A stretch of 64,000 bases of DNA from Candidatus Melainabacteria bacterium RIFCSPHIGHO2_02_FULL_34_12 (GTDB taxonomy: Bacteria; Cyanobacteriota; Vampirovibrionia; 2-02-FULL-35-15). Numbering within the stretch: the stretch's first letter is position 1; each line of letters begins with the position of its first letter. The notes below the pieces were generated by a model that saw only the letters and a program-made list of their open reading frames with translations, did not search any database and was not told the DNA's origin. The stretch spans positions 28,367-92,366 of the forward strand of contig MFRM01000005.1 in assembly GCA_001784555.1 (NCBI GenBank), given 5' to 3'. A program made the position numbers and the translations under genes. This document shows, one piece after another, positions 1 to 64,000 of this stretch.

Positions 1-10
1 ATTCATTATT

Positions 11-451
11 TTGGGGACAAAAGCCTTTGATGACAGAAATTTTCTTGCGGAAACCCTTAAAAAATATAATGATGAGCTGATTATTGGTCTGGATCTCAAA
101 AATAACAAGGTAGCCATATCTGGATGGCGTGAAACTACAGACATAAGCATTAATATGCTGGGGGAAGAACTAAGTGAGGTAAGGCAAATAATTTACACGG
201 ATATTTCAAAAGATGGCACATTAAGCGGACCAAATATTACTTCGGTAGCTGAGGTTGCAGGTACTTTTAGATCAAAAATTATTGTTTCAGGTGGGATTTC
301 CAGCCTTGAAGACATTGTTTCTCTCTTAAATATGAGGAAAAACTATCAAAATATTGTCGGAGTAATTCTCGGTAAGTCACTGTACAAAGGGTCCATAAGC
401 CTGAATTCAGCCATCAATCTTCTAAAAAAAGGATTTGAAGCAGATTATTAA
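11..451 (+). CDS. hisA: HisA-like phosphoribosylformimino-AICAR ribotide isomerase, C-terminal part (truncated by window edge)
   Basis: IIGLDLKNNKVAISGW, YTDISKDGTLSGPN and IIVSGGISSLEDI motifs typical of the HisA TIM barrel C-terminal half. Confidence 0.8.
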   Translation: MGTKAFDDRNFLAETLKKYNDELIIGLDLKNNKVAISGWRETTDISINMLGEELSEVRQIIYTDISKDGTLSGPNITSVAEVAGTFRSKIIVSGGISSLEDIVSLLNMRKNYQNIVGVILGKSLYKGSISLNSAINLLKKGFEADY

Positions 452-707
452 GCTTAAATGTATCAAGAAAGTTTTTTGGTGCAACATTTTTATTTCTTCC
501 GCTTCTTTGATCTGTAGTTTTTCTGATCGAGTTCATTGAAAATAAAATTACTGATATAAAATTTAAAAGAACGATTGACTAATTTTAAAAAAAACGTTAT
601 TTTGCTATTAAGGTCGGGTATACATAAGTGTGATGTTTGCAAAACAAAAAATAAATTGCAACACGCAGTAAATAAATTCAAGAAGCTAAAAAAAATAATA
701 AAGTAAA

Positions 708-890
708 ATGTTTAAAAAAGAACTGTTCAAAAATAAGATTGATGCACTCGAAAAGCGTAGTCACAATGCACCTTTGGGTATAGTTCCCACATCTATTCTC
801 ACTGGTCAACTTCTGGCCAGATTACTTTCACAAAGAGTAAAAAAATTTAAATTTTCTTGGAGATCAAGAGAAACTTATCAACTTAGATAA
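708..890 (+). CDS. small basic hypothetical protein (60 aa)
   Basis: ORF upstream of a micro-ORF and a strong hairpin; no recognised domain. Confidence 0.4.
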   Translation: MFKKELFKNKIDALEKRSHNAPLGIVPTSILTGQLLARLLSQRVKKFKFSWRSRETYQLR

Positions 891-914
891 AACTTAGAAA
901 GAAAGGAGAAAATA

Positions 915-974
915 ATGGCAAAGAAAAAAACGAAGAAAAAAGCAGCTAAAAAATCAAAAAAGAAGAAAAGATAA
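915..974 (+). CDS. 19-aa Lys-rich micro-ORF (MAKKKTKKKAAKKSKKKKR)
   Basis: Good SD (AAAGGAG) about 8 nt upstream of ATG; followed by a perfect hairpin at 997-1033; below the ORF track cutoff. Confidence 0.5.
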   Translation: MAKKKTKKKAAKKSKKKKR

Positions 975-996
975 CAAAAATCGCTGCTTGATTTAG

Positions 997-1033
997 CTTC
1001 AGCCAAGATAGTTTAAGACTATCTTGGCTGAAG
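997..1033. terminator. perfect 16-bp stem, 5-nt loop hairpin (terminator-like or attenuator)
   Basis: CTTCAGCCAAGATAGT ttaag ACTATCTTGGCTGAAG; no long U-run follows. Confidence 0.6.
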
Positions 1034-1071
1034 GTGTTTATAGTACCTTGATTTTTATATAATATAGAGTT

Positions 1072-1323
1072 ATGCCTTCAATAATAATGATTTTAATAAC
1101 ATTGGTCCAGGGATATACTTTCCTTATGTTCATCTGGGTATTGCTTTCCTGGATCCCTGATGTAAGATTTTCAGGCTTCTATAGATTTTTAGATAAGTTA
1201 TTTATACCTTTTCTTGAACCATTTAGAAGAATAATCCCGCCTATAAATGGAATTGATATTGCCCCGATTCTAGGTTTTATTGCACTACAGTTAATTACTA
1301 GCTTGCTTGGACAGCTATTATGA
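1072..1323 (+). CDS. YggT family membrane protein
   Basis: 83 aa, two hydrophobic segments, FIWVLLSWIPD...FLEPFRRIIPP motif typical of YggT/Ycf19. Confidence 0.8.
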   Translation: MPSIIMILITLVQGYTFLMFIWVLLSWIPDVRFSGFYRFLDKLFIPFLEPFRRIIPPINGIDIAPILGFIALQLITSLLGQLL

Positions 1324-2272
1324 AATGATTTATTTCCTTCTTTTTATTATTTCACTGATATTTTCTTTAGCTATAGGAAATCCCTTAATAAAACTCCTCA
1401 AATCAATAAATGCAAAACAAACTATCAGGGAAGAAGGACCAAAAAGTCATCTTACATCTAAGGCTAAAACCCCAACTATTGGCAGTTTAATATTTCTAAT
1501 TCCTTCCTTTATAGTAGTTTTGTCTCTCATTCTTTACAAAAAACTTATTCTGACCCAGGATCTAAAAACAGTGCTTTTTACCACTGCCATAATGATGTTT
1601 CTTGGTTTTTTTGATGACATATTAAAAGTTTTAAAAAAACATAATAAAGGAATATCAGGCTGGTTGAAGTTGTTAATACAACTCTTAGTAAGTTTAATAA
1701 TTTATCTCAAGTATAAGGAAGGAGCAGGTCTATTTTATTTAATTTGGGTATTTTTCATTATTAGTGGAGCAAGCAACTCATACAATCTTACAGATGGTCT
1801 GGATGGTCTTTTAACTAAAGTTAGCTTATTAAGTTTTTTAGGGTTTATAGTTTTATTTTTTCAGACAGGAAAACCTGAGTTAGTTTATCTTTCTCTTATT
1901 TTTTGCGGGTCATTACTTGGATTTTTATACTTTAATAAACATCCTGCAAAAATCTTTATGGGCGATACTGGAAGTCTTGCAATTGGTGGAGCAATTGGAT
2001 CTATGGCTATAGTTAGTCGTTCTGAGTTATACCTGATATTGTTTGCAACCATACCAATACTAGAAGCATTGTCAGTCATTCTTCAGGTAGCAAGCTGCCA
2101 ATTTTCTAAAAGATTTCTTGGAAAAGACATAAGAATATTTAAGATGACTCCTTTACATCATCATTTTGAATTAATAGGATGGAAAGAAACAATGATAGTT
2201 AACAGATTTTTTATTTTTCAGGCTATTTGTGTAGCACTTGGGATAGTCATTTTACTTTTTATAAATATCTAA
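1307..2272 (+). CDS. mraY: phospho-N-acetylmuramoyl-pentapeptide-transferase
   Basis: GPKSHLTSKAKTPTIGS, FFDDILK, SYNLTDGLDGL, FMGDTGSL, MTPLHHHFE motifs; TTG start at 1307 or ATG at 1325. Confidence 0.85.
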   Translation: MDSYYEMIYFLLFIISLIFSLAIGNPLIKLLKSINAKQTIREEGPKSHLTSKAKTPTIGSLIFLIPSFIVVLSLILYKKLILTQDLKTVLFTTAIMMFLGFFDDILKVLKKHNKGISGWLKLLIQLLVSLIIYLKYKEGAGLFYLIWVFFIISGASNSYNLTDGLDGLLTKVSLLSFLGFIVLFFQTGKPELVYLSLIFCGSLLGFLYFNKHPAKIFMGDTGSLAIGGAIGSMAIVSRSELYLILFATIPILEALSVILQVASCQFSKRFLGKDIRIFKMTPLHHHFELIGWKETMIVNRFFIFQAICVALGIVILLFINI

Positions 2273-2919
2273 TCCAACTCAGGCATAAATACCTGAGTAC
2301 TTTCATTAAATGGACTTCCATGATCAGTGGCAATAATATCAAGAAAATTATTTGTAAGTAAGAACGAAAGAATTGTAACTAATTTTCGTCTGTTGTAACC
2401 AAGCTGGTTAGCAATTTCACCTAAGGTTTTAGTTCCATCTGCTGCATGCAAAAATTCCTGATCTGCCTGAGCCAGATGAATGATTCCTTCTTCTTCTTCA
2501 GCAATCATCCTTGTAATTTCTTCATCCGATTTTGCTTTTAAAATAGTGTTTGAATTAATACCCAGTGTACAAAGTTTTCTCCACCGTTCATCATAACGAG
2601 CCCCTGTTAAAATTAAATCTTCTGTTGGTCTTTTAATTGATTTTGGTCTTTGGACATTTAAAGAATAAAATGCAAATTTACCGCTAAGCCAAAGGAATAT
2701 TTCGTAAATTGCATCTTCACCGTCATATGTTAGGACATGAGCATCAATAATTTGACCGTGTTCAAAATACATTACGCCGTAAAGCGCACCTTTTTTTACC
2801 TGTAAAATACCGTCAGCATTACAGTCATTTAAAAGCTGTAATATATGAACTAGATTAAATTCCGAAAGTTCTCCTGTAAGTACAGGCGCTGTAAGAATTT
2901 GTTGTGTTTTAGTTTCCAT
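2269..2919 (-). CDS. DUF4388 (PATAN-like) domain protein
   Basis: GELSEFNLVHILQLLNDCNADGILQVKKG...GVMYFEHGQIIDA motif. Confidence 0.7.
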   Translation of the reverse strand: METKTQQILTAPVLTGELSEFNLVHILQLLNDCNADGILQVKKGALYGVMYFEHGQIIDAHVLTYDGEDAIYEIFLWLSGKFAFYSLNVQRPKSIKRPTEDLILTGARYDERWRKLCTLGINSNTILKAKSDEEITRMIAEEEEGIIHLAQADQEFLHAADGTKTLGEIANQLGYNRRKLVTILSFLLTNNFLDIIATDHGSPFNESTQVFMPELD

Positions 2920-3105
2920 AAAACCTTTTATTTAGGCCCAAAAAATATAAAAGATAAAAGAACCTGTACATTTATTGGTTTTATTAATAAAATATAGGGC
3001 TCTCTTGATAAATTTGCCCGAAAAAGCTTAAAATCAAACAGTTATCTGACTAAAGCTCAAAATTATTAAGAATACAAAGAAGTAGGGTCTTACCTAAAGT
3101 TAAAC

Positions 3106-4185
3106 ATGAAAAAGATACTTATAAGCGGATATTTTGGTTTTGATAATTTTGGGGATGAAGCACTTCTTTATGTAACCCTTAAGGATCTAAACGATCTGGG
3201 CATACCCAAAGAAAATATAACCGTAATTTCAAATAATACCGGACATACCACATTTAATTATGGGGTAAGAACATTAAACAGATGGAATATTTCTCATATT
3301 GTTAGAGGGATTTTAAAGAATGATATTCTAATTTTTACAGGCGGGCTATTTCAGGATAAAACAAGCTTTATAAGTTTCTTGTATTACTTTTTCCAGCTTT
3401 TTCTTGCAGGTATTTTTCAGAAATCAATTCTATTGTACGGCGCAGGAATAGGTCCTTTTAAAGGCAATATTTCAATTTCATTGTTTAAGTTTGCAGTCAG
3501 CGCTGCTTCAGCAATTATAGTGCGAGATGAGGCATCTGTTGATTTTCTGCCATATAAAGAGAACATTTTTGTTACGTGTGATCCTGTCTGGTCCATCATT
3601 CCAAGCAATAACTTTAAAAACAAAATTCCAAACGTAAACTGGAATCTTCCCATCCTAGGAATCTCAATGAGAATTGATAAGCATTTAAAAATGCACCATA
3701 TCACTAATCTAGCGGAAAAAATATCTAAAGTTATGAATGATCTTAAGGACTGGCAAATTCTACTTATACCTTCAATGCCATCTGAAGATTTACATGTGCT
3801 TTATGAGCTCTATGATCTGCTTATGAAAAAAGTCCCTGGAACAAACAGGATAATTTTACTCGATTACTTTAATAAGCTACATATTTCTGAACAGGCAGGA
3901 ATATTAGCCAGATGCGACGTAATGGTAGGCATGAGGTATCATTCATTGCTTGTTCCAATTGCAAACGGTAAACCTGTTTTTGGAATTATTTACGATCAGA
4001 AAGTTAAATCACTTCTTGATTTTACGTCACAGGTTGGCATTGCTTTAAAAGATGATTTGGAACAACCATGGAGTTATTTCTGGCAAAATCTGCAACATTC
4101 ATCTGCAAAAGCTAAAGAAGCTGCTGGTAAAGCTCAACAGCTTCAAAAAAGAAATCTTGAATTGTTAAGTAGATTCATTCGATAA
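3106..4185 (+). CDS. csaB: polysaccharide pyruvyl transferase, CsaB-like
   Basis: SGYFGFDNFGDEALL N-terminus, GAGIGPFKG, GMRYHSLL motifs. Confidence 0.85.
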   Translation: MKKILISGYFGFDNFGDEALLYVTLKDLNDLGIPKENITVISNNTGHTTFNYGVRTLNRWNISHIVRGILKNDILIFTGGLFQDKTSFISFLYYFFQLFLAGIFQKSILLYGAGIGPFKGNISISLFKFAVSAASAIIVRDEASVDFLPYKENIFVTCDPVWSIIPSNNFKNKIPNVNWNLPILGISMRIDKHLKMHHITNLAEKISKVMNDLKDWQILLIPSMPSEDLHVLYELYDLLMKKVPGTNRIILLDYFNKLHISEQAGILARCDVMVGMRYHSLLVPIANGKPVFGIIYDQKVKSLLDFTSQVGIALKDDLEQPWSYFWQNLQHSSAKAKEAAGKAQQLQKRNLELLSRFIR

Positions 4186-4190
4186 AATTT

Positions 4191-4928
4191 ATGAGAACAA
4201 AATTATTAAATCTGCCTGTAGATGTTTTAAGTAAAGAAGAAATTTCGTCAACTATAAAATCAGCACTTATAAATGCTAATCAACTGAAAATAATTACTCT
4301 TAATCCTGAGATGATAATAAATGCAATAAAAAACATTGAGTTTCAGAATGTATTGAAAGATTCTGATTTTATAGTTGCTGACGGAACAGGTATCGTGTGG
4401 GCTTTAAAATTAAATGGTTTTAAAAATGCAGAAAGAATACCCGGTATTGAGCTAGCTGAAAAGATTCTAGAGCTTGTAAATAAATCAGGAAAAAGCGTTG
4501 CAATTCTAGGCAGTACAGATAGTGTAATCAGCAAAACATTAACTAATCTGAAAGAAAAATATCCATTATTAAAAATTGCATATTCAAAAAATGGTTTTTT
4601 TAAAAATGAAGAGGAGTCAGCAATCGCAACTGACATGGCAAAAAATGACCCTGATGTAATATTTGTTGCACTTGGTTCACCAAAACAAGAATTATGGATA
4701 AATAAATATTCAATGTTATTTCCAAAAAGCATAATGATTGGAATTGGCGGGAGCCTTGATGTATGGTCAGGTAAAAAACAAAGAGCACCAAAATGGATTA
4801 GAGATATGCACATGGAATGGTTATTCAGGGTAATGAATGAACCTGAAAGAATTCCAAGAGTTTTAAAATCACTTCCCAGATTTATTTATCTTGTAATGAA
4901 AGCGAGGTTTGCAAACCTTGCCTTCTAA
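4191..4928 (+). CDS. WecG/TagA/CpsF family glycosyltransferase
   Basis: VADGTGIVWALK, ALGSPKQELWI, GIGGSLDVWSGKKQRAPKW motifs. Confidence 0.85.
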   Translation: MRTKLLNLPVDVLSKEEISSTIKSALINANQLKIITLNPEMIINAIKNIEFQNVLKDSDFIVADGTGIVWALKLNGFKNAERIPGIELAEKILELVNKSGKSVAILGSTDSVISKTLTNLKEKYPLLKIAYSKNGFFKNEEESAIATDMAKNDPDVIFVALGSPKQELWINKYSMLFPKSIMIGIGGSLDVWSGKKQRAPKWIRDMHMEWLFRVMNEPERIPRVLKSLPRFIYLVMKARFANLAF

Positions 4929-6424
4929 ATTTTTACCCCATATAAAACAGGATGTCTAAAAGCAGCGATTTTTGTAGCAACTGATAACAAGGTTTTAGTG
5001 ACAAAAATTGCCGAGAACATGCTTACAAGTACGCCTATGGCTAGTGAAATAGCAAAGCCTCTTACAAGCCCTGTCCCAAAGACCACAAGAACAAGACATG
5101 CAATTAAAGTATTCACATTACTGTCAAAAATACTGCTGAATGCCCGATCAAATCCTGCATTGATTGCATTAAAGAAACTTTTTCCAGCTTTTAATTCTTC
5201 TTTGGTTCTTTCAAAAATAAGAATATTAGCATCAACTGCCATTCCAATACTTAGAATAAAGCCTGCAACACCAGCCAGAGTAAGAGTAACTGTATTTTCA
5301 AAAATCGCAATAGTTATTAATGTATATAAAAGAAGAGCAATACTGGCAATTATTCCAGGCAGTCTGTAAAAAATAAGCATAAATAAAATTACAAACAATA
5401 TACCGTAAACACCAGCTTTTAAGCTTTTATTTATTGAATCCTGACCGAGTGTTGCACCGACAGATCTCTCCTGAATAATTTTTACAGGTATAGGAAGCGC
5501 ACCGGCATTTAACTGAACTGCAAGATCCTGTGCTTCTTCTGCACTAAATCTTCCTTCAATTTGGCCTTCTCCACCTGTTATTGCAGAGCGTACTGTCGGG
5601 CTTGAAATAAGTCTGCCGTCCAGAAAGATAGCAAGTGGTTTTTCAATTAATCTCTCAGTAAGTTTTCCGAATTGTTCTATAGCAGGACCTTTTAAAGAAA
5701 AAGCAATTAACCAGTTGCCGGCTCCATCTGTAACTGCCTGAGCTTTTTTAAGATCTTTTCCTGTAATTCCACTCGAAATCCAGATAAACTCATCTGCCAT
5801 GCTTAAATCAATTTTTCCATCAGGCTTAGGATTTATAAGCTTTGCGGGTTCTTTAAATTCAAGAAATGCTGTTTTTAAAAGTCTTCTTTTTACAACCTCA
5901 GGATCAGCTCCAGGAATTTCAACCAACAATCTGTCCTTTCCCACTTGTTGAATAATAGCTTCTGCAGTACCGGATGCATTTACACGATTTTCAAAAACTT
6001 TTATAAGCCCAAGAATAGTATCGCGATTTATTTCAGTGCCACCTTCTGGAATTGCCTGAAAAGTAAGCTGAGCACCGCCTACTAAATCTAATCCAAGCAT
6101 TAACTGTGTAAGAACAGTAACATACGAGTTCTGAAAAACAATTTGAGCTGGTTTAATTTTAGTTTCAATTTCTCTTATTTGAGCATCTGAGATATTTTTT
6201 TCTTTTTTAAGGTTTTGAACCGGGTCTTCAATTTTTTCATTTAAACCAACAACTTTTTGAGTAAGAAGAAGCTCTTTCTCGTTTCTTGCATTTTCTACAT
6301 CTACTTCAATCTCTTTTAAATGTTTATATGTACCAGTTAAATAAAAAGAAAAGAACGAAAAAAATGAAACCAATAATGAAACAATAATTATAAGCAGTCT
6401 AAAATTTCTCTTAAAAAAGTCCAT
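4925..6424 (-). CDS. secD: protein translocase subunit SecD
   Basis: LGLDLVGGAQLTF, NRVNASGTAEAIIQQVGKDRLLVEIPG, GMAVDANILIFERTKEEL motifs. Confidence 0.9.
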   Translation of the reverse strand: MDFFKRNFRLLIIIVSLLVSFFSFFSFYLTGTYKHLKEIEVDVENARNEKELLLTQKVVGLNEKIEDPVQNLKKEKNISDAQIREIETKIKPAQIVFQNSYVTVLTQLMLGLDLVGGAQLTFQAIPEGGTEINRDTILGLIKVFENRVNASGTAEAIIQQVGKDRLLVEIPGADPEVVKRRLLKTAFLEFKEPAKLINPKPDGKIDLSMADEFIWISSGITGKDLKKAQAVTDGAGNWLIAFSLKGPAIEQFGKLTERLIEKPLAIFLDGRLISSPTVRSAITGGEGQIEGRFSAEEAQDLAVQLNAGALPIPVKIIQERSVGATLGQDSINKSLKAGVYGILFVILFMLIFYRLPGIIASIALLLYTLITIAIFENTVTLTLAGVAGFILSIGMAVDANILIFERTKEELKAGKSFFNAINAGFDRAFSSIFDSNVNTLIACLVLVVFGTGLVRGFAISLAIGVLVSMFSAIFVTKTLLSVATKIAAFRHPVLYGVKI

Positions 6425-6559
6425 AGTATTATTCTAGCGGATAGCGTTTAGCAGATAGCGAATAGTAAAAAAATAAGTCACCATAACATAGGTGCTGTAC
6501 ATTATAGACTATAAAGGGATGCTGTCGCTGTAAAGGCATGAAAGTTGTAAAATATTATT

Positions 6560-7228
6560 ATGCTGAATTCTAAAATTTTAATTGCACCGTCAATACTCTC
6601 TGCTGATTTTTCTGATCTTAAAAATGAAATTAAAAAAGTTGAGGATGCAGGTGCTGACTGGATTCATGTAGATGTAATGGATGGTAGTTTTGTACCGAAT
6701 ATTACCATCGGTGCTCCGGTAGTTAAATGCATTAGAAAAATCACAAAACTCCCGCTTGATGTCCACTTAATGATAGTAGATCCTGATAAACACATAAAAG
6801 ATTTTGCAAGTGCCGGGGCAGACATAATTACTGTACATGCAGAAGCATGTAAACATCTTCAAAGAACCCTTGCTCTTATAAAAGAATTTGGATGTAAAGC
6901 AGGAGTTTCTTTTAATCCACACACCCCAGTAGACTTACTTAAATATGTACTGGAAATTGTAGATCTTGTGCTTTTAATGACAGTAAATCCCGGGTTTGGC
7001 GGACAGACTTTTATCAGCTCTGTAGTACCAAAAATTTCAGAAGTAAAAAAAATGTTCCAGGACGCAAATCTAACAGAAAAATATATTGAAGTAGACGGGG
7101 GAATAAATACAAATACTGCACCCATAGTGAGATCAGCAGGCGCAAATGTATTAGTAGCTGGAAATGCGATTTACGGTCTTAAAACGCAAAGTGAAATTCA
7201 ACAAACGATTAATAAGATGAAAGCTTGA
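6560..7228 (+). CDS. rpe: ribulose-phosphate 3-epimerase
   Basis: APSILSADF, DWIHVDVMDGSFVPNITIG, MTVNPGFGGQ, EVDGGIN motifs. Confidence 0.95.
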   Translation: MLNSKILIAPSILSADFSDLKNEIKKVEDAGADWIHVDVMDGSFVPNITIGAPVVKCIRKITKLPLDVHLMIVDPDKHIKDFASAGADIITVHAEACKHLQRTLALIKEFGCKAGVSFNPHTPVDLLKYVLEIVDLVLLMTVNPGFGGQTFISSVVPKISEVKKMFQDANLTEKYIEVDGGINTNTAPIVRSAGANVLVAGNAIYGLKTQSEIQQTINKMKA

Positions 7229-7336
7229 GAATAAGTCACCCCATATATTAAAAAAATTTAATGTTAGCTCTTTGTTTATTTAATGCTTTATGACCTTGAT
7301 TTAACTGATTCTTTATCTAAATAAGAATTAATTACT

Positions 7337-9025
7337 ATGCCTCTAGGGGGTAGCAGGGGACTGCATTTTATGAATAAATTTAACTGCAAAACATGCTTTT
7401 TCTTTAGCTTTTTATTAGTTCTGCTTGCTTATGCAATAGGATTAACTTTACTTACAGGCCCGGCAAGAGCATTTGTTGAAACTAAAACTATATATCAAAA
7501 CTCTGCCTTTATAGAAGAAAGCAGTAATGATGTCCTTGATATAAACAGCCACCAAAATGAAAAATATAAATATTACTGGTTTCCTTCTCTAAATAATTCC
7601 CGGATTAAACTTCCGCCATTTGTAAAATCTATTAGTTTTGACGGTGTTATTAAAAAAGCATCTTTAATCGATTTAAATGATTTAAAGGAGGCTGGATGGT
7701 TATCGCGAAAAGATAAAAATTATTTAACTTCACTTAACAGAGGAAAAACTATGGAAGTTAAAATTGTTCTTGCTAACGATAAAAACTACGTATCATGGTT
7801 ACCTGTAAAACTTTATTTCAGTCCTTTGGTAGGAAACAGTCCAGAACAGCAATTAAGAATAAAACTTTCATATGCAGATGGCAGCATAGGCAACATTGTT
7901 TATATTAAAAACAGAAATCCTGACAGCAGTAATTTTTTGAATTTAAAAATAAAATCCCCTCCGACAAATCAGGACGGAGAGTTAATAATTGAGTTTAGAA
8001 CTAAGAGAAGATATCAGGCTACTCTTAGTGGAATATTATGGGAATATGAGGATGAAGCTATAGATTCTAATGTTCAGGATGACTCAGCAATTTTAGATCT
8101 GGAGAATATAGACGAAGAAATAAATGATTTTACTGAGCCACCGGTAACAATATTTACTGCACAGCCAGTTTCAATTAGTTCTTCTATGAGTACTAATATT
8201 GTTTCAGTATCTCCACAAACTATTGGCAATGGCAATAGTCAAATTGTTACAGGAATCACAGTAAATATTGGAATCAACACAAAGAAAAATGACAATAATA
8301 AATCCAATGATTCAAATATTATATTACCTACTCCAATTCCTATAACAACCACTTCTCCTTCTCCAGCCATTTCTCTTTCTCCAGCCATTTCTCCTTCTCC
8401 AACCACTTCTCCTTCTCCAGCCACTTCTCTTTCTCCAGCCATTTCTCCTTCTCTTGCTACAATTTCTACTCCAATTATTTCCCCAACTCCATCAGTAAAA
8501 GTTTCTCCTCACAGCAATGAGAATAAAGATAAATCTGAAGGTAAGCAAGCTGAAAACAATAAAGATGATAATAATAAATCAGAGAATCACGATGACAATA
8601 AAGATGACAATGATAGATCAGAGAATCACGATGACAATAAAGATGATAATGATAAATTAGAGAATCACAATGAAGATAAAGATGATAGAGACAAATCAGA
8701 AAATAAGCAGACTGAAGACAAAGAAGATAAAGATAAATCTAAAGATCAAACTGATAATCTAGTCTCAGAACCTGCACCTGTAGTTTCTGAACCAATCAAT
8801 GTACAACCACAAGAAAATGATTCATCTGTTGTTTCTGTTTCACCAATAGATGGTGGCGAATCTACCAATAACAATATTGAAAATCAAAATAACAATAATA
8901 TAAGCCCACAAGAGATTTCTCCTCCAGCCACCAAACAAGAACAAAATACAGATAAGCCAAAAGATTCAAATCCTTTTCCATTTCCAATGGATATATTTAA
9001 TCAACATCTTAAACCTAAATTTTAA
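7337..9025 (+). CDS. exported low-complexity protein (SPSPA and NHDDNKDDND repeats)
   Basis: Signal-peptide-like N-terminus (possibly starting at 7370), Ser/Pro tract then acidic Asn/Asp/Lys repeats. Confidence 0.6.
   Translation: MPLGGSRGLHFMNKFNCKTCFFFSFLLVLLAYAIGLTLLTGPARAFVETKTIYQNSAFIEESSNDVLDINSHQNEKYKYYWFPSLNNSRIKLPPFVKSISFDGVIKKASLIDLNDLKEAGWLSRKDKNYLTSLNRGKTMEVKIVLANDKNYVSWLPVKLYFSPLVGNSPEQQLRIKLSYADGSIGNIVYIKNRNPDSSNFLNLKIKSPPTNQDGELIIEFRTKRRYQATLSGILWEYEDEAIDSNVQDDSAILDLENIDEEINDFTEPPVTIFTAQPVSISSSMSTNIVSVSPQTIGNGNSQIVTGITVNIGINTKKNDNNKSNDSNIILPTPIPITTTSPSPAISLSPAISPSPTTSPSPATSLSPAISPSLATISTPIISPTPSVKVSPHSNENKDKSEGKQAENNKDDNNKSENHDDNKDDNDRSENHDDNKDDNDKLENHNEDKDDRDKSENKQTEDKEDKDKSKDQTDNLVSEPAPVVSEPINVQPQENDSSVVSVSPIDGGESTNNNIENQNNNNISPQEISPPATKQEQNTDKPKDSNPFPFPMDIFNQHLKPKF
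8356..8456 (+). repeat. degenerate minisatellite encoding (S-P-S-P-A-I/T)n
   Basis: Repeated tctccttctccagcca(t/c)t units. Confidence 0.7.
8577..8693 (+). repeat. 39-bp tandem repeat x3
   Basis: aaatcagagaatcacgatgacaataaagatgacaatgat repeated three times with few changes. Confidence 0.75.
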
Positions 9026-9290
9026 TAAAAACTAACACTGAATAATGTTGGAAATAAACCGGCCTAAAAAATAAAATTATAAAATTTACTTTTAGAATGA
9101 TTGGGGTTTATTAAGTACTAAAAATAATATCGGAATTAGATGTAAGGGGAATCCCTACAATGCCAAATATTGATGTTTTCCTTTAAGGCAGAATTGCTGG
9201 AATATTTCAAAACACCCCTCTGCCCTGTTTTATTTTGAAAAGGTGAGGGAATTCACACTGTAGTTATCTATATCTAATCAAGATTTAAAT

Positions 9291-12200
9291 ATGAACAAAT
9301 CAGCCAATATAATTTTTTCAATTTTTCTAGCATTGATTTTAGTTTTTTCAATGCCATGCAGTACATTTGCACTAAAGAAAAAAAATCCGTCTGAAGGAAT
9401 TACCTTATCAGCAATTAATAATGAAGGCAACAAAAATATATTTGGAAGTGTGCTTGATCCAAATATAAACCAGGTTTTGTTATTGCTTCCAAAACCACTT
9501 TTATACATAATCAGAAAATATGGAACAGCAAGATTAAATATAAACGTTGTTTCCTCATTAGATTCAACAAAAACATATACTGTCCCTGCAAATGCCCTAA
9601 GCATTCAAAGAAAAAGAATAAAAGGTTTAAGCGGAAGATTTCTTGTAGTTAATTTTGCAAGTGTATCCAGTCCTTCAGGAGTAACTATTTCACCAAGCTC
9701 ACTTCCTAGCGGAGATTATAAACTAAGGCTGATAGGAGATGAACTTGATGCAACCACAGATACATTTAATTATCAGACTCCAATATTAATTGTAGGGGTA
9801 GTAAAATCTTCGAATAACGGTTTTATTACAGTTGAAGACCTAAATGGAAACCTGATTTCAGAAAAGACAGTAGCTATAAGTCCTAATGGCTCGTTCCTGA
9901 CTGAGGTTAGAGCAAATAATTTAAATAACATTAAAGACATAAATAAGAAAAGAAATAACTTCAAACTGAAATCTATATCTTTCAATGGAAAATCAACGGA
10001 TAATTCAACGCAAGAAAACAATGAAACAGTTACCACTGGTATAGTTCATGCTGTAACAGATAAAGACCTCTATGCAATTACAGCTTTAGATAATGATGCA
10101 GAAAGTAATTCGTTAAAAGTTAATAAACCTCTTATTTTAAGTGAGTCAACAAGTTTAACGGCTAATATAGGCTTGGCATATAAACCACTTGCTAAAGAGG
10201 TAGCAGAAAATCAATTAACTGAACTGGAATCAGGCACTGAAACATCTGAATCATCGGATGATTTAGGATGTGATATTTTTCAATTTGATGACAGATGTGA
10301 TTTAAACAATGAAGATATTCTTTATTCAATTGGAGCAGATTTTAAAGATTATATTAAAAACTCACAATGTAATTTTCCGGAATTTAATTTAATAAGAGAA
10401 ATTATTAGTGAATCACCAGAAGATGCAAACTTATATATAGGAAAAGGATATTGTGAAAATGCAATTACGAGACAAAATGAAGATATAACAAAACCATGTC
10501 AGGTTTATGCAGAAGTTTTAAGTAAATTTAAATCCGGTGCTATTAAGCAATTACCTTGCCCTCCGTTGGTTTGTGAAGAATTTAGTAATATAAAACCACC
10601 AAGATGTATTAATCCTAAAGAATTTTGCAGTGATAACGAAGATAAATCATTGTCTGAAGAAACAGAACAAATCTGCAGAGGTTCAAAATGTAAGCCTGTT
10701 ATTCCTTCATGCATTGCAAGACCTAGAAAAGATTTATATTGTGCAAGAATAGGATTAGATATTTCAGAAGAAGAATGCTTTAGTCAAAACAGTCAAAACT
10801 TTAGCTCTTTCAAGTGGACTACAGGCTCAGATTCCAATGGGCAAGAATATTGTATACCTTCTGTTTCTTCTCAAGAAAATATAACCAAAGAATGTGAGGT
10901 AATCTCATGTCACAGAGCTTGTGAAGAAACTTATAAGTCTGATCCAAATAATACAAAATTAAACTATACGCCATCAAATCCTGAGCCGGAAACATGTCCA
11001 GTTTGTGATTGTCATATAGGCTGTGATATTAATTCAGGAAGAAGAGTTGAATGTAATGCACAGTCAAAATATTTTTCAAATAAATGCTGTAATGAAAATA
11101 AGGAACTTCCAAACGACATTAAACTTTTACAAGGAAACAATAAAGGACCTGTTCCTATTGACATAAAATCTTGCCTTTGTGAGGATCCTGATAATTTTGA
11201 CGATAGGGGCATTGTAATTGACGGTGCAACATCAGTTTGTGCAAACATATGTCCGGAAGAATATGAAAAAGATCCAAATAAATCTATTTGTCTGCCTGTA
11301 TGTGAAACAGGACTAGTCAGAGATCCAAATGGATTTTGTAAAAAGAAATGCCCGCCTGGATTTATTGAAGATGAATCAGGAAATTGTAATTGTCCAGCCG
11401 GGCAATTCCCCGGACCATCCGGAAAATGTGAATCATTTGAATGTCCGGATTATTGTAAAAATATTCCTATGGTGAGAGAATATTTAAATCAAGTTACTAG
11501 ACCACAAGGCGGATCCGGCTCCTTAAATTTTGGAGATTCAACAGGAAGTAATATCCCAAGACCTGCCACATCTGGGTTTGGAGATACTACCGGAGGTATG
11601 TTTATCTCGCCTGAATGCCAAAGATGTTTTGGCAGCAAGCCAATAGGTACATGTGGAGTTGGACAATATGCAGATCCAAACGGTATATGCAGATGTAATT
11701 TAGATGGAAGCATTGCAACAAGCCTGGGTCCTGAAGGTTGTAAAAAACAAAACTCTCGTTATTGTGAAGCCGGTGAAAAACCATCGGAAAAAAATTGCAC
11801 CTGTGCATCACCTGGATATCTTTCTGACACCGGCATATGTCAATGTCCTCCTGGATACTCAATAGCTTATTCTGCTTTAGGATGCAGTTCAATTCTTCGT
11901 TATTGCAACCCTGGAGAAACACCGCAACCACTTGTATGCCAATGTGTCCCAGGTTCAACTAATAATGGATCTTCTTGTCAATGTTCAAACGGACAGCCTT
12001 ATACAGCCACCGGATGCGGCACATCAACATTTACATGCCCGCCGCCGTATATCAAAGATCCAGTATTTTCTAATCAATGTAATTGTCCACCATCAACACC
12101 ATATGAGTTAGGCACTACTTGTGTTTCTACATGTCCTTCTAACTTAGTTCCCACTGCCATTGCTGGCACTGCTTATAGCAGTACAAGACAAGTTTGCAAA

Positions 12201-14258
12201 TGTACTGACGGTAGTTATCCAACAGGATCTGGAACATGTTCTTCGTCAACATACTATTGCTCACCAGGAATAGCATCTACAACGACTAATCCTTGTACCT
12301 GTAATCCTTCAGGCGGAACTTATTTAAACTCCAATAATATTTGTACTTGCACATCTTTAACTCAAACATATACTAAAGAAAATGGTTGCAGTAATTCTTT
12401 AGCCACATCAAATTATTGCTCACCAGGTATTGTTCCAACGGCAACAAATCCATGTACTTGTGCACCTGGTGGAGTATTTAACTTACAAAATGGATTATGC
12501 CAATGTACAAACGGGCAAGCATATACACAAGCAGGATGTTCTAATATTTCCTGTCCTCCAGCTACACCAATTAGATGTTCTGATAACACTTGTGCAGTTA
12601 CGCTTGCAACATGCCCTGTCTCTTCCTGTCCTCCAGCAACCCCGTATAAATGTTCTGACGGAAGTTGTGCTATTACACAAGCTGGTTGTGGTTCAACGAC
12701 AACTCATACTTGTGCACTAGGTGAAGTATCAAATTCATCTAATCCTTGTACTTGTGCAACTGGTGCAACGGTTGGTTCTAACGGACAATGTCAATGTACA
12801 AATGGACAAGTCTATGCTTCAGGAGGTTGTCCAGGATCAACAACTCGTACCTGTACAGTTGGTGAAGCTAACACATCATCAAATCCTTGCACATGTGCAG
12901 GTACTGCAACATTTGGTACTGGCAATACTTGTCAATGTCCAAATAACAATACTCCTCCATACACAGCAACAGGTTGTGGTTCAACAACAACTCATACATG
13001 TACACTAGGTGAAGTATCAAGTTCATCAAATCCTTGTACTTGTGCAAGCGGCGCAACAGTTGGTTCTAACGGTCAATGTCAATGTACAAATGGACAAGTC
13101 TATGCTTCAGGAGGTTGTCCGGTATCAACAACGCGTACCTGTGGAGCTGGTGAAGGACCAAATATTAGCTCCGCTAGTCCATGCACCTGTCAGTCCCTGG
13201 GCGGGACAACTACCAATGTAAATGGTTATTGCAAATGTCCAAGCTCTGCTATTTCTTATACTGCAATAGGTTGTCGGGTATGTCCCCTAAATGAAGTTTA
13301 CAGCTCCTCAAACCCTTGCCAGTGTGCAGGCACTGCAACATATAATTCTCAAAATGTTTGCTCATGTCCATCTGGAGGAACTTACTCTGAATCTGGCTGT
13401 ACTCCACCCCCAACAATTACGCTTACGAGTGTAACCATTAGTGGTAGCAATGTAACGATATCCCACAGTGTTGATCCTTACGCATGTTTGCTGGTAAAAG
13501 ATACAAACAATACTACAATCAAGCCAGGCAATTTATGCGGGACTGGATCTTTCAATTCTGTTTTCCCTACATCTGATTTCACTCCTTCTCTTGTAAGTGG
13601 TACACAGGTCAAGTTATGCAACCAAGATAATTCAAACAATTGCAGCTCAACTGTAGCAGTAACACAAGCAGAGTCTATTACATTGAACAGCGTAAGCATA
13701 AATGGAGGCACTGTAACTATTGATTTTAATGCAAACTCGCTTGGTGGAAGTAATTGTGCAGTGTTAAAAGATACCAATAATAATAATATGCACCCATCGT
13801 TATGCCTGGCTTTTAATAATGGACCAATTTCTTATAGCAAAGATACTTATTTTACCTCTAGTTTTCAGTCCGGGATTCAAGTAAGGCTATGTAATACCAC
13901 AACTGGATATTGTAGTAATTCTGCTACCGTTACTTCAACAACAACACCTATTACTGGAACCATTAATCTAAATAGTGTTACTAAAGTAATAAATACTAGC
14001 TATAGTGGAGGAGCTGCTTTAAGCATTAATTTTACAAAGTCAGCTTTTTCTCCTGCATCTTCTGATCAATGCGTTAGGCTTACAACAGCAGATGGTACTT
14101 CTTTACATGTAGCTGGAGCTTCTGTAGGTAAGATGTGTTTGTCAAGTACAAATGTAGCTATAACACAATTTACATCACAAGCTGCGGTAGGATTGCAGGT
14201 TAAGTTATGTACGCTTGATGGTACTCTCTGTAGTAGCCTTGTAACTATAGGACAATAA
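9291..14258 (+). CDS. 1655-aa exported cysteine-rich repeat protein, surface/adhesin-like
   Basis: Signal peptide (IIFSIFLALILVFSMPCSTFA); dense CxC/CxCx(n)G EGF-like modules from about aa 350 to 1370; three Ig-like/beta-sandwich-like C-terminal repeats (ITLTSVTISG..., ITLNSVSING..., INLNSVTKV...). Confidence 0.75.
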   Translation: MNKSANIIFSIFLALILVFSMPCSTFALKKKNPSEGITLSAINNEGNKNIFGSVLDPNINQVLLLLPKPLLYIIRKYGTARLNINVVSSLDSTKTYTVPANALSIQRKRIKGLSGRFLVVNFASVSSPSGVTISPSSLPSGDYKLRLIGDELDATTDTFNYQTPILIVGVVKSSNNGFITVEDLNGNLISEKTVAISPNGSFLTEVRANNLNNIKDINKKRNNFKLKSISFNGKSTDNSTQENNETVTTGIVHAVTDKDLYAITALDNDAESNSLKVNKPLILSESTSLTANIGLAYKPLAKEVAENQLTELESGTETSESSDDLGCDIFQFDDRCDLNNEDILYSIGADFKDYIKNSQCNFPEFNLIREIISESPEDANLYIGKGYCENAITRQNEDITKPCQVYAEVLSKFKSGAIKQLPCPPLVCEEFSNIKPPRCINPKEFCSDNEDKSLSEETEQICRGSKCKPVIPSCIARPRKDLYCARIGLDISEEECFSQNSQNFSSFKWTTGSDSNGQEYCIPSVSSQENITKECEVISCHRACEETYKSDPNNTKLNYTPSNPEPETCPVCDCHIGCDINSGRRVECNAQSKYFSNKCCNENKELPNDIKLLQGNNKGPVPIDIKSCLCEDPDNFDDRGIVIDGATSVCANICPEEYEKDPNKSICLPVCETGLVRDPNGFCKKKCPPGFIEDESGNCNCPAGQFPGPSGKCESFECPDYCKNIPMVREYLNQVTRPQGGSGSLNFGDSTGSNIPRPATSGFGDTTGGMFISPECQRCFGSKPIGTCGVGQYADPNGICRCNLDGSIATSLGPEGCKKQNSRYCEAGEKPSEKNCTCASPGYLSDTGICQCPPGYSIAYSALGCSSILRYCNPGETPQPLVCQCVPGSTNNGSSCQCSNGQPYTATGCGTSTFTCPPPYIKDPVFSNQCNCPPSTPYELGTTCVSTCPSNLVPTAIAGTAYSSTRQVCKCTDGSYPTGSGTCSSSTYYCSPGIASTTTNPCTCNPSGGTYLNSNNICTCTSLTQTYTKENGCSNSLATSNYCSPGIVPTATNPCTCAPGGVFNLQNGLCQCTNGQAYTQAGCSNISCPPATPIRCSDNTCAVTLATCPVSSCPPATPYKCSDGSCAITQAGCGSTTTHTCALGEVSNSSNPCTCATGATVGSNGQCQCTNGQVYASGGCPGSTTRTCTVGEANTSSNPCTCAGTATFGTGNTCQCPNNNTPPYTATGCGSTTTHTCTLGEVSSSSNPCTCASGATVGSNGQCQCTNGQVYASGGCPVSTTRTCGAGEGPNISSASPCTCQSLGGTTTNVNGYCKCPSSAISYTAIGCRVCPLNEVYSSSNPCQCAGTATYNSQNVCSCPSGGTYSESGCTPPPTITLTSVTISGSNVTISHSVDPYACLLVKDTNNTTIKPGNLCGTGSFNSVFPTSDFTPSLVSGTQVKLCNQDNSNNCSSTVAVTQAESITLNSVSINGGTVTIDFNANSLGGSNCAVLKDTNNNNMHPSLCLAFNNGPISYSKDTYFTSSFQSGIQVRLCNTTTGYCSNSATVTSTTTPITGTINLNSVTKVINTSYSGGAALSINFTKSAFSPASSDQCVRLTTADGTSLHVAGASVGKMCLSSTNVAITQFTSQAAVGLQVKLCTLDGTLCSSLVTIGQ
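12684..12850 (+). repeat. copy 1 of a 288-bp-period internal duplication
   Basis: ggttgtggttcaac...ggaggttgtccaggatcaacaactcgtacctgt is nearly identical to 12972-13138. Confidence 0.8.
12972..13138 (+). repeat. copy 2 of a 288-bp-period internal duplication
   Basis: See 12684-12850. Confidence 0.8.
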
Positions 14259-14314
14259 TTAATTAATAGTAACTGTTACATCTAACTAATTTAGTAAGCA
14301 AGTAACTTCACATT

Positions 14315-14356
14315 TTGTCATTGCTTCGTCGGGCTTCGTCCTCCTCGCAATGACAA
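14315..14356. repeat. 42-bp imperfect palindrome, REP-like
   Basis: TTGTCATTGC...GCAATGACAA 10-bp arms, in a convergent intergenic gap. Confidence 0.65.
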
Positions 14357-14362
14357 TTTTGG

Positions 14363-15634
14363 TTAATGCAAATATCTAAGCCAAATATATACTGTACAAA
14401 TTATAAGTGATTCAATCATTACAATAAATCCTGCTTTGAAAAACTCTAAAAATGAAATTGGATACCCAAGCTTGCCTGACATTTCAGCACTTACAATATT
14501 TGCACTGGCACCGATGAGAGAGCCGTTTCCGCCAAGACAAGCACCAAGAGCCAGTGACCACCAAAGAGGATTTAAATCAGAATAATGATGACCAAGCTCT
14601 TTTATAAGAGGGATCATAGTTGCAGTATAAGGAATGTTGTCAATAATTGCAGATGCAAAGCCTGATATCCAAAGAATTGCATAAGTAGTAACTGCAAAAT
14701 TACCCTTGCTTAAATTAAACACAAGTTCTGCCAGGTATTTAATCGTGCCGACTTTTTCAACTGCTCCTACAATAATAAACAAACCTATAAAAAAGAAAAT
14801 TGCAGTCCATTCTACATCTTCCCATATATGTCTTTTGTTTTCAAAAATTAAAAGTACAGATGCTCCAGCCAGTGCAATCGTGCCTGCTTCCAGATTTAGT
14901 GCTTTATGAAAAAAGAAGATGATTATTACTGCTAAAAGAATAATAAGTGTTTTGCTTAAAAGTTTCTTATTAGTAATTACTCCCTTAAGTGACATTTCCA
15001 CAAGTTCTTTTTTTGCAGCTTTTGGAATTTCAAGCTGGTTTTTATAAATTAAATAAAGTGTAAAAACTGTAACAGGCAGAATCATTAAAATTACAGGTGC
15101 AAGATGAAATATAAACTGGTTAAAATCAAGCTTAGCAGCAGAACCTATCATTATATTTGGAGGATCACCTATAAGCGTGGCTGTGCCTCCAACATTTGAA
15201 GCAATTGTCTGAGAAACCAGATATGGAATCGGATTTATTTTTAAATCCTTTGCAATTGCAATAGTTACTGAACCCACAAGTAAAACAGTGGTTACATTGT
15301 CAAGGAATGCTGAAATAAAAGCAGTAAGAAGTGCAAAATATATCATTAAAAGAACACCGCTTCCGTTTACTTTTTTTGCTATCCATATTGCAAGCCACCT
15401 GACTCCACCGGTTTCTTTTAAAATATTTACGAGTATCATCATTCCAACAAGTAGAAAAATAACGTTAAAATCAATTGCGCGAAAGGCTTCTTCCTGTGTA
15501 ATTGATTTAGAGACAAGAAGAATGCTTGCACCTAAAAGTGCTATTACCACTCGAGGAAGTTTTTCAAGGGTTATTAAAACATAGGCTAAAAATAAGATAA
15601 GATTTGGAAATAAGAACCGATAATCTAAATGCAT
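14363..15634 (-). CDS. ArsB/NhaD (SLC13-like) family permease
   Basis: DNVTTVLLVGSVTIAIA, GDPPNIMIGSAA, DNIPYTATMIPL, LGGNGSLIGASANIV motifs. Confidence 0.8.
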   Translation of the reverse strand: MHLDYRFLFPNLILFLAYVLITLEKLPRVVIALLGASILLVSKSITQEEAFRAIDFNVIFLLVGMMILVNILKETGGVRWLAIWIAKKVNGSGVLLMIYFALLTAFISAFLDNVTTVLLVGSVTIAIAKDLKINPIPYLVSQTIASNVGGTATLIGDPPNIMIGSAAKLDFNQFIFHLAPVILMILPVTVFTLYLIYKNQLEIPKAAKKELVEMSLKGVITNKKLLSKTLIILLAVIIIFFFHKALNLEAGTIALAGASVLLIFENKRHIWEDVEWTAIFFFIGLFIIVGAVEKVGTIKYLAELVFNLSKGNFAVTTYAILWISGFASAIIDNIPYTATMIPLIKELGHHYSDLNPLWWSLALGACLGGNGSLIGASANIVSAEMSGKLGYPISFLEFFKAGFIVMIESLIICTVYIWLRYLH

Positions 15635-15653
15635 ATAAAAATATTAACAGATA

Positions 15654-15734
15654 GATGTCATTCTGAGCGTTAGCAAAGAATCTCAAAACGTTACGAGACC
15701 TTTCACTTTGTTCAGGGTGACACTTCGTGTCATC
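15654..15734. repeat. REP/MITE-like element remnant
   Basis: TGTCATTCTGAGCGTTAGCAAAGAATCTC ... GTTCAGGGTGACA. Confidence 0.55.
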
Positions 15735-18700
15735 TCCAGAAATATTTACTTAGAGGTATTACACCTCTCATCTCAAAATTACCGTAGAAGGTAACTCCCG
15801 GATCTCGTTGACGCAATGATTGCCTGAAGGCTGCTCCATAAATATTGTTAACACCAAAAGTTACAAGATAACTTTTCGTTCTGGGGGATTCATATGTGGC
15901 ACTTACATCACCTAAGAAATATCCTCTGATTTTATCTGTCTCTCCGATAGATCCAAATTTTGATCCTATGTAAGTATTAATGAAATTCAAGCTAAAACCA
16001 CTTGGGCTGTGCCATGTAAGTCCAAATCTAAATCTGTTTGGCACCTGCAATGTCGGTATTTTACCGTTTACAATTGCAAGTGTACTGGATACATCATCAA
16101 AAATCTTATATGGAGTTCTATCTCTTATATGCTGATAAACATATGTTGCAAAAAATCCTACCTGTTTAAATAAGAGCTGATTATAGCTGGTTTCAAAGCC
16201 CAAGTTTCGTACTCTCTGAACCTGGTAATCTGCACTGCTATCAAAATTTCTTACCATCATTCTTCTGTAAAACGGTTTAACTTTTACAAATGATTCAAGC
16301 CATGAAACAATTCTTGGCATTCTATATTCAAAACTAGCTGCATGCTCCCATCCTTCAGTTCCTCGTGTAAAAAATTCTCCCTGATCCCCAAAAGTCAGTC
16401 CTGCTACATCCTGAGGTGCAAGCTCAGGAAGAAAAGTATTATAAAAAGCTTTGTGTTGTGAACCAAGTCTTAGTACAAAGTTTTCACCAATGTTATATGC
16501 AACTGCTGCCTGCGGGCTAAATGAAATTCTGTCAGTAAATCTTTTTTCAAATCCTTCTACGCTGCTGCTCATAGAATCAGTTATGGTTTGGGTTATAGAA
16601 TTATCTCTTATTCTTTGGAAAATCTGATCATATCTGAATCCAAGAACTACATCTGTTTTTTTGTTAACTCTTATAAGATCCTGAGTATATCCTGTTATAA
16701 CGTCATATCTTCCTCTTTCTTTTAAAAATCCAATTGTCTGAACAGGCGGTATAAGTCCCATACTAAAAAAGCTTACGTTTACATGAGCGGGATTATTTGA
16801 CCTCAACCATTCACCACCCCAGGTAAATCTGTGTTTATTATGATTTAAAAGATGTCTAAGCTGATAACCATAATTTCTCGGAAATATTCCTGCAAAAACT
16901 TTAGAACTACCCAGCTCAGGAGTACTGGAATCAAGTCTCGATGAACTTATTTGACCGTAAAATCTGCTGAGGACTGTGTTATGAGTGTTTGGGTGCCAGT
17001 TTGTCGCAACCTCAAAATTATTTAAATCAGGAGTAAAAAGTGATCTGGCTTTAGGAAAATTTTTATCGAATATTCGTAAGTTAACGTCCGCTCTGGTATA
17101 TGAACCAATTACATCCAGTGTTTTTAAGGGACTAAAAGCAAAATCTGCTTTTCCAAAAGATCTATTTCCCTTACCTGTCAAATCTCCAAATACATTTCTT
17201 GCAAGACCGCCCATAAACTGTCCATTCACATAAATATTCCATGGTGTTCCAAGATATCCGTTTGCCATAATGGAACCTTCATTTAAGACTGAAGTTTGCT
17301 GCTGCCCAAAAAATCCTTCAGATGTTACATAAAGCTCCGGTGCTCTGAAAAATCTGTACCTCCCGTTAGGTGAACCAATAACACTCGGGGTAAGTAATCT
17401 GCCAATGGTTCTTTCAGAATCAGAAGCATAATTTAATCCTAGATCAAATTCATTTGTAGAAGTTCTTGCATTTATGCCGGTTAGATTAGTACCGCTTAGA
17501 GTTCTGATTTGACCAGTGCTAAGCTGTGCCTGAGATACGCCTGAACTTCCATCTTTTGGAATTACAGGATCTACCCGGTTACTGCTGTAAATATTTCCCA
17601 GAGTAAAATGGCTCGCTCCATCAATTGGGTTTTCTCTAAGAGCTTTATTTGCCTGAAAAAATGCCCAGTCACTTAATCCAAATCTAAGCGGTTCAATACC
17701 AAGGTTTCCACTGGCTACTGAAAGGTTTCTACTTTGTCTTGCACCGGATTCAAATAAATTTGGAGTAATTGAAATCGTTTCTTCATCCAGCTCAAGTGCC
17801 ATTCCATATTCATGTGCCACATCATAAATAATGGACAAACTATTTAACACCAAAGGATCATTTGGATCCAGTTTTCTTGCTTCTTGAATCTCACTTATTG
17901 CTTTTTTTGTTTCGTTACTCTGGTAGTATGCCTGTCCTAAATACAAATGTGCTCTTGCAAAGCTAGGTTCCAGTAAAACTGCACTTAAAAACTCATCAAT
18001 GGCTTCGCTGTTATGAAACTTACTAATTAATGTTTTACCCTTACCTATGTGTGCTTCCGCCAGATTTGGATCCAGGTTAATTGCCTCTTCGAAATTTTTA
18101 AGAGCATCATTTACTCTTCCTGTTGCATATTGAATTTCACCAAGACTTAGCCATGATTCAGGTGCTTTTGAATCAAGTTTCATGGCTTCTTTTGCTTCAT
18201 CTTCTGCTTTTGTAAATTCCCCCTGTGCCGTGAGAAGCTTACTTTTTTCAGCTCTTGGCAAATACCAGCTTGGATCCAGGCTAATTGCTTTGTCAATTTC
18301 AGCCAGTGCTTCTTTTTGTCTGTGGAGAACAAAAAGTGTTCTGGCTTTCATTACATGAATTACAGAAGAATCAGGGTTAATCTTTTCTGCTTCTTCAAAA
18401 AGCTTAAGTGCTTCTTCATATTTTCCGCTTATTAACTTTTTTACACCAAGCAAAACTTTTGGCTCATCTTTGTCAGGATTGTTTTTATAGTTTTCTATAA
18501 GAACTTCAAGGCTTGAATCTTTAACATCATATTTTAAGTTTTCAGGGAAATAAAATATCCATTGCACTGCATTGTCAGCTTCTTCAACCGTAAGAGCGCG
18601 TTTTACAGGTGCAGTGTCAGGTGTAGATTCTCCTTGTTCATTTTGTGCAACCAGGACTGAGCCAAGAGAATTCGATAGCTCAGCAGATCCATTAATTAAA

Positions 18701-19182
18701 GTAAGCAATGTTTTATTATCATCTGAATAAAGTATGAATTCAGTTCCACGAATTGCAGCAGAACCTGATTTTGTATCAATTTCCATTTCGCCGGGTCTGT
18801 TTTTAGTTCTAACCCATATTTCACCGTTATTATTTTTAATCTGAGTTTTCTCTTGTGGGCCTGCTAAAACTGGCTTTACTGAAGGGATTACATTTTTAAT
18901 TGTAATTTGGGAATTTGAATTAAGTTTAATTAAACTTTCATCTCTTAATAAAATTGCTGCTCTTGAATTCACTCCAGTAGTAATTACATCGCCAGGAGTA
19001 AGTTCTTGAAATGGTTTTGCTTTTGACTGAGTTCCGTTTTTTGCAACTGTAACATCACCAGATAAACTTATAATTCTTCCAGCAGGTTTTTCCTGTAAAA
19101 TTGCATTTGCCGGCAAATTAAAACAAGCAAAAATTAAAAGAAATAAAACTTGTAATGAAGTAGATAGTATTGCAGATTTCAT
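15730..19182 (-). CDS. FecR-TPR-beta-barrel (TonB-dependent-receptor-like) fusion protein
   Basis: Signal peptide; GRIISLSGDVTV...LTPGDVITTG...IRGTEF FecR motifs; multiple TPRs; C-terminal about 600 aa alternating beta pattern ending in aromatic FWR. Confidence 0.75.
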   Translation of the reverse strand: MKSAILSTSLQVLFLLIFACFNLPANAILQEKPAGRIISLSGDVTVAKNGTQSKAKPFQELTPGDVITTGVNSRAAILLRDESLIKLNSNSQITIKNVIPSVKPVLAGPQEKTQIKNNNGEIWVRTKNRPGEMEIDTKSGSAAIRGTEFILYSDDNKTLLTLINGSAELSNSLGSVLVAQNEQGESTPDTAPVKRALTVEEADNAVQWIFYFPENLKYDVKDSSLEVLIENYKNNPDKDEPKVLLGVKKLISGKYEEALKLFEEAEKINPDSSVIHVMKARTLFVLHRQKEALAEIDKAISLDPSWYLPRAEKSKLLTAQGEFTKAEDEAKEAMKLDSKAPESWLSLGEIQYATGRVNDALKNFEEAINLDPNLAEAHIGKGKTLISKFHNSEAIDEFLSAVLLEPSFARAHLYLGQAYYQSNETKKAISEIQEARKLDPNDPLVLNSLSIIYDVAHEYGMALELDEETISITPNLFESGARQSRNLSVASGNLGIEPLRFGLSDWAFFQANKALRENPIDGASHFTLGNIYSSNRVDPVIPKDGSSGVSQAQLSTGQIRTLSGTNLTGINARTSTNEFDLGLNYASDSERTIGRLLTPSVIGSPNGRYRFFRAPELYVTSEGFFGQQQTSVLNEGSIMANGYLGTPWNIYVNGQFMGGLARNVFGDLTGKGNRSFGKADFAFSPLKTLDVIGSYTRADVNLRIFDKNFPKARSLFTPDLNNFEVATNWHPNTHNTVLSRFYGQISSSRLDSSTPELGSSKVFAGIFPRNYGYQLRHLLNHNKHRFTWGGEWLRSNNPAHVNVSFFSMGLIPPVQTIGFLKERGRYDVITGYTQDLIRVNKKTDVVLGFRYDQIFQRIRDNSITQTITDSMSSSVEGFEKRFTDRISFSPQAAVAYNIGENFVLRLGSQHKAFYNTFLPELAPQDVAGLTFGDQGEFFTRGTEGWEHAASFEYRMPRIVSWLESFVKVKPFYRRMMVRNFDSSADYQVQRVRNLGFETSYNQLLFKQVGFFATYVYQHIRDRTPYKIFDDVSSTLAIVNGKIPTLQVPNRFRFGLTWHSPSGFSLNFINTYIGSKFGSIGETDKIRGYFLGDVSATYESPRTKSYLVTFGVNNIYGAAFRQSLRQRDPGVTFYGNFEMRGVIPLSKYFWR

Positions 19183-19243
19183 AACGTTTAATTATGACGG
19201 ACTAAAAGATAAGAGGATACAGTTGTTCCTTAAATTCTTTATG

Positions 19244-20305
19244 TTAGCTTTTGTGAAATTCGTCTTTTTTTCGTTTTTTATCAGCTTTTGCTGGCTTAAC
19301 AATATAGCTTTTTTCAGCTAATAATTTATTGCTTTTATAATTTTCAGGATCCTGTAATCCAGGTTCAATTTTTAAAGCTTTCTCATACTCAGATTCAGAT
19401 TCTTTCTTTTTATTTAAAGCAAATAATACTCTTGCTTTCATAAGATGTGTCGTGGGTGAATTAGGAAATATTTTATTTGAGTTATCAAATAAATTCAATG
19501 CATCCTCATAATGTCTGGAAAGCAGCTGCCCTATGCCAAGGAGAGTTATAAGTTCAGGTTCCTCTGGATATCTTTCAAGAACCACTGCAAGTTTTTCTGC
19601 AGCAGATTTAATTTTTCCAGCCTTATAATCCTTTGTTATAAGTATAGAGGCAATTTTTGGATTTCTTGCAAAGTGTTTAGCTATTTCATCAATTACATTT
19701 TCTACTTCTAGTTTGTCTTTTTCAGGTAAATTATCCTTTATCAAATAAAGACCAAGGATTGAATCAGTATGGTAAGGAAGCCATATTCCAGACATGGACC
19801 CAGTTATTCCAAGTTCTATTTTTTCTTTTGCAACCGGATACCAGGCATCTTTTGCAAGAAGATAATTTCCTTCAAGTGCATCAACCCAGGCTTTGTAAAC
19901 CTTTGGTGTTGGATTACCTGCAAAATCTTCCACTGCTTTTTCCCAGACTTTTCTTGCTCTTGAGATTTCTCCACGATCAATTAAAATCAGACCATGGACT
20001 ACTGCAGAACTAAATACATCCGGGGTCTCTTCATAGTTTTTAGCTATTGTTGCAGCATAGTCTTTAAACCTGTCTCTTACTTCAAGGTAATCAGGCAATA
20101 AATAATAATCTTTTAATTTTAAGGTTTCAGTCCATTTGTTTTCAATTTCTTCTTCTATAGAATTCTCATTAACTACTTTTACATCACTGGGTTTTTCAGA
20201 TTCGGCAGGTTCGCTTTTGATATTTTCTTCTGCAAAAGCAAAGCTAAAAACAGAACATATCAGTTCTAAAGATAAAATCAAAGCTAAAACTACTTTTATT
20301 TTCAT
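19244..20305 (-). CDS. exported TPR protein
   Basis: Signal peptide; PEEPELITLLGIGQLLSRHYEDALNLFDNSNKIFPNSPTTHLMKARVLF TPR pattern. Confidence 0.65.
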   Translation of the reverse strand: MKIKVVLALILSLELICSVFSFAFAEENIKSEPAESEKPSDVKVVNENSIEEEIENKWTETLKLKDYYLLPDYLEVRDRFKDYAATIAKNYEETPDVFSSAVVHGLILIDRGEISRARKVWEKAVEDFAGNPTPKVYKAWVDALEGNYLLAKDAWYPVAKEKIELGITGSMSGIWLPYHTDSILGLYLIKDNLPEKDKLEVENVIDEIAKHFARNPKIASILITKDYKAGKIKSAAEKLAVVLERYPEEPELITLLGIGQLLSRHYEDALNLFDNSNKIFPNSPTTHLMKARVLFALNKKKESESEYEKALKIEPGLQDPENYKSNKLLAEKSYIVKPAKADKKRKKDEFHKS

Positions 20306-20403
20306 AAGCTGCTTATACCCTCTTATTAATATCAGCTATTATGGTATCACATTCATATTTTCTGCTAATACAATAATTTACTACTTTACTAAGCTAAAAC
20401 AAA

Positions 20404-21003
20404 ATGAGAAACATTATCCTGGCTTCAGAATCAAAGCGAAGACAAAGGCTGCTAAAAGATGCAGGCATTAAATTCCAGGTGCTTAACAGTAATCTGGATG
20501 AAACTGCAGCTATAAAAAACTTAACAAATAAAAGAAAAAATGATTTAGTAAAAATCCTAGCAATTCTAAAAGCAACTTCTGCTATTTTAACGAATCCGGG
20601 GAAACTGAACGGTGATGAGATTATTCTTGGTTTTGATACAATTGTTGTCTGTAAAAATAAAATTATAAACAAACCAAAAAATAAAAAAGATGCACTTTCA
20701 AAATTAACTTTTCTAAGTAATAAAAAACATGATGTTTATACCGGAATAGCAATACTAGATCTTAAAAAGAAAAAAGCAGTGGTTGGCTATGAAAGAACAG
20801 CTGTAAAAATGAAACAAATCAAAAAAAAGGAGGCTCTTGATTACATAAAAACAAAAGAGCCCATGGATAAAGCCGGAGCTTATGCAATACAAGGTATAGG
20901 GAAAAAATTTGTAAAAGGTATTTCTGGTGATTATTCAAATGTGGTCGGATTGCCAGTAAAGAAATTTTTATCGCTGCTAAAACCTTTAGTTAAAGGTGCT
21001 TAA
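20404..21003 (+). CDS. maf: Maf family nucleoside triphosphate pyrophosphatase
   Basis: IILASESKRRQRLLKDAGI, GFDTIVV, DKAGAYAIQGIGKKFVKGISGDYSNVVGLP motifs. Confidence 0.9.
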   Translation: MRNIILASESKRRQRLLKDAGIKFQVLNSNLDETAAIKNLTNKRKNDLVKILAILKATSAILTNPGKLNGDEIILGFDTIVVCKNKIINKPKNKKDALSKLTFLSNKKHDVYTGIAILDLKKKKAVVGYERTAVKMKQIKKKEALDYIKTKEPMDKAGAYAIQGIGKKFVKGISGDYSNVVGLPVKKFLSLLKPLVKGA

Positions 21004-21089
21004 CCATATACTTTTGATGAGGCTATAGAATATATCTGATTCCATAATCTAATTAAGAATCTAAGATTATAAACAAACATAAAAGAAAT

Positions 21090-21380
21090 ATGTTAACCAA
21101 ATTATTTTATTTAGTTTTATTGGCCAACATGCTGAGTATACAATTTCCAGCATTTGCACTTACATGTGCAAAAGACAATAAAATGCCGATGAATAAAAGC
21201 AGCGAGATTTGTTGCTGCAAACAAGTTGCATCTAAAACATACACCTGCAAACCCATGACAAATAAAGGTGATAAAAAATGTCCAGGCTTACAAGTAACTG
21301 AAGATGATAAAACTTTTAACTTTAAAATATCCACAAAGGAAAGTGATAGTTGTACCTGTGGATTTAATATAAGTGAGTAA
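21090..21380 (+). CDS. small exported Cys-rich protein (CCCK)
   Basis: Signal peptide; ICCCKQVASKTYTCKP...KCPG. Confidence 0.55.
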   Translation: MLTKLFYLVLLANMLSIQFPAFALTCAKDNKMPMNKSSEICCCKQVASKTYTCKPMTNKGDKKCPGLQVTEDDKTFNFKISTKESDSCTCGFNISE

Positions 21381-21521
21381 ACCCACTGTTTTGGTGATAT
21401 AAATCACTATAAAAAAAGTGTTTAAGTACTAATTTTAAGCATAATACATCCTCTTATTTAGTTAACCCTTAATTAAGCGTGGGTATAACCCTTATGAAGC
21501 TAGCTTAGAAACTTAATTAGC

Positions 21522-21836
21522 ATGCACATACGACAAATTACAATTCAGAATTGGCCGCTCAGCATATTTTCATTTTTGCTGTTTACTATGCTTTTCGGTC
21601 TTACACAACCCTCTTTTGCAGAGAGTTCAGGCTATTACGAAGCATCAGACGGTAGACCAAGAGCTGCCTTTAGTAAATGCTGCTGTTCAGAAGACAGTAA
21701 AGATGACAAACAAGTAACATATTTCTGTGAATTTCATGAGGGTGAGATTTGCCCTTTTAATACTAAACCTTATAAAACAAGCGCGTTTGATTGTCCAAGT
21801 TCTTTAAGTGTATCCAGATATTTACCTGGTATTTAA
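21522..21836 (+). CDS. small exported Cys-rich protein (CCCS)
   Basis: Signal peptide; KCCCSEDSKDDKQVTYFCEF...ICPF; same Cys spacing as the 21090 ORF. Confidence 0.55.
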   Translation: MHIRQITIQNWPLSIFSFLLFTMLFGLTQPSFAESSGYYEASDGRPRAAFSKCCCSEDSKDDKQVTYFCEFHEGEICPFNTKPYKTSAFDCPSSLSVSRYLPGI

Positions 21837-21843
21837 AAATAAA

Positions 21844-24075
21844 TTAAAAATCATCTTCTAAAGATTTTTTTGACTTACCGTTTTTGTCTTTATTTGCAAT
21901 TGATTTTTTCTTAAACAAAGTAGTTCGTTTATATTCTCCTGACCTAAAAACATTCAGTACATCACTTACCCTTCCTATGCTTGCCATTATTTTTCTAAGA
22001 TCATAAAGATCAATAACCTCAACAACTATTTTTATAACCGCGGTGTCATTTGATGTTCTTGCAATCACACGTAAATCACGTACATTTATTTTTTCATCTG
22101 CAATCTTATTTAAAATATCTCTTGAGATTCCTACCCTGTCAATGCATTCAATTTCCAGTGCTGCACTGTAAGCTTTTTCTTTACTTCCTTGCCATTGAAT
22201 TTGAATTATTCTGTCTTCCTCCACCGTATCAAGATTCTGGCAATCATATCTGTGAACAATAATCCCTTTGCCTTTTGAAACCATCCCTACAATTTGTTCA
22301 CCAGGCAGAGGTGAACAACATTTAGCAAGATGATGCATCATTCCGTCCAGTGCTGCTATTTCTTCTTCTGTTTTAGGAGGTACAATCTGAATATTTTCTT
22401 CTTCCTGCGGCAGGATATCTTTTAGCTTTCCTTTAAGCTGTGAAATTGTTATGTCCCCGCATCCAAGCGATGCCAGAAGATCTTCTTTACTTGGTCTGTT
22501 AAGTTTTTGCACTGCCTGAAGAAATTCTTCAGATGCCATGATTTGATCTGCCTTATCCTCTCCAAAAGCAGATTCAATAAGTTTCTTGCCCTGATCAATA
22601 TGAATATCTCTGTGTTGTTTTTTAAACCATTGTCTGATTTTGTTCTTACCTGAGCTTGTAACCACATAGTTAAGCCAATCCAGGCTTGGATGTGCATTTT
22701 TACCGGTAATGATTTCTATTATGTCTCCTGTTTTTAGTTTTGTGTCAAGTGGGACTATTCTTCCGTTTACTTTTGCTCCAATGCATCTGTTTCCTACGTC
22801 TGTGTGAATTTTATATGCAAAATCCACTGGCGTAGAATCACGAGGCAGATCAATTACTTCCCCTTTTGGTGTAAGAATAAAAACTTCATCTGAAAAAAAA
22901 TCAAGTTTAACAGCATCAACAAACTCTTCAGGATCTTTAAGTTCTCTCTGCCAGTCAATGAGTTGCCTTATCCATGAAAGTTTTTCATCATAAATATCGT
23001 CTGCTTTTTTATGAGAACCCGTTTCCTTATATTTCCAGTGTGCTGCAATACCATATTCTGCTATCTGATGCATTTCTTCAGTTCTAATTTGAATTTCTAC
23101 CGGCCTTCCATGAGGTCCTACTACTGCGGTATGAAGTGACTGATATAGATTTGTTTTCGGGATAGCAATATAGTCTTTAAATTTCCCTGGAATAGGACTG
23201 AAGAGATCATGAATTATTCCCATTACTTCATAACATTGTCTTTCTCTTTCTACAATAATTCTTATTCCAAGTAAATCATAAAGTTCCTTTGAATCAAGTC
23301 TTTTCATTTTTTTGTAGATGCTGTAGAGATGTTTCGGGCGACCGTAAATTTCAGCATGAATCTCAGATTTACTCAGCTCAGTTTTTATTTTTTCAATGAT
23401 TTCCTTTATTTTCTTTTCGCTGTATTCTCTGTCACCTATTACCAGTCCTTCAACTTCTTTAAATTTTTCCGGATCAAGATAAAAAAATGATAAATCCTCA
23501 AGTTCATTTTTAGCTTTGTTTAAGCCAAATCTATTTGCAAGGGGAGCAAAAATATCCAGTGTTTCTTTTGCAATTCTTTTTTGTTTTTCCGGCGGCAGAT
23601 GCCCGAGGGTTTTCATATTGTGGAGTCTATCTGCAATCTTTACCAGAACTACCCTCAAATCAACTGCTATAGCCATTAGCATTTTACGGAAGTTTTCTGC
23701 CTGGTGCTCCTGAGTAGAAATAAAATTTAGTTTTCCAAGTTTTGTAACTCCTTCAACAAGCTGGCTTATTTTAGGTCCAAACTCAGCTTCAAGTTTTAAA
23801 ACATCTATATCAGTATCTTCAAGCGTATCGTGTAAAAGTCCGGCACAAATAGTATCAGTATCGCAGTTCAAATCAATTAATATTTCAGCTACTGAAATAG
23901 GGTGAGTTATATAAGGTTCTTTACTGATTCTTTCCTGCCCGCGATGAAGTTTGCAGGCAAATTCAAGGGCTTTTTTTACTCTTTCAAGCTCTGCCTGCGG
24001 CCTATCCAGTTTGGAAAATTTATCAATGAACTGGTTAATAAATTTTGTATATGTTGTTTCGTCCAAGGTTGGCAC
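21844..24075 (-). CDS. relA: RelA/SpoT bifunctional (p)ppGpp synthetase/hydrolase
   Basis: HD domain (HRGQERISKEPYITHP), synthetase domain, TGS and ACT regions; GTG start. Confidence 0.92.
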   Translation of the reverse strand: MPTLDETTYTKFINQFIDKFSKLDRPQAELERVKKALEFACKLHRGQERISKEPYITHPISVAEILIDLNCDTDTICAGLLHDTLEDTDIDVLKLEAEFGPKISQLVEGVTKLGKLNFISTQEHQAENFRKMLMAIAVDLRVVLVKIADRLHNMKTLGHLPPEKQKRIAKETLDIFAPLANRFGLNKAKNELEDLSFFYLDPEKFKEVEGLVIGDREYSEKKIKEIIEKIKTELSKSEIHAEIYGRPKHLYSIYKKMKRLDSKELYDLLGIRIIVERERQCYEVMGIIHDLFSPIPGKFKDYIAIPKTNLYQSLHTAVVGPHGRPVEIQIRTEEMHQIAEYGIAAHWKYKETGSHKKADDIYDEKLSWIRQLIDWQRELKDPEEFVDAVKLDFFSDEVFILTPKGEVIDLPRDSTPVDFAYKIHTDVGNRCIGAKVNGRIVPLDTKLKTGDIIEIITGKNAHPSLDWLNYVVTSSGKNKIRQWFKKQHRDIHIDQGKKLIESAFGEDKADQIMASEEFLQAVQKLNRPSKEDLLASLGCGDITISQLKGKLKDILPQEEENIQIVPPKTEEEIAALDGMMHHLAKCCSPLPGEQIVGMVSKGKGIIVHRYDCQNLDTVEEDRIIQIQWQGSKEKAYSAALEIECIDRVGISRDILNKIADEKINVRDLRVIARTSNDTAVIKIVVEVIDLYDLRKIMASIGRVSDVLNVFRSGEYKRTTLFKKKSIANKDKNGKSKKSLEDDF

Positions 24076-24232
24076 TATATGTTTTTTAATATTTCGAGCT
24101 CATCTTTGAAACCCTTATTTGAATTATAGACAAATACATAGGGTTTTACACATTATTTCAAAATTTTCAAAGAGATTTACTTTATTTCTGCTTTATTCAT
24201 GATGTTATCTGACGTATATGCAATGTTAATAG

Positions 24233-26602
24233 CTAAGCTAAAAGAGTGATTTTTGAACCTTCATCATCCTTGTCTACCTGAATTTGCACAGGGAAAGATT
24301 CTTTAAGTTCATCAATATGAGTAACCACAATAATTAATTCGAATTCATTCTGAATCGATTTTATTACTTCTACCAGTCTTTCTCTTCCGGCTTTATCCTG
24401 CGATCCAAAACCTTCATCTATGATTAGTGACTGAAGTTTTGCTCCAGCACGATTAGCCAGAAGTCGGGACAGTGCAAGCCTAATTGAAAAATCAATTTTA
24501 AAAGCCTCGCCTCCGCTGTAAAGTTCATAGTTTCGTGAGCCTGCACCGTCAGAAATAATTACATCCAGGGTTTCTATGAGTCCAAGAGAAGATTTTTTTT
24601 CTCTTTGTGTTTTTAAACCAACGTGCATCTGATTTTCAGTCAGTCTGCCTAATATTCTGTTTGCTTCTTTTTCAATTTCCGGAACAATAGTTTCTATAAT
24701 AGCTACCTGAATACCATTTTTACTGAAAGCCTTTTCAAGTATTTCAAAGTATTTTTTATCGTTAGTGAGGGATTCTATTTTATTTTCTTTTTCTCTTACT
24801 GAAGACTTAATATTTTCAATATCTTTAAGCTGTTCTTCAAGAATTATTGTTTCTTTTTTAGTCTGATTTAAAATAGTATCTGCAGTTAATTCGTTTTTTC
24901 TTATTTCTTCAACCTCATTTACCAGCAAAGATATATTCCCTGTGTGTTTTTTGCTGTCATTTATCATTTCTGAAAGCCTGAAAAGTTCTTCCTTGCCTGT
25001 ATTTATCTTAAGGCTAAGATTTTTTATTTCATATTTTAATTTTTCAGATTCAGCTTCTGCTTCCTGGAGTGAACTATAGATAAAAATAATATTTTCTTTT
25101 TCTTCCAAACTTCTTTTCAGATCATCACAAAACTTTTGGTCATAGCTTGAATTTCCTAAACTAGCTATAGCAGAATTTAGCTTTCCAACAATTTTTTTAA
25201 TCAGGTGATCATTTTCCTTTTCAAGAGTAAGAACATGTTCTTTTGCTCTCTGGAATTCCCCTTTTGAGATTTCAAGTATTTCATTAAACCTGCCCCTTTT
25301 TTCTAAAAGTTCTTTTTCTTGTAGCTTTAGAGAAGTAGATAAAACTTGTTCTTCTGTTTCACAATTTTTTAACTCTGATTTATATGACTCTATTACTTTT
25401 TGTTTATCCTTTATTTCACCCTTACAGAGAGGACATGGTTCAGAATGATTGTGCAAAAGAAGGGTTTCAATTTTATTAGCCATTTCCTGTTTTTTTTCAG
25501 CTAACTTCTTTAAGTCCGATAAAAGTAACTCTTTTTTATGTTTTAGTGTTAATCCTTCTGTTTCTACTTTTGACAGGGAGTCTTTTAATGATTGATTAAT
25601 TGCACTTTTTAGCTCTAATTCAAGAAGGTTCTTTTCTTGTAAAAGTTGATTATAGAGATCTTTTTCTCTTTCATGCAGCTCAAGGGCTTTTTTTGCTTCT
25701 ATATATATTTTATATTCGTTTTCTATCTGAGATCTGTTATCTAATAATTTTTTATATTTTTCTTCTTTTGCCTGAGCATTCTTAAGCTGGTCACCTAAAG
25801 TGTTTATAAGGCTTTCATGGCTACTGAGGGATTGTTCAAGTGTTTGAATCTGCTTTTCTTTTTCTTTCTTTTCATTCAGTTCTTTTTCTTTCTGCTTTAG
25901 TTCTTTTTTAATTTGATTAAATTTATCCTCCTCAAGTTTCAGTTTTTCATTTATGCTACTTAAAGATTCTTTTATGCTGTCTTCTTTTAAAATTTTTTCC
26001 TTAAATGAATTAATGATATTCAGCTCAAATGAAACGTTTTGTTCTATTTCTTTTGTTTTTTCCCTTGCTGCCTCACAAAGCCTGTCATAAACTTCAAGTC
26101 CCAGAATATCTGCCAGTATTTGTTTTCTTTCATTTGGTTTTTTTACAGTGAACTCATCTGCTTTTCCCTGCCTGAGATACACACTGTTTACAAAAGTTGC
26201 ATGGTCCATTCTAAGAGTTTTAGTTATTAATTCCTGAGTCTGTCTGGTGGAACTCCTACTCAGTGAAACCCAGTTATTATCTTTGGAATTAAAAATTTGA
26301 AACTCAAGATTTGATTTTCCTTGTGAGTTTTTAAAACCTTTTACACGTGAGCGGTAAACCCTGTAAAGCTCATCCTCCATAAAAAAATCCAGCTCACAGG
26401 ACATTTCATCTTTTCCCAGCTTTATTAATTCATCTGTTTTTGCTCTTCCTTCTTCCCAAAGAGCCCATGTAATGGCATCAAGAAGAGTGGATTTTCCAGC
26501 ACCGTTTACGCCGGTAAGACATGAAACATGTATGCCTGAAAAATCAACTTCGGCATTTAAATAAGACATGAAATTCTTTAATATTAATTTCTTAAAAATC
26601 AT
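24233..26602 (-). CDS. sbcC: SbcC/Rad50-like SMC exonuclease ATPase
   Basis: LTGVNGAGKSTLLDAITWALWEEGRA Walker A, CPLC zinc hook, LSGGE-like YSGGEAFKIDFSIRLALS; ORF track start at 26680 looks too early. Confidence 0.88.
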   Translation of the reverse strand: MIFKKLILKNFMSYLNAEVDFSGIHVSCLTGVNGAGKSTLLDAITWALWEEGRAKTDELIKLGKDEMSCELDFFMEDELYRVYRSRVKGFKNSQGKSNLEFQIFNSKDNNWVSLSRSSTRQTQELITKTLRMDHATFVNSVYLRQGKADEFTVKKPNERKQILADILGLEVYDRLCEAAREKTKEIEQNVSFELNIINSFKEKILKEDSIKESLSSINEKLKLEEDKFNQIKKELKQKEKELNEKKEKEKQIQTLEQSLSSHESLINTLGDQLKNAQAKEEKYKKLLDNRSQIENEYKIYIEAKKALELHEREKDLYNQLLQEKNLLELELKSAINQSLKDSLSKVETEGLTLKHKKELLLSDLKKLAEKKQEMANKIETLLLHNHSEPCPLCKGEIKDKQKVIESYKSELKNCETEEQVLSTSLKLQEKELLEKRGRFNEILEISKGEFQRAKEHVLTLEKENDHLIKKIVGKLNSAIASLGNSSYDQKFCDDLKRSLEEKENIIFIYSSLQEAEAESEKLKYEIKNLSLKINTGKEELFRLSEMINDSKKHTGNISLLVNEVEEIRKNELTADTILNQTKKETIILEEQLKDIENIKSSVREKENKIESLTNDKKYFEILEKAFSKNGIQVAIIETIVPEIEKEANRILGRLTENQMHVGLKTQREKKSSLGLIETLDVIISDGAGSRNYELYSGGEAFKIDFSIRLALSRLLANRAGAKLQSLIIDEGFGSQDKAGRERLVEVIKSIQNEFELIIVVTHIDELKESFPVQIQVDKDDEGSKITLLA

Positions 26603-26696
26603 TGGTTTATTAATTATAGAACTCGTACAAAGTTTACATAATAATAAAAGCAATACCTGATTTATGAAGATTAAATCCAATTAATTATGTATATTA

Positions 26697-26725
26697 TTGA
26701 CAATATTTCAAGGAAAAATTAAACT
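26697..26725 (+). promoter_or_regulatory. sigma70-type promoter candidate
   Basis: TTGACA - 17 nt - TAAACT upstream of 26766. Confidence 0.5.
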
Positions 26726-26765
26726 GTACCTAATTTCAAAATATTTAAAGAAAGGAAATTAACTT

Positions 26766-27125
26766 ATGTCTATGGCAACTCAACCACCTGGTATACCTAC
26801 TGGCTCTTCAGCATTTCCACCTATAGTAGCTTCTGCTTCTGCAACACCAGCTGCCGATGATCCAGCAGCTAAAGCAAGACAAGTGTTAGCTGCTGCAGGA
26901 TTTAGCACAGGATCAGGTTATGAAGTTGAAGTGCTTTTTAAAGAAGTCGCTACGGATGGCGAAGGACCATATTTAACTTTCCAAAGTAGAGGATACATAC
27001 CTAATAGTATGCGAAGAACCCTAGAAAAAGCAATAGATAGTATGAGGCAACCTGGAAAACTTCGGGCAGGATATGGATTAACACCAGGAGCTAATGGATT
27101 TTTAATCCAAAAGACTGCATATTAA
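26766..27125 (+). CDS. hypothetical protein (119 aa)
   Basis: SD aaaggaaa; Ala/Pro-rich N-terminus; promoter candidate upstream. Confidence 0.55.
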   Translation: MSMATQPPGIPTGSSAFPPIVASASATPAADDPAAKARQVLAAAGFSTGSGYEVEVLFKEVATDGEGPYLTFQSRGYIPNSMRRTLEKAIDSMRQPGKLRAGYGLTPGANGFLIQKTAY

Positions 27126-27249
27126 TTTGCTTTAATAAAAAATTAATTAATTTTTTTCTCTTTATACATAGTGCAATGTATTATTAATCCTCTAATTTAA
27201 TTAACCGTTTAAGAATTAATATGACCAGTAATTACTCACCACCTATAAA

Positions 27250-27381
27250 ATGACCACAATAACAATTAATCAGGAAAGGTTTTGTTCGACTTGTTCGGCA
27301 AAACCTGGATATTGTGGTAAGAAACAGATATTTAGTGCACTCTGGAAAGGTGGCGAAGTGAATTATGAGCGAGCCACCTGA
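27250..27381 (+). CDS. possible 43-aa Cys-containing micro-ORF (MTTITINQERFCSTCSAKPGYCGKKQIFSALWKGGEVNYERAT)
   Basis: Open frame with CxxC...C; weak start context; overlaps a strongly base-paired region. Confidence 0.35.
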   Translation: MTTITINQERFCSTCSAKPGYCGKKQIFSALWKGGEVNYERAT

Positions 27382-27390
27382 GTAAAAATC

Positions 27391-27684
27391 ATGACCACTG
27401 TAAGACCAGCATATAAAAAAGTTGACTTCTGCATAAATAGAACCATAATTTATATAATCCTTCCTGAAAGATTTCAGGATGCCATGGCTTTTTTAAAAAG
27501 TAATGGATTCACAAAACTAAGAGCTACAAATGAAAATGGAAGAGATGTTATAACTATTTATTCAACCCGTGAAATGGTTAATGAAAAAATGTGGGTTTTA
27601 AATGAAGCTTCAAAATTATCAGATAAAAATATTTTAATTAGAGGAATAACATCACCTGGAATTAACAGAGCAGATTTAAATTAA
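27391..27684 (+). CDS. hypothetical protein (97 aa)
   Basis: ORF just upstream of the atp operon; no recognised domain. Confidence 0.5.
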   Translation: MTTVRPAYKKVDFCINRTIIYIILPERFQDAMAFLKSNGFTKLRATNENGRDVITIYSTREMVNEKMWVLNEASKLSDKNILIRGITSPGINRADLN

Positions 27685-27696
27685 TGTTTGTTTTAG

Positions 27697-27717
27697 ATCT
27701 GTAGAGGCAGATTTTTT
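27697..27717 (+). terminator. weak intrinsic terminator
   Basis: ATCTG-tagagg-CAGAT followed by TTTTT. Confidence 0.4.
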
Positions 27718-27781
27718 AACCTGATTTTCATTTCTTTATTAATATTAATTCTGCATTCGACATTCGACATTCTGTATTTGT

Positions 27782-27787
27782 TATAAT
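27782..27787 (+). promoter_or_regulatory. -10-like TATAAT upstream of atpE
   Basis: TATAAT 47 nt upstream of the atpE start, after (CATTCGA)x3-like repeats. Confidence 0.4.
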
Positions 27788-27833
27788 CCTTAAGGTAAAA
27801 ATCATGTTATACACAGGAATTCGGAGGAAATAA

Positions 27834-28118
27834 ATGGATCCAGTTTTAATTGCAGAAGCAGGAGCAGCAGTAGCCAATAATTCAGATCTGGCAAAAATGG
27901 GACTAGCTATTGGAGCAGGTTTAGCAGTAACAGGAGTTGGCGGCCCGGCAATAGGTGTCGGTCTTGCAGCCAGCAAAGCACTTGAAGGAATGGCACGTCA
28001 GCCTGAAGCTACAGGAAGACTTTTAGCAAATACACTTATTTTTGCAGCACTTGCAGAAGCACTTGGACTTTTTGCATTTTTAATTGCAATTTTGTTGTTC
28101 TTACAATTGCAGGCGTAG
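27834..28118 (+). CDS. atpE: ATP synthase F0 subunit c
   Basis: GLAIGAGLAVTGVGGPAIGVGLAASKALEGMARQPEATGRL...EALGLFAFLIAILL. Confidence 0.95.
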   Translation: MDPVLIAEAGAAVANNSDLAKMGLAIGAGLAVTGVGGPAIGVGLAASKALEGMARQPEATGRLLANTLIFAALAEALGLFAFLIAILLFLQLQA

Positions 28119-28138
28119 TACACTGCGCCCCTACACCA
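28112..28138. repeat. degraded palindrome spanning the atpE stop codon
   Basis: GGCGTAGT-ac-ACTGCGCC stem (one T/G wobble) then CCTACACC; TAG stop lies inside. Confidence 0.5.
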
Positions 28139-28149
28139 GGCGGTATTAA

Positions 28150-28599
28150 ATGTTACTTGAATTAAATTTCACACTTGTTTTATTTGCCATTAGTTTTCTG
28201 GTATTTATTTACCTTGTAAATCTGACTTTATACAAACCAGTAGGTGAAATTGTTGAAAAAAGAAAAAATCTTATAGAAGGAGAATATTTAGAGGCAAAAA
28301 ATTCATCTGAAGCTGCAAGTAAACTTCTTGAAAATTATAAAACCCAGATGAAATCAGCCAGGCATACAGCTCAGGGGTTAATAGAAGATGGAATCAACGA
28401 AGCCAAAAAGAAAAAAGAAGAAAAAATTAATGCACTTCTGGCTGAGCTAAATAAAGAAAAAGATAAGTCAATAAAGCTCATAAGAGAAGAACAAAACGAA
28501 GCCATGAAACAAATGGAGAGTAAAATAAAAGCACTAACAGAATTAATTACAAATAAAGTCCTGGGAAGCGGGGAGAAAACACTTGTCAGAGCACATTGA
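28150..28599 (+). CDS. ATP synthase F0 subunit b' (cyanobacterial type)
   Basis: Single TM plus charged helix, position between c and b. Confidence 0.8.
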   Translation: MLLELNFTLVLFAISFLVFIYLVNLTLYKPVGEIVEKRKNLIEGEYLEAKNSSEAASKLLENYKTQMKSARHTAQGLIEDGINEAKKKKEEKINALLAELNKEKDKSIKLIREEQNEAMKQMESKIKALTELITNKVLGSGEKTLVRAH

Positions 28600-29131
28600 A
28601 AATACCACTGCACATACTGAAGCACATCATCATGCTCCTACGGCATGGGATATATTTGTAAATTCAAATCTTCTAAATATTATAATTCTAGCTCTTGCTT
28701 TTATTTATCTGGGAAATAAATTTATGCCGAAAATCATTGATCAAAGAAAAAAACAAATAAGTAAAGAGCTGGACGAAGCAAAAAACACTCGAATTAAAGC
28801 TACAAAAGAACTTGAAGAGATTAAAAAGAAAGTAGAAAATGCTGAAAAAGAGATTCAAGCCATTAAAGAAGAAGCTAAAAACACTGCCGGCACCATTAAA
28901 AAACAAACAGAAGATGAGACTGAGGCTGAGCTTGAACAATTGCACATTAAAGTTAAAAAAGAAATAAATGCAAAACAAGACGAGGCTATTCAGGAAATAA
29001 AAAGATCAGCCGCACAAACTGCTATTAAACTTGCTGAGGATTCTTTAAATCAGATAGTTAAAAACAAGGAGATTGGAAATAAGTTAATGGAAAACTTTAT
29101 AGCAGAGCTAGGAGCGCCCAGCAAAAACTGA
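28583..29131 (+). CDS. atpF: ATP synthase F0 subunit b
   Basis: TM plus FMPKIIDQRKKQISKELDEAKNTR coiled helix; overlaps b' by 17 nt. Confidence 0.88.
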   Translation: MSEHIENTTAHTEAHHHAPTAWDIFVNSNLLNIIILALAFIYLGNKFMPKIIDQRKKQISKELDEAKNTRIKATKELEEIKKKVENAEKEIQAIKEEAKNTAGTIKKQTEDETEAELEQLHIKVKKEINAKQDEAIQEIKRSAAQTAIKLAEDSLNQIVKNKEIGNKLMENFIAELGAPSKN

Positions 29132-29133
29132 AA

Positions 29134-29153
29134 GCGAGGTTACGTAACCTCGC
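29134..29153. repeat. 20-bp perfect palindrome between atpF and atpH
   Basis: GCGAGGTTACGTAACCTCGC. Confidence 0.75.
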
Positions 29154-29163
29154 CCGCACAAAT

Positions 29164-29709
29164 ATGCAAACATCAAAAAAAACAATAAAAAATTATGCGC
29201 AGGCACTAATAGAGCTTACAAACGGTGATGTAAATCTGCAGGAAACTTTTCTAAGTGAAATTAAAACAATTAATAACGCATTTGAAGAAATTAAAGACAC
29301 AAAAAAAATCTTTGAAAATCCGGCAATTTCAGCTGAAGAAAAAAAAGGACTTCTAAAAAAACTGTTTTCAGAAAAGATAAGTCAAAATGTTTATAATCTG
29401 CTTTTTGTTCTTCTGGATAATAAAAGGTTTAACTTGCTTCCTGAAATACAAAATCATCTTATAAAACTTGTAAATAAGTCAAAAAACATAGTAATTGCCG
29501 AGGTTTCATCAGCTAGTGAGCTTGACAATACAACACTTGAAAAGCTTAAGCAAAAATTAGAAAATATCTTAAGTAAAAATGAAAAAGTTACAATAGAAAC
29601 AAAAATCGAACCTGGTTTAATCGGTGGACTGGTAGTAAAAGTAAACGATCTGATATATGACGGAAGCATAAAAGGAAAACTTGAAAATTTAAAACAGAGA
29701 CTGGGATAG
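29164..29709 (+). CDS. atpH: ATP synthase F1 subunit delta
   Basis: NYAQALIELT N-terminus and KIEPGLIGGLVVKVNDLIYDGSIKGKLENLKQRL C-terminus. Confidence 0.92.
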   Translation: MQTSKKTIKNYAQALIELTNGDVNLQETFLSEIKTINNAFEEIKDTKKIFENPAISAEEKKGLLKKLFSEKISQNVYNLLFVLLDNKRFNLLPEIQNHLIKLVNKSKNIVIAEVSSASELDNTTLEKLKQKLENILSKNEKVTIETKIEPGLIGGLVVKVNDLIYDGSIKGKLENLKQRLG

Positions 29710-29744
29710 AACGAACCGGCGGTGGGGCGAGACGGCGAAAGAAC
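29710..29744 (+). repeat. GC-rich repeat family copy A
   Basis: aacgaaccggcggtggggcgagacggcgaaagaac; a near copy lies inside the GH116 gene at 39911-39951 (opposite strand). Confidence 0.7.
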
Positions 29745-29802
29745 AAAGGGAAATAGAAACTTCAGTAAGAAAAATATATGAAAGGACAAAGAGAGGGAAA
29801 AA

Positions 29803-31323
29803 ATGGCAATTAAGACAGATGAAATAGTAAGCATATTAAAAGAAGAGATAAGTCAGTATCAGGAAAAACTGACTGTAAGCAATGTTGGAAGTGTAATATC
29901 AGTCGGTGACGGAATTGCAAGAGTTCATGGACTTGAAAAAGCAATGTCCAGTGAACTAGTGGAATTTGATGATAAAGATAAAACCGTGGGAATGGTTTTA
30001 AACCTGGAAGAAGACAGTGTCGGTATAGTTTTATTTGGCGATGCCAGAGACGTAAGAGAAGGAACACAAGTAAAAACTACAGGAAGAATTGCATCGGTTC
30101 CTGTAGGTGATGAATTAATCGGTCGTGTTGTAAGTCCTATTGGAAAACCGCTTGACGGCAAAGGTGAATTTAAATCAAACAAATTCAGACCAGTAGAAAA
30201 AGTAGCTCCTGGGATTATAAAAAGACAATCGGTTTGTGAGCCACTTCAAACAGGAATTGCAGCAATTGACTCCATGATTCCAATCGGTCGCGGACAAAGA
30301 GAATTAATTATAGGCGACAGACAGACAGGAAAAACTGCAATTGCAATTGACACTATCATAAATCAAAAAAATCAGCCAAACCGTCCTATCTGCATTTATG
30401 TAGCCATCGGACAAAGGCAAGGTTCAGTTGCTCAGATTAAAAAAACACTTGAAGATGCAGGAGCAATGGAATATACCATAATTGTCACTGCAGCATCCAC
30501 TGATCCTCCAGCACTGCAGTTTATTGCACCGTTTGCAGGAGCAGCCATAGGCGAAGAGTTTATGGAAAAAGGGAAACACGTTTTAATTATTTATGATGAT
30601 CTTACAAAACATTCATGGGCATACAGAGCAATGAGTCTTTTGCTTCGTCGACCGCCTGGTCGTGAAGCATATCCCGGTGATGTGTTTTATCTGCATAGCA
30701 GACTGCTAGAACGTGCTGCAAAACTAAGCGATAAACTTGGCGGCGGCTCAATGACAGCTCTTCCAATTATTGAAACTCAGGCAGGTGATGTTTCTGCATA
30801 TATTCCTACAAATGTAATTTCTATTACTGACGGACAGATATTTCTTGAAACAGATTTATTTAATGCCGGTACAAGACCTGCAATCAATGCCGGTATTTCA
30901 GTAAGTCGTGTAGGCGGTGCAGCCCAGACAAAAGCCATGAAAATGGTGGCAGGAAAACTCAGACTGGATTTGGCACAGTTTAGAGAAATGGAGGCATTTG
31001 CACAGTTTGCATCGGATCTTGATCCAGCAACCCAGCAACAGATTAAGCGCGGTCAAAAACTTACCGAGGTATTAAAGCAGCCACAGTACAACCCGCTTTC
31101 AGTAGCACAACAAGTCACCATCATTTATGCAGCAAATGAAGGTGTTCTTGATAATGTCGAAAATAAAGACATTCAAAGATTTAAATCAGAATGGTTTAGA
31201 TTCATGAGTGCAAACAATAAAAAACTAGAAGATAAATTAAACAGCGGTGCAGCTCTTGATGATAATGAAAAGAAAGAGCTGAAATCTGCTCTTGAAAAGT
31301 TCAGGGACAATTTAATTAGTTAA
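29803..31323 (+). CDS. atpA: ATP synthase F1 subunit alpha
   Basis: [18 protein letters not shown], full-length, diagnostic motifs. Confidence 0.97.
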
Positions 31324-31547
31324 ATTACACCTAGTTCTATATTTTCTGGACTAACCTTATATCCTTCACTTTCAAGAATGCTTTTAAGCAGAGAGCAACC
31401 AGTAGAGGAACAGTCATGTCCGCTTATTTGAGCTTTATTTCCATTGATCCTCAAGTCAAGTCCATTAAACTTGCCCATTCTCTTAAAAATATCAAATACA
31501 CTAAACAAAGCAGGTGCCATAACATGATGAACAGTTGATTCGCTCAT
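31320..31547 (-). CDS. hypothetical protein (75 aa)
   Basis: ORF convergent with and overlapping atpA by 4 nt; CSSTGC motif. Confidence 0.45.
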
Positions 31548-31625
31548 ATTTTTAATTCCTTAATTTTATAGTTAATAAATATTTTACTCCTGTTATGACA
31601 TTATGTCAATAAGGTAAAGTAGGGG

Positions 31626-32168
31626 TTGTTAAAATTACTTAGTAAATTGATGTTGGAATTTTTTCAAAATTTAATTGAAACTTTTATGACTTTGGTGCTG
31701 CCAAGCTGCTTTAAAATTCTTTTAGTTGTTTTAGTCGCATTTTTCAGTAAATATTTGGTTAACGTTGCTGCTGATAATTTTTTAAGCAGGTTAAGAAAAA
31801 CCGGCAGAATTAGTTCACTAAAGCAAATTTTTTATTCTACAAGCAGTGCAATTATTACTGCAATTGCAGCCATAATGATACTTCATGAGCTTGGGCTGGA
31901 TGTTATGCCCATTATTGCCAGTGCAGGATTACTCAGCTTAGCAGTAAGTTTAGGAGCACAGCACATTGTAAAAGATGTAGTAAACGGATTTTTTATTTTA
32001 CTTGAGGATCAATTTGGAATTGGTGACACAATAAAAATTGGAGATATTACTGGTGTAGTTGAAAATATGAATTTAAGAATTACTTCTTTAAAAGATACCT
32101 CTGGTGGAATTCACATTATTCCAAACGGTGAAATCAAGCAAGTAAGTGTATTAAATTACAGAAAGTAA
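31626..32168 (+). CDS. MscS family mechanosensitive channel (short form)
   Basis: ASAGLLSLAVSLGAQHIVKDVVNGFFILLEDQFGIGDTIKIGDITGVVE. Confidence 0.85.
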   Translation: MLKLLSKLMLEFFQNLIETFMTLVLPSCFKILLVVLVAFFSKYLVNVAADNFLSRLRKTGRISSLKQIFYSTSSAIITAIAAIMILHELGLDVMPIIASAGLLSLAVSLGAQHIVKDVVNGFFILLEDQFGIGDTIKIGDITGVVENMNLRITSLKDTSGGIHIIPNGEIKQVSVLNYRK

Positions 32169-32173
32169 AATAA

Positions 32174-33619
32174 ATGTCAGAAAAAGAAATAAGAGTCCGC
32201 ATAGCCCCAAGCCCAACTGGCAGTCTTCATTTAGGCACTGTAAGAACATCTTTTTATAATTGTCTATTTGCAAAAAAACATGGCGGGAAATTCATTCTTA
32301 GAATTGAAGATACTGATGTTCAAAGAAACAAAGACGAATATACAAAAGAAATCTTAGATGGTTTTAACTGGCTTGGGATTAAATTTGATGAAGGACCTTA
32401 TTATCAAAGTGCCAGACTAGATTTATACAGAAAGTTTGCTCAAAAGCTTTTAGATGAGGGAAAAGCATATTATTGTTTTGTCACACCAGAAGAACTAGAT
32501 GAGCTTAGAAAAATCCAACGTGCTGCAAAAGTCCCTGAAAAATACGACAACAGACACAGAAATCTTACTAAAGATCAAAAAGATAAATTTATCTCTGAAG
32601 GAAGAAAAGCAGTAACCAGATTTAAACTGCCCGACAATACAGACATAAAATGGAATGATGAAATAAGAGGACTTGTTTCAGTAAACACTAATGACCTGGG
32701 CGGAGATCCAGTCATTATGCGTGCTGATGGTATTCCGCTTTATAACTTTGCAGTGGTAGTAGATGACGGTGATATGAAAATGACCCATGTTATACGTGGT
32801 GATGATCACCTTCATAACACAGCTAAGCAAATCCCTATTTTTGAAGCTCTTGGATTTCCTGTACCAATTTTTGCGCATGCTCCGCTTATTTTTACCCATG
32901 ACAGAGAAAAGTTAAGTAAAAGAAAACACGGCGACATTGCAAATATAGATAAATACCAAAAAGAAGGATATCTTCCTGAAGCTATGGCAAATTATTTAGT
33001 CCATATGAGCTGGACACAGCCAGATAAACCTGAAGAAGAAATATTTAAAATCGATGCTGTAGCTTTAAAATTTGAACTTTCTAGAATCAGCAAAAGCTCT
33101 GCTGTTTATGATCTACCGAAATTAAACTGGTTTAACAATCACTACATAAAAGAAAAATCTCTAAGTGAAATATACGAGCTCTCAAAAAGATTTCTTGAAA
33201 AAGATTTAAATTTATCTATCTATCCAAAAGATCAAATCTTAAAAATGATAGATGCTGTCCGTACTGGTTTAAATAAGCTGGACGAGCTGCCAGGGCTTAT
33301 AAAGTTCTTTTTCAATGACGAATTTGATTTTAGTAGAGACGAGGTTGCCTCGTCTCTACGTACAGAAAATGGGCGAAGGGTTTTAGAGAAAATATTGATC
33401 CAAATTAATTTATTTAATTTTCAAAACCCAGGTGATTGTAAAAATAAAGTAGATGGCATTGGGAAAGAGTTAGCTCTTAAAGGAAAAGATTTATATTGGC
33501 CGCTTCGTGTAGCACTGTCCGGCTCAAACAAAGGCCCTGACCTGGGTTTAATTATTTCACTTCTGGGTGCTGAGAAAGTAAAAAGCAGAATTGAGAAGGC
33601 ATTGAAGGTTTTGGTTTAG
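32174..33619 (+). CDS. gltX: glutamate--tRNA ligase
   Basis: RIAPSPTGSLHLGTVRT (HIGH region), KLSKRKHGD (KMSKS region). Confidence 0.96.
   Translation: MSEKEIRVRIAPSPTGSLHLGTVRTSFYNCLFAKKHGGKFILRIEDTDVQRNKDEYTKEILDGFNWLGIKFDEGPYYQSARLDLYRKFAQKLLDEGKAYYCFVTPEELDELRKIQRAAKVPEKYDNRHRNLTKDQKDKFISEGRKAVTRFKLPDNTDIKWNDEIRGLVSVNTNDLGGDPVIMRADGIPLYNFAVVVDDGDMKMTHVIRGDDHLHNTAKQIPIFEALGFPVPIFAHAPLIFTHDREKLSKRKHGDIANIDKYQKEGYLPEAMANYLVHMSWTQPDKPEEEIFKIDAVALKFELSRISKSSAVYDLPKLNWFNNHYIKEKSLSEIYELSKRFLEKDLNLSIYPKDQILKMIDAVRTGLNKLDELPGLIKFFFNDEFDFSRDEVASSLRTENGRRVLEKILIQINLFNFQNPGDCKNKVDGIGKELALKGKDLYWPLRVALSGSNKGPDLGLIISLLGAEKVKSRIEKALKVLV
33333..33359. repeat. GTAGAGAC palindrome in frame inside gltX
   Basis: GTAGAGACGAGG-ttg-CCTCGTCTCTAC, 12-bp perfect arms. 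Confidence 0.85.
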
Positions 33620-33623
33620 TACT

Positions 33624-34451
33624 ATGTTTATTCGAAGAGTAAATCAAACTGTACTCAGTCAACTCCCTAGAACATGTGACTGGGCAGAAAAAGCAAATTT
33701 TCCTATTAGTAAAAAAGATCTTCAACTTACATCAAGAAATGGAAACTCTAATGAATATCCAAATGTAAGATTAACAAACAATGCTTTAGAAGAAGTATTC
33801 GAAAGACTTACCAGCGATGGTGTGGTTTGTATTCATAATGTTGCACAAGCAACTCAAAACCTAGTAGCAAATAAAGTTAATAGGAAGGCAATGAGAATGA
33901 TACAAAGAGCGCTTCAATTTAGAACAACTATGTGGACAGCACATCATTTAGTAAACCAGTATCCTAATCTCTTAAAGCAAGATGATCATCTTACCCTTAA
34001 ACCTACTATATACATGAGAAAAAAAATTAGCACATCATCGCCTCATTGTGATTATAATAGGCCTACACTCAGATCATTTTCTTATCCACTAATTAATGGT
34101 GAGTTATTTTTTGTGGATACTATAGAATGTAAACCAGATGAACTCATCTCAGAAAGCTCTGTGACTTATCCTAAAAAATACGTGCATTTGCCACGATTTA
34201 TTCCAGAAGGACAAGATAACTATGAATTCCCAGTCATTATATTTGCTGACGGAGCATTAATTTGTCATGGTACAAGAAAAATTGATTCTTCAAGGAGAAG
34301 ATACCTACAAACTATTGAATTACAAGAAACTTTTGTTAGAAACCATGAAGGAGGAATTGCAAATGTACCAAGAACTACTGTATCTAATTTTATTCACTCA
34401 GTTGGTTTCCCACAAGGCTGTTTTGAAAGTTTTAGTGTAAGTTATACCTGA
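33624..34451 (+). CDS. hypothetical protein, possible 2OG-Fe(II) oxygenase-like
   Basis: SPHCDYN (HxD) ... ICHGTRKIDSSRRRYLQT (distal H and R) arrangement only. Confidence 0.45.
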   Translation: MFIRRVNQTVLSQLPRTCDWAEKANFPISKKDLQLTSRNGNSNEYPNVRLTNNALEEVFERLTSDGVVCIHNVAQATQNLVANKVNRKAMRMIQRALQFRTTMWTAHHLVNQYPNLLKQDDHLTLKPTIYMRKKISTSSPHCDYNRPTLRSFSYPLINGELFFVDTIECKPDELISESSVTYPKKYVHLPRFIPEGQDNYEFPVIIFADGALICHGTRKIDSSRRRYLQTIELQETFVRNHEGGIANVPRTTVSNFIHSVGFPQGCFESFSVSYT

Positions 34452-35161
34452 ACTAACACCATACTCCAGTAAGCATACTGTGCTGTACCAGGCAGAACAA
34501 TAGAACGAGACTCTCCTGCTGTAAGTAAATCTCCATCTAAATGTTCATCCATAGTTTCTTCTATTGCAGCTCCTACATCATGTGCAGGATCCAGGACATC
34601 GGTAATAGTTGCAATGAAATCATGCAGACTTTTAAAATTTCCAAGTCTTTTAAGCTTACCTGAGATGCCTATAAATTTCCCTCCAATATTATTGTCAGAA
34701 ATAAGCGGGGCAATGTGAGGGCTGTTTGCTTCAGAAAATTTTTGACAGCTTAAAATCAGCTCATCAATATCATTTCTTACCACCCTAAAAGATCTAGGAT
34801 TTCTGTCTCCTAATCTTTCTATCTGAAAACATGTCCCTGGATTTATTAAATTAAAATGATTTCTTTCATTAGTCATATCTATTTCTAATTTTCTACTAGC
34901 ATGATCTAAGAGTGCTGAACCATGATCATAATCACCCTTATTCGTGTCCCAGGCAACTCCAATAAAAACAATGTTTTTATCTGTACCGTATACAACCCTG
35001 CCACTAGTGTTTTTTGAAACTTTTTTTGCAAGCCTTGTAAAGTCATAAATATCTATGCCAGATATAGAATTTTCATGCTTTCTTGCATGAGTTTTAACAA
35101 GACCTACTAAACTATGAGGCATGGCTGGTCTTTCAATAAATGACATGTGCCTAACAAACAT
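34442..35161 (-). CDS. hypothetical protein (239 aa)
   Basis: Long ORF convergent with the 33624 ORF; no recognised domain. Confidence 0.5.
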   Translation of the reverse strand: MFVRHMSFIERPAMPHSLVGLVKTHARKHENSISGIDIYDFTRLAKKVSKNTSGRVVYGTDKNIVFIGVAWDTNKGDYDHGSALLDHASRKLEIDMTNERNHFNLINPGTCFQIERLGDRNPRSFRVVRNDIDELILSCQKFSEANSPHIAPLISDNNIGGKFIGISGKLKRLGNFKSLHDFIATITDVLDPAHDVGAAIEETMDEHLDGDLLTAGESRSIVLPGTAQYAYWSMVLVQV

Positions 35162-35169
35162 GATCTTTA

Positions 35170-35517
35170 TTAAACCACCCTGTTAAAAAAACAAGATCTG
35201 CTTCCTGTATGGCATGCAACCTCGCCGATTTGTTCAACTTTTACCAGAATGGTGTCATTGTCACAGTCATAGTAAAGTTCTTTCACTTTTTGGACATCGC
35301 CTGATTTATGTCCTTTGTGCCAGAGTTCATTTCGTGAGCGGCTATAAAAATAAGTTTCTTTGGTTTCAAGTGTTTTTTCAAAAGATTCTTTATTCATAAA
35401 TGCCACCATTAAAATCGCACCGTCTTTATAGTCCTGAACTATTGCCGGCACAAGCCCGTGGTTTTGCCACTGAATTTTAGAAAAATCTATTTTTTTTGTG
35501 ATTTCTTCGTTATTCAT
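35170..35517 (-). CDS. hisI: phosphoribosyl-AMP cyclohydrolase
   Basis: [58 protein letters not shown] motifs. Confidence 0.95.
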
Positions 35518-35663
35518 TAACTTAATTTTAACCTTTTAATTGCGAGTAAAGCGAAGCAATCTCTAGTAAATTATGCAAAATAGATTGAGGAGATAAAAGC
35601 CATTGACAAAACCACCATTGATTTACGATAATTAAATTACGGGATTAATCAACAAAAGGGTAT

Positions 35664-36695
35664 TTAAAAGGCGGCATTAACAAGTGTCGCCTTTTGCTTT
35701 TTCTGTATTTCCAGATAGTTTTCTTTTGCCGGGCCAAAATGAGGCATGATTTCTGCAGATGTAACAGTACCACGCACACCTAGTCCATACAGCCAAATAC
35801 CGCTTTTCATAAAACCTAAAATCGGACCATTTACATTTGCTGCCATTGTGGTTTCATCACCTAAAACAAATTGATGAGTTGAAATTTTTCCTTCAAATGT
35901 TCTGCCTGTAATTTTTACATTTGTAGAAAGTGGTTTTTTTGTATTTCTGGTATCAACTACTCCACCAGTTGTGACTCTGTCGCGTGGACATATATTTGCC
36001 ATCTCAAGCATAATGTCATCTGCATGCTCCATATGATGAAGCTCAAGAATTCCATTGCGTTTATTTAATTCCTGAATAATTTCTTCATCTGTCATTTTTA
36101 AAACTATTGCAGGATTAAATCCATCCAGATGTGCAATGTCTTCACGTATGGTGGCTTTGTATGTTTCCCAGTTGCTTATTCCTACACCAAAAGTTATGGT
36201 TACATCCAGAATCTCTACAAATGACTGGGCTCCTAGTGCTGCTGCTGTAGTAAGAAGTCCAGGTGTTGCACCACAACCAGTTAAATAAAGAATGCCACAT
36301 TCTTTAAAAAGGCTGTCAAGATCTTTTATCATCTGAACTGCTTTTGTTCTTTTAAGCGCATCTACTATTACACCTTTATAACCAAGAGCAGAAATTTCTT
36401 TTGCAATGCTTGGAATAAACTCATTAGGAAGATTTGGCAGTGCAATAAAAATTGCATTTATTTTTCCTTTATGATTTTTAATCAAGTCATTAATTGGTGT
36501 AGTAGAAGATCTTGCACCTGTAATTTTTTCAACAGAAGAAGCTTCCTTCACAGTTAATCCATCAATGCCGCTCTCATTAAAAAAATATGCGCTTCTGTCA
36601 CATATGCCAACCAGTTTAAATTCTTTTTTTTGTTCAATAAGCAAAGCCATATTTTTGCCTAATCCGCCCGAGCCTAATATTGCTACGTTAATCAT
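35664..36695 (-). CDS. saccharopine-dehydrogenase-like NAD(P)-binding oxidoreductase
   Basis: VAILGSGGLGKNMALL Rossmann motif; GCGATPGLLTTAA. Confidence 0.6.
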   Translation of the reverse strand: MINVAILGSGGLGKNMALLIEQKKEFKLVGICDRSAYFFNESGIDGLTVKEASSVEKITGARSSTTPINDLIKNHKGKINAIFIALPNLPNEFIPSIAKEISALGYKGVIVDALKRTKAVQMIKDLDSLFKECGILYLTGCGATPGLLTTAAALGAQSFVEILDVTITFGVGISNWETYKATIREDIAHLDGFNPAIVLKMTDEEIIQELNKRNGILELHHMEHADDIMLEMANICPRDRVTTGGVVDTRNTKKPLSTNVKITGRTFEGKISTHQFVLGDETTMAANVNGPILGFMKSGIWLYGLGVRGTVTSAEIMPHFGPAKENYLEIQKKQKATLVNAAF

Positions 36696-36733
36696 TATTT
36701 ATCTCCTTTATCTAGGGTAATATTTTACATCAC

Positions 36734-36765
36734 TGTAGAGACATGCTGCAGCATGTCTCTACAGG
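36734..36765. repeat. 32-bp perfect palindrome (GTAGAGAC family)
   Basis: CTGTAGAGACATGCTGCAGCATGTCTCTACAG. Confidence 0.9.
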
Positions 36766-36917
36766 CGTATAATTGCAAATTTTCGGTTATTATTAATTTG
36801 TTTCTTTTTTATTAACAATGGAAAACAAAATTGTTTTAAACTCCGTCTGTATGGAATATAAATTCTAAAAAGACATAAAATCCAGTGAATAATAAGAAAA
36901 TGAAGGATGAAGATTAA

Positions 36918-37991
36918 ATGAGTGCTCAAGATAAAGTTCATGACGTAATAATTATCGGCGGTGGCCCTGCAGGTCTTATGTGTGCTTTTTATTGCGGGAC
37001 TAGCGGCATAAAACCAATGATACTTGAAGCGCTGGATTTTCTTGGCGGTCAGTCTGCTGCTCTTTATCCTGAAAAACCTGTCTATGATGTTCCTGGAATA
37101 ATTGAATGTACAGGACAAGAACTTGCTGACACATTAACTGAACAGGTAATGCAAATAGAACCACATGTTGAGTTTAATCAGAGCGTTGAAGAAATGAAAC
37201 ACATTGATGGTGTATGGAATTTAATCTGCAAATCAGGAAAAGTTTTTAAAACTAAAGCTATGGTGGTTGCTACTGGTAAGGGTGCATTTTCTCCAATCAG
37301 ACTTGGAGTTCCCGGCGAAGATGAATATGCAGGGAAAGGACTTACTTATAGCGTAAAACACATTTCAGATTATAAAGGAAAAGATATTTTAATAGTAGGC
37401 GGCGGTGACAGTGCAATGGACTGGACATGCACACTTAAAGATGTAGCAAAAAGCGTTACATTAATCCACCGCAGAGACGGATTTAAAGCTCATATTGGTG
37501 CAGTAAATCAGGTAAAAGCCATGGCAGAAGCTAAAGAAATAAATATGTTTATTCCTTATGAAATAAAAAAAATTGAAGGTGCAGGTAAAGTTGAAAAAGT
37601 TACTGTTTTTAATAATCAGACAAATGAAGAAAAAGCTTTTCCTGTTCAAAGTATTATTATTTGTGCAGGTTTCAGACCTACTACTGATGCACTTAAAAAA
37701 TGGGGTCTTGAATTAAATGAAAAAGGAATGATAGTAACTAATGAGATTTGCAAAACAAATCAGTCAGGTATTTTTGCAGTAGGTGATGCTACAGAATATA
37801 TCGGTAAAAGACATTTAATAGTTATGGAATTTGGAGAAGCAGCCAGTGCTGCTGGTGCAGTATCTACCTACATCTACGGCAAAGGCAAAGGTGGCGCAGA
37901 ATGGTGGGCAGGACCAAAGAAAAAGAAAACCGGCAACGTTGAAACAAACAGAGATGACGATTCCCAGAAACAACCTGTCGGTGCTAAGTAG
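36918..37991 (+). CDS. thioredoxin-reductase-like ferredoxin/flavodoxin--NADP+ reductase
   Basis: IIIGGGPAGLMCAFYCG, FLGGQ, DILIVGGGDSAMDW, FAVGDATEY motifs. Confidence 0.8.
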   Translation: MSAQDKVHDVIIIGGGPAGLMCAFYCGTSGIKPMILEALDFLGGQSAALYPEKPVYDVPGIIECTGQELADTLTEQVMQIEPHVEFNQSVEEMKHIDGVWNLICKSGKVFKTKAMVVATGKGAFSPIRLGVPGEDEYAGKGLTYSVKHISDYKGKDILIVGGGDSAMDWTCTLKDVAKSVTLIHRRDGFKAHIGAVNQVKAMAEAKEINMFIPYEIKKIEGAGKVEKVTVFNNQTNEEKAFPVQSIIICAGFRPTTDALKKWGLELNEKGMIVTNEICKTNQSGIFAVGDATEYIGKRHLIVMEFGEAASAAGAVSTYIYGKGKGGAEWWAGPKKKKTGNVETNRDDDSQKQPVGAK

Positions 37992-38014
37992 AGACGCGGT
38001 AACCGCGTCTCTAC
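37988..38014. repeat. 27-bp palindrome containing the TAG stop codon of the upstream reductase
   Basis: GTAGAGACGCGGT-a-ACCGCGTCTCTAC. Confidence 0.88.
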
Positions 38015-38026
38015 GACGGTTAACCT

Positions 38027-38410
38027 TTAACCAGATGCAGCCTTTCTTAAGGTTACAGGAATATCTGGGATATTTGCTCTGCCAGAATTTGGACTAGAAA
38101 GATTTGCATCTGTTTGTTCATTTGGAGGAAAAATTTGCAAGTTAGGCAATGTATTTTCACTTCCCATACAAACATTCATGATCGAACCAGCTACAACTCC
38201 AATTAACGGCAGTACCAATGTTTCAACCACTGAGTTTCCTGTATTAAAAATTAAATCACATAAAAATTTTCCAAATGAAAATACTACTAACGAACGACCG
38301 GTAAGCTGACCAAATGATATCTGTGTGTTTGGAACATTTCTTTTATAAAAAGGTGTTTGTGGAATAGTTTTATTTAGTACCGTGTCTAGCGGTCCGTAAA
38401 CTCTTGGCAT
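38027..38410 (-). CDS. hypothetical protein (127 aa)
   Basis: ORF only. Confidence 0.45.
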   Translation of the reverse strand: MPRVYGPLDTVLNKTIPQTPFYKRNVPNTQISFGQLTGRSLVVFSFGKFLCDLIFNTGNSVVETLVLPLIGVVAGSIMNVCMGSENTLPNLQIFPPNEQTDANLSSPNSGRANIPDIPVTLRKAASG

Positions 38411-38514
38411 CTATATAAAAATCCTTTTCATAAGTAAAAAACTTTTTAATGAAGTATTCTACTCCTGAAGGGACTTGAAATGGCCAAACGTGATTGAATG
38501 TTACAGAAAAGGAT

Positions 38515-38712
38515 TTAGTCTTTTTTAGAGCTGTCTTCGTCGGTAAAACCAGCCTTCATTTCAGTGGCTGCAGATGTCAGTGATTCCTTAAAATTTCTAA
38601 GTCCTTTGCCAAGATTCTTGCCTAATTCTGGGAGCTTTTTAGGCCCAAAAATTACAAGTGCAATTCCTAAAATAACAATGACTTCGGGTATTCCTAGGTT
38701 AAATGGGAGCAT
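38515..38712 (-). CDS. tatA: TatA/E family twin-arginine translocase subunit
   Basis: [39 protein letters not shown]; likely start at the internal Met (38712), not 38760. Confidence 0.9.
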
Positions 38713-38738
38713 AATAATTAGATAGTAGCACAGATGAT

Positions 38739-38770
38739 CTGTAGGGGTTTGCCATGGCAAACCCCTACAG
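38739..38770. repeat. 32-bp perfect palindrome containing the GH116 gene stop codon
   Basis: CTGTAGGGGTTTGCCATGGCAAACCCCTACAG. Confidence 0.9.
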
Positions 38771-41062
38771 AAAGGTAAATGCCCAGATCGATCCTGGTCT
38801 TTGATACATAGAGGCTCTAAAATTACCGTTTACATCCCATGCTTCAGGTGTCCTAAACCAGTAAGCCTTCTTTTCATAGACTACTGAATAAATTCCATGA
38901 GCAGTTTCCATGGCTTCCTTTTTAAGTCCTCTTAATTCCATATGAGATGCCAAGGCAAGAGTTACTCCTGTCCAGATCTCATTTGACTGGGTGTTTAGTT
39001 TCCAAACCTTACTTTCAGGCAGAAGCGTTCCGTCAGGATTTATGCCATTAATTGCTCCAATATCTCCATTTCCAACTTTTTTAACATTGAAATCAAATAT
39101 TTTCTTTAAGACCTTTTGAACCCTGTCTTTCTGGAAGATATCTCCTAAATTTAAGAGGTCAGCATACCATTGACCACAAAGCTGATCAGCCATGATATTT
39201 TCCCTATGTGGGCTTTTTGTATCATATAAATAGTAATCATTATGCCAAAGCTTTGCCTCAAGGTTCATTTTCCCGACATCCAGCCATCCCTGAAATAATT
39301 TAGCGTCTTTATTAATAATCTTTCCTATTTCAATGGCTGCTGCTAGCGAAGCTAACCAGAGACCGTTACAGTATGTGCTGGGTCCGTACATTGTCCAGTT
39401 ATCGTAAGTTTGATCGGGAATATTATTATTTTCAATCAGACAGTCATTGTCCCTGTCAAATTGCTTTAAATATATTAAAGAATTACATACAGGCTCCCAT
39501 GCTGCTTTTAAAAAATCAGTGTCTTTTCTGCCTGTCAGGTAATAATCACGGTATACAAGAAGCACAAACTTTGAATTTAAATCTTTCCAAAGATTAATGT
39601 TTACATGATTATATGAATTTATCTTAATAAAAGGAGCCTCATAAGGAGCTCCCAGATCATGCGGTACTGCTCCTTTTAGTTTTCTTTCTGCCGTGCTCTG
39701 GTCAAGCGGGTGATTAAAAAATACTTTTTCTTTAATTTCAAGATCAATGGTCTTAAAATAATCCCTCATTACAATTTTTTCAAGGTCAGGCCATAGTTTT
39801 AAAAGTACAAATGAGCCATAAAATCTAACATCCAGGGTTTCATAAAAGGGGTAATCAAAGCATTCTATGTTTCCAAAATGTTCTTCCTGCTTTACTACTA
39901 TTGTTGTTGTTTCTTCGCCGGCTCGCCCCACCGCCGATCCGCCGGTTCGTTCTTCATATCGTCCGGCAGTCCATATAGTTCCTCCATCTGCTAAGAAATA
40001 AAGTTCATTTATAAGCAATGTCTTAAACCAGTCTGGTTTATCAGATTTTAAATAAATATTCTGCCATTTTATAATTTCAAAAATCCATTTCTCATGAAAT
40101 TTAAATGCATTTCTTGCTATTTTTATTACACCCCTTCCATCTCTTCCGAAAAACTTTGTATATCGTTTATACCATTTGGTTTCATAGTGCGTATCAATAA
40201 AAGGAAAGTCCCATGCAACTACAAATGTAATAGTTTTATTCTCATGAGGTTTTAATTTTACTTTTGCACAAATTGCAGCCGGTGCATTTTTTGAATTTTT
40301 TAAATTATGAGTATTGCCAGTCTGATCAATCAATGTACCGGTTTTAGAAAAACTGTTCCAGACTTCGCTTCCATCACCATATGTATCAAAGGTATTCAGA
40401 TAACTAATTTCTACATCTTCTCTCTGGGCAAAGATTCCCATTTGTCCGTATTTATAACACTTTTCTCCAATTATATTATCAAAGACAATTCCTGAGAACA
40501 AATTCTCCTGATAAAAAATATTTTCATTAGATCCAAAAATACTTTCCCAGCTGCACAAAATAGATAATTCTCTTTCTGTATCTTTTGGGTTTTGAATATG
40601 CCATCTAAATACTGCAACTGGATATGAGGTTTCCTGATGGTTTTCAGGAATTACTGGAGAAAACTGTTCCTGAACAATATTTAAGTCTTTATATTCAAAA
40701 TATGCTCTAGGATACAGTGCATGATAAGTACCGTTTTGTTTTTGGAAATTCCAGCTTGAAAGCGTACCATCATCCGGTTTATGATCATGTAAAACAAATG
40801 CTTTTCCATTTTCATAAATTGCAAATTGACATGTGTTTATAGTTTTATAGATATGTTTTCCAATTTCAAGATGCCATTTTGAAAAATCCCCTCTGTAAGT
40901 TTGAGCAAAAGTACCTGCTCCAATTCCCCCTAAGGGTATACCCTGCCAATAGCCATCATCAAAATTAGGTAAGCCGCCTTCAGGACCAATTACTTTTACT
41001 ACGCCGGGTGAAGGATGAGGCTCGCCTATTTTTCTTTTAAAACTTATGTCCGGAATTATCAT
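38765..41062 (-). CDS. GH116 family glucosylceramidase/beta-glucosidase (GBA2-like)
   Basis: [92 protein letters not shown] motifs. Confidence 0.88.
39911..39951 (-). repeat. GC-rich repeat family copy B, in frame inside the GH116 gene
   Basis: Minus strand aacgaaccggcgg(atcggcgg)tggggcgagccggcgaagaaa; compare 29710-29744. Confidence 0.75.
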
Positions 41063-41254
41063 GATATATATGACAGATATTTTTTAATTTAGTTCTCGCA
41101 CATTTGTGAACACTTTTAATTAAACGCCCTGTCATCTTTAATTGTATTCCAGATCTTTATAATCTTTTAATTTATTTTTTGTTTAAGAAATATTCTTGCG
41201 AGGAAAGTAATGTAAGCAATGACGCAAGAATTACAAAATCAAAAGGAAGAAAAA

Positions 41255-41392
41255 ATGTTGGGAAGTTTTAACGGAAAACTCGATAAGAGCACTTGCATGG
41301 TAAGTTTATTTGCGATTTCATTAATTATGTTAGTAGTAGTTTCATCTGATTTGTTCAGTGTGTTCAATATCTCTGGTGTGTTTAAACAGTAA
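41255..41392 (+). CDS. 45-aa small membrane protein (MLGSFNGKLDKSTCMVSLFAISLIMLVVVSSDLFSVFNISGVFKQ)
   Basis: SD aaaggaag upstream; one hydrophobic helix; below ORF track cutoff. Confidence 0.5.
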   Translation: MLGSFNGKLDKSTCMVSLFAISLIMLVVVSSDLFSVFNISGVFKQ

Positions 41393-41416
41393 TTGGAAAA
41401 GTGAGTCTTAAAACAT

Positions 41417-41488
41417 TGGACCCTACTGGGATTGAACCAGCGCTCTCTTCCGTGTGAAGGAAATGTTTTACCATTAAACTAAGGGTCC
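41417..41488 (-). tRNA. tRNA-Val(CAC)
   Basis: Minus strand GGACCCT...AGGGTCC acceptor, anticodon arm TTTCC-TTCACAC-GGAAG, T-arm CTGG-TTCAATC-CCAG; CCA not encoded. Confidence 0.9.
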
Positions 41489-41503
41489 ATTCAGCCTATA
41501 CAT

Positions 41504-41509
41504 TATAAT
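41504..41509 (+). promoter_or_regulatory. -10 TATAAT 7 nt upstream of ATG (leaderless candidate)
   Basis: TATAATagcttccATG. Confidence 0.5.
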
Positions 41510-41516
41510 AGCTTCC

Positions 41517-42131
41517 ATGCCAGTTTTTACAAAACAAGAAATTGTAGAGGCTTGTCGCGACAAGCCTCTACTTATTGAAATTACAGATTTAGATCCGCTA
41601 ATAAAACTGGATATTCGATACGCTACAAAAAACAATTTTCTTAAGAGGCCTGTCTATAAAGAAGCAAGAGCATTCCTTCAAAAAGAAGCAGCAGAAGCAC
41701 TTGTAAAAATAAGCAAAGATTTAAATAAAGAAGGATATGGGCTTCTGGTTTTCGACGGTTACAGACCATGGTCAACAACTAAAATATTCTGGGATGAAAC
41801 CCCATCTGAAAAAAGAAACTTTGTAGCAGATCCAAAAGTTGGCTCTAATCATAATCGGGGTTGTGCAGTTGATTTGACTTTATATGAATTAAAATCAGGA
41901 AAAGAAATTAAGATGCCTTGTGAATATGATACTTTTTCAGAAGAAGCATTTCCTTCACATGCAGGCAGTACTAAAGAAGAAAAAGCAAATCGGGATTTCT
42001 TAATCAAGGTTATGGAAAAAGATGGAGACTTTAAGGTCCACCCAAACGAATGGTGGCACTACGATTACAAAGATTGTAATAAATATCCAGTCTTAAATCT
42101 TACATTTGATGAAATTACAAACGAACCTTAA
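41517..42131 (+). CDS. ddpX: D-alanyl-D-alanine dipeptidase (VanX/DdpX-like)
   Basis: IKLDIRYATKNNFLKRPVY, LVFDGYRPWSTTKIFW, SNHNRGCAVDLTLYEL, EWWHYDYKD motifs. Confidence 0.9.
   Translation: MPVFTKQEIVEACRDKPLLIEITDLDPLIKLDIRYATKNNFLKRPVYKEARAFLQKEAAEALVKISKDLNKEGYGLLVFDGYRPWSTTKIFWDETPSEKRNFVADPKVGSNHNRGCAVDLTLYELKSGKEIKMPCEYDTFSEEAFPSHAGSTKEEKANRDFLIKVMEKDGDFKVHPNEWWHYDYKDCNKYPVLNLTFDEITNEP
41544..41571. repeat. 28-bp perfect palindrome in frame in the dipeptidase N-terminus
   Basis: GTAGAGGCTTGTCGCGACAAGCCTCTAC. Confidence 0.9.
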
Positions 42132-42210
42132 ACAAATTTTATGTTTAATTCATTGACTGTTTTTATAAATTCAAATATATTAAAGAATAATATTACAAAG
42201 GAAGATTTTT

Positions 42211-42414
42211 ATGAGAACAAGGCTTTTTGCACCTGCCATATTGAAGTGTTTTACTAATGGTTATGAACCGCCATATCAAAGATATGACAGATCTAATCCA
42301 CATTCTAGAAGACATGACACAAGATGTGTTTATAAACAGGCAAATACTCGTCCAATAAATCCCATAGCAAGATTTATAAATTGGAGACGGATGCTAAGAA
42401 CTAACCCAGATTAA
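42211..42414 (+). CDS. small hypothetical protein (67 aa, Arg-rich)
   Basis: SD aaggaaga upstream. Confidence 0.45.
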   Translation: MRTRLFAPAILKCFTNGYEPPYQRYDRSNPHSRRHDTRCVYKQANTRPINPIARFINWRRMLRTNPD

Positions 42415-42425
42415 TAATCCAGTTG

Positions 42426-42860
42426 TTATTTCATAATAACTGGATACCTATCATGAATCCAGCTTTCCATTGGCATGGTTTTAATATAAACAATTTTTCT
42501 ACCAGCACCCTCTATTAAAAGTCCTTGCAAAGACTCACTTTCCTGAAGCTGAAATTCACTGGCTTTATTTTTCGGATATATAGGATCATTTCTATCTTTT
42601 TCAAAAAACGATTTAAAAGGAATAAAAACATTTTTAGGTTTATGTTTAGTCCAGAAGATTTTATTTATACTTTCTATTCTTGTCCAGCCTGTTATTGGTA
42701 ATTCTTTAAGAAGATTTTTATCGCTCTCTCTTTGTCCCCATTGACATAGTTCATAATTACCGCTCTGGTCAATTACTGGAATTAATATATTTGGTATTGG
42801 GAAAAATACTCTAATTAGTTTATTTGTAGTGATGTCAAGATAAATGCCGCCACAACACAT
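42426..42860 (-). CDS. hypothetical protein (144 aa)
   Basis: ORF only. Confidence 0.45.
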   Translation of the reverse strand: MCCGGIYLDITTNKLIRVFFPIPNILIPVIDQSGNYELCQWGQRESDKNLLKELPITGWTRIESINKIFWTKHKPKNVFIPFKSFFEKDRNDPIYPKNKASEFQLQESESLQGLLIEGAGRKIVYIKTMPMESWIHDRYPVIMK

Positions 42861-42923
42861 TATCTAATTATAAATGGTAGAAGGGTTGATGTTAGAAATT
42901 AGAAGAAATAAGGTATATAAACT

Positions 42924-43283
42924 TTGTTAGGAGAAAAACAAATGAGACATATTCTTACTTTATTAGGACTAATATTAATTACAAACAATATTGCATACGC
43001 TCAGTGCGGTTATCACCCTCCACAACCACAGGCAAATCTTCGTGAAAAAAGTTCAGTAACAATTACTGTTGATCAAAATCTGGATGAACTTGCAAAAGTT
43101 ACAAAAAAAGAAGCAAAAAAAATTGCTACTAAAGAATATCCAGGCAAGGTAAAAAAAGTTGAGCTTGTTGCTGATGATGGAACCTTAGTTTGGAAACTTG
43201 AAGTTAAAGGAAATGAAGGACAAAAAGAAGTTTTTGTCGATCCTGCAAACGGACATTTTTTGGGATATGGGTTAACTAAATAG
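42924..43283 (+). CDS. exported PepSY-like protein
   Basis: Signal peptide; AKKIATKEYPGKVKKVELVADDGTLVWKLEVKGN...VFVDPANGHFLG. Confidence 0.65.
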   Translation: MLGEKQMRHILTLLGLILITNNIAYAQCGYHPPQPQANLREKSSVTITVDQNLDELAKVTKKEAKKIATKEYPGKVKKVELVADDGTLVWKLEVKGNEGQKEVFVDPANGHFLGYGLTK

Positions 43284-43309
43284 ATTAAATCCGACATTTA
43301 TAATCAGAT

Positions 43310-43339
43310 TGTAGGGGCTTGCTGCAGCAAGCCCCTACA
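43310..43339. repeat. 30-bp perfect palindrome (GTAGGGGC family)
   Basis: TGTAGGGGCTTGCTGCAGCAAGCCCCTACA. Confidence 0.9.
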
Positions 43340-43396
43340 GCTTTTACTTTGCATATTTACATTCTTATATTCCGCAACCATGCTATTTTATTTATT

Positions 43397-44800
43397 ATGA
43401 GTACAACAAAAACAAAAGCAAGCTCAAAACTTGCCTCAACAAAAACAAAAATGAAATATAAAAAAAATATACTTGAGACCATAGGTCATACTCCGCTTAT
43501 TCAGCTTTCAAAAATTACTAAGGGTTTAAAACCACTCATACTGGTAAAAGCAGAATTTTTTAATCCTGGCGGATCAGTAAAAGACAGACCGGCAATAAAA
43601 ATGATAGAAGAGGCAGAAAAAGCAGGTTTGTTAAAACGCGGAGGCACTATAATAGAACCTACAAGCGGAAACACTGGCGTAGGACTGGCACAGGCTGCTG
43701 CTGTAAAGGGTTACAGATGTATCCTTGTAATGCCGGATAAAATGAGTGAGGAAAAGTTTTCCATATTAAAAGCTTACGGCGCAGAAGTAGTTAAAGTACC
43801 TACTACTAGCACTTCAAGCACTGAAAGCTATAATAATGTGGCTCAAAGATTAGCCACTGAAATTCCGGGGGCATTTTTACCTAATCAATTCCAAAACCGG
43901 CACAATCCAGGAGCTCACTACATAACCACAGGTCCTGAAATATGGGAAGAAACGGCCGGACAAATTACACATTTTTTTGCTGGTGTTGGCACTGGCGGAA
44001 CCATTTCAGGTATTGCAAAATTCTTAAAGGAAAAAAATCCAAAAATTCAAATCATAGGAGTGGATCCTGAAGGTTCTATTTATTCTGGAGATTACAGTAA
44101 GTCATATAAGATTGAAGGAATAGGAGAAGATTTTATACCACGAAATGTAAACATGGGACTAATAGATTGTTTTGAAAGAGTATCTGACCGGGATGCTTTT
44201 GAAACATGTAAAAAACTTTCAAAAGAAGAAGGAATTCTAGCTGGAGGATCATCAGGAGCAGCAGTTTGTGCAGCACTAAGGGTCGCAAAAAAATTAAAAG
44301 AAACTGATGTAATTGTAGTTATACTTCCTGACACAGGGAGAGGATACATAAGTAAGATTTATTCAGATAAATGGATGAAAGAAATGGGCTTTTTAATCGA
44401 CAGTCCATGTCGTTTTACTTTAAAGCAACTTCTTTTAAGAAAAGAATTTGCAGATAAATTAATATCTATAAATAAAAAAGCTACGGTGAAAGAAGCTATA
44501 CAAACAATGCGGACTAATGGGATTTCCCAGCTGCCTGTAAACGGAAGTAATGGTTATACAGGAAGCTTAAGTGAAATTGCATTAATGCAAGGACTTTTTG
44601 AAAAAAGTATTCAGATGTCTGATTCAGTTGAAAAGATAATGAACAAGCCTTTTCCGGAACTAGATGGAAATATAGAAGCTGAAAATGCATTTAAGGAATT
44701 TTCATTGGGACATTCTGCTATTATAGTCACCAGGAAAAAGGAGCCTATAGGTTTACTTACAAAAATTGATCTTTTAGATCAATTTCTTCAAGAAGGATAA
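43397..44800 (+). CDS. cystathionine beta-synthase / cysteine synthase with C-terminal CBS domains
   Basis: ETIGHTPLIQLSK, FFNPGGSVKDRPA, PTSGNTGVGLA, GTGGTISGIAKF; CBS pair at the C-terminus; probable start at the internal ATG 43397. Confidence 0.9.
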   Translation: MSTTKTKASSKLASTKTKMKYKKNILETIGHTPLIQLSKITKGLKPLILVKAEFFNPGGSVKDRPAIKMIEEAEKAGLLKRGGTIIEPTSGNTGVGLAQAAAVKGYRCILVMPDKMSEEKFSILKAYGAEVVKVPTTSTSSTESYNNVAQRLATEIPGAFLPNQFQNRHNPGAHYITTGPEIWEETAGQITHFFAGVGTGGTISGIAKFLKEKNPKIQIIGVDPEGSIYSGDYSKSYKIEGIGEDFIPRNVNMGLIDCFERVSDRDAFETCKKLSKEEGILAGGSSGAAVCAALRVAKKLKETDVIVVILPDTGRGYISKIYSDKWMKEMGFLIDSPCRFTLKQLLLRKEFADKLISINKKATVKEAIQTMRTNGISQLPVNGSNGYTGSLSEIALMQGLFEKSIQMSDSVEKIMNKPFPELDGNIEAENAFKEFSLGHSAIIVTRKKEPIGLLTKIDLLDQFLQEG

Positions 44801-44802
44801 AA

Positions 44803-45984
44803 ATGGAATTTGAAACAAAAGCAATTCATATGGGACAGGAGCCTGACAAAGCTACAGGTGCTACTATCACTCCTATATATCAGACTTCCACTTATACGCA
44901 CGATGCTCTTGGAAAACATAAAGGATATGATTATTCCCGGGCAGATAATCCGACACGGCATGCACTTGAAGTTGCACTAGCTTCCCTTGAAAATGGGAAA
45001 TATGGTTTGTGTTTTGCATCTGGACTTGCAGCCACCAGCACTGTTTTAAATTTACTTAAAGCAGGTGATGAAGTTGTAACTGGAGATGATCTCTACGGCG
45101 GAACAGTCAGGCTATTTGACAAAATATATTCAAACTTTAACATTAAATTTACTTATGTAGACGGCACAAATCCAAAAAACTTTGAATCTGCAATTACAGG
45201 AAAAACAAAACTAATTTGGCTTGAGACTCCGACAAATCCATTGCTTCGGGTGTTTGACATAAACGAAGTAAGTAAAATTGCAAAAGCAAAAAAATTAATC
45301 TTGGCAGTGGATAATACTTTTGCCAGTCCTTATTTTCAAAAACCTTTGGATCTGGGTGCTGATATTGTAGTTCACAGCACTACTAAATACCTTGGTGGAC
45401 ACAGTGATGTGGTGGGCGGTGCAATTATTACCAGCAACAACGATCTTTTTGAAGAACTTAAATTTATTCAAAAATCTGTTGGTGCAATACCCGGACCTTT
45501 TGATTCCTGGTTAGTTTTACGAGGCATAAAAACTCTTGCTGTCAGAATGAAAAAACATGAAGAAAATGCCATGCAAATAGCAGAGTTTTTATCAAATCAT
45601 CCAAAAATAAAAAAAGTAAATTATCCAGGCTTAAAATCTCACCCGCAGTACGAACTTGCAAAAAAACAAATGACTGGTTTTGGTGGAATGATTTCTTTTG
45701 AAGTAAATGGTGGAATTGATACAGTAAAAAAAATTGTTGAGGGTACAAAACTTTTTGCACTAGCTGAAAGTCTGGGCGGAGTAGAGTCTTTAATCGGTCA
45801 TCCAGTCACAATGACACATGCAGAGGTACCTGAAGAACATAAAGAAAAGCTTGGGCTATCGGAAGGACTTATAAGAATCTCTGTCGGTATTGAAGGAACA
45901 AATGATTTAATTAATGATTTAAAGCAGGCACTTGATGGCAAAGGTTCTTCAAGTACTAAAAATAACAAGGCTATTGTTGTTTAA
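44803..45984 (+). CDS. Cys/Met metabolism PLP enzyme (cystathionine gamma-lyase/synthase)
   Basis: ATGATITPIYQTSTY, YDYSRADNPTRHALE, VVHSTTKYLGGHSDVVGG motifs. Confidence 0.93.
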   Translation: MEFETKAIHMGQEPDKATGATITPIYQTSTYTHDALGKHKGYDYSRADNPTRHALEVALASLENGKYGLCFASGLAATSTVLNLLKAGDEVVTGDDLYGGTVRLFDKIYSNFNIKFTYVDGTNPKNFESAITGKTKLIWLETPTNPLLRVFDINEVSKIAKAKKLILAVDNTFASPYFQKPLDLGADIVVHSTTKYLGGHSDVVGGAIITSNNDLFEELKFIQKSVGAIPGPFDSWLVLRGIKTLAVRMKKHEENAMQIAEFLSNHPKIKKVNYPGLKSHPQYELAKKQMTGFGGMISFEVNGGIDTVKKIVEGTKLFALAESLGGVESLIGHPVTMTHAEVPEEHKEKLGLSEGLIRISVGIEGTNDLINDLKQALDGKGSSSTKNNKAIVV

Positions 45985-46078
45985 AGAAAGTATGTGATTA
46001 TAGCTATTTATGCTTTTGATCTCATAAAGATTGGGGTTATCCCCACATTAGATAGGGTATATATACTGAAGCTAAGAA

Positions 46079-46516
46079 ATGAATATTAGGAGATGGGTAA
46101 TAATAATGAAAAACAAATTAATTCTAATTTTGGGCCTGGTTGTTTTATTAACATCTATGGATTTTCAAAAAAATGTTTTTGCTGGTTTCCAGAACGGCAA
46201 CATTTATGAAGCACCTGATAGCGGTGGAATAACTGACACTCTAACAATTGACGGCAAGTTAAAAACATGTAGTTGTACTGTGCAAGGAGGAGTAACTTGT
46301 ACAGATTGCGAGCAAGTATATTGTACTGAAATCTTCAGTGGTTATAGCCCCGCTTGTCGGGTTGGCGGACACAGTTTGTGTTGTTCAGAGAATGGTACTG
46401 GAAGCGATTGCAATCAATCATTTACTTGCAAACTACCACAACCTTCAGCACCATCGTTACCCTTGTCAACTTCAGGTACAGCACCACCATCAACTTCAGC
46501 ACCATCGTTACCTTAA
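46079..46516 (+). CDS. exported Cys-rich protein with Ser/Pro-rich tail
   Basis: Signal peptide from the internal Met; CSCTVQGGVTCTDCEQVYCTE...; PSAPSLP repeats. Confidence 0.5.
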   Translation: MNIRRWVIIMKNKLILILGLVVLLTSMDFQKNVFAGFQNGNIYEAPDSGGITDTLTIDGKLKTCSCTVQGGVTCTDCEQVYCTEIFSGYSPACRVGGHSLCCSENGTGSDCNQSFTCKLPQPSAPSLPLSTSGTAPPSTSAPSLP

Positions 46517-46644
46517 TTATCAACTTCAACAACTGGTGGAGGTACTTGGCCAAAGCCTGTGTACTACTAACTACTACTCAGTTACTCCATTTGTAAATAA
46601 AGCTTCAATAAGATAGTGGTAAGTTTACGCGGTATAATAACCAC

Positions 46645-46850
46645 ATGATTACGCGTAAAGTGCAAATTCTGTCGATAAAGATATAAGAATATCGTCTTAT
46701 AGAACTGAGCATGGGGCAGAAATAGATTTCATCCTAGAAAAAGATGGAGAAGTTTTTGCAATTGAAGCAAAAGCATCAAAAAATATTGGGATTTCAGATT
46801 TAAGTGGATTTCAAAGCTTTTATGCTCGCACTTGTCCCTGAAGAAATTGA
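46645..46850 (+). pseudogene. internally deleted DUF4143-type AAA ATPase remnant
   Basis: MITRKVQILSIKI* N-terminal remnant, then YRTEHGAEIDFILEKDGEVFAIEAKASKNIGISDLSGFQSFYARTCP* C-terminal remnant. Confidence 0.65.
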
Positions 46851-47457
46851 AGAATATATAAAAGCTCATTCTGCAAAAGAATCACCATTACTTCTTGAGC
46901 TTGTAAATGAAACTAAAGAAAAAACTGATCTTCCTCAGATGCAGATAGGACAAATAGAAGGCGCTTTTCTTAAATTGCTTGTAATCCTTTTAAAGGCAAA
47001 ACGTATTCTTGAAATAGGAACCTTTACAGGCTACAGTGCTCTAGTTATGGCTGAAGGACTTCCTCCTGACGGCGAGCTTATAACTCTAGATAAAAATACT
47101 TCTTATACTGATATTGCTCAAAAATTCTGGGCACGCAGTCCTCACGGTAAAAAAATAAAACTTGTGCTTGGTGATGCTATTCAAAGCATTCAGTTACTTG
47201 AAGGACAGTTTGATCTTGTTTTTATTGATGCTCATAAACCTGATTATATTCAGTACTGGGATCTCTCTATGCCAATGGTCAGACGAGGGGGATTAATAGT
47301 AGCTGATAATGTCTTATGGAGCGGAAGAGTATTAAATCCTCAAAAAGAAGATGACTTCGGAATAGATTCATTTAATAAGTTTGTTTCTTATGATACAAGG
47401 GTAGAGGCTATAATGCTTTCAATAAGAGATGGATTAACAGTGGCAAGAAAATTATGA
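46804..47457 (+). CDS. SAM-dependent O-methyltransferase (caffeoyl-CoA OMT-like)
   Basis: ILEIGTFTGYSALVMAEGLPPDGELITLD, LVFIDAHKPDYIQYWDLSMPMVRRGGLIVADNVLWSG; real start perhaps ATG 46822. Confidence 0.9.
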   Translation: MDFKAFMLALVPEEIEEYIKAHSAKESPLLLELVNETKEKTDLPQMQIGQIEGAFLKLLVILLKAKRILEIGTFTGYSALVMAEGLPPDGELITLDKNTSYTDIAQKFWARSPHGKKIKLVLGDAIQSIQLLEGQFDLVFIDAHKPDYIQYWDLSMPMVRRGGLIVADNVLWSGRVLNPQKEDDFGIDSFNKFVSYDTRVEAIMLSIRDGLTVARKL

Positions 47458-47957
47458 AAAAATATATTACTTTCTTCTTTTTATTTTCTCTAAGTCTTTA
47501 TGGTTTTGTTACAGCATTATCACAGTCCTTACCAGCTGGACTTCCTGAAGATATTTCTGGTTATAATAACTGGACAAAAATAAATAAAAAAACAATTAGA
47601 CCACGCTTTAACGATCCACATAGAGGTTATAAAAAAGTTTATGTAAATCAGGAGACAAGCATATTAAGAGATTCAAAAACAAAAAAACTGCTCTTTCCAT
47701 ATCCTGAAGGAACAATTATAGTTAAAGCAGTCCGCATAACTCCTAAAGCAAATAGCAACATTACTCTTATCTCAATTATGCGAAAAAAATCTGGGAATGA
47801 AACCACAGGAGGCTGGGATTTTATAGAATACACTATGTCATCATCTGATAACTCCTTTATCCCAATTAATTTCTCGAAAGAATCTTGCTATGCTTGTCAC
47901 CAAGGAGCATCTAATTCAGACAGCGTGTGGACAAAGTTTGATAATTTCAGAAAATGA
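47454..47957 (+). CDS. exported cytochrome P460-like protein
   Basis: Signal peptide; GHRGYKKVYVN-like region; CYACH heme-binding CxxCH near C-terminus. Confidence 0.65.
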   Translation: MKKYITFFFLFSLSLYGFVTALSQSLPAGLPEDISGYNNWTKINKKTIRPRFNDPHRGYKKVYVNQETSILRDSKTKKLLFPYPEGTIIVKAVRITPKANSNITLISIMRKKSGNETTGGWDFIEYTMSSSDNSFIPINFSKESCYACHQGASNSDSVWTKFDNFRK

Positions 47958-48796
47958 ATAAATTAATTTTAGAAGATTACAATCTAGAAATGACATTGCT
48001 TGGAGGGCAAGCATTTAACTGGGATTTTGAAGATGAGTGTTTTTACGGGTTTACACAAAGCAGGATAATTAAATTAATGCCCGTAGAGACTTGCCGTGGC
48101 AAGTCTTTATTACAATGGCAAACATATCCTGAGAATGACGATATTGATTTTTTAAAATCCTATTTAAGGTTAGATGTAAATTATAAAAACATTTTAAATA
48201 AAATACAAAAAGATCGTTATGTAAAAACTGCAGTTAAAAAATATCCAAATCTTCGATTAGTTAAACAAGATTTTGAAGAGACGCTTCTTTCTTTTATAAT
48301 TTCTACAAACAATAACATTAAATCAATAAGAAAATATATTAGACTCCTTAGTCAAAAGTTTGGCAAATCGATAAATGTAAATGGAGACAAATACTATTTA
48401 TTCCCTAGAACTGAAGTAATTGCAGAAGCTAAGCTTGAAGACCTTTTAAGCTGTAGTCTGGGCTTTAGAGCAAAATATTTAAAAGGCACTGCAAAATACC
48501 TGCTTGAAAACAAACTCACAAAAAAAATCCATAAACTATCAGAAGAAAATACAAGAATTGAACTAAAAAAAATTAAAGGGGTAGGAGATAAAATTACTGA
48601 TTGTGTTATGGTATTTTCGCTTGGCTTTGATAATATAACTCCGCTTGATGTCTGGGGAAAAAGAGTTCTGACTGACTTTTATAAAGTAAATAAAAAAATG
48701 AAATATAAAGACATGCGCAGATGGATTGAAAATTATTTTGAAGGATATGCAGGTTGGGCTGGACAATTTTTATTTGAATATATACGGCATCAATAA
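47954..48796 (+). CDS. ogg: 8-oxoguanine DNA glycosylase / AP lyase
   Basis: GGQAFNWDF, LLSFIISTNNNIKSIRKYIRLLSQKFG, IKGVGDKITDCVMVFSLGFDNITPLDVW (HhH-GPD). Confidence 0.85.
   Translation: MNKLILEDYNLEMTLLGGQAFNWDFEDECFYGFTQSRIIKLMPVETCRGKSLLQWQTYPENDDIDFLKSYLRLDVNYKNILNKIQKDRYVKTAVKKYPNLRLVKQDFEETLLSFIISTNNNIKSIRKYIRLLSQKFGKSINVNGDKYYLFPRTEVIAEAKLEDLLSCSLGFRAKYLKGTAKYLLENKLTKKIHKLSEENTRIELKKIKGVGDKITDCVMVFSLGFDNITPLDVWGKRVLTDFYKVNKKMKYKDMRRWIENYFEGYAGWAGQFLFEYIRHQ
48083..48110. repeat. decayed GTAGAGAC palindrome in frame inside ogg
   Basis: GTAGAGACTTGCC-gt-GGCAAGTCTTTAT, two mismatches in 13-bp arms. Confidence 0.8.
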
Positions 48797-48943
48797 ATTT
48801 GAAGAGTATTTAAACAAATATAACATTCTCATAAGAGAGGTCAAATATCCATTATCTTTAGTTGACATTGTAGTTATGATATTAAAGCATAAATATGCTA
48901 AAAGTATTAAAGGCGTATTTTAAAAAGACAAGGAAGTGAAAAA

Positions 48944-49630
48944 ATGAAGAAGTTATTTTTTATTCTTACAGCAGCTTTTATTCTTACATTAACAAGTTTT
49001 TCAAATTCTTTTGCACAAACAGCAGAAAAATCTCTTTATGAAAGACTTGGCAGTATTAACAGCATTGCAGCTGTAGTAGATGATTTTATAGATAAACTTC
49101 TTTCTGATCCTCTAATAACTGCAAATAAAGATGTAGTTGCAGGACTTGCACATACTACAAAACCGGGGCTTAAGGTTCTTATTACCGAGCTTCTTTGTGA
49201 AAAATCAGGCGGACCGCAAAAATATTCTGGGAAAAGCATGAAAGAATCCCACGAGGGATTAAACATTACCGATGCTGAGTGGCAGGCAATGATAAAAGAT
49301 TTACTTGCCAGCTTAAACAAATTTAAAGTTCCGAATAAAGAACAAATTGAAGTTATAGTTATAGTTAATTCAACCAAAGACGACATAGTTACAAAACAAG
49401 CTGCTCCTGCTGCTGAAGCTCCACCTGCACCACCACCTCAAGCAGCACCAGAGGCTAAACCTGCTGAAGTTCAAGTAGCACCACCTGCACCACCACCTCA
49501 AGCAGCGCCAGAAACTAAACCAGTTGAAGTAAAACCTGCAGCAGTTGAAGCTCCACCTGAAGCTAAACCTGTAGAAGAAACTGATTCTGATGTGGACACA
49601 ATAGAATTTGAAGGTAATGATCCTGATTAA
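48944..49630 (+). CDS. exported group 1 truncated haemoglobin with Ala/Pro-rich tail
   Basis: Signal peptide; SLYERLGSINSIAAVVDDFIDKLLSDP..., KESHEGLNITDAEW proximal His region; APPAPPPQAAPE repeats. Confidence 0.7.
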   Translation: MKKLFFILTAAFILTLTSFSNSFAQTAEKSLYERLGSINSIAAVVDDFIDKLLSDPLITANKDVVAGLAHTTKPGLKVLITELLCEKSGGPQKYSGKSMKESHEGLNITDAEWQAMIKDLLASLNKFKVPNKEQIEVIVIVNSTKDDIVTKQAAPAAEAPPAPPPQAAPEAKPAEVQVAPPAPPPQAAPETKPVEVKPAAVEAPPEAKPVEETDSDVDTIEFEGNDPD

Positions 49631-49651
49631 TATTTAATATCTATGAATTTT

Positions 49652-51403
49652 TTATTCTTCACTTTTCCATACTTCAGCAATTATTTTCGGAGTAATTGAT
49701 TTTGAAGACTCACCACGTGAGTCTTGTATGATTTTTTTTATTTTTAATGCTTTAGGAATTTCTACCTTCAATACATATACTTCATTACCTCTTTTAATCA
49801 CTAGAATATTGGCTGAAACAACAGGATTATAACAGTTAATTTCTATGCCTTCTTTGTTCTGTGATGTAAACACTTTGCCGCCATAAATAAATAAAAAATT
49901 GTGACAACTATATTGCTTTTCGTCTTTTGCATTAACTAACATAAACCTGAAATCTTCCGCGCCAGGCTTAGAAATAACTTCAAGCCAAAGACATGGAGCT
50001 ATTTGTGTTTTTGCACTGGGATTTGATATAACCTCAGATCCTAATATTAGAGGAGTTGCACTAGTAAAATCATTTATTACTCCTGCAATTTCTGCTGTAT
50101 CACTAATGACACTTTCTAGATCGTGAATTCTTTCTAAACTTTTATCATTATAAATTCTAAATTTGTTTCTTCGGATCTCTTCCAATGCTCTTTTTGCCCT
50201 GTAAAAGCTTCGCTGTGCTTCAGGTATATCTCTAGGATCAGAGCGTACATTTCTCTGACAATTATTTAAAGCTTGTTCTAATCTATAATTTTGATATCGC
50301 TCATCATATATATTAAACAATTTAATCCTATTCTTATCCACACTCAATGAAGCACCTAATGCATGAACTAAAAATGGTTTAGAAAACCTACTTGCAGCAT
50401 GACTTCTATCAGTGGAAATGTGTGCAGCCCCCTCTTGAGGAATAAGTAAAAATCCAGGGAAGCCTTCTTCAGGCTCATTTATGGTTCGGATACAAACAGC
50501 AACATACTCACACTGATTCATTGGATCTGAATCTTTAATTCTCTGCCTGTAGAGTGGATCTACATCATCTATTTTTACTACCCATATAGTTTCATCAATT
50601 CTACAAGTGTCTGGAATTAGGATTGATTTGCCTTTTTCTTCTGTTTTTACAATGGGGCACTTCTTATCAATTTTTATTCGTAAACCAGCAGGCTCTCTAA
50701 ATGACTCTCTAAACGGAGATATGCGATTATGTGTAAAAAGTTCTGCATTAAATAAATCAACAGGGTTTCCGGATTTTGCCAGCTGTTCAATATGATTTCC
50801 TATGCTCGTGCGTAAAGAGGAACACACGGTATCTAAAATTAAATCCTTAAAATATGCAAAAGAAGAATAACTCAATGCCCCTAAAATTTGTAATCTACTC
50901 AGAACTATAGGTGTCGGCGGATTTACTTCTAATTCAGGAGGAAAAATAACGTTACAAGCCTCACTTGTATTTGGTTCCAATATATATGGCGGAAAATCGC
51001 TTGGAAGTAATCCTGTTCTTTCAAGAACTATTAATCTAAAATTTCTTAATTGATCATTTAAAAATTCTTCTACTGCACTACAAAAAGGATCTTTATGTCC
51101 CTCAGTACTTGTTAAAAGATCATATGATCGACTTTTCATCATTTCATCGAAATTGCTCTGAACAAAATCTCTTAAACTACAAGTAAATCCAGAGAAGGTT
51201 TCTCTAAGTACATCACTCTGCTCAGGTGTAATTAAATCTCTTTTTGACCAAAAAATTGAGCTCAAGTTTAGAGGATGACATTCATATGTTCTGAATTCCC
51301 TTAATGCACCGAGGTTACCTTCTCTTCTGGCCTTAGCTTGTTCAAAAACCAGTCTACAGGTCCGTGTATAACCACCAAAAATTCTTGAAATATCCAATGC
51401 CAT
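49652..51403 (-). CDS. hypothetical protein (583 aa)
   Basis: Long ORF, no recognised domain. Confidence 0.55.
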   Translation of the reverse strand: MALDISRIFGGYTRTCRLVFEQAKARREGNLGALREFRTYECHPLNLSSIFWSKRDLITPEQSDVLRETFSGFTCSLRDFVQSNFDEMMKSRSYDLLTSTEGHKDPFCSAVEEFLNDQLRNFRLIVLERTGLLPSDFPPYILEPNTSEACNVIFPPELEVNPPTPIVLSRLQILGALSYSSFAYFKDLILDTVCSSLRTSIGNHIEQLAKSGNPVDLFNAELFTHNRISPFRESFREPAGLRIKIDKKCPIVKTEEKGKSILIPDTCRIDETIWVVKIDDVDPLYRQRIKDSDPMNQCEYVAVCIRTINEPEEGFPGFLLIPQEGAAHISTDRSHAASRFSKPFLVHALGASLSVDKNRIKLFNIYDERYQNYRLEQALNNCQRNVRSDPRDIPEAQRSFYRAKRALEEIRRNKFRIYNDKSLERIHDLESVISDTAEIAGVINDFTSATPLILGSEVISNPSAKTQIAPCLWLEVISKPGAEDFRFMLVNAKDEKQYSCHNFLFIYGGKVFTSQNKEGIEINCYNPVVSANILVIKRGNEVYVLKVEIPKALKIKKIIQDSRGESSKSITPKIIAEVWKSEE

Positions 51404-51514
51404 TGTTGTTAAAATCTCTAACCTAATTAACTCAAACTTACTAATTTAAAATCAATGCTTAAAAATTAATTTTGTTTAATGTAGATTCTTAATATTTATA
51501 ATTTTTTTAGATTT

Positions 51515-51544
51515 CCCGCCTGAGGTGGGTCCGCCTATGGCGGA
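51515..51544. repeat. tandem GC-rich hairpins, REP-like
   Basis: CCCGCC-tga-GGTGGG then TCCGCC-tat-GGCGGA just downstream of the tRNA-Arg. Confidence 0.6.
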
Positions 51545-51556
51545 AGGTTAAAAAAG

Positions 51557-51630
51557 CGGGCCCTGAGAGATTCGAACTCACGACACTCCGGTTCGTAGCC
51601 GGATCCTCTATCCAACTGAGGTAAGGGCCC
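51557..51630 (-). tRNA. tRNA-Arg(ACG)
   Basis: Minus strand GGGCCCT...AGGGCCC acceptor, anticodon loop CTACGAA, T-arm GTGAG-TTCGAAT-CTCTC; CCA not encoded. Confidence 0.92.
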
Positions 51631-51694
51631 TTTTTAATTGGCGATTAGCAATTTTCAATTGTAACTTGAAAACAGAGTTTATTATAGCGTAAAG

Positions 51695-52414
51695 TTAATT
51701 TTCATCCAAAAAATATTCTACAAAAACATTTGAGCTGACACTTAATTCTCCAGGAAGAACAGGAGTAGAAAAATCAGAGGCAGCGGCACCAGCAAATTTA
51801 CTTTCAGAAAATGCCACTGCACTGCCAACTGAAATACTTTTAATGCCGGTTACGGTTTTACCTGCAGCTTCTGCTACAATATCAGCTTTTCTTTTTGCAT
51901 CTGCTACTGCTTTTTGAAGAGCAAGCTCTTCAAAAGTATCACTTTTATCAAGTCCAAAATTAACGCCGCTAATTGTAAAATTCCCAGCGAGTGAAACCAC
52001 ATCTATAATATGGCCTACATCACTGATTTTTCGGATTTTTACCTGTACTTGATTATTTGCTTCATAGCCAACTATTTGTGAATCCCCTACAACTATTCCT
52101 GACTGATTTTGTTTATAAATAGGATTAATACTTATGTTGCTTGTCTGCAGATCATTCTCAGCAATTCCTTGCGCCTGAAGAGTACTGATTAATTTCTGGG
52201 CTAAGCTTGCATTTGAACTTGCAGCTTCTGCTGCAGTTTTTCCCCTGGTTACGACGCTTATACTTAATGAAACAATATCAGGTTTAGCTTTTACTTCTCC
52301 GTTTCCGTTAACACTTAATGTTGGTACAACTGATGTAGTTTCAGCAAATGCATTTTTATTAATGACATTTAATAAAAACAAAAGAAAAATAATAATTACT
52401 ATTTTATTTTTCAC
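51695..52414 (-). CDS. SIMPL domain (DUF541) exported protein
   Basis: SVNGNGEVKAKPDIVSLSISVVTRGKTAAEA...NISINPIY motif. Confidence 0.85.
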   Translation of the reverse strand: MKNKIVIIIFLLFLLNVINKNAFAETTSVVPTLSVNGNGEVKAKPDIVSLSISVVTRGKTAAEAASSNASLAQKLISTLQAQGIAENDLQTSNISINPIYKQNQSGIVVGDSQIVGYEANNQVQVKIRKISDVGHIIDVVSLAGNFTISGVNFGLDKSDTFEELALQKAVADAKRKADIVAEAAGKTVTGIKSISVGSAVAFSESKFAGAAASDFSTPVLPGELSVSSNVFVEYFLDEN

Positions 52415-52456
52415 AATTTTCTCCTTATATATTTATAATTATAAAACGCTGTTAAT

Positions 52457-54991
52457 TTATGGCGTAAGACCGCAAGTTACACGGAAACCTGCTTGATCAC
52501 TTGTAAATGAATCTGCATTTGTCAGATCTAGTGCAAGAGGTGCAGGTGAGTCAGTGTTTGAAGTCCATGAACCGCCACGAACAGGAACAATGGTTTGATT
52601 TGTTGAACTGGTTAAAATCTTACCGCTGTTTTTACCGCCATTTGTATCTGTAGTTGAGCCACTATCTACTGGTAAACCAAGTGCTTTTAAATCGGGATCC
52701 TGTGAAATATCATCGAAGTTAAAAGTACTGTTGTTAGTAGTAAAAGGAAGTGTCCTTCCAGCTCCAGTAAATCCGGAATCAATAGTCCAGACTCCTGCTC
52801 CTGCTGTTCCGGTACGTGTAACAGTGAAGTCAACTAGTTCTTTGACATTACCTATAAGATCATAGACCTGAAGGTCTCCGTCAAAGGTATCAGCTCCTGT
52901 TCCACCGCTATCATCTTTAATCGTGTCAGCAGTAGCACCAAGAGCTCCTTGTCCAGCACCACTTCCTGATTTTGTATTGCTTATAGATGAACCATCGAGT
53001 AAATGTCCCCAGCTCTTAAAGCCAGTTCCTGTAAGGCATCTATCAGTTGTTGCTCCACCTTCGATTGGATCATCACTGCACTCGAAGCTTGAGCTGTTTC
53101 TTCCATCTCTTGCTCCTCTTGTGTTTCCTCTTTCATTCCAACCGTTAGTTGTGTCAGCTCCAAATTTCCCAGAGACTTTTGAATATCTTCCAAGAATATA
53201 GAGTGCTTGTAGTTCTTTCATGGTTAATAAATGACAACTACCTATAGTAGTAATTTGTCTGTTTGCATGAGAAGCAGCTGTCTTTGCTGCAGCATAAGTT
53301 ATGCTTCCCCAAGGAACTACGTTCCTTTGGCTGGCTGCATTTGATGATGCTCCTGCATCAGAAGCTGTAGCATCAGATCTGGATGCTTCATATTTATCAA
53401 TCCAGAAACCTCCATATATAATTCCATCACTTAAGACATCCCGAAACTGTGGAATTTTTACCATTCTTGCCATTGCACTACCGACAGTAGTGAAGCTTTG
53501 TTCACTGGACAATGTATCCCAGTTTGCAATTAATTCTTCAACAGTAGGAAGTCCCTGACAATCAAGGGCATTATATGAACCATCTCCATTAACATCTTCA
53601 GATGAATCATTAGTTCCATTGCCGTTTGAATCCCAACAATTTGTACCGTTAGTTCCATTTGTACCATTAGTTCCATTTGTACCGTTGGTTCCATTTGTAC
53701 CGTTGGTTCCATTTGTACCATTGGTTCCATTTGTACCATTGGTTCCATTTGTACCATTGGTTCCGTCTGTACCCGTATCACCCTGTGGAACACCATAAGT
53801 AAGGGTACATGCATTTGAATCAAGAGTAACTGTTGCCATTGAACCTGCAGCAAGAGTGTTTGTAATAGTGGTTGGTGTTTGTGTTCTATCATTACAAAGC
53901 CCCATGCCATCAGCTCCAGTTCCAGCATTGACACCATTAAATCCTATAGGGATTCCAAAGGTAAGATTACAAAGTAAAGGATCAAAAAATACAGATGCTT
54001 GTGTACCTGCAGTAAGATTATTCGTAAAAATCATAAGCATGTCTGTAATATTGTTACAAACACCAGTGCCATCCATTCCATCTTCACCACTTTCACCAGC
54101 TGGTCCCTGAGGTCCAGCTATAGCATCTGGGGTAAGTGGATCAGTTCCAAGCCCGCTTGAAACACTTACAAAAACACCGTTTACAAGAGTAGCTGTAGAA
54201 TCAGTAAATGGATCTGTTGCAGTTACATTGCGAAAACCAGCTAATGCACTAGTAGTAGCAGTAGCTTTTACTTTCAATAAAGTATCATCGTCAATATTTT
54301 CTATACTGTTTATCTGAATAGTGCTGTCTCCAAATGATATATCAGTAAGAGAGTCAAATCCATTACCTAGAACAGTAAGAACTGTTTCAACACCGCGTGA
54401 AATAATTGAAGGAATAATTGCATCTATTCTAAATTCAGGTTTTGTATAAATTGTGGTTGTGGTTGTTTGAGAACCATCTACTGTAGCAGTTACACTATAG
54501 ATTCCAGGTAAAAAACCTTTTACAAAGACATTTACTACCTTATAGTCTGTTCCTTCAATGATTAAAAATTGGTTTTGTTTCTTGTTTAAATTAAAAATTA
54601 CTGGTTTGTTCTTTTTTGACTTTAGAATTCCATCTAATATTTGAGGATTGGTTTCAGCAGTTCGAAGATTTTTTATACTTAAAATCTTAAGCCCATCCAT
54701 TGCAAGCGTATTTTCATCTATTCCAAGCCCACCTGACTCAGCTCCTGTAATTTCAACTGCTACTGACACTGCGTTTGCATTAATAATTACCTGTATAGGT
54801 GTCTTTCTGTTAAGTTCAATGTTATATCTATCCCGTCTAAACTGCGGCAATAAAATACTTGCCAGATTTTCCTGTGCAAGAAATGTTTTAACCTTAGCAG
54901 GCCCGTAGTAAAGTGCCTGTGCACCTGTTTGCGATAGCAGTATTGTGGACAGCATTACAATGCAAAATATTTTCTTAAGTAGTATCTTCAT
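52457..54991 (-). CDS. exported IPT/TIG - collagen-like (GTN)n - SUMF1-like protein
   Basis: Signal peptide; IDAIIPSIISRGVETVLTVLGNGFDSLTDISFG; (GTN)n tract; C-terminal IYGGFWIDKYEAS...ELQALY...VRGGSWTSNTDSPAPL...GFRVTC. Confidence 0.7.
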   Translation of the reverse strand: MKILLKKIFCIVMLSTILLSQTGAQALYYGPAKVKTFLAQENLASILLPQFRRDRYNIELNRKTPIQVIINANAVSVAVEITGAESGGLGIDENTLAMDGLKILSIKNLRTAETNPQILDGILKSKKNKPVIFNLNKKQNQFLIIEGTDYKVVNVFVKGFLPGIYSVTATVDGSQTTTTTIYTKPEFRIDAIIPSIISRGVETVLTVLGNGFDSLTDISFGDSTIQINSIENIDDDTLLKVKATATTSALAGFRNVTATDPFTDSTATLVNGVFVSVSSGLGTDPLTPDAIAGPQGPAGESGEDGMDGTGVCNNITDMLMIFTNNLTAGTQASVFFDPLLCNLTFGIPIGFNGVNAGTGADGMGLCNDRTQTPTTITNTLAAGSMATVTLDSNACTLTYGVPQGDTGTDGTNGTNGTNGTNGTNGTNGTNGTNGTNGTNGTNGTNGTNGTNCWDSNGNGTNDSSEDVNGDGSYNALDCQGLPTVEELIANWDTLSSEQSFTTVGSAMARMVKIPQFRDVLSDGIIYGGFWIDKYEASRSDATASDAGASSNAASQRNVVPWGSITYAAAKTAASHANRQITTIGSCHLLTMKELQALYILGRYSKVSGKFGADTTNGWNERGNTRGARDGRNSSSFECSDDPIEGGATTDRCLTGTGFKSWGHLLDGSSISNTKSGSGAGQGALGATADTIKDDSGGTGADTFDGDLQVYDLIGNVKELVDFTVTRTGTAGAGVWTIDSGFTGAGRTLPFTTNNSTFNFDDISQDPDLKALGLPVDSGSTTDTNGGKNSGKILTSSTNQTIVPVRGGSWTSNTDSPAPLALDLTNADSFTSDQAGFRVTCGLTP
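53638..53768 (-). repeat. 9/18-bp minisatellite encoding collagen-like (Gly-Thr-Asn)n
   Basis: gttccatttgtaccattg-type unit repeated. Confidence 0.85.
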
Positions 54992-55250
54992 GTCAGTTTT
55001 TGTCCTCTGTTTATCTAATCTGAATCAGAACTGGACAATATTAGCATCTTAAAAATGCATTAAAGTATAAAATTTTTTTAATCTGGTATTTCAACTTTAA
55101 ATAACCTTGCTTTAACTGTGCAGCCCCTTGAATATAGTTATAAAAGAAAGATATAGCTCTATCTGTGATTAAATCGGGCTAAGAAAAAGTGCAGTTTTTA
55201 CAATTAGGGGAATATTACACTGGACACAATAAAATATTCAAAGAACAGTC

Positions 55251-55493
55251 ATGCACAATAAATTTCAAAATATTTCAATCTTTATTTCTACATTTATATT
55301 TGTAGTTTTAATTGCTCAGTTACCGCAAAATGATTTGTTAGAATCAAACAATGATAATTCAAGTAATACTGAGCTTAAAGTTTCAAAAGACAATTGTTTA
55401 AATTCCTGTTTGAATGATGTTGAAAAAATTGCAAAATGTGATTCAAAAGATATTATTGAAAACTTTTTAATAGAAGATATATTTAAAAAATAA
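55251..55493 (+). CDS. small exported hypothetical protein (80 aa)
   Basis: Hydrophobic N-terminus; followed by terminator hairpin. Confidence 0.45.
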   Translation: MHNKFQNISIFISTFIFVVLIAQLPQNDLLESNNDNSSNTELKVSKDNCLNSCLNDVEKIAKCDSKDIIENFLIEDIFKK

Positions 55494-55495
55494 AA

Positions 55496-55518
55496 CGGAG
55501 GCTTTCTTTCGCCTCCGT
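55496..55518. terminator. bidirectional intrinsic terminator
   Basis: ACGGAGGC-tttctttc-GCCTCCGT with T-runs on both strands. Confidence 0.75.
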
Positions 55519-55522
55519 CGTT

Positions 55523-55603
55523 TTATTTACTTGTTCGGTTGATACCGGTTCTGTATAACCAGGCCGGATTACCTACACAAGCTGTACGAAAATAGACGCT
55601 CAT
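55523..55603 (-). CDS. 26-aa microprotein (MSVYFRTACVGNPAWLYRTGINRTSK)
   Basis: AGGAGGA SD 7 nt upstream of ATG, terminator right after stop, TATAAT (minus, 55682-55687) upstream. Confidence 0.55.
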   Translation of the reverse strand: MSVYFRTACVGNPAWLYRTGINRTSK

Positions 55604-55715
55604 TTAGTGTCCTCCTAATTGAGCCAGACATCATCGTCTTTACGAGACGCCATTGTCTACAACTTTAAAACTCTGGAAATAATTATATCAGATCTATTTA
55701 GGGGTGTATAAAGTT

Positions 55716-55844
55716 TTCGAGGATACAAGCGGGTGGCGCCAGAAGGGAAGGGTTCAGAGCGAGGAACTCTGTGACAAAGCTCTGAAGGGTACCTGCAGGC
55801 GACAGGACCCGCGCTGTAAAACAATATCCTCGAATGTTTTACAG
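55716..55844 (+). ncRNA. candidate structured/pseudoknotted RNA (orientation uncertain)
   Basis: TTCGAGGATA (55716-55725) pairs TATCCTCGAA (55825-55834), which is the loop of CTGTAAAACA/TGTTTTACAG (55814-55823/55835-55844); GCGGGT/ACCCGC; TTCAGAGC/GCTCTGAA. Confidence 0.55.
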
Positions 55845-56153
55845 ACCCTCTATTTAGTTAATCAAGTAAACGACTGTTAAGGAGCACATAGCAAAATATT
55901 TATTTTTTATTAATAACATTTTTCATACGCCTGGCTTACAAGCCGTATAAAAAAAGTCAGCTCTAGTAAAATCTTGTTAAAAACATATTATTAAAAATTT
56001 GTTCCCATATTATTTGTAATTTTTTAATTTTTATTCTTACAAACCACAGGCAAATACCACAAGACAAATTCTTCTTGAACCATTAGAATTAATACTAATT
56101 TTTACTACGGGATTTTTATATCTGGCTTTAAAACCCAGATAAGGAGAGCTTTT

Positions 56154-57086
56154 ATGACCAAAGTTCACAGAACAACACCGCGCTTATATAATCCATCTGC
56201 CACACAAGCAAAAACAATTCTAAAAGATGAAGAACCTGGTAAATTGCAAAAATTGCTAAGGCTTGCTCTTTTAGGACTGATTGGTTCAGGAATAACCGGC
56301 AATGGAGCTCTTACCTATATGAATCATTTAGAGCATAATCAATCAGTTAAAGAGTTAAACAAAGAAATAAGTCATCAAAGAAATTTGATAAAAGAACTGT
56401 CTGGTCGCATAACCCTTGATCACATTACTACTATTGCAAGCATGGTAAGTAAGTCCACAGTAAAAATTGAAGGTCCGGATTCTTTTGGATCCGGGGTAAT
56501 AATATCTGACTTACATGGCAGAAAATATATTTTAACTAACGGTCATGTTATAGAAAATAATGATTTTCGTAATAATGAATTTAATGATGCTGTTTTTCAC
56601 ATAAAGCTTTACAACGGAAGTGATTTTACTAACCCTGTTGAATTTGACACTGCACCTGTAATACTCAGTAGCGGACAAAGAGCTTATTCTCCTCCTGAGG
56701 AATATGATCTTGCTCTTTTACAAATACCTGCAGATATAATTTTACCGCCAGAATCTACAGTACCAATGAGAGATTTAAATACTGATCCTCTGAATATTGG
56801 AGAATCAGTGATTACAGTCGGTAATCCTTTTGGAGAAAGCGATTCAATAAGTTTTGGAATTATAAGTCACGGTGACAGACAGTCAGCGCTGGATAAGGAC
56901 CACCACATCCAAACAGATGCTGCAATTAACCCTGGTAATTCAGGAGGAGGATTATTTGATATGAAAGGAAGGCTAGCCGGCATAAATACATGGTCTTACA
57001 GAGGGGCAGGAGGGGTAGGCGGTTCAATAAGAATTGATTATGTGAAGATGATATTAGAAAAATGGGGTATTCAGATCGCGGCATAG
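56154..57086 (+). CDS. trypsin-like serine protease (HtrA/DegP-like, no PDZ seen)
   Basis: SGVIISDLHGRKYILTNGHVI, YDLALLQI, NPGNSGGGLFDMKGRLAGINTW catalytic motifs. Confidence 0.85.
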   Translation: MTKVHRTTPRLYNPSATQAKTILKDEEPGKLQKLLRLALLGLIGSGITGNGALTYMNHLEHNQSVKELNKEISHQRNLIKELSGRITLDHITTIASMVSKSTVKIEGPDSFGSGVIISDLHGRKYILTNGHVIENNDFRNNEFNDAVFHIKLYNGSDFTNPVEFDTAPVILSSGQRAYSPPEEYDLALLQIPADIILPPESTVPMRDLNTDPLNIGESVITVGNPFGESDSISFGIISHGDRQSALDKDHHIQTDAAINPGNSGGGLFDMKGRLAGINTWSYRGAGGVGGSIRIDYVKMILEKWGIQIAA

Positions 57087-57129
57087 GATAAACTATAATT
57101 ATTTTTTTAATACATGCTAAATTTTAGAT

Positions 57130-58545
57130 GTGAATATTGTTTTTATAGCTCCTGAATGCTTCCCATTTGCTAAAGTTGGCTCTCTGGCTGATTTTGTAGC
57201 TATGCTTTCTAAAGACATTGCACAGGAAGGCCATAACATAAAAGTATTTATTCCACGCTACGGATGCATCGACCCGTCTATAAATCACATTGAAAGAATA
57301 CCTTCTGATTTTAAGATAACCATTAACAATTCTCAGATTTTAATTTCAGTATATAAAGGGATATTGCCTGATTCATTTGTAAGTATTTATTTTATTGAAA
57401 GTCAAAACAATTTCAGCAATTCAAAAGAAATATATCTGTCTGATCTTGCTGATGACGAGAGATTTGGGTTCTTTTGTCTTTCTACACTTGAGATCATTTC
57501 AAAATTAAATATTGATCCTGATATTGTGCATTTATTCAATTCCAGAACTGCACAAATTGTTTCTTTATTAAAAAGCAAGAACATAGAATATACAGGCTTA
57601 AATAAAACAGGTATTTTATTTACTATTAATAATTCATCTTCTGTAAAAGGCGAACTCTTAGCAAAAACTAAATCTGCAATTAATAATTCTGATTTTATTA
57701 CTGCAACTTCTGAGGTTTACGCTGAAGAATTAATTCGTGATTCATATAAAGATGGGTTTTCTGAAACTCTTGTACAAAAGAAAGGGCAATTTTATGGAAT
57801 AAACAGCAGCCTTGATGAAACAATTTATAATCCTGAGATTGATAAGGATATAGCACAACCATACTCTAAAAACTATTTTTCAGCAGGAAAAAGGAAATGC
57901 AAGGAAGATCTCCTGGAGTTAATTGAGTTTGAGAGTAACAGCCAGTTACCTTTATTTGGTATAGTTACAAGACTTTCTACAGACAAAGGTTCAAATGTTC
58001 TAGTAAATGCTCTGCCGCAAATTGCTCATTTAAATGTTCTTCTGGTATTGCTTTGCAAGGGTGATTCTTCATATGAGATGGAGTTAAATAAGCTTGCTTC
58101 TAAATATAAAAATATAAAAGTAAGTACTGCCTTTAATCATATTCTTTCAAAAAAAATATACGCTGGATCGGATTTTTTTATTTGTCCAAGCGAGCAAAAT
58201 TCAGCCGGGGAATCAGTTTTAGCAGCTATGAAATATGGCGCTGTTCCAATTGCATTTAATGCCGGTGCTATAAAGCAAATAATAAAAGACATATATATAA
58301 ACACTGAGGGTAACGGGATTACATATAATGAAAGTACAAAAGAAGATTTGTTTGAAGCTACAAACAGAGCATTACAACTATATAAAAATAAAGAAAAATG
58401 GACATTGTTAATTAAAAATGCAATGAACTTTGATTCAAAAGAGTTTGCAACTGCTAAAAAATACATGAAATGTTACGAACATATACTGGAAAAAAGAACT
58501 AGTACTTCTGTTAAACCAGAGCTTCCTGCAAATCTTTATCAATGA
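57130..58545 (+). CDS. glycogen/starch synthase-like GT5 protein, divergent
   Basis: IVFIAPECFPFAKVGSLADFVAMLSKDIAQEGHNIKVFIPRY; GIVTRLSTDKG; motifs altered relative to GlgA; GTG start. Confidence 0.7.
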   Translation: MNIVFIAPECFPFAKVGSLADFVAMLSKDIAQEGHNIKVFIPRYGCIDPSINHIERIPSDFKITINNSQILISVYKGILPDSFVSIYFIESQNNFSNSKEIYLSDLADDERFGFFCLSTLEIISKLNIDPDIVHLFNSRTAQIVSLLKSKNIEYTGLNKTGILFTINNSSSVKGELLAKTKSAINNSDFITATSEVYAEELIRDSYKDGFSETLVQKKGQFYGINSSLDETIYNPEIDKDIAQPYSKNYFSAGKRKCKEDLLELIEFESNSQLPLFGIVTRLSTDKGSNVLVNALPQIAHLNVLLVLLCKGDSSYEMELNKLASKYKNIKVSTAFNHILSKKIYAGSDFFICPSEQNSAGESVLAAMKYGAVPIAFNAGAIKQIIKDIYINTEGNGITYNESTKEDLFEATNRALQLYKNKEKWTLLIKNAMNFDSKEFATAKKYMKCYEHILEKRTSTSVKPELPANLYQ

Positions 58546-58605
58546 ATAGATTACCAGGTGCTTCTTCTGGCAAAATAAGTAGTAGATATTCTTAAAGGAG
58601 AAAAA

Positions 58606-59076
58606 ATGGATAAAACAAATGAAAAATTAATTAAAGCTTTAAATCAAGACTTGGAAAAAGAAATGGCTGGAATAGTCAGGTATTTGCATCATTCATTTAT
58701 TGTTTTTGGACCAAATAGAGGGCCACTGGTACAGATGTTTAGATCACAAGCAAATGAATCCATGGCACATGCTATCCAGTTAGGCGAAAAAATCACTGCT
58801 CTTGGCGGTCATCCTACAGTAAAAGTAGATCAGGTTTTTGAACCGGGACATCAGACAGTAGAAGATATGCTATCTGAAGATTTAAAAGCCGAAAAGCATC
58901 AGTTAGAACTTTATACACAACAACTCAAAGAGTTTGGAGAATATAATTTACCGATGAAGCTGATGTTAGAACAAATAATAGTCAGTGAACAAACCCACGT
59001 AGAAGAAATGGAAAAGTATCTCAGAACCTCTAATAAAGATCTAATGGTAATGGACGGATACAAACGAAAAGGATAG
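58606..59076 (+). CDS. bacterioferritin/ferritin-like protein
   Basis: LNQDLEKEMAGIVRYLHHSF...HAIQLGEKITALGGHP...EQTHVEEMEKYL four-helix diiron pattern. Confidence 0.85.
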   Translation: MDKTNEKLIKALNQDLEKEMAGIVRYLHHSFIVFGPNRGPLVQMFRSQANESMAHAIQLGEKITALGGHPTVKVDQVFEPGHQTVEDMLSEDLKAEKHQLELYTQQLKEFGEYNLPMKLMLEQIIVSEQTHVEEMEKYLRTSNKDLMVMDGYKRKG

Positions 59077-59078
59077 GT

Positions 59079-59675
59079 TTACCGTCCGCTCAATACCCTA
59101 GCTGCAGATTCAAAAAGATTTTCCAGGGACATTTGAAATATATTGTTTTCCTTAATAAGGTTTGTTGTTTCTTTATCTTCTATGGATTTACTGTTTAATG
59201 CCTTAGCAAGATTTGCTCTAATATCCAGTAAATTACCTAGCTTTGTAAATTCGTTTGCTTCATCTATCTTAAAGCTGACACACAGTTCGTGATCTGTAAT
59301 TTGCAGATCATTTTCAGTGATTTTTTCAGCAGCATTCTCTTCAGTAAGCTCAACTTTCATACCTGGTATAAGAAATGCCCTCATATTAAGTTCTTTATCT
59401 ATCTGCTCATCAAAAAAAATAAGTTCATGACTTTCTACAAGTTCTTGTCCTTTTTCTTTAGCTTTTAAAAGCAGATCTACTTCATCCACATTCTGGGCAC
59501 GTTCTGCATAGTCCATAATAAACTTGCCAATTTCTTCAGATATATGATCTGATTCGTTTTTTGCACTTAAAATATTTTTATTATTAAAATAAACATCCTT
59601 AAAAATTGAAATGAGCCTCTGTTCAATTTTCTTTTTTTGTTCAGGTGTAAGACTTGGTTGTTTTATGCCTGGCAT
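59079..59675 (-). CDS. hypothetical protein (198 aa)
   Basis: ORF, charged helical. Confidence 0.5.
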   Translation of the reverse strand: MPGIKQPSLTPEQKKKIEQRLISIFKDVYFNNKNILSAKNESDHISEEIGKFIMDYAERAQNVDEVDLLLKAKEKGQELVESHELIFFDEQIDKELNMRAFLIPGMKVELTEENAAEKITENDLQITDHELCVSFKIDEANEFTKLGNLLDIRANLAKALNSKSIEDKETTNLIKENNIFQMSLENLFESAARVLSGR

Positions 59676-59784
59676 AATTGAAGATAAGACGATGTTGTTT
59701 TAAGATGTGTTTCTTTGAATTTTAAACCGTCATATTAAGGCATAATTCAGGGTTTAAGTCATTTTGTATTAGTAAGTTAAAGTT

Positions 59785-59900
59785 CTAGTACATTGTCAAT
59801 TAAGTTTCTTAACTTAGTTTCCTTGAAGGGTACCTGCAGGCGACAGGACCTGCAGTGAAGGAATAAGGAATGTTGATTAATTTATTTGACATTCTACTAG
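59785..59900. ncRNA. second copy of the 27-nt motif inside complementary arms
   Basis: Core 59824-59850 identical to 55783-55809; TTCCTT/AAGGAA closing stem; CTAGTA (59785-59790)/TACTAG (59895-59900). Confidence 0.4.
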
Positions 59901-60220
59901 TGTACAAGTTCATCATCAAAGTCAAGTTTGCTTAATGACTCTATATATACATCACTCAATTGCTCTGAGCTAAGTTTTTTAAATTGCTCCCAGATATATT
60001 CAACTTTATGTTTATCAGTTAGTAGCGATGGGAATGCTTCAATGCATTGTTCAACTGTAGGGAAATATCTAAAACATGAAATGGCTTGTATTAAATCAAA
60101 CGCTTCTAAAATATCTGAGCTGTAATTGAATCTTTTAACTGACTTACTGGCTGCATCAAAAAATTTAGCAAGAAGTTCTATGGTGTCTTTTGAGGCTACT
60201 TGGTTTATAAATGGATTCAT
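59897..60220 (-). CDS. hypothetical protein (107 aa)
   Basis: ORF only. Confidence 0.4.
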   Translation of the reverse strand: MNPFINQVASKDTIELLAKFFDAASKSVKRFNYSSDILEAFDLIQAISCFRYFPTVEQCIEAFPSLLTDKHKVEYIWEQFKKLSSEQLSDVYIESLSKLDFDDELVH

Positions 60221-60407
60221 CTCTTATATCTCTATCCTGACGTATTCTTTTAAAGAAGTTTCAAATTAATTTACTGAACTATACACTTTCAAATATATAT
60301 TTTTAACCAATTCTTTGTCAATGCTTAACCTTAATTTAAAATAAAAATTTGATAAAATTTATTTCATATTTTGTCTTAATTTCAGCTTTCTTAACATTAA
60401 AAATGCT

Positions 60408-61952
60408 TTATTTAGCCTTTAGAGTGCTGCTAACTAGGGGTTTATCAGCCATTAAGCTTTTACCATCAATATACTCAGGACTTTGTAAATTAAAAATATC
60501 AAGAATTGTAGGGAAAATATCTATAATTTGAGGAGTATGTAGGTCAAATTTCCCATTATATTGTCCGCTTATTGCTAAGATTCCTTCTTTTACATGATTT
60601 CCTGCTGAAAGAGGATGTGCATCATGAAAAAGTTCCTTTTCTCCAAGCCCACCAAAAAGATAAAGGTCGGTCTCTGGAATAATTATTAAATCAGGTATCT
60701 TGCTTAATTCAGGTCCGTTAAAAATATCTTCTTTTCTAAATATGGATTTAATGAATGGTTTTCCTGAAAATGGATCTCTTACATTACGTAACTTTTCAAT
60801 TATTTCATTTTTTAAGTTCTCTGCTTCGCTTAACGGTACAATTCCTTCTGCTTCTCTTCCAATAATGTTTAACTGGATGGTGCCATAAACTGTTCCTATT
60901 CCAGCAAATGCTCTTGTTTCAGTGTAATTTATGGGATCATATTGTGCTCGTGGAACTATAACTCTTTGATCCATATCTTCTTCTCTTTTTACTTTTATTC
61001 TGTTTTTTAGTCTTGCCAGTGCATCTATTTTATTAACCATTTTTACTGCTGAGCTTTTTACTGTGGTTCTTATTTGCGTACCGATATCTGATTTCACTTT
61101 AAGATATCCGTTTTCCTGAAGCCAAACACTGACTGACATTCTTCTCTTAACCGGTCCGAAGCCGTGATCACTTACAAGCATAAATGTAGTATCGCTGCCT
61201 GCTTTGTCTTTTATTTGTCCTAGATATTTATCAAGATTTCTATAAAACTCCCAGGTTTTTTTCATAACCGGGTTTTCAGACTCATAATCAAAAGTAGCAA
61301 TCTGAGGCCAGAAGCTGTGCTGAATTATGTCTGTAGTTTGAAAATGAACCATAAAAAAATCAACTGGTTCAGTTTCCAGCATATATAATGCTGCTTCACC
61401 AACCTTTGTAGTAATGTCAATTAAATTATTTAAAAAGTCCACATCTTTAGTTCCCTGCCTGTCGAATGTACGAAGGCAAATCGGATAGTCTCCTAATTTT
61501 TCAATTAGTTTTTGTCCAAGATCTGGTGGATAAGTAAAAACTTTTTTATTGCTGGGTCTTTCCCATCCTGAAACAATAAATCCATTTACCTCAGGAGGCG
61601 GATAATTTATAGGCACATCTATAACACCTACTTTATATCCGTTATTTGAAAGTACTTTCCAGAGAGTATCTACCTGGATAGAATTACTGGTAGTAAGTGT
61701 AGGTTTATATGTCCCTTCCTGATACTGATAAAAATCAAAGACTCCGGTTTTTCCTGGATTACAGCCTGTCATAAATGCAGTCCACGCTGGTGGTGTAACA
61801 GGCGGAACAGTAGATTCTAAATTCGCATGTGATCCTTTTTCAAGCAAATCTTTTAAATTCGGCATAATGCCGGATTCAGCAATGGGTTTAAGGTTTGACC
61901 AGACTCCGCCATCAAAGCTGACAATCAGTACTTTTGGAGATGCATTTACCAT
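60408..61952 (-). CDS. alkaline phosphatase superfamily type I phosphodiesterase/nucleotide pyrophosphatase
   Basis: VSFDGGVWSNLKPI, TPPAWTAFMTGCNPGKTGVFDF, LVSDHGFGPVKRR motifs. Confidence 0.88.
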   Translation of the reverse strand: MVNASPKVLIVSFDGGVWSNLKPIAESGIMPNLKDLLEKGSHANLESTVPPVTPPAWTAFMTGCNPGKTGVFDFYQYQEGTYKPTLTTSNSIQVDTLWKVLSNNGYKVGVIDVPINYPPPEVNGFIVSGWERPSNKKVFTYPPDLGQKLIEKLGDYPICLRTFDRQGTKDVDFLNNLIDITTKVGEAALYMLETEPVDFFMVHFQTTDIIQHSFWPQIATFDYESENPVMKKTWEFYRNLDKYLGQIKDKAGSDTTFMLVSDHGFGPVKRRMSVSVWLQENGYLKVKSDIGTQIRTTVKSSAVKMVNKIDALARLKNRIKVKREEDMDQRVIVPRAQYDPINYTETRAFAGIGTVYGTIQLNIIGREAEGIVPLSEAENLKNEIIEKLRNVRDPFSGKPFIKSIFRKEDIFNGPELSKIPDLIIIPETDLYLFGGLGEKELFHDAHPLSAGNHVKEGILAISGQYNGKFDLHTPQIIDIFPTILDIFNLQSPEYIDGKSLMADKPLVSSTLKAK

Positions 61953-62003
61953 AGAAACTTTATAATATCAGATCGGTTAAATTTTCACCGCTGTAAACCG
62001 TAT

Positions 62004-62101
62004 TGTCATCCTGAGGAGCTTTAGCGACGAAGGATCTATTAACGTTAGGAGATCCTTCGCTGGAGTTTACACTGAGCGAAGCGAATGTGCTCAGGATGAC
62101 A
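62004..62101. repeat. 98-bp MITE/REP-like element
   Basis: 12-bp perfect terminal inverted repeats TGTCATCCTGAG/CTCAGGATGACA with internal AAGGATCT/AGATCCTT. Confidence 0.75.
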
Positions 62102-62125
62102 TTTGTCAATGTCACTTTAGGTGAC

Positions 62126-63505
62126 TTAGTTTGCATAAATATTTATGGTTGCTTTTTCTTTTTTGTGCGTGGTGTTTTGTTCTTTTTTTACTTTCAAAAC
62201 TCTGTCAAACACTGTGTCAACATGTTTAAGAAGTTTTTCAGCTTTAAAACATTCTTCTATTTCAGCTATTGGCAAGTGCTTTAAAACTTCTTTATCAGCT
62301 AAAAGATTTTTTTTAAAGTTTCCTTCTTTTTTATTCCATGCTTCATGTGCATTTTTTTGAACAAGCTTATATGCATTTTCTCTTTCAAGTCCACTTTCTA
62401 TAAGTTTAATTAAAACGGTCTGTGAAAAAGCCATACCGCCGAACTTGTTCATGTTTTCTTTCATATTTTCAGGATAAACATTCAAATCGCTAATTATTAC
62501 ATTTATCCGATCAAGCATAAAATCAATCAGTGTAGTTGAATCAGGAAAAATAATTCTTTCAACTGAACTATGGCTTATATCTCTTTCATGCCAGAGAGGA
62601 ATATTTTCCATGGCACTAAGTGAATAAGATCTTACAAGCCTTGCCAACCCGCATAAATTCTCCGATCTCCAGGGATTTCTTTTATGCGGCATTGCTGAGC
62701 TGCCTTTTTGATTTGAATAAAACGGTTCTTCCACTTCAAGAACTTCAGTCCTCTGAAGATGCCTGATTTCAGTAGCAACTTTTTCAATTTCAGTAGCAAT
62801 GAGCGCAAGCTCACTTAAATAATGTGCATGTCTGTCCCTGCTTATGATTTGTGTAGAGATTGGGGCAGATATTAATCCAAGTTTACCAGCAGCAATTTCC
62901 TCAACTTTTGGATCAATATTTGAATAAGTACCAACTGCTCCGGAAAACATTGCAATACTTACTTCAGATACAGCTTCTTTAAATCTTTTTTGTGCTCTTT
63001 CAAGTTCCTCATAAAATGCAAGTAATTTTAAGCCAAATGTTGTAGGCTCTGCATGCACACCATGAGTTCTTCCGATACAAATAGTGTCTTTATATTGAAG
63101 GGCTTTATTCTTTAAAGTTAATAAGAATTTATTAATTCCTTCAAGGATTTTTTCTCCTGATTGTTTCAAGAGAATTGCAAAAGAAGTATCTATCAGATCG
63201 GAGCTGGTCATTCCCATGTGCAAATATCTGCCTTCAGGTCCGATTGATTCAGTTAAACAAGTTAAAAAAGCAATTACATCATGATGAACTTCTTTGTCAA
63301 TTTCTTCAATTCTATTGATGTTAAACTTTGCTTTTTCTTTAATCTTCAATAGAGCATCTTTAGGGATTTTATTAAGTTCAGCCAGGGCTTCTGCTTGTGC
63401 AATTTCAACCTGTAACCAAATATTATATTTATTTTCTTCTGACCAGATACTTTCCATCTCAGGCCGTGTATATCTTTTTATCATTTTTTTATTTATATAG
63501 CTCAA
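62126..63505 (-). CDS. purB: adenylosuccinate lyase
   Basis: GRTHGVHAEPTTFGLK, EEPFYSNQKGSSAMPHKRNPWRSENLCGLAR, HERDISHSS motifs. Confidence 0.95.
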   Translation of the reverse strand: MSYINKKMIKRYTRPEMESIWSEENKYNIWLQVEIAQAEALAELNKIPKDALLKIKEKAKFNINRIEEIDKEVHHDVIAFLTCLTESIGPEGRYLHMGMTSSDLIDTSFAILLKQSGEKILEGINKFLLTLKNKALQYKDTICIGRTHGVHAEPTTFGLKLLAFYEELERAQKRFKEAVSEVSIAMFSGAVGTYSNIDPKVEEIAAGKLGLISAPISTQIISRDRHAHYLSELALIATEIEKVATEIRHLQRTEVLEVEEPFYSNQKGSSAMPHKRNPWRSENLCGLARLVRSYSLSAMENIPLWHERDISHSSVERIIFPDSTTLIDFMLDRINVIISDLNVYPENMKENMNKFGGMAFSQTVLIKLIESGLERENAYKLVQKNAHEAWNKKEGNFKKNLLADKEVLKHLPIAEIEECFKAEKLLKHVDTVFDRVLKVKKEQNTTHKKEKATINIYAN

Positions 63506-63525
63506 GACAAGCTTGAGCTTCTCTT

Positions 63526-63662
63526 AGTCAATTCTACTCGATTGATCGGATTTGACTGGTTTATCCAGCAAATCCTACATGCTGCAAGTTAGTTGGTATA
63601 CACACTAATCGGGCTCGTTCGAGGAGATTTTCGAAAAATAGCAGAGTGAAAATTGACTTTTT
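63526..63662. ncRNA. candidate structured region / purB 5' leader
   Basis: AGTCAATT/AATTGACT closing stem, GGATTTG-a-CTGG-tttat-CCAG-CAAATCC hairpin, TTAGT/ACTAA, T-run after 3' arm on plus strand. Confidence 0.4.
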
Positions 63663-63670
63663 AAAGTAAT

Positions 63671-64000
63671 TTAAATTTTTTGGCTTTCTGATTTACTTAT
63701 TACTACAAGGTCATTTATTTCACCATTTACACCGTTAATCTGAGAATCAAACTGCATTTGTTTTGCAATTATTGCTCTTACTTTATAACCAATTGAACTT
63801 TGATCCCTGTTATGAGTATCCATATATTCTTCATTAAATAGCTGAGATTCTTCATAGTTAATTCCGTCATTTGCCATATCACCATATTGTTCTCTTATTA
63901 TGTCAAGGAATTGCTCATATGAAATCCCTTCATTTCTTGGTGTATCTTCATTATCAGGAGGAAGAGAACCAATCCCTGCATTTATTGCATCAGAAAGATT
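63671..64000 (-). CDS. hypothetical protein, truncated by window edge
   Basis: Frame of ORF 63671..63877 stays open to 64000 (NLSDAINAGIGSLPPDNEDTPRNEGISYEQFLDIIREQYGD...). Confidence 0.5.
   Translation of the reverse strand, partial: NLSDAINAGIGSLPPDNEDTPRNEGISYEQFLDIIREQYGDMANDGINYEESQLFNEEYMDTHNRDQSSIGYKVRAIIAKQMQFDSQINGVNGEINDLVVISKSESQKI

Follow-up and report, generated by a model that had tools for sequence, protein, structure and literature searches.

A hairpin module with a conserved fold, carried by a MITE in a Melainabacterial genome and dispersed through several phyla

Introduction

As a rule, small repeats in bacteria are lineage-specific, and where they come from is a gap of long standing. 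Rickettsia palindromic elements (RPEs) are palindromic repeats that occur in frame within functional protein-coding genes (PMC10969869). GTAG/CGTC REPs are short imperfect hairpins with conserved mismatches that are found in several phyla, mostly in intergenic positions, and cross-phylum families of GTAG REPs exist (PMC3733652). Among MITEs derived from insertion sequences, QMITE2 has 7-9 bp repeats, ends of 23-29 bp and a core (review PMC10969869).

The present analysis concerns a 64,000-nucleotide stretch of contig MFRM01000005.1, from Candidatus Melainabacteria bacterium RIFCSPHIGHO2_02_FULL_34_12 (genome G000), hereafter called the window. An initial annotation had proposed that positions 55716-55844 encode a discrete RNA of 120-140 nt folded as an H-type pseudoknot. 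I describe below a different organization, in which the window locus is a MITE whose interior is one copy of a widespread mobile hairpin module, the fold of which is probably kept for the module's own spread.

Results

The window copy is a transposed unit

The complementarities on which the initial annotation was built are real. TTCGAGGATA (55716-55725) and TATCCTCGAA (55825-55834) are exact reverse complements and form the outer stem. CTGTAAAACA (55814-55823) and TGTTTTACAG (55835-55844) are likewise exactly complementary, and form the hairpin whose loop would engage in the pseudoknot. The coordinates are right, the internal pairings TTCAGAGC/GCTCTGAA and GCGGGT/ACCCGC are confirmed, and all the quoted sequences are correct. 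The locus is devoid of ORFs of at least 60 aa, and its folding energy lies below that of shuffled sequence (z = -4.1, 0 of 200 shuffles). The Rfam search that had been proposed as a check gave no match for the window locus; nothing relevant was found among the 4227 families of release 15 for this locus or for ten diverse copies, whether gathering thresholds or a relaxed E-value were applied.

Perfect complementarities, low folding energy and the lack of an Rfam match would all suit a discrete pseudoknotted regulatory RNA gene, but this reading is contradicted by the other copies. The second hairpin is fully paired (10/10) in three of the 11 copies that share the ends of the window element, namely the window copy itself and its close relatives L038 and L039; the other eight have 5-6 of the 10 pairs, which is about the chance level, and do not keep the pseudoknot stem. 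Both the outer stem and this hairpin are pieces of the repeats of a MITE shell, hereafter shell A. The element extends from GGGTGTATAAAG (55702) to ACAGACCC (55848) and is flanked on each side by TCTATTTAG (Table 1), so that the outer stem is a transposon terminal inverted repeat bordered by a 9-bp target duplication. The region is moreover repetitive, with 26 copies in this one genome. A pseudoknotted RNA gene is accordingly very improbable. The TATAAA sequence upstream of the outer stem is indeed present, but it belongs to the terminal repeat, the commonest version of which in the genome reads GTGTAAAG there, and it is therefore not a conserved promoter.

The ends of shell A are imperfect inverted repeats of 23 bp. 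The terminal repeat was found, with at most 3 mismatches, in all eight genomes of the family, and a reversed control pattern gave no match. The target duplication is 9 bp long at the window copy, L038 and L040; four further shell-A copies have 9-11 matching flanking bp, and another four have shorter matches or none. The window copy is a non-autonomous MITE, moved as a transposed unit. No IS256-type transposase (PF00872) was detected in the eight genomes searched, which are drafts.

Table 1. Features of the window element and of a second carrier of the core in the window
Feature	Position	Strand	Remarks
Left 9-bp target-site duplication, TCTATTTAG	55693..55701	.	same 9-mer at both element ends
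5' terminal inverted repeat of shell A, GGGTGTATAAAGTTTTCGAGGAT	55702..55724	+	recurs in the family; 9-bp duplications at other copies
Conserved hairpin core	55725..55816	+	covariance model match, 78.7 bits, E 2.9e-16; the model derives from relatives and close copies of this core
Helix P1, 5' strand GCGGGT	55729..55734	+	with ACCCGC 55807-55812; GGGU/ACCC nearly invariant
5' purine of the swapping purine-purine pair	55736	+	partner 55802
Helix P2, 5' strand CGCC	55737..55740	+	with GGCG 55798-55801
Helix P3, 5' strand AGG	55744..55746	+	with CCT 55792-55794; 97.8% paired, double changes
Helix P4, 5' strand TTCAGAGC	55753..55760	+	with GCTCTGAA 55779-55786; double changes in 8/8 pairs
Conserved AGG bulge	55804..55806	+	between P1 and the G-C/R.R'/P2 stack; anchored alignment of copies
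3' terminal inverted repeat of shell A, ATCCTCGAATGTTTTACAGACCC	55826..55848	-	
Right 9-bp target-site duplication, TCTATTTAG	55849..55857	.	
Second carrier, shell-B MITE (CTAGTACATTGTCAATTAAG ... TTGACATTCTACTAG), damaged	59785..59900	.	core 3' half only, 59825-59850

Elsewhere in the window, positions 52457-54991 encode on the minus strand an 844-aa protein with a collagen-like run, GTNGTNGTN.

The conserved unit is the inner hairpin

What is conserved among the copies is the inner hairpin, a GC-rich unit of about 80-92 nt that occurs elsewhere without the flanks found in the window and that I call the core. Its stems display compensatory changes in homologues, and to this extent the undescribed conserved secondary structure put forward in the initial annotation is upheld. 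In an alignment of 60 diverse copies that was fitted to the covariance model, 95% of the cells are paired and double changes affect 16 of the 22 pairs. Covariation scored 0.441, whereas shuffles gave 0.150 and slid controls no more than 0.11. Because of this fitting, covariation was retested on 163 distinct cores from 31 genomes, using pairs fixed by the invariant ends. Helix P2 proved to be 97% paired across more than 25 pair combinations, with 618 Watson-Crick pairs, 16 G.T, 1 A.C and 17 other mismatches.

The position next to P2 is occupied by a purine-purine pair (A/G in 83 cores, G/A in 73, A/A in 4 and G/G in 3), that is, by A.G or G.A in 156 of the 163 cores. Since both orders are present inside each of six genomes (G000, G097, G098, G106, G290 and G281), the swap probably arose more than once. 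G55735 appears to pair with C55803, between this purine pair and the AGG bulge. The excess of G.T over A.C in P2 (16 versus 1, p = 0.0003, for copies that are not fully independent) marks the + strand as the one that folds, and suits RNA and single-stranded DNA alike.

Two known structures were considered and rejected. A kink-turn at the P1/P2 junction would require a G.A pattern that is not matched, a 3-nt AGG bulge with a single purine-purine mismatch being a better description, and the conserved RYYYAAC/GTTRRRY ends of integron attC sites were not seen. A literature search for the core motif retrieved no description of it.

Copies are numerous and patchily distributed

BLAST yields 32 matches to the locus in G000. 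Near-complete copies number 5, and about 20 more consist of the inner part alone. With the covariance model, G000 has 26 copies, G097 29, G098 20, G099 14, and G100 and G106 10 each; G101 has 6 core copies, and some Deltaproteobacteria MAGs have 20-48. When 85,462 species genomes were searched with a pattern, 62 loci were retrieved, among them several evident chance matches in coding DNA; the loci belong to Melainabacteria, Caenarcanales, Deltaproteobacteria, Omnitrophota, Dormibacterota and actinobacterial MAGs. A broader model detected the core in 5 of 241 genomes of the window's own class, all in its own family, and in 22 of 47 genomes of the phylum of G098, with a maximum of 48 copies, in G253. 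In the phylum of G106 it is present in 4 of 239 genomes, each of which has 9-16 copies. Such a patchy, all-or-many distribution is the pattern of a mobile element. Collections of phages, plasmids and viral contigs gave no match.

One core, several shells

The core was found in at least three MITE shells with differing ends: shell A, shell B (ends CTAGTRCA..GTCAA), which carries it in the window's genome, and shell C (GTAACTGTTCACC ends), which carries it in G097 with an 8-bp duplication at three copies. It also occurs shell-free in spacers, at the tips of locus-specific palindromes and in frame within genes. Conversely, in the sister genomes G010, G009 and G007, shell A encloses palindromes other than the core, of the TCATTGCGAG or TCATTCCC type (L306-L324 in G010; L227, L234 and L325 in G009; L230 in G007), and 9-bp repeats are visible around the G010 copies too. 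No empty shell A was seen among the copies read. In G006, the core 5' half of two copies, L067 and L068, contains an extra hairpin (CCGCCTGGGGCGAGG...), and one of them lies in shell A, the other in shell B.

Each of the ten genuine copies in G106 is flanked by locus-specific arms with 14-33 bp of perfect complementarity. The mean arm score is 21.4 within a locus and 0.6 for arms taken from different loci, and just 3 other palindromes 12 bp or longer were found in 54 kb. Arm-flanked cores, with arms of up to 33 bp, are exemplified by L201-L207, L159 and L167 in G106 and by L339 and L342 in G363. Locus-specific arms are also present in G253, where they are shorter. Long arms are not universal, since they are short in G099 and G098 and almost absent in G299.

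These observations raise the possibility, which I regard as tentative, that the core is an independent cross-phylum module which, on insertion or replication, makes a perfect inverted copy of its own flank. A core landing next to a transposon end would then acquire two inverted ends at once, and so might found a new MITE. The presence of one core exactly in the middle of three MITE families would thereby be explained, as would the locus-specific perfect arms in G106 and G363, and the idea fits the pattern of one core in many shells and one shell with many cores. Against it, the G253 arms resemble terminators, and insertion of the core into older palindromes would account for the arms nearly as well.

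Position relative to genes

Copies are mainly intergenic, and many have a stop or start codon at a distance of 2-60 nt (G098, G099, G253, G299 and G106). No neighbour gene tracks the copies, the comparison of their surroundings having returned common housekeeping families only. The closeness to gene ends counts against a fold kept for the module's own spread, as a role in termination or mRNA stability would also fit, and the G253 arms, flanked by A and T runs, look like bidirectional terminators. The core could on these grounds be a host-serving cis element, a hairpin selected at gene ends and in operon spacers as a terminator or mRNA stabilizer. I consider this unlikely: the orientation of the core relative to genes is inconsistent even though an asymmetric motif (purine swap, AGG bulge and wobble bias) marks one strand, the distribution is patchy in the manner described above, and there are insertions within coding regions.

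Four in-gene copies were analysed. In G299, a MutL gene (L344:26-1495, minus strand) contains an in-frame core, 29 codons long, in the linker that joins DNA_mis_repair to MutL_C. A GAF domain, which has 161 residues for 128 profile positions, and a GT9 glycosyltransferase likewise contain in-frame cores, as does a large membrane protein, in a variable loop that is shorter in its homologues. All four use the same frame of the core. An intron or a translational bypass was rejected, since the clear cases stay in frame and are free of stops; judging from these reading frames, in-gene copies are most simply translated through.

Candidate mobilizers

As a short, asymmetric hairpin whose conserved mismatch and bulge lie on one strand, the core recalls the REPs, and the cross-phylum GTAG families offer a precedent (PMC3733652). 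The core might then be moved as single-stranded DNA by a RAYT-like HUH transposase missed by the Pfam model. Several observations make this improbable. There is no conserved GTAG or CGTC tag at the hairpin base: GTAG occurs within 15 nt upstream of 5 of 166 cores, for about 8 expected by chance, and the CGTC excess downstream of the core is CGCGTCGT of the shell-A inner flank. Y1_Tnp is absent from 7 of the 12 genomes searched (G097, G099, G100, G101, G103, G104 and G107), including G097 with its 29 copies. Lastly, opposite core orientations are found within a few kb of each other, unlike what is seen for lagging-strand-tied elements.

Folding at the RNA level, with which the P2 wobble bias is consistent, would also suit a retroposed RNA, a bacterial SINE copied by a resident reverse transcriptase, and fold-back synthesis could produce inverted flanks. 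Yet RVT_1 was not found in G000, G097, G098 or G101, despite their 26, 29, 20 and 6 copies, and this origin is most unlikely.

Discussion

The core is dispersed at unrelated loci, in several shells or in none, and its fold is kept through compensatory changes. As the motif marks a single strand but the core is placed indifferently with respect to gene direction, the constraint on the fold would serve the copying of the core, and not the regulation of neighbouring genes. In the reading that I favour, that of a mobile module within a MITE, a folded single strand, DNA or RNA, would be recognized by a trans-acting machinery when the module is copied, and the fold would be kept for that purpose. 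Much of the spread in the window's genome would have occurred by hitch-hiking on transposase-mobilized shells. It counts against this reading that, of the mobilizers searched for (RAYT, reverse transcriptase and IS256 transposase), none is consistently present.

The core makes the origin of MITEs and the mobilization of transposase-less palindromes testable, because covariation allows a single asymmetric fold to be followed across several phyla and several transposon shells, and the covariance model finds further copies. The MutL-linker insertion adds coding insertions outside Rickettsia.

With IS-derived MITEs such as Nezha and QMITE2, the window element shares terminal inverted repeats, a target duplication, of 9 bp in the window copy, and the lack of an ORF. 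It differs in that its interior is not the remnant of one insertion sequence, the core being common to shells A, B and C, and in that shell A also encloses other palindromes in G009, G010 and G007. Palindromic repeats of the TCATTGCGAG... / TCATTCCCGCG... type are widespread in other bacteria; like the core, they form hairpins central in shell-A MITEs of the sister genomes G010 and G009, but their sequences are unrelated to it. RPEs, which are not known to have an identified mobilizer, are palindromic, roughly of the core's size, dispersed, and in frame in protein genes, as the core can be. The likeness is one of behaviour. The core differs in sharing a detailed asymmetric motif over several phyla and in being found inside MITE shells as well. 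GTAG/CGTC REPs resemble the core in being imperfect hairpins with a conserved mismatch, mostly intergenic and present in several phyla; the core is a longer, multi-helix hairpin, without their tag and without Y1_Tnp in most of the genomes searched. Given this RPE- and REP-like behaviour, and the lack of a REP tag, of a consistent RAYT and of an Rfam relative, the core is best read, by analogy, as a small dispersed palindromic mobile element that is apparently undescribed.
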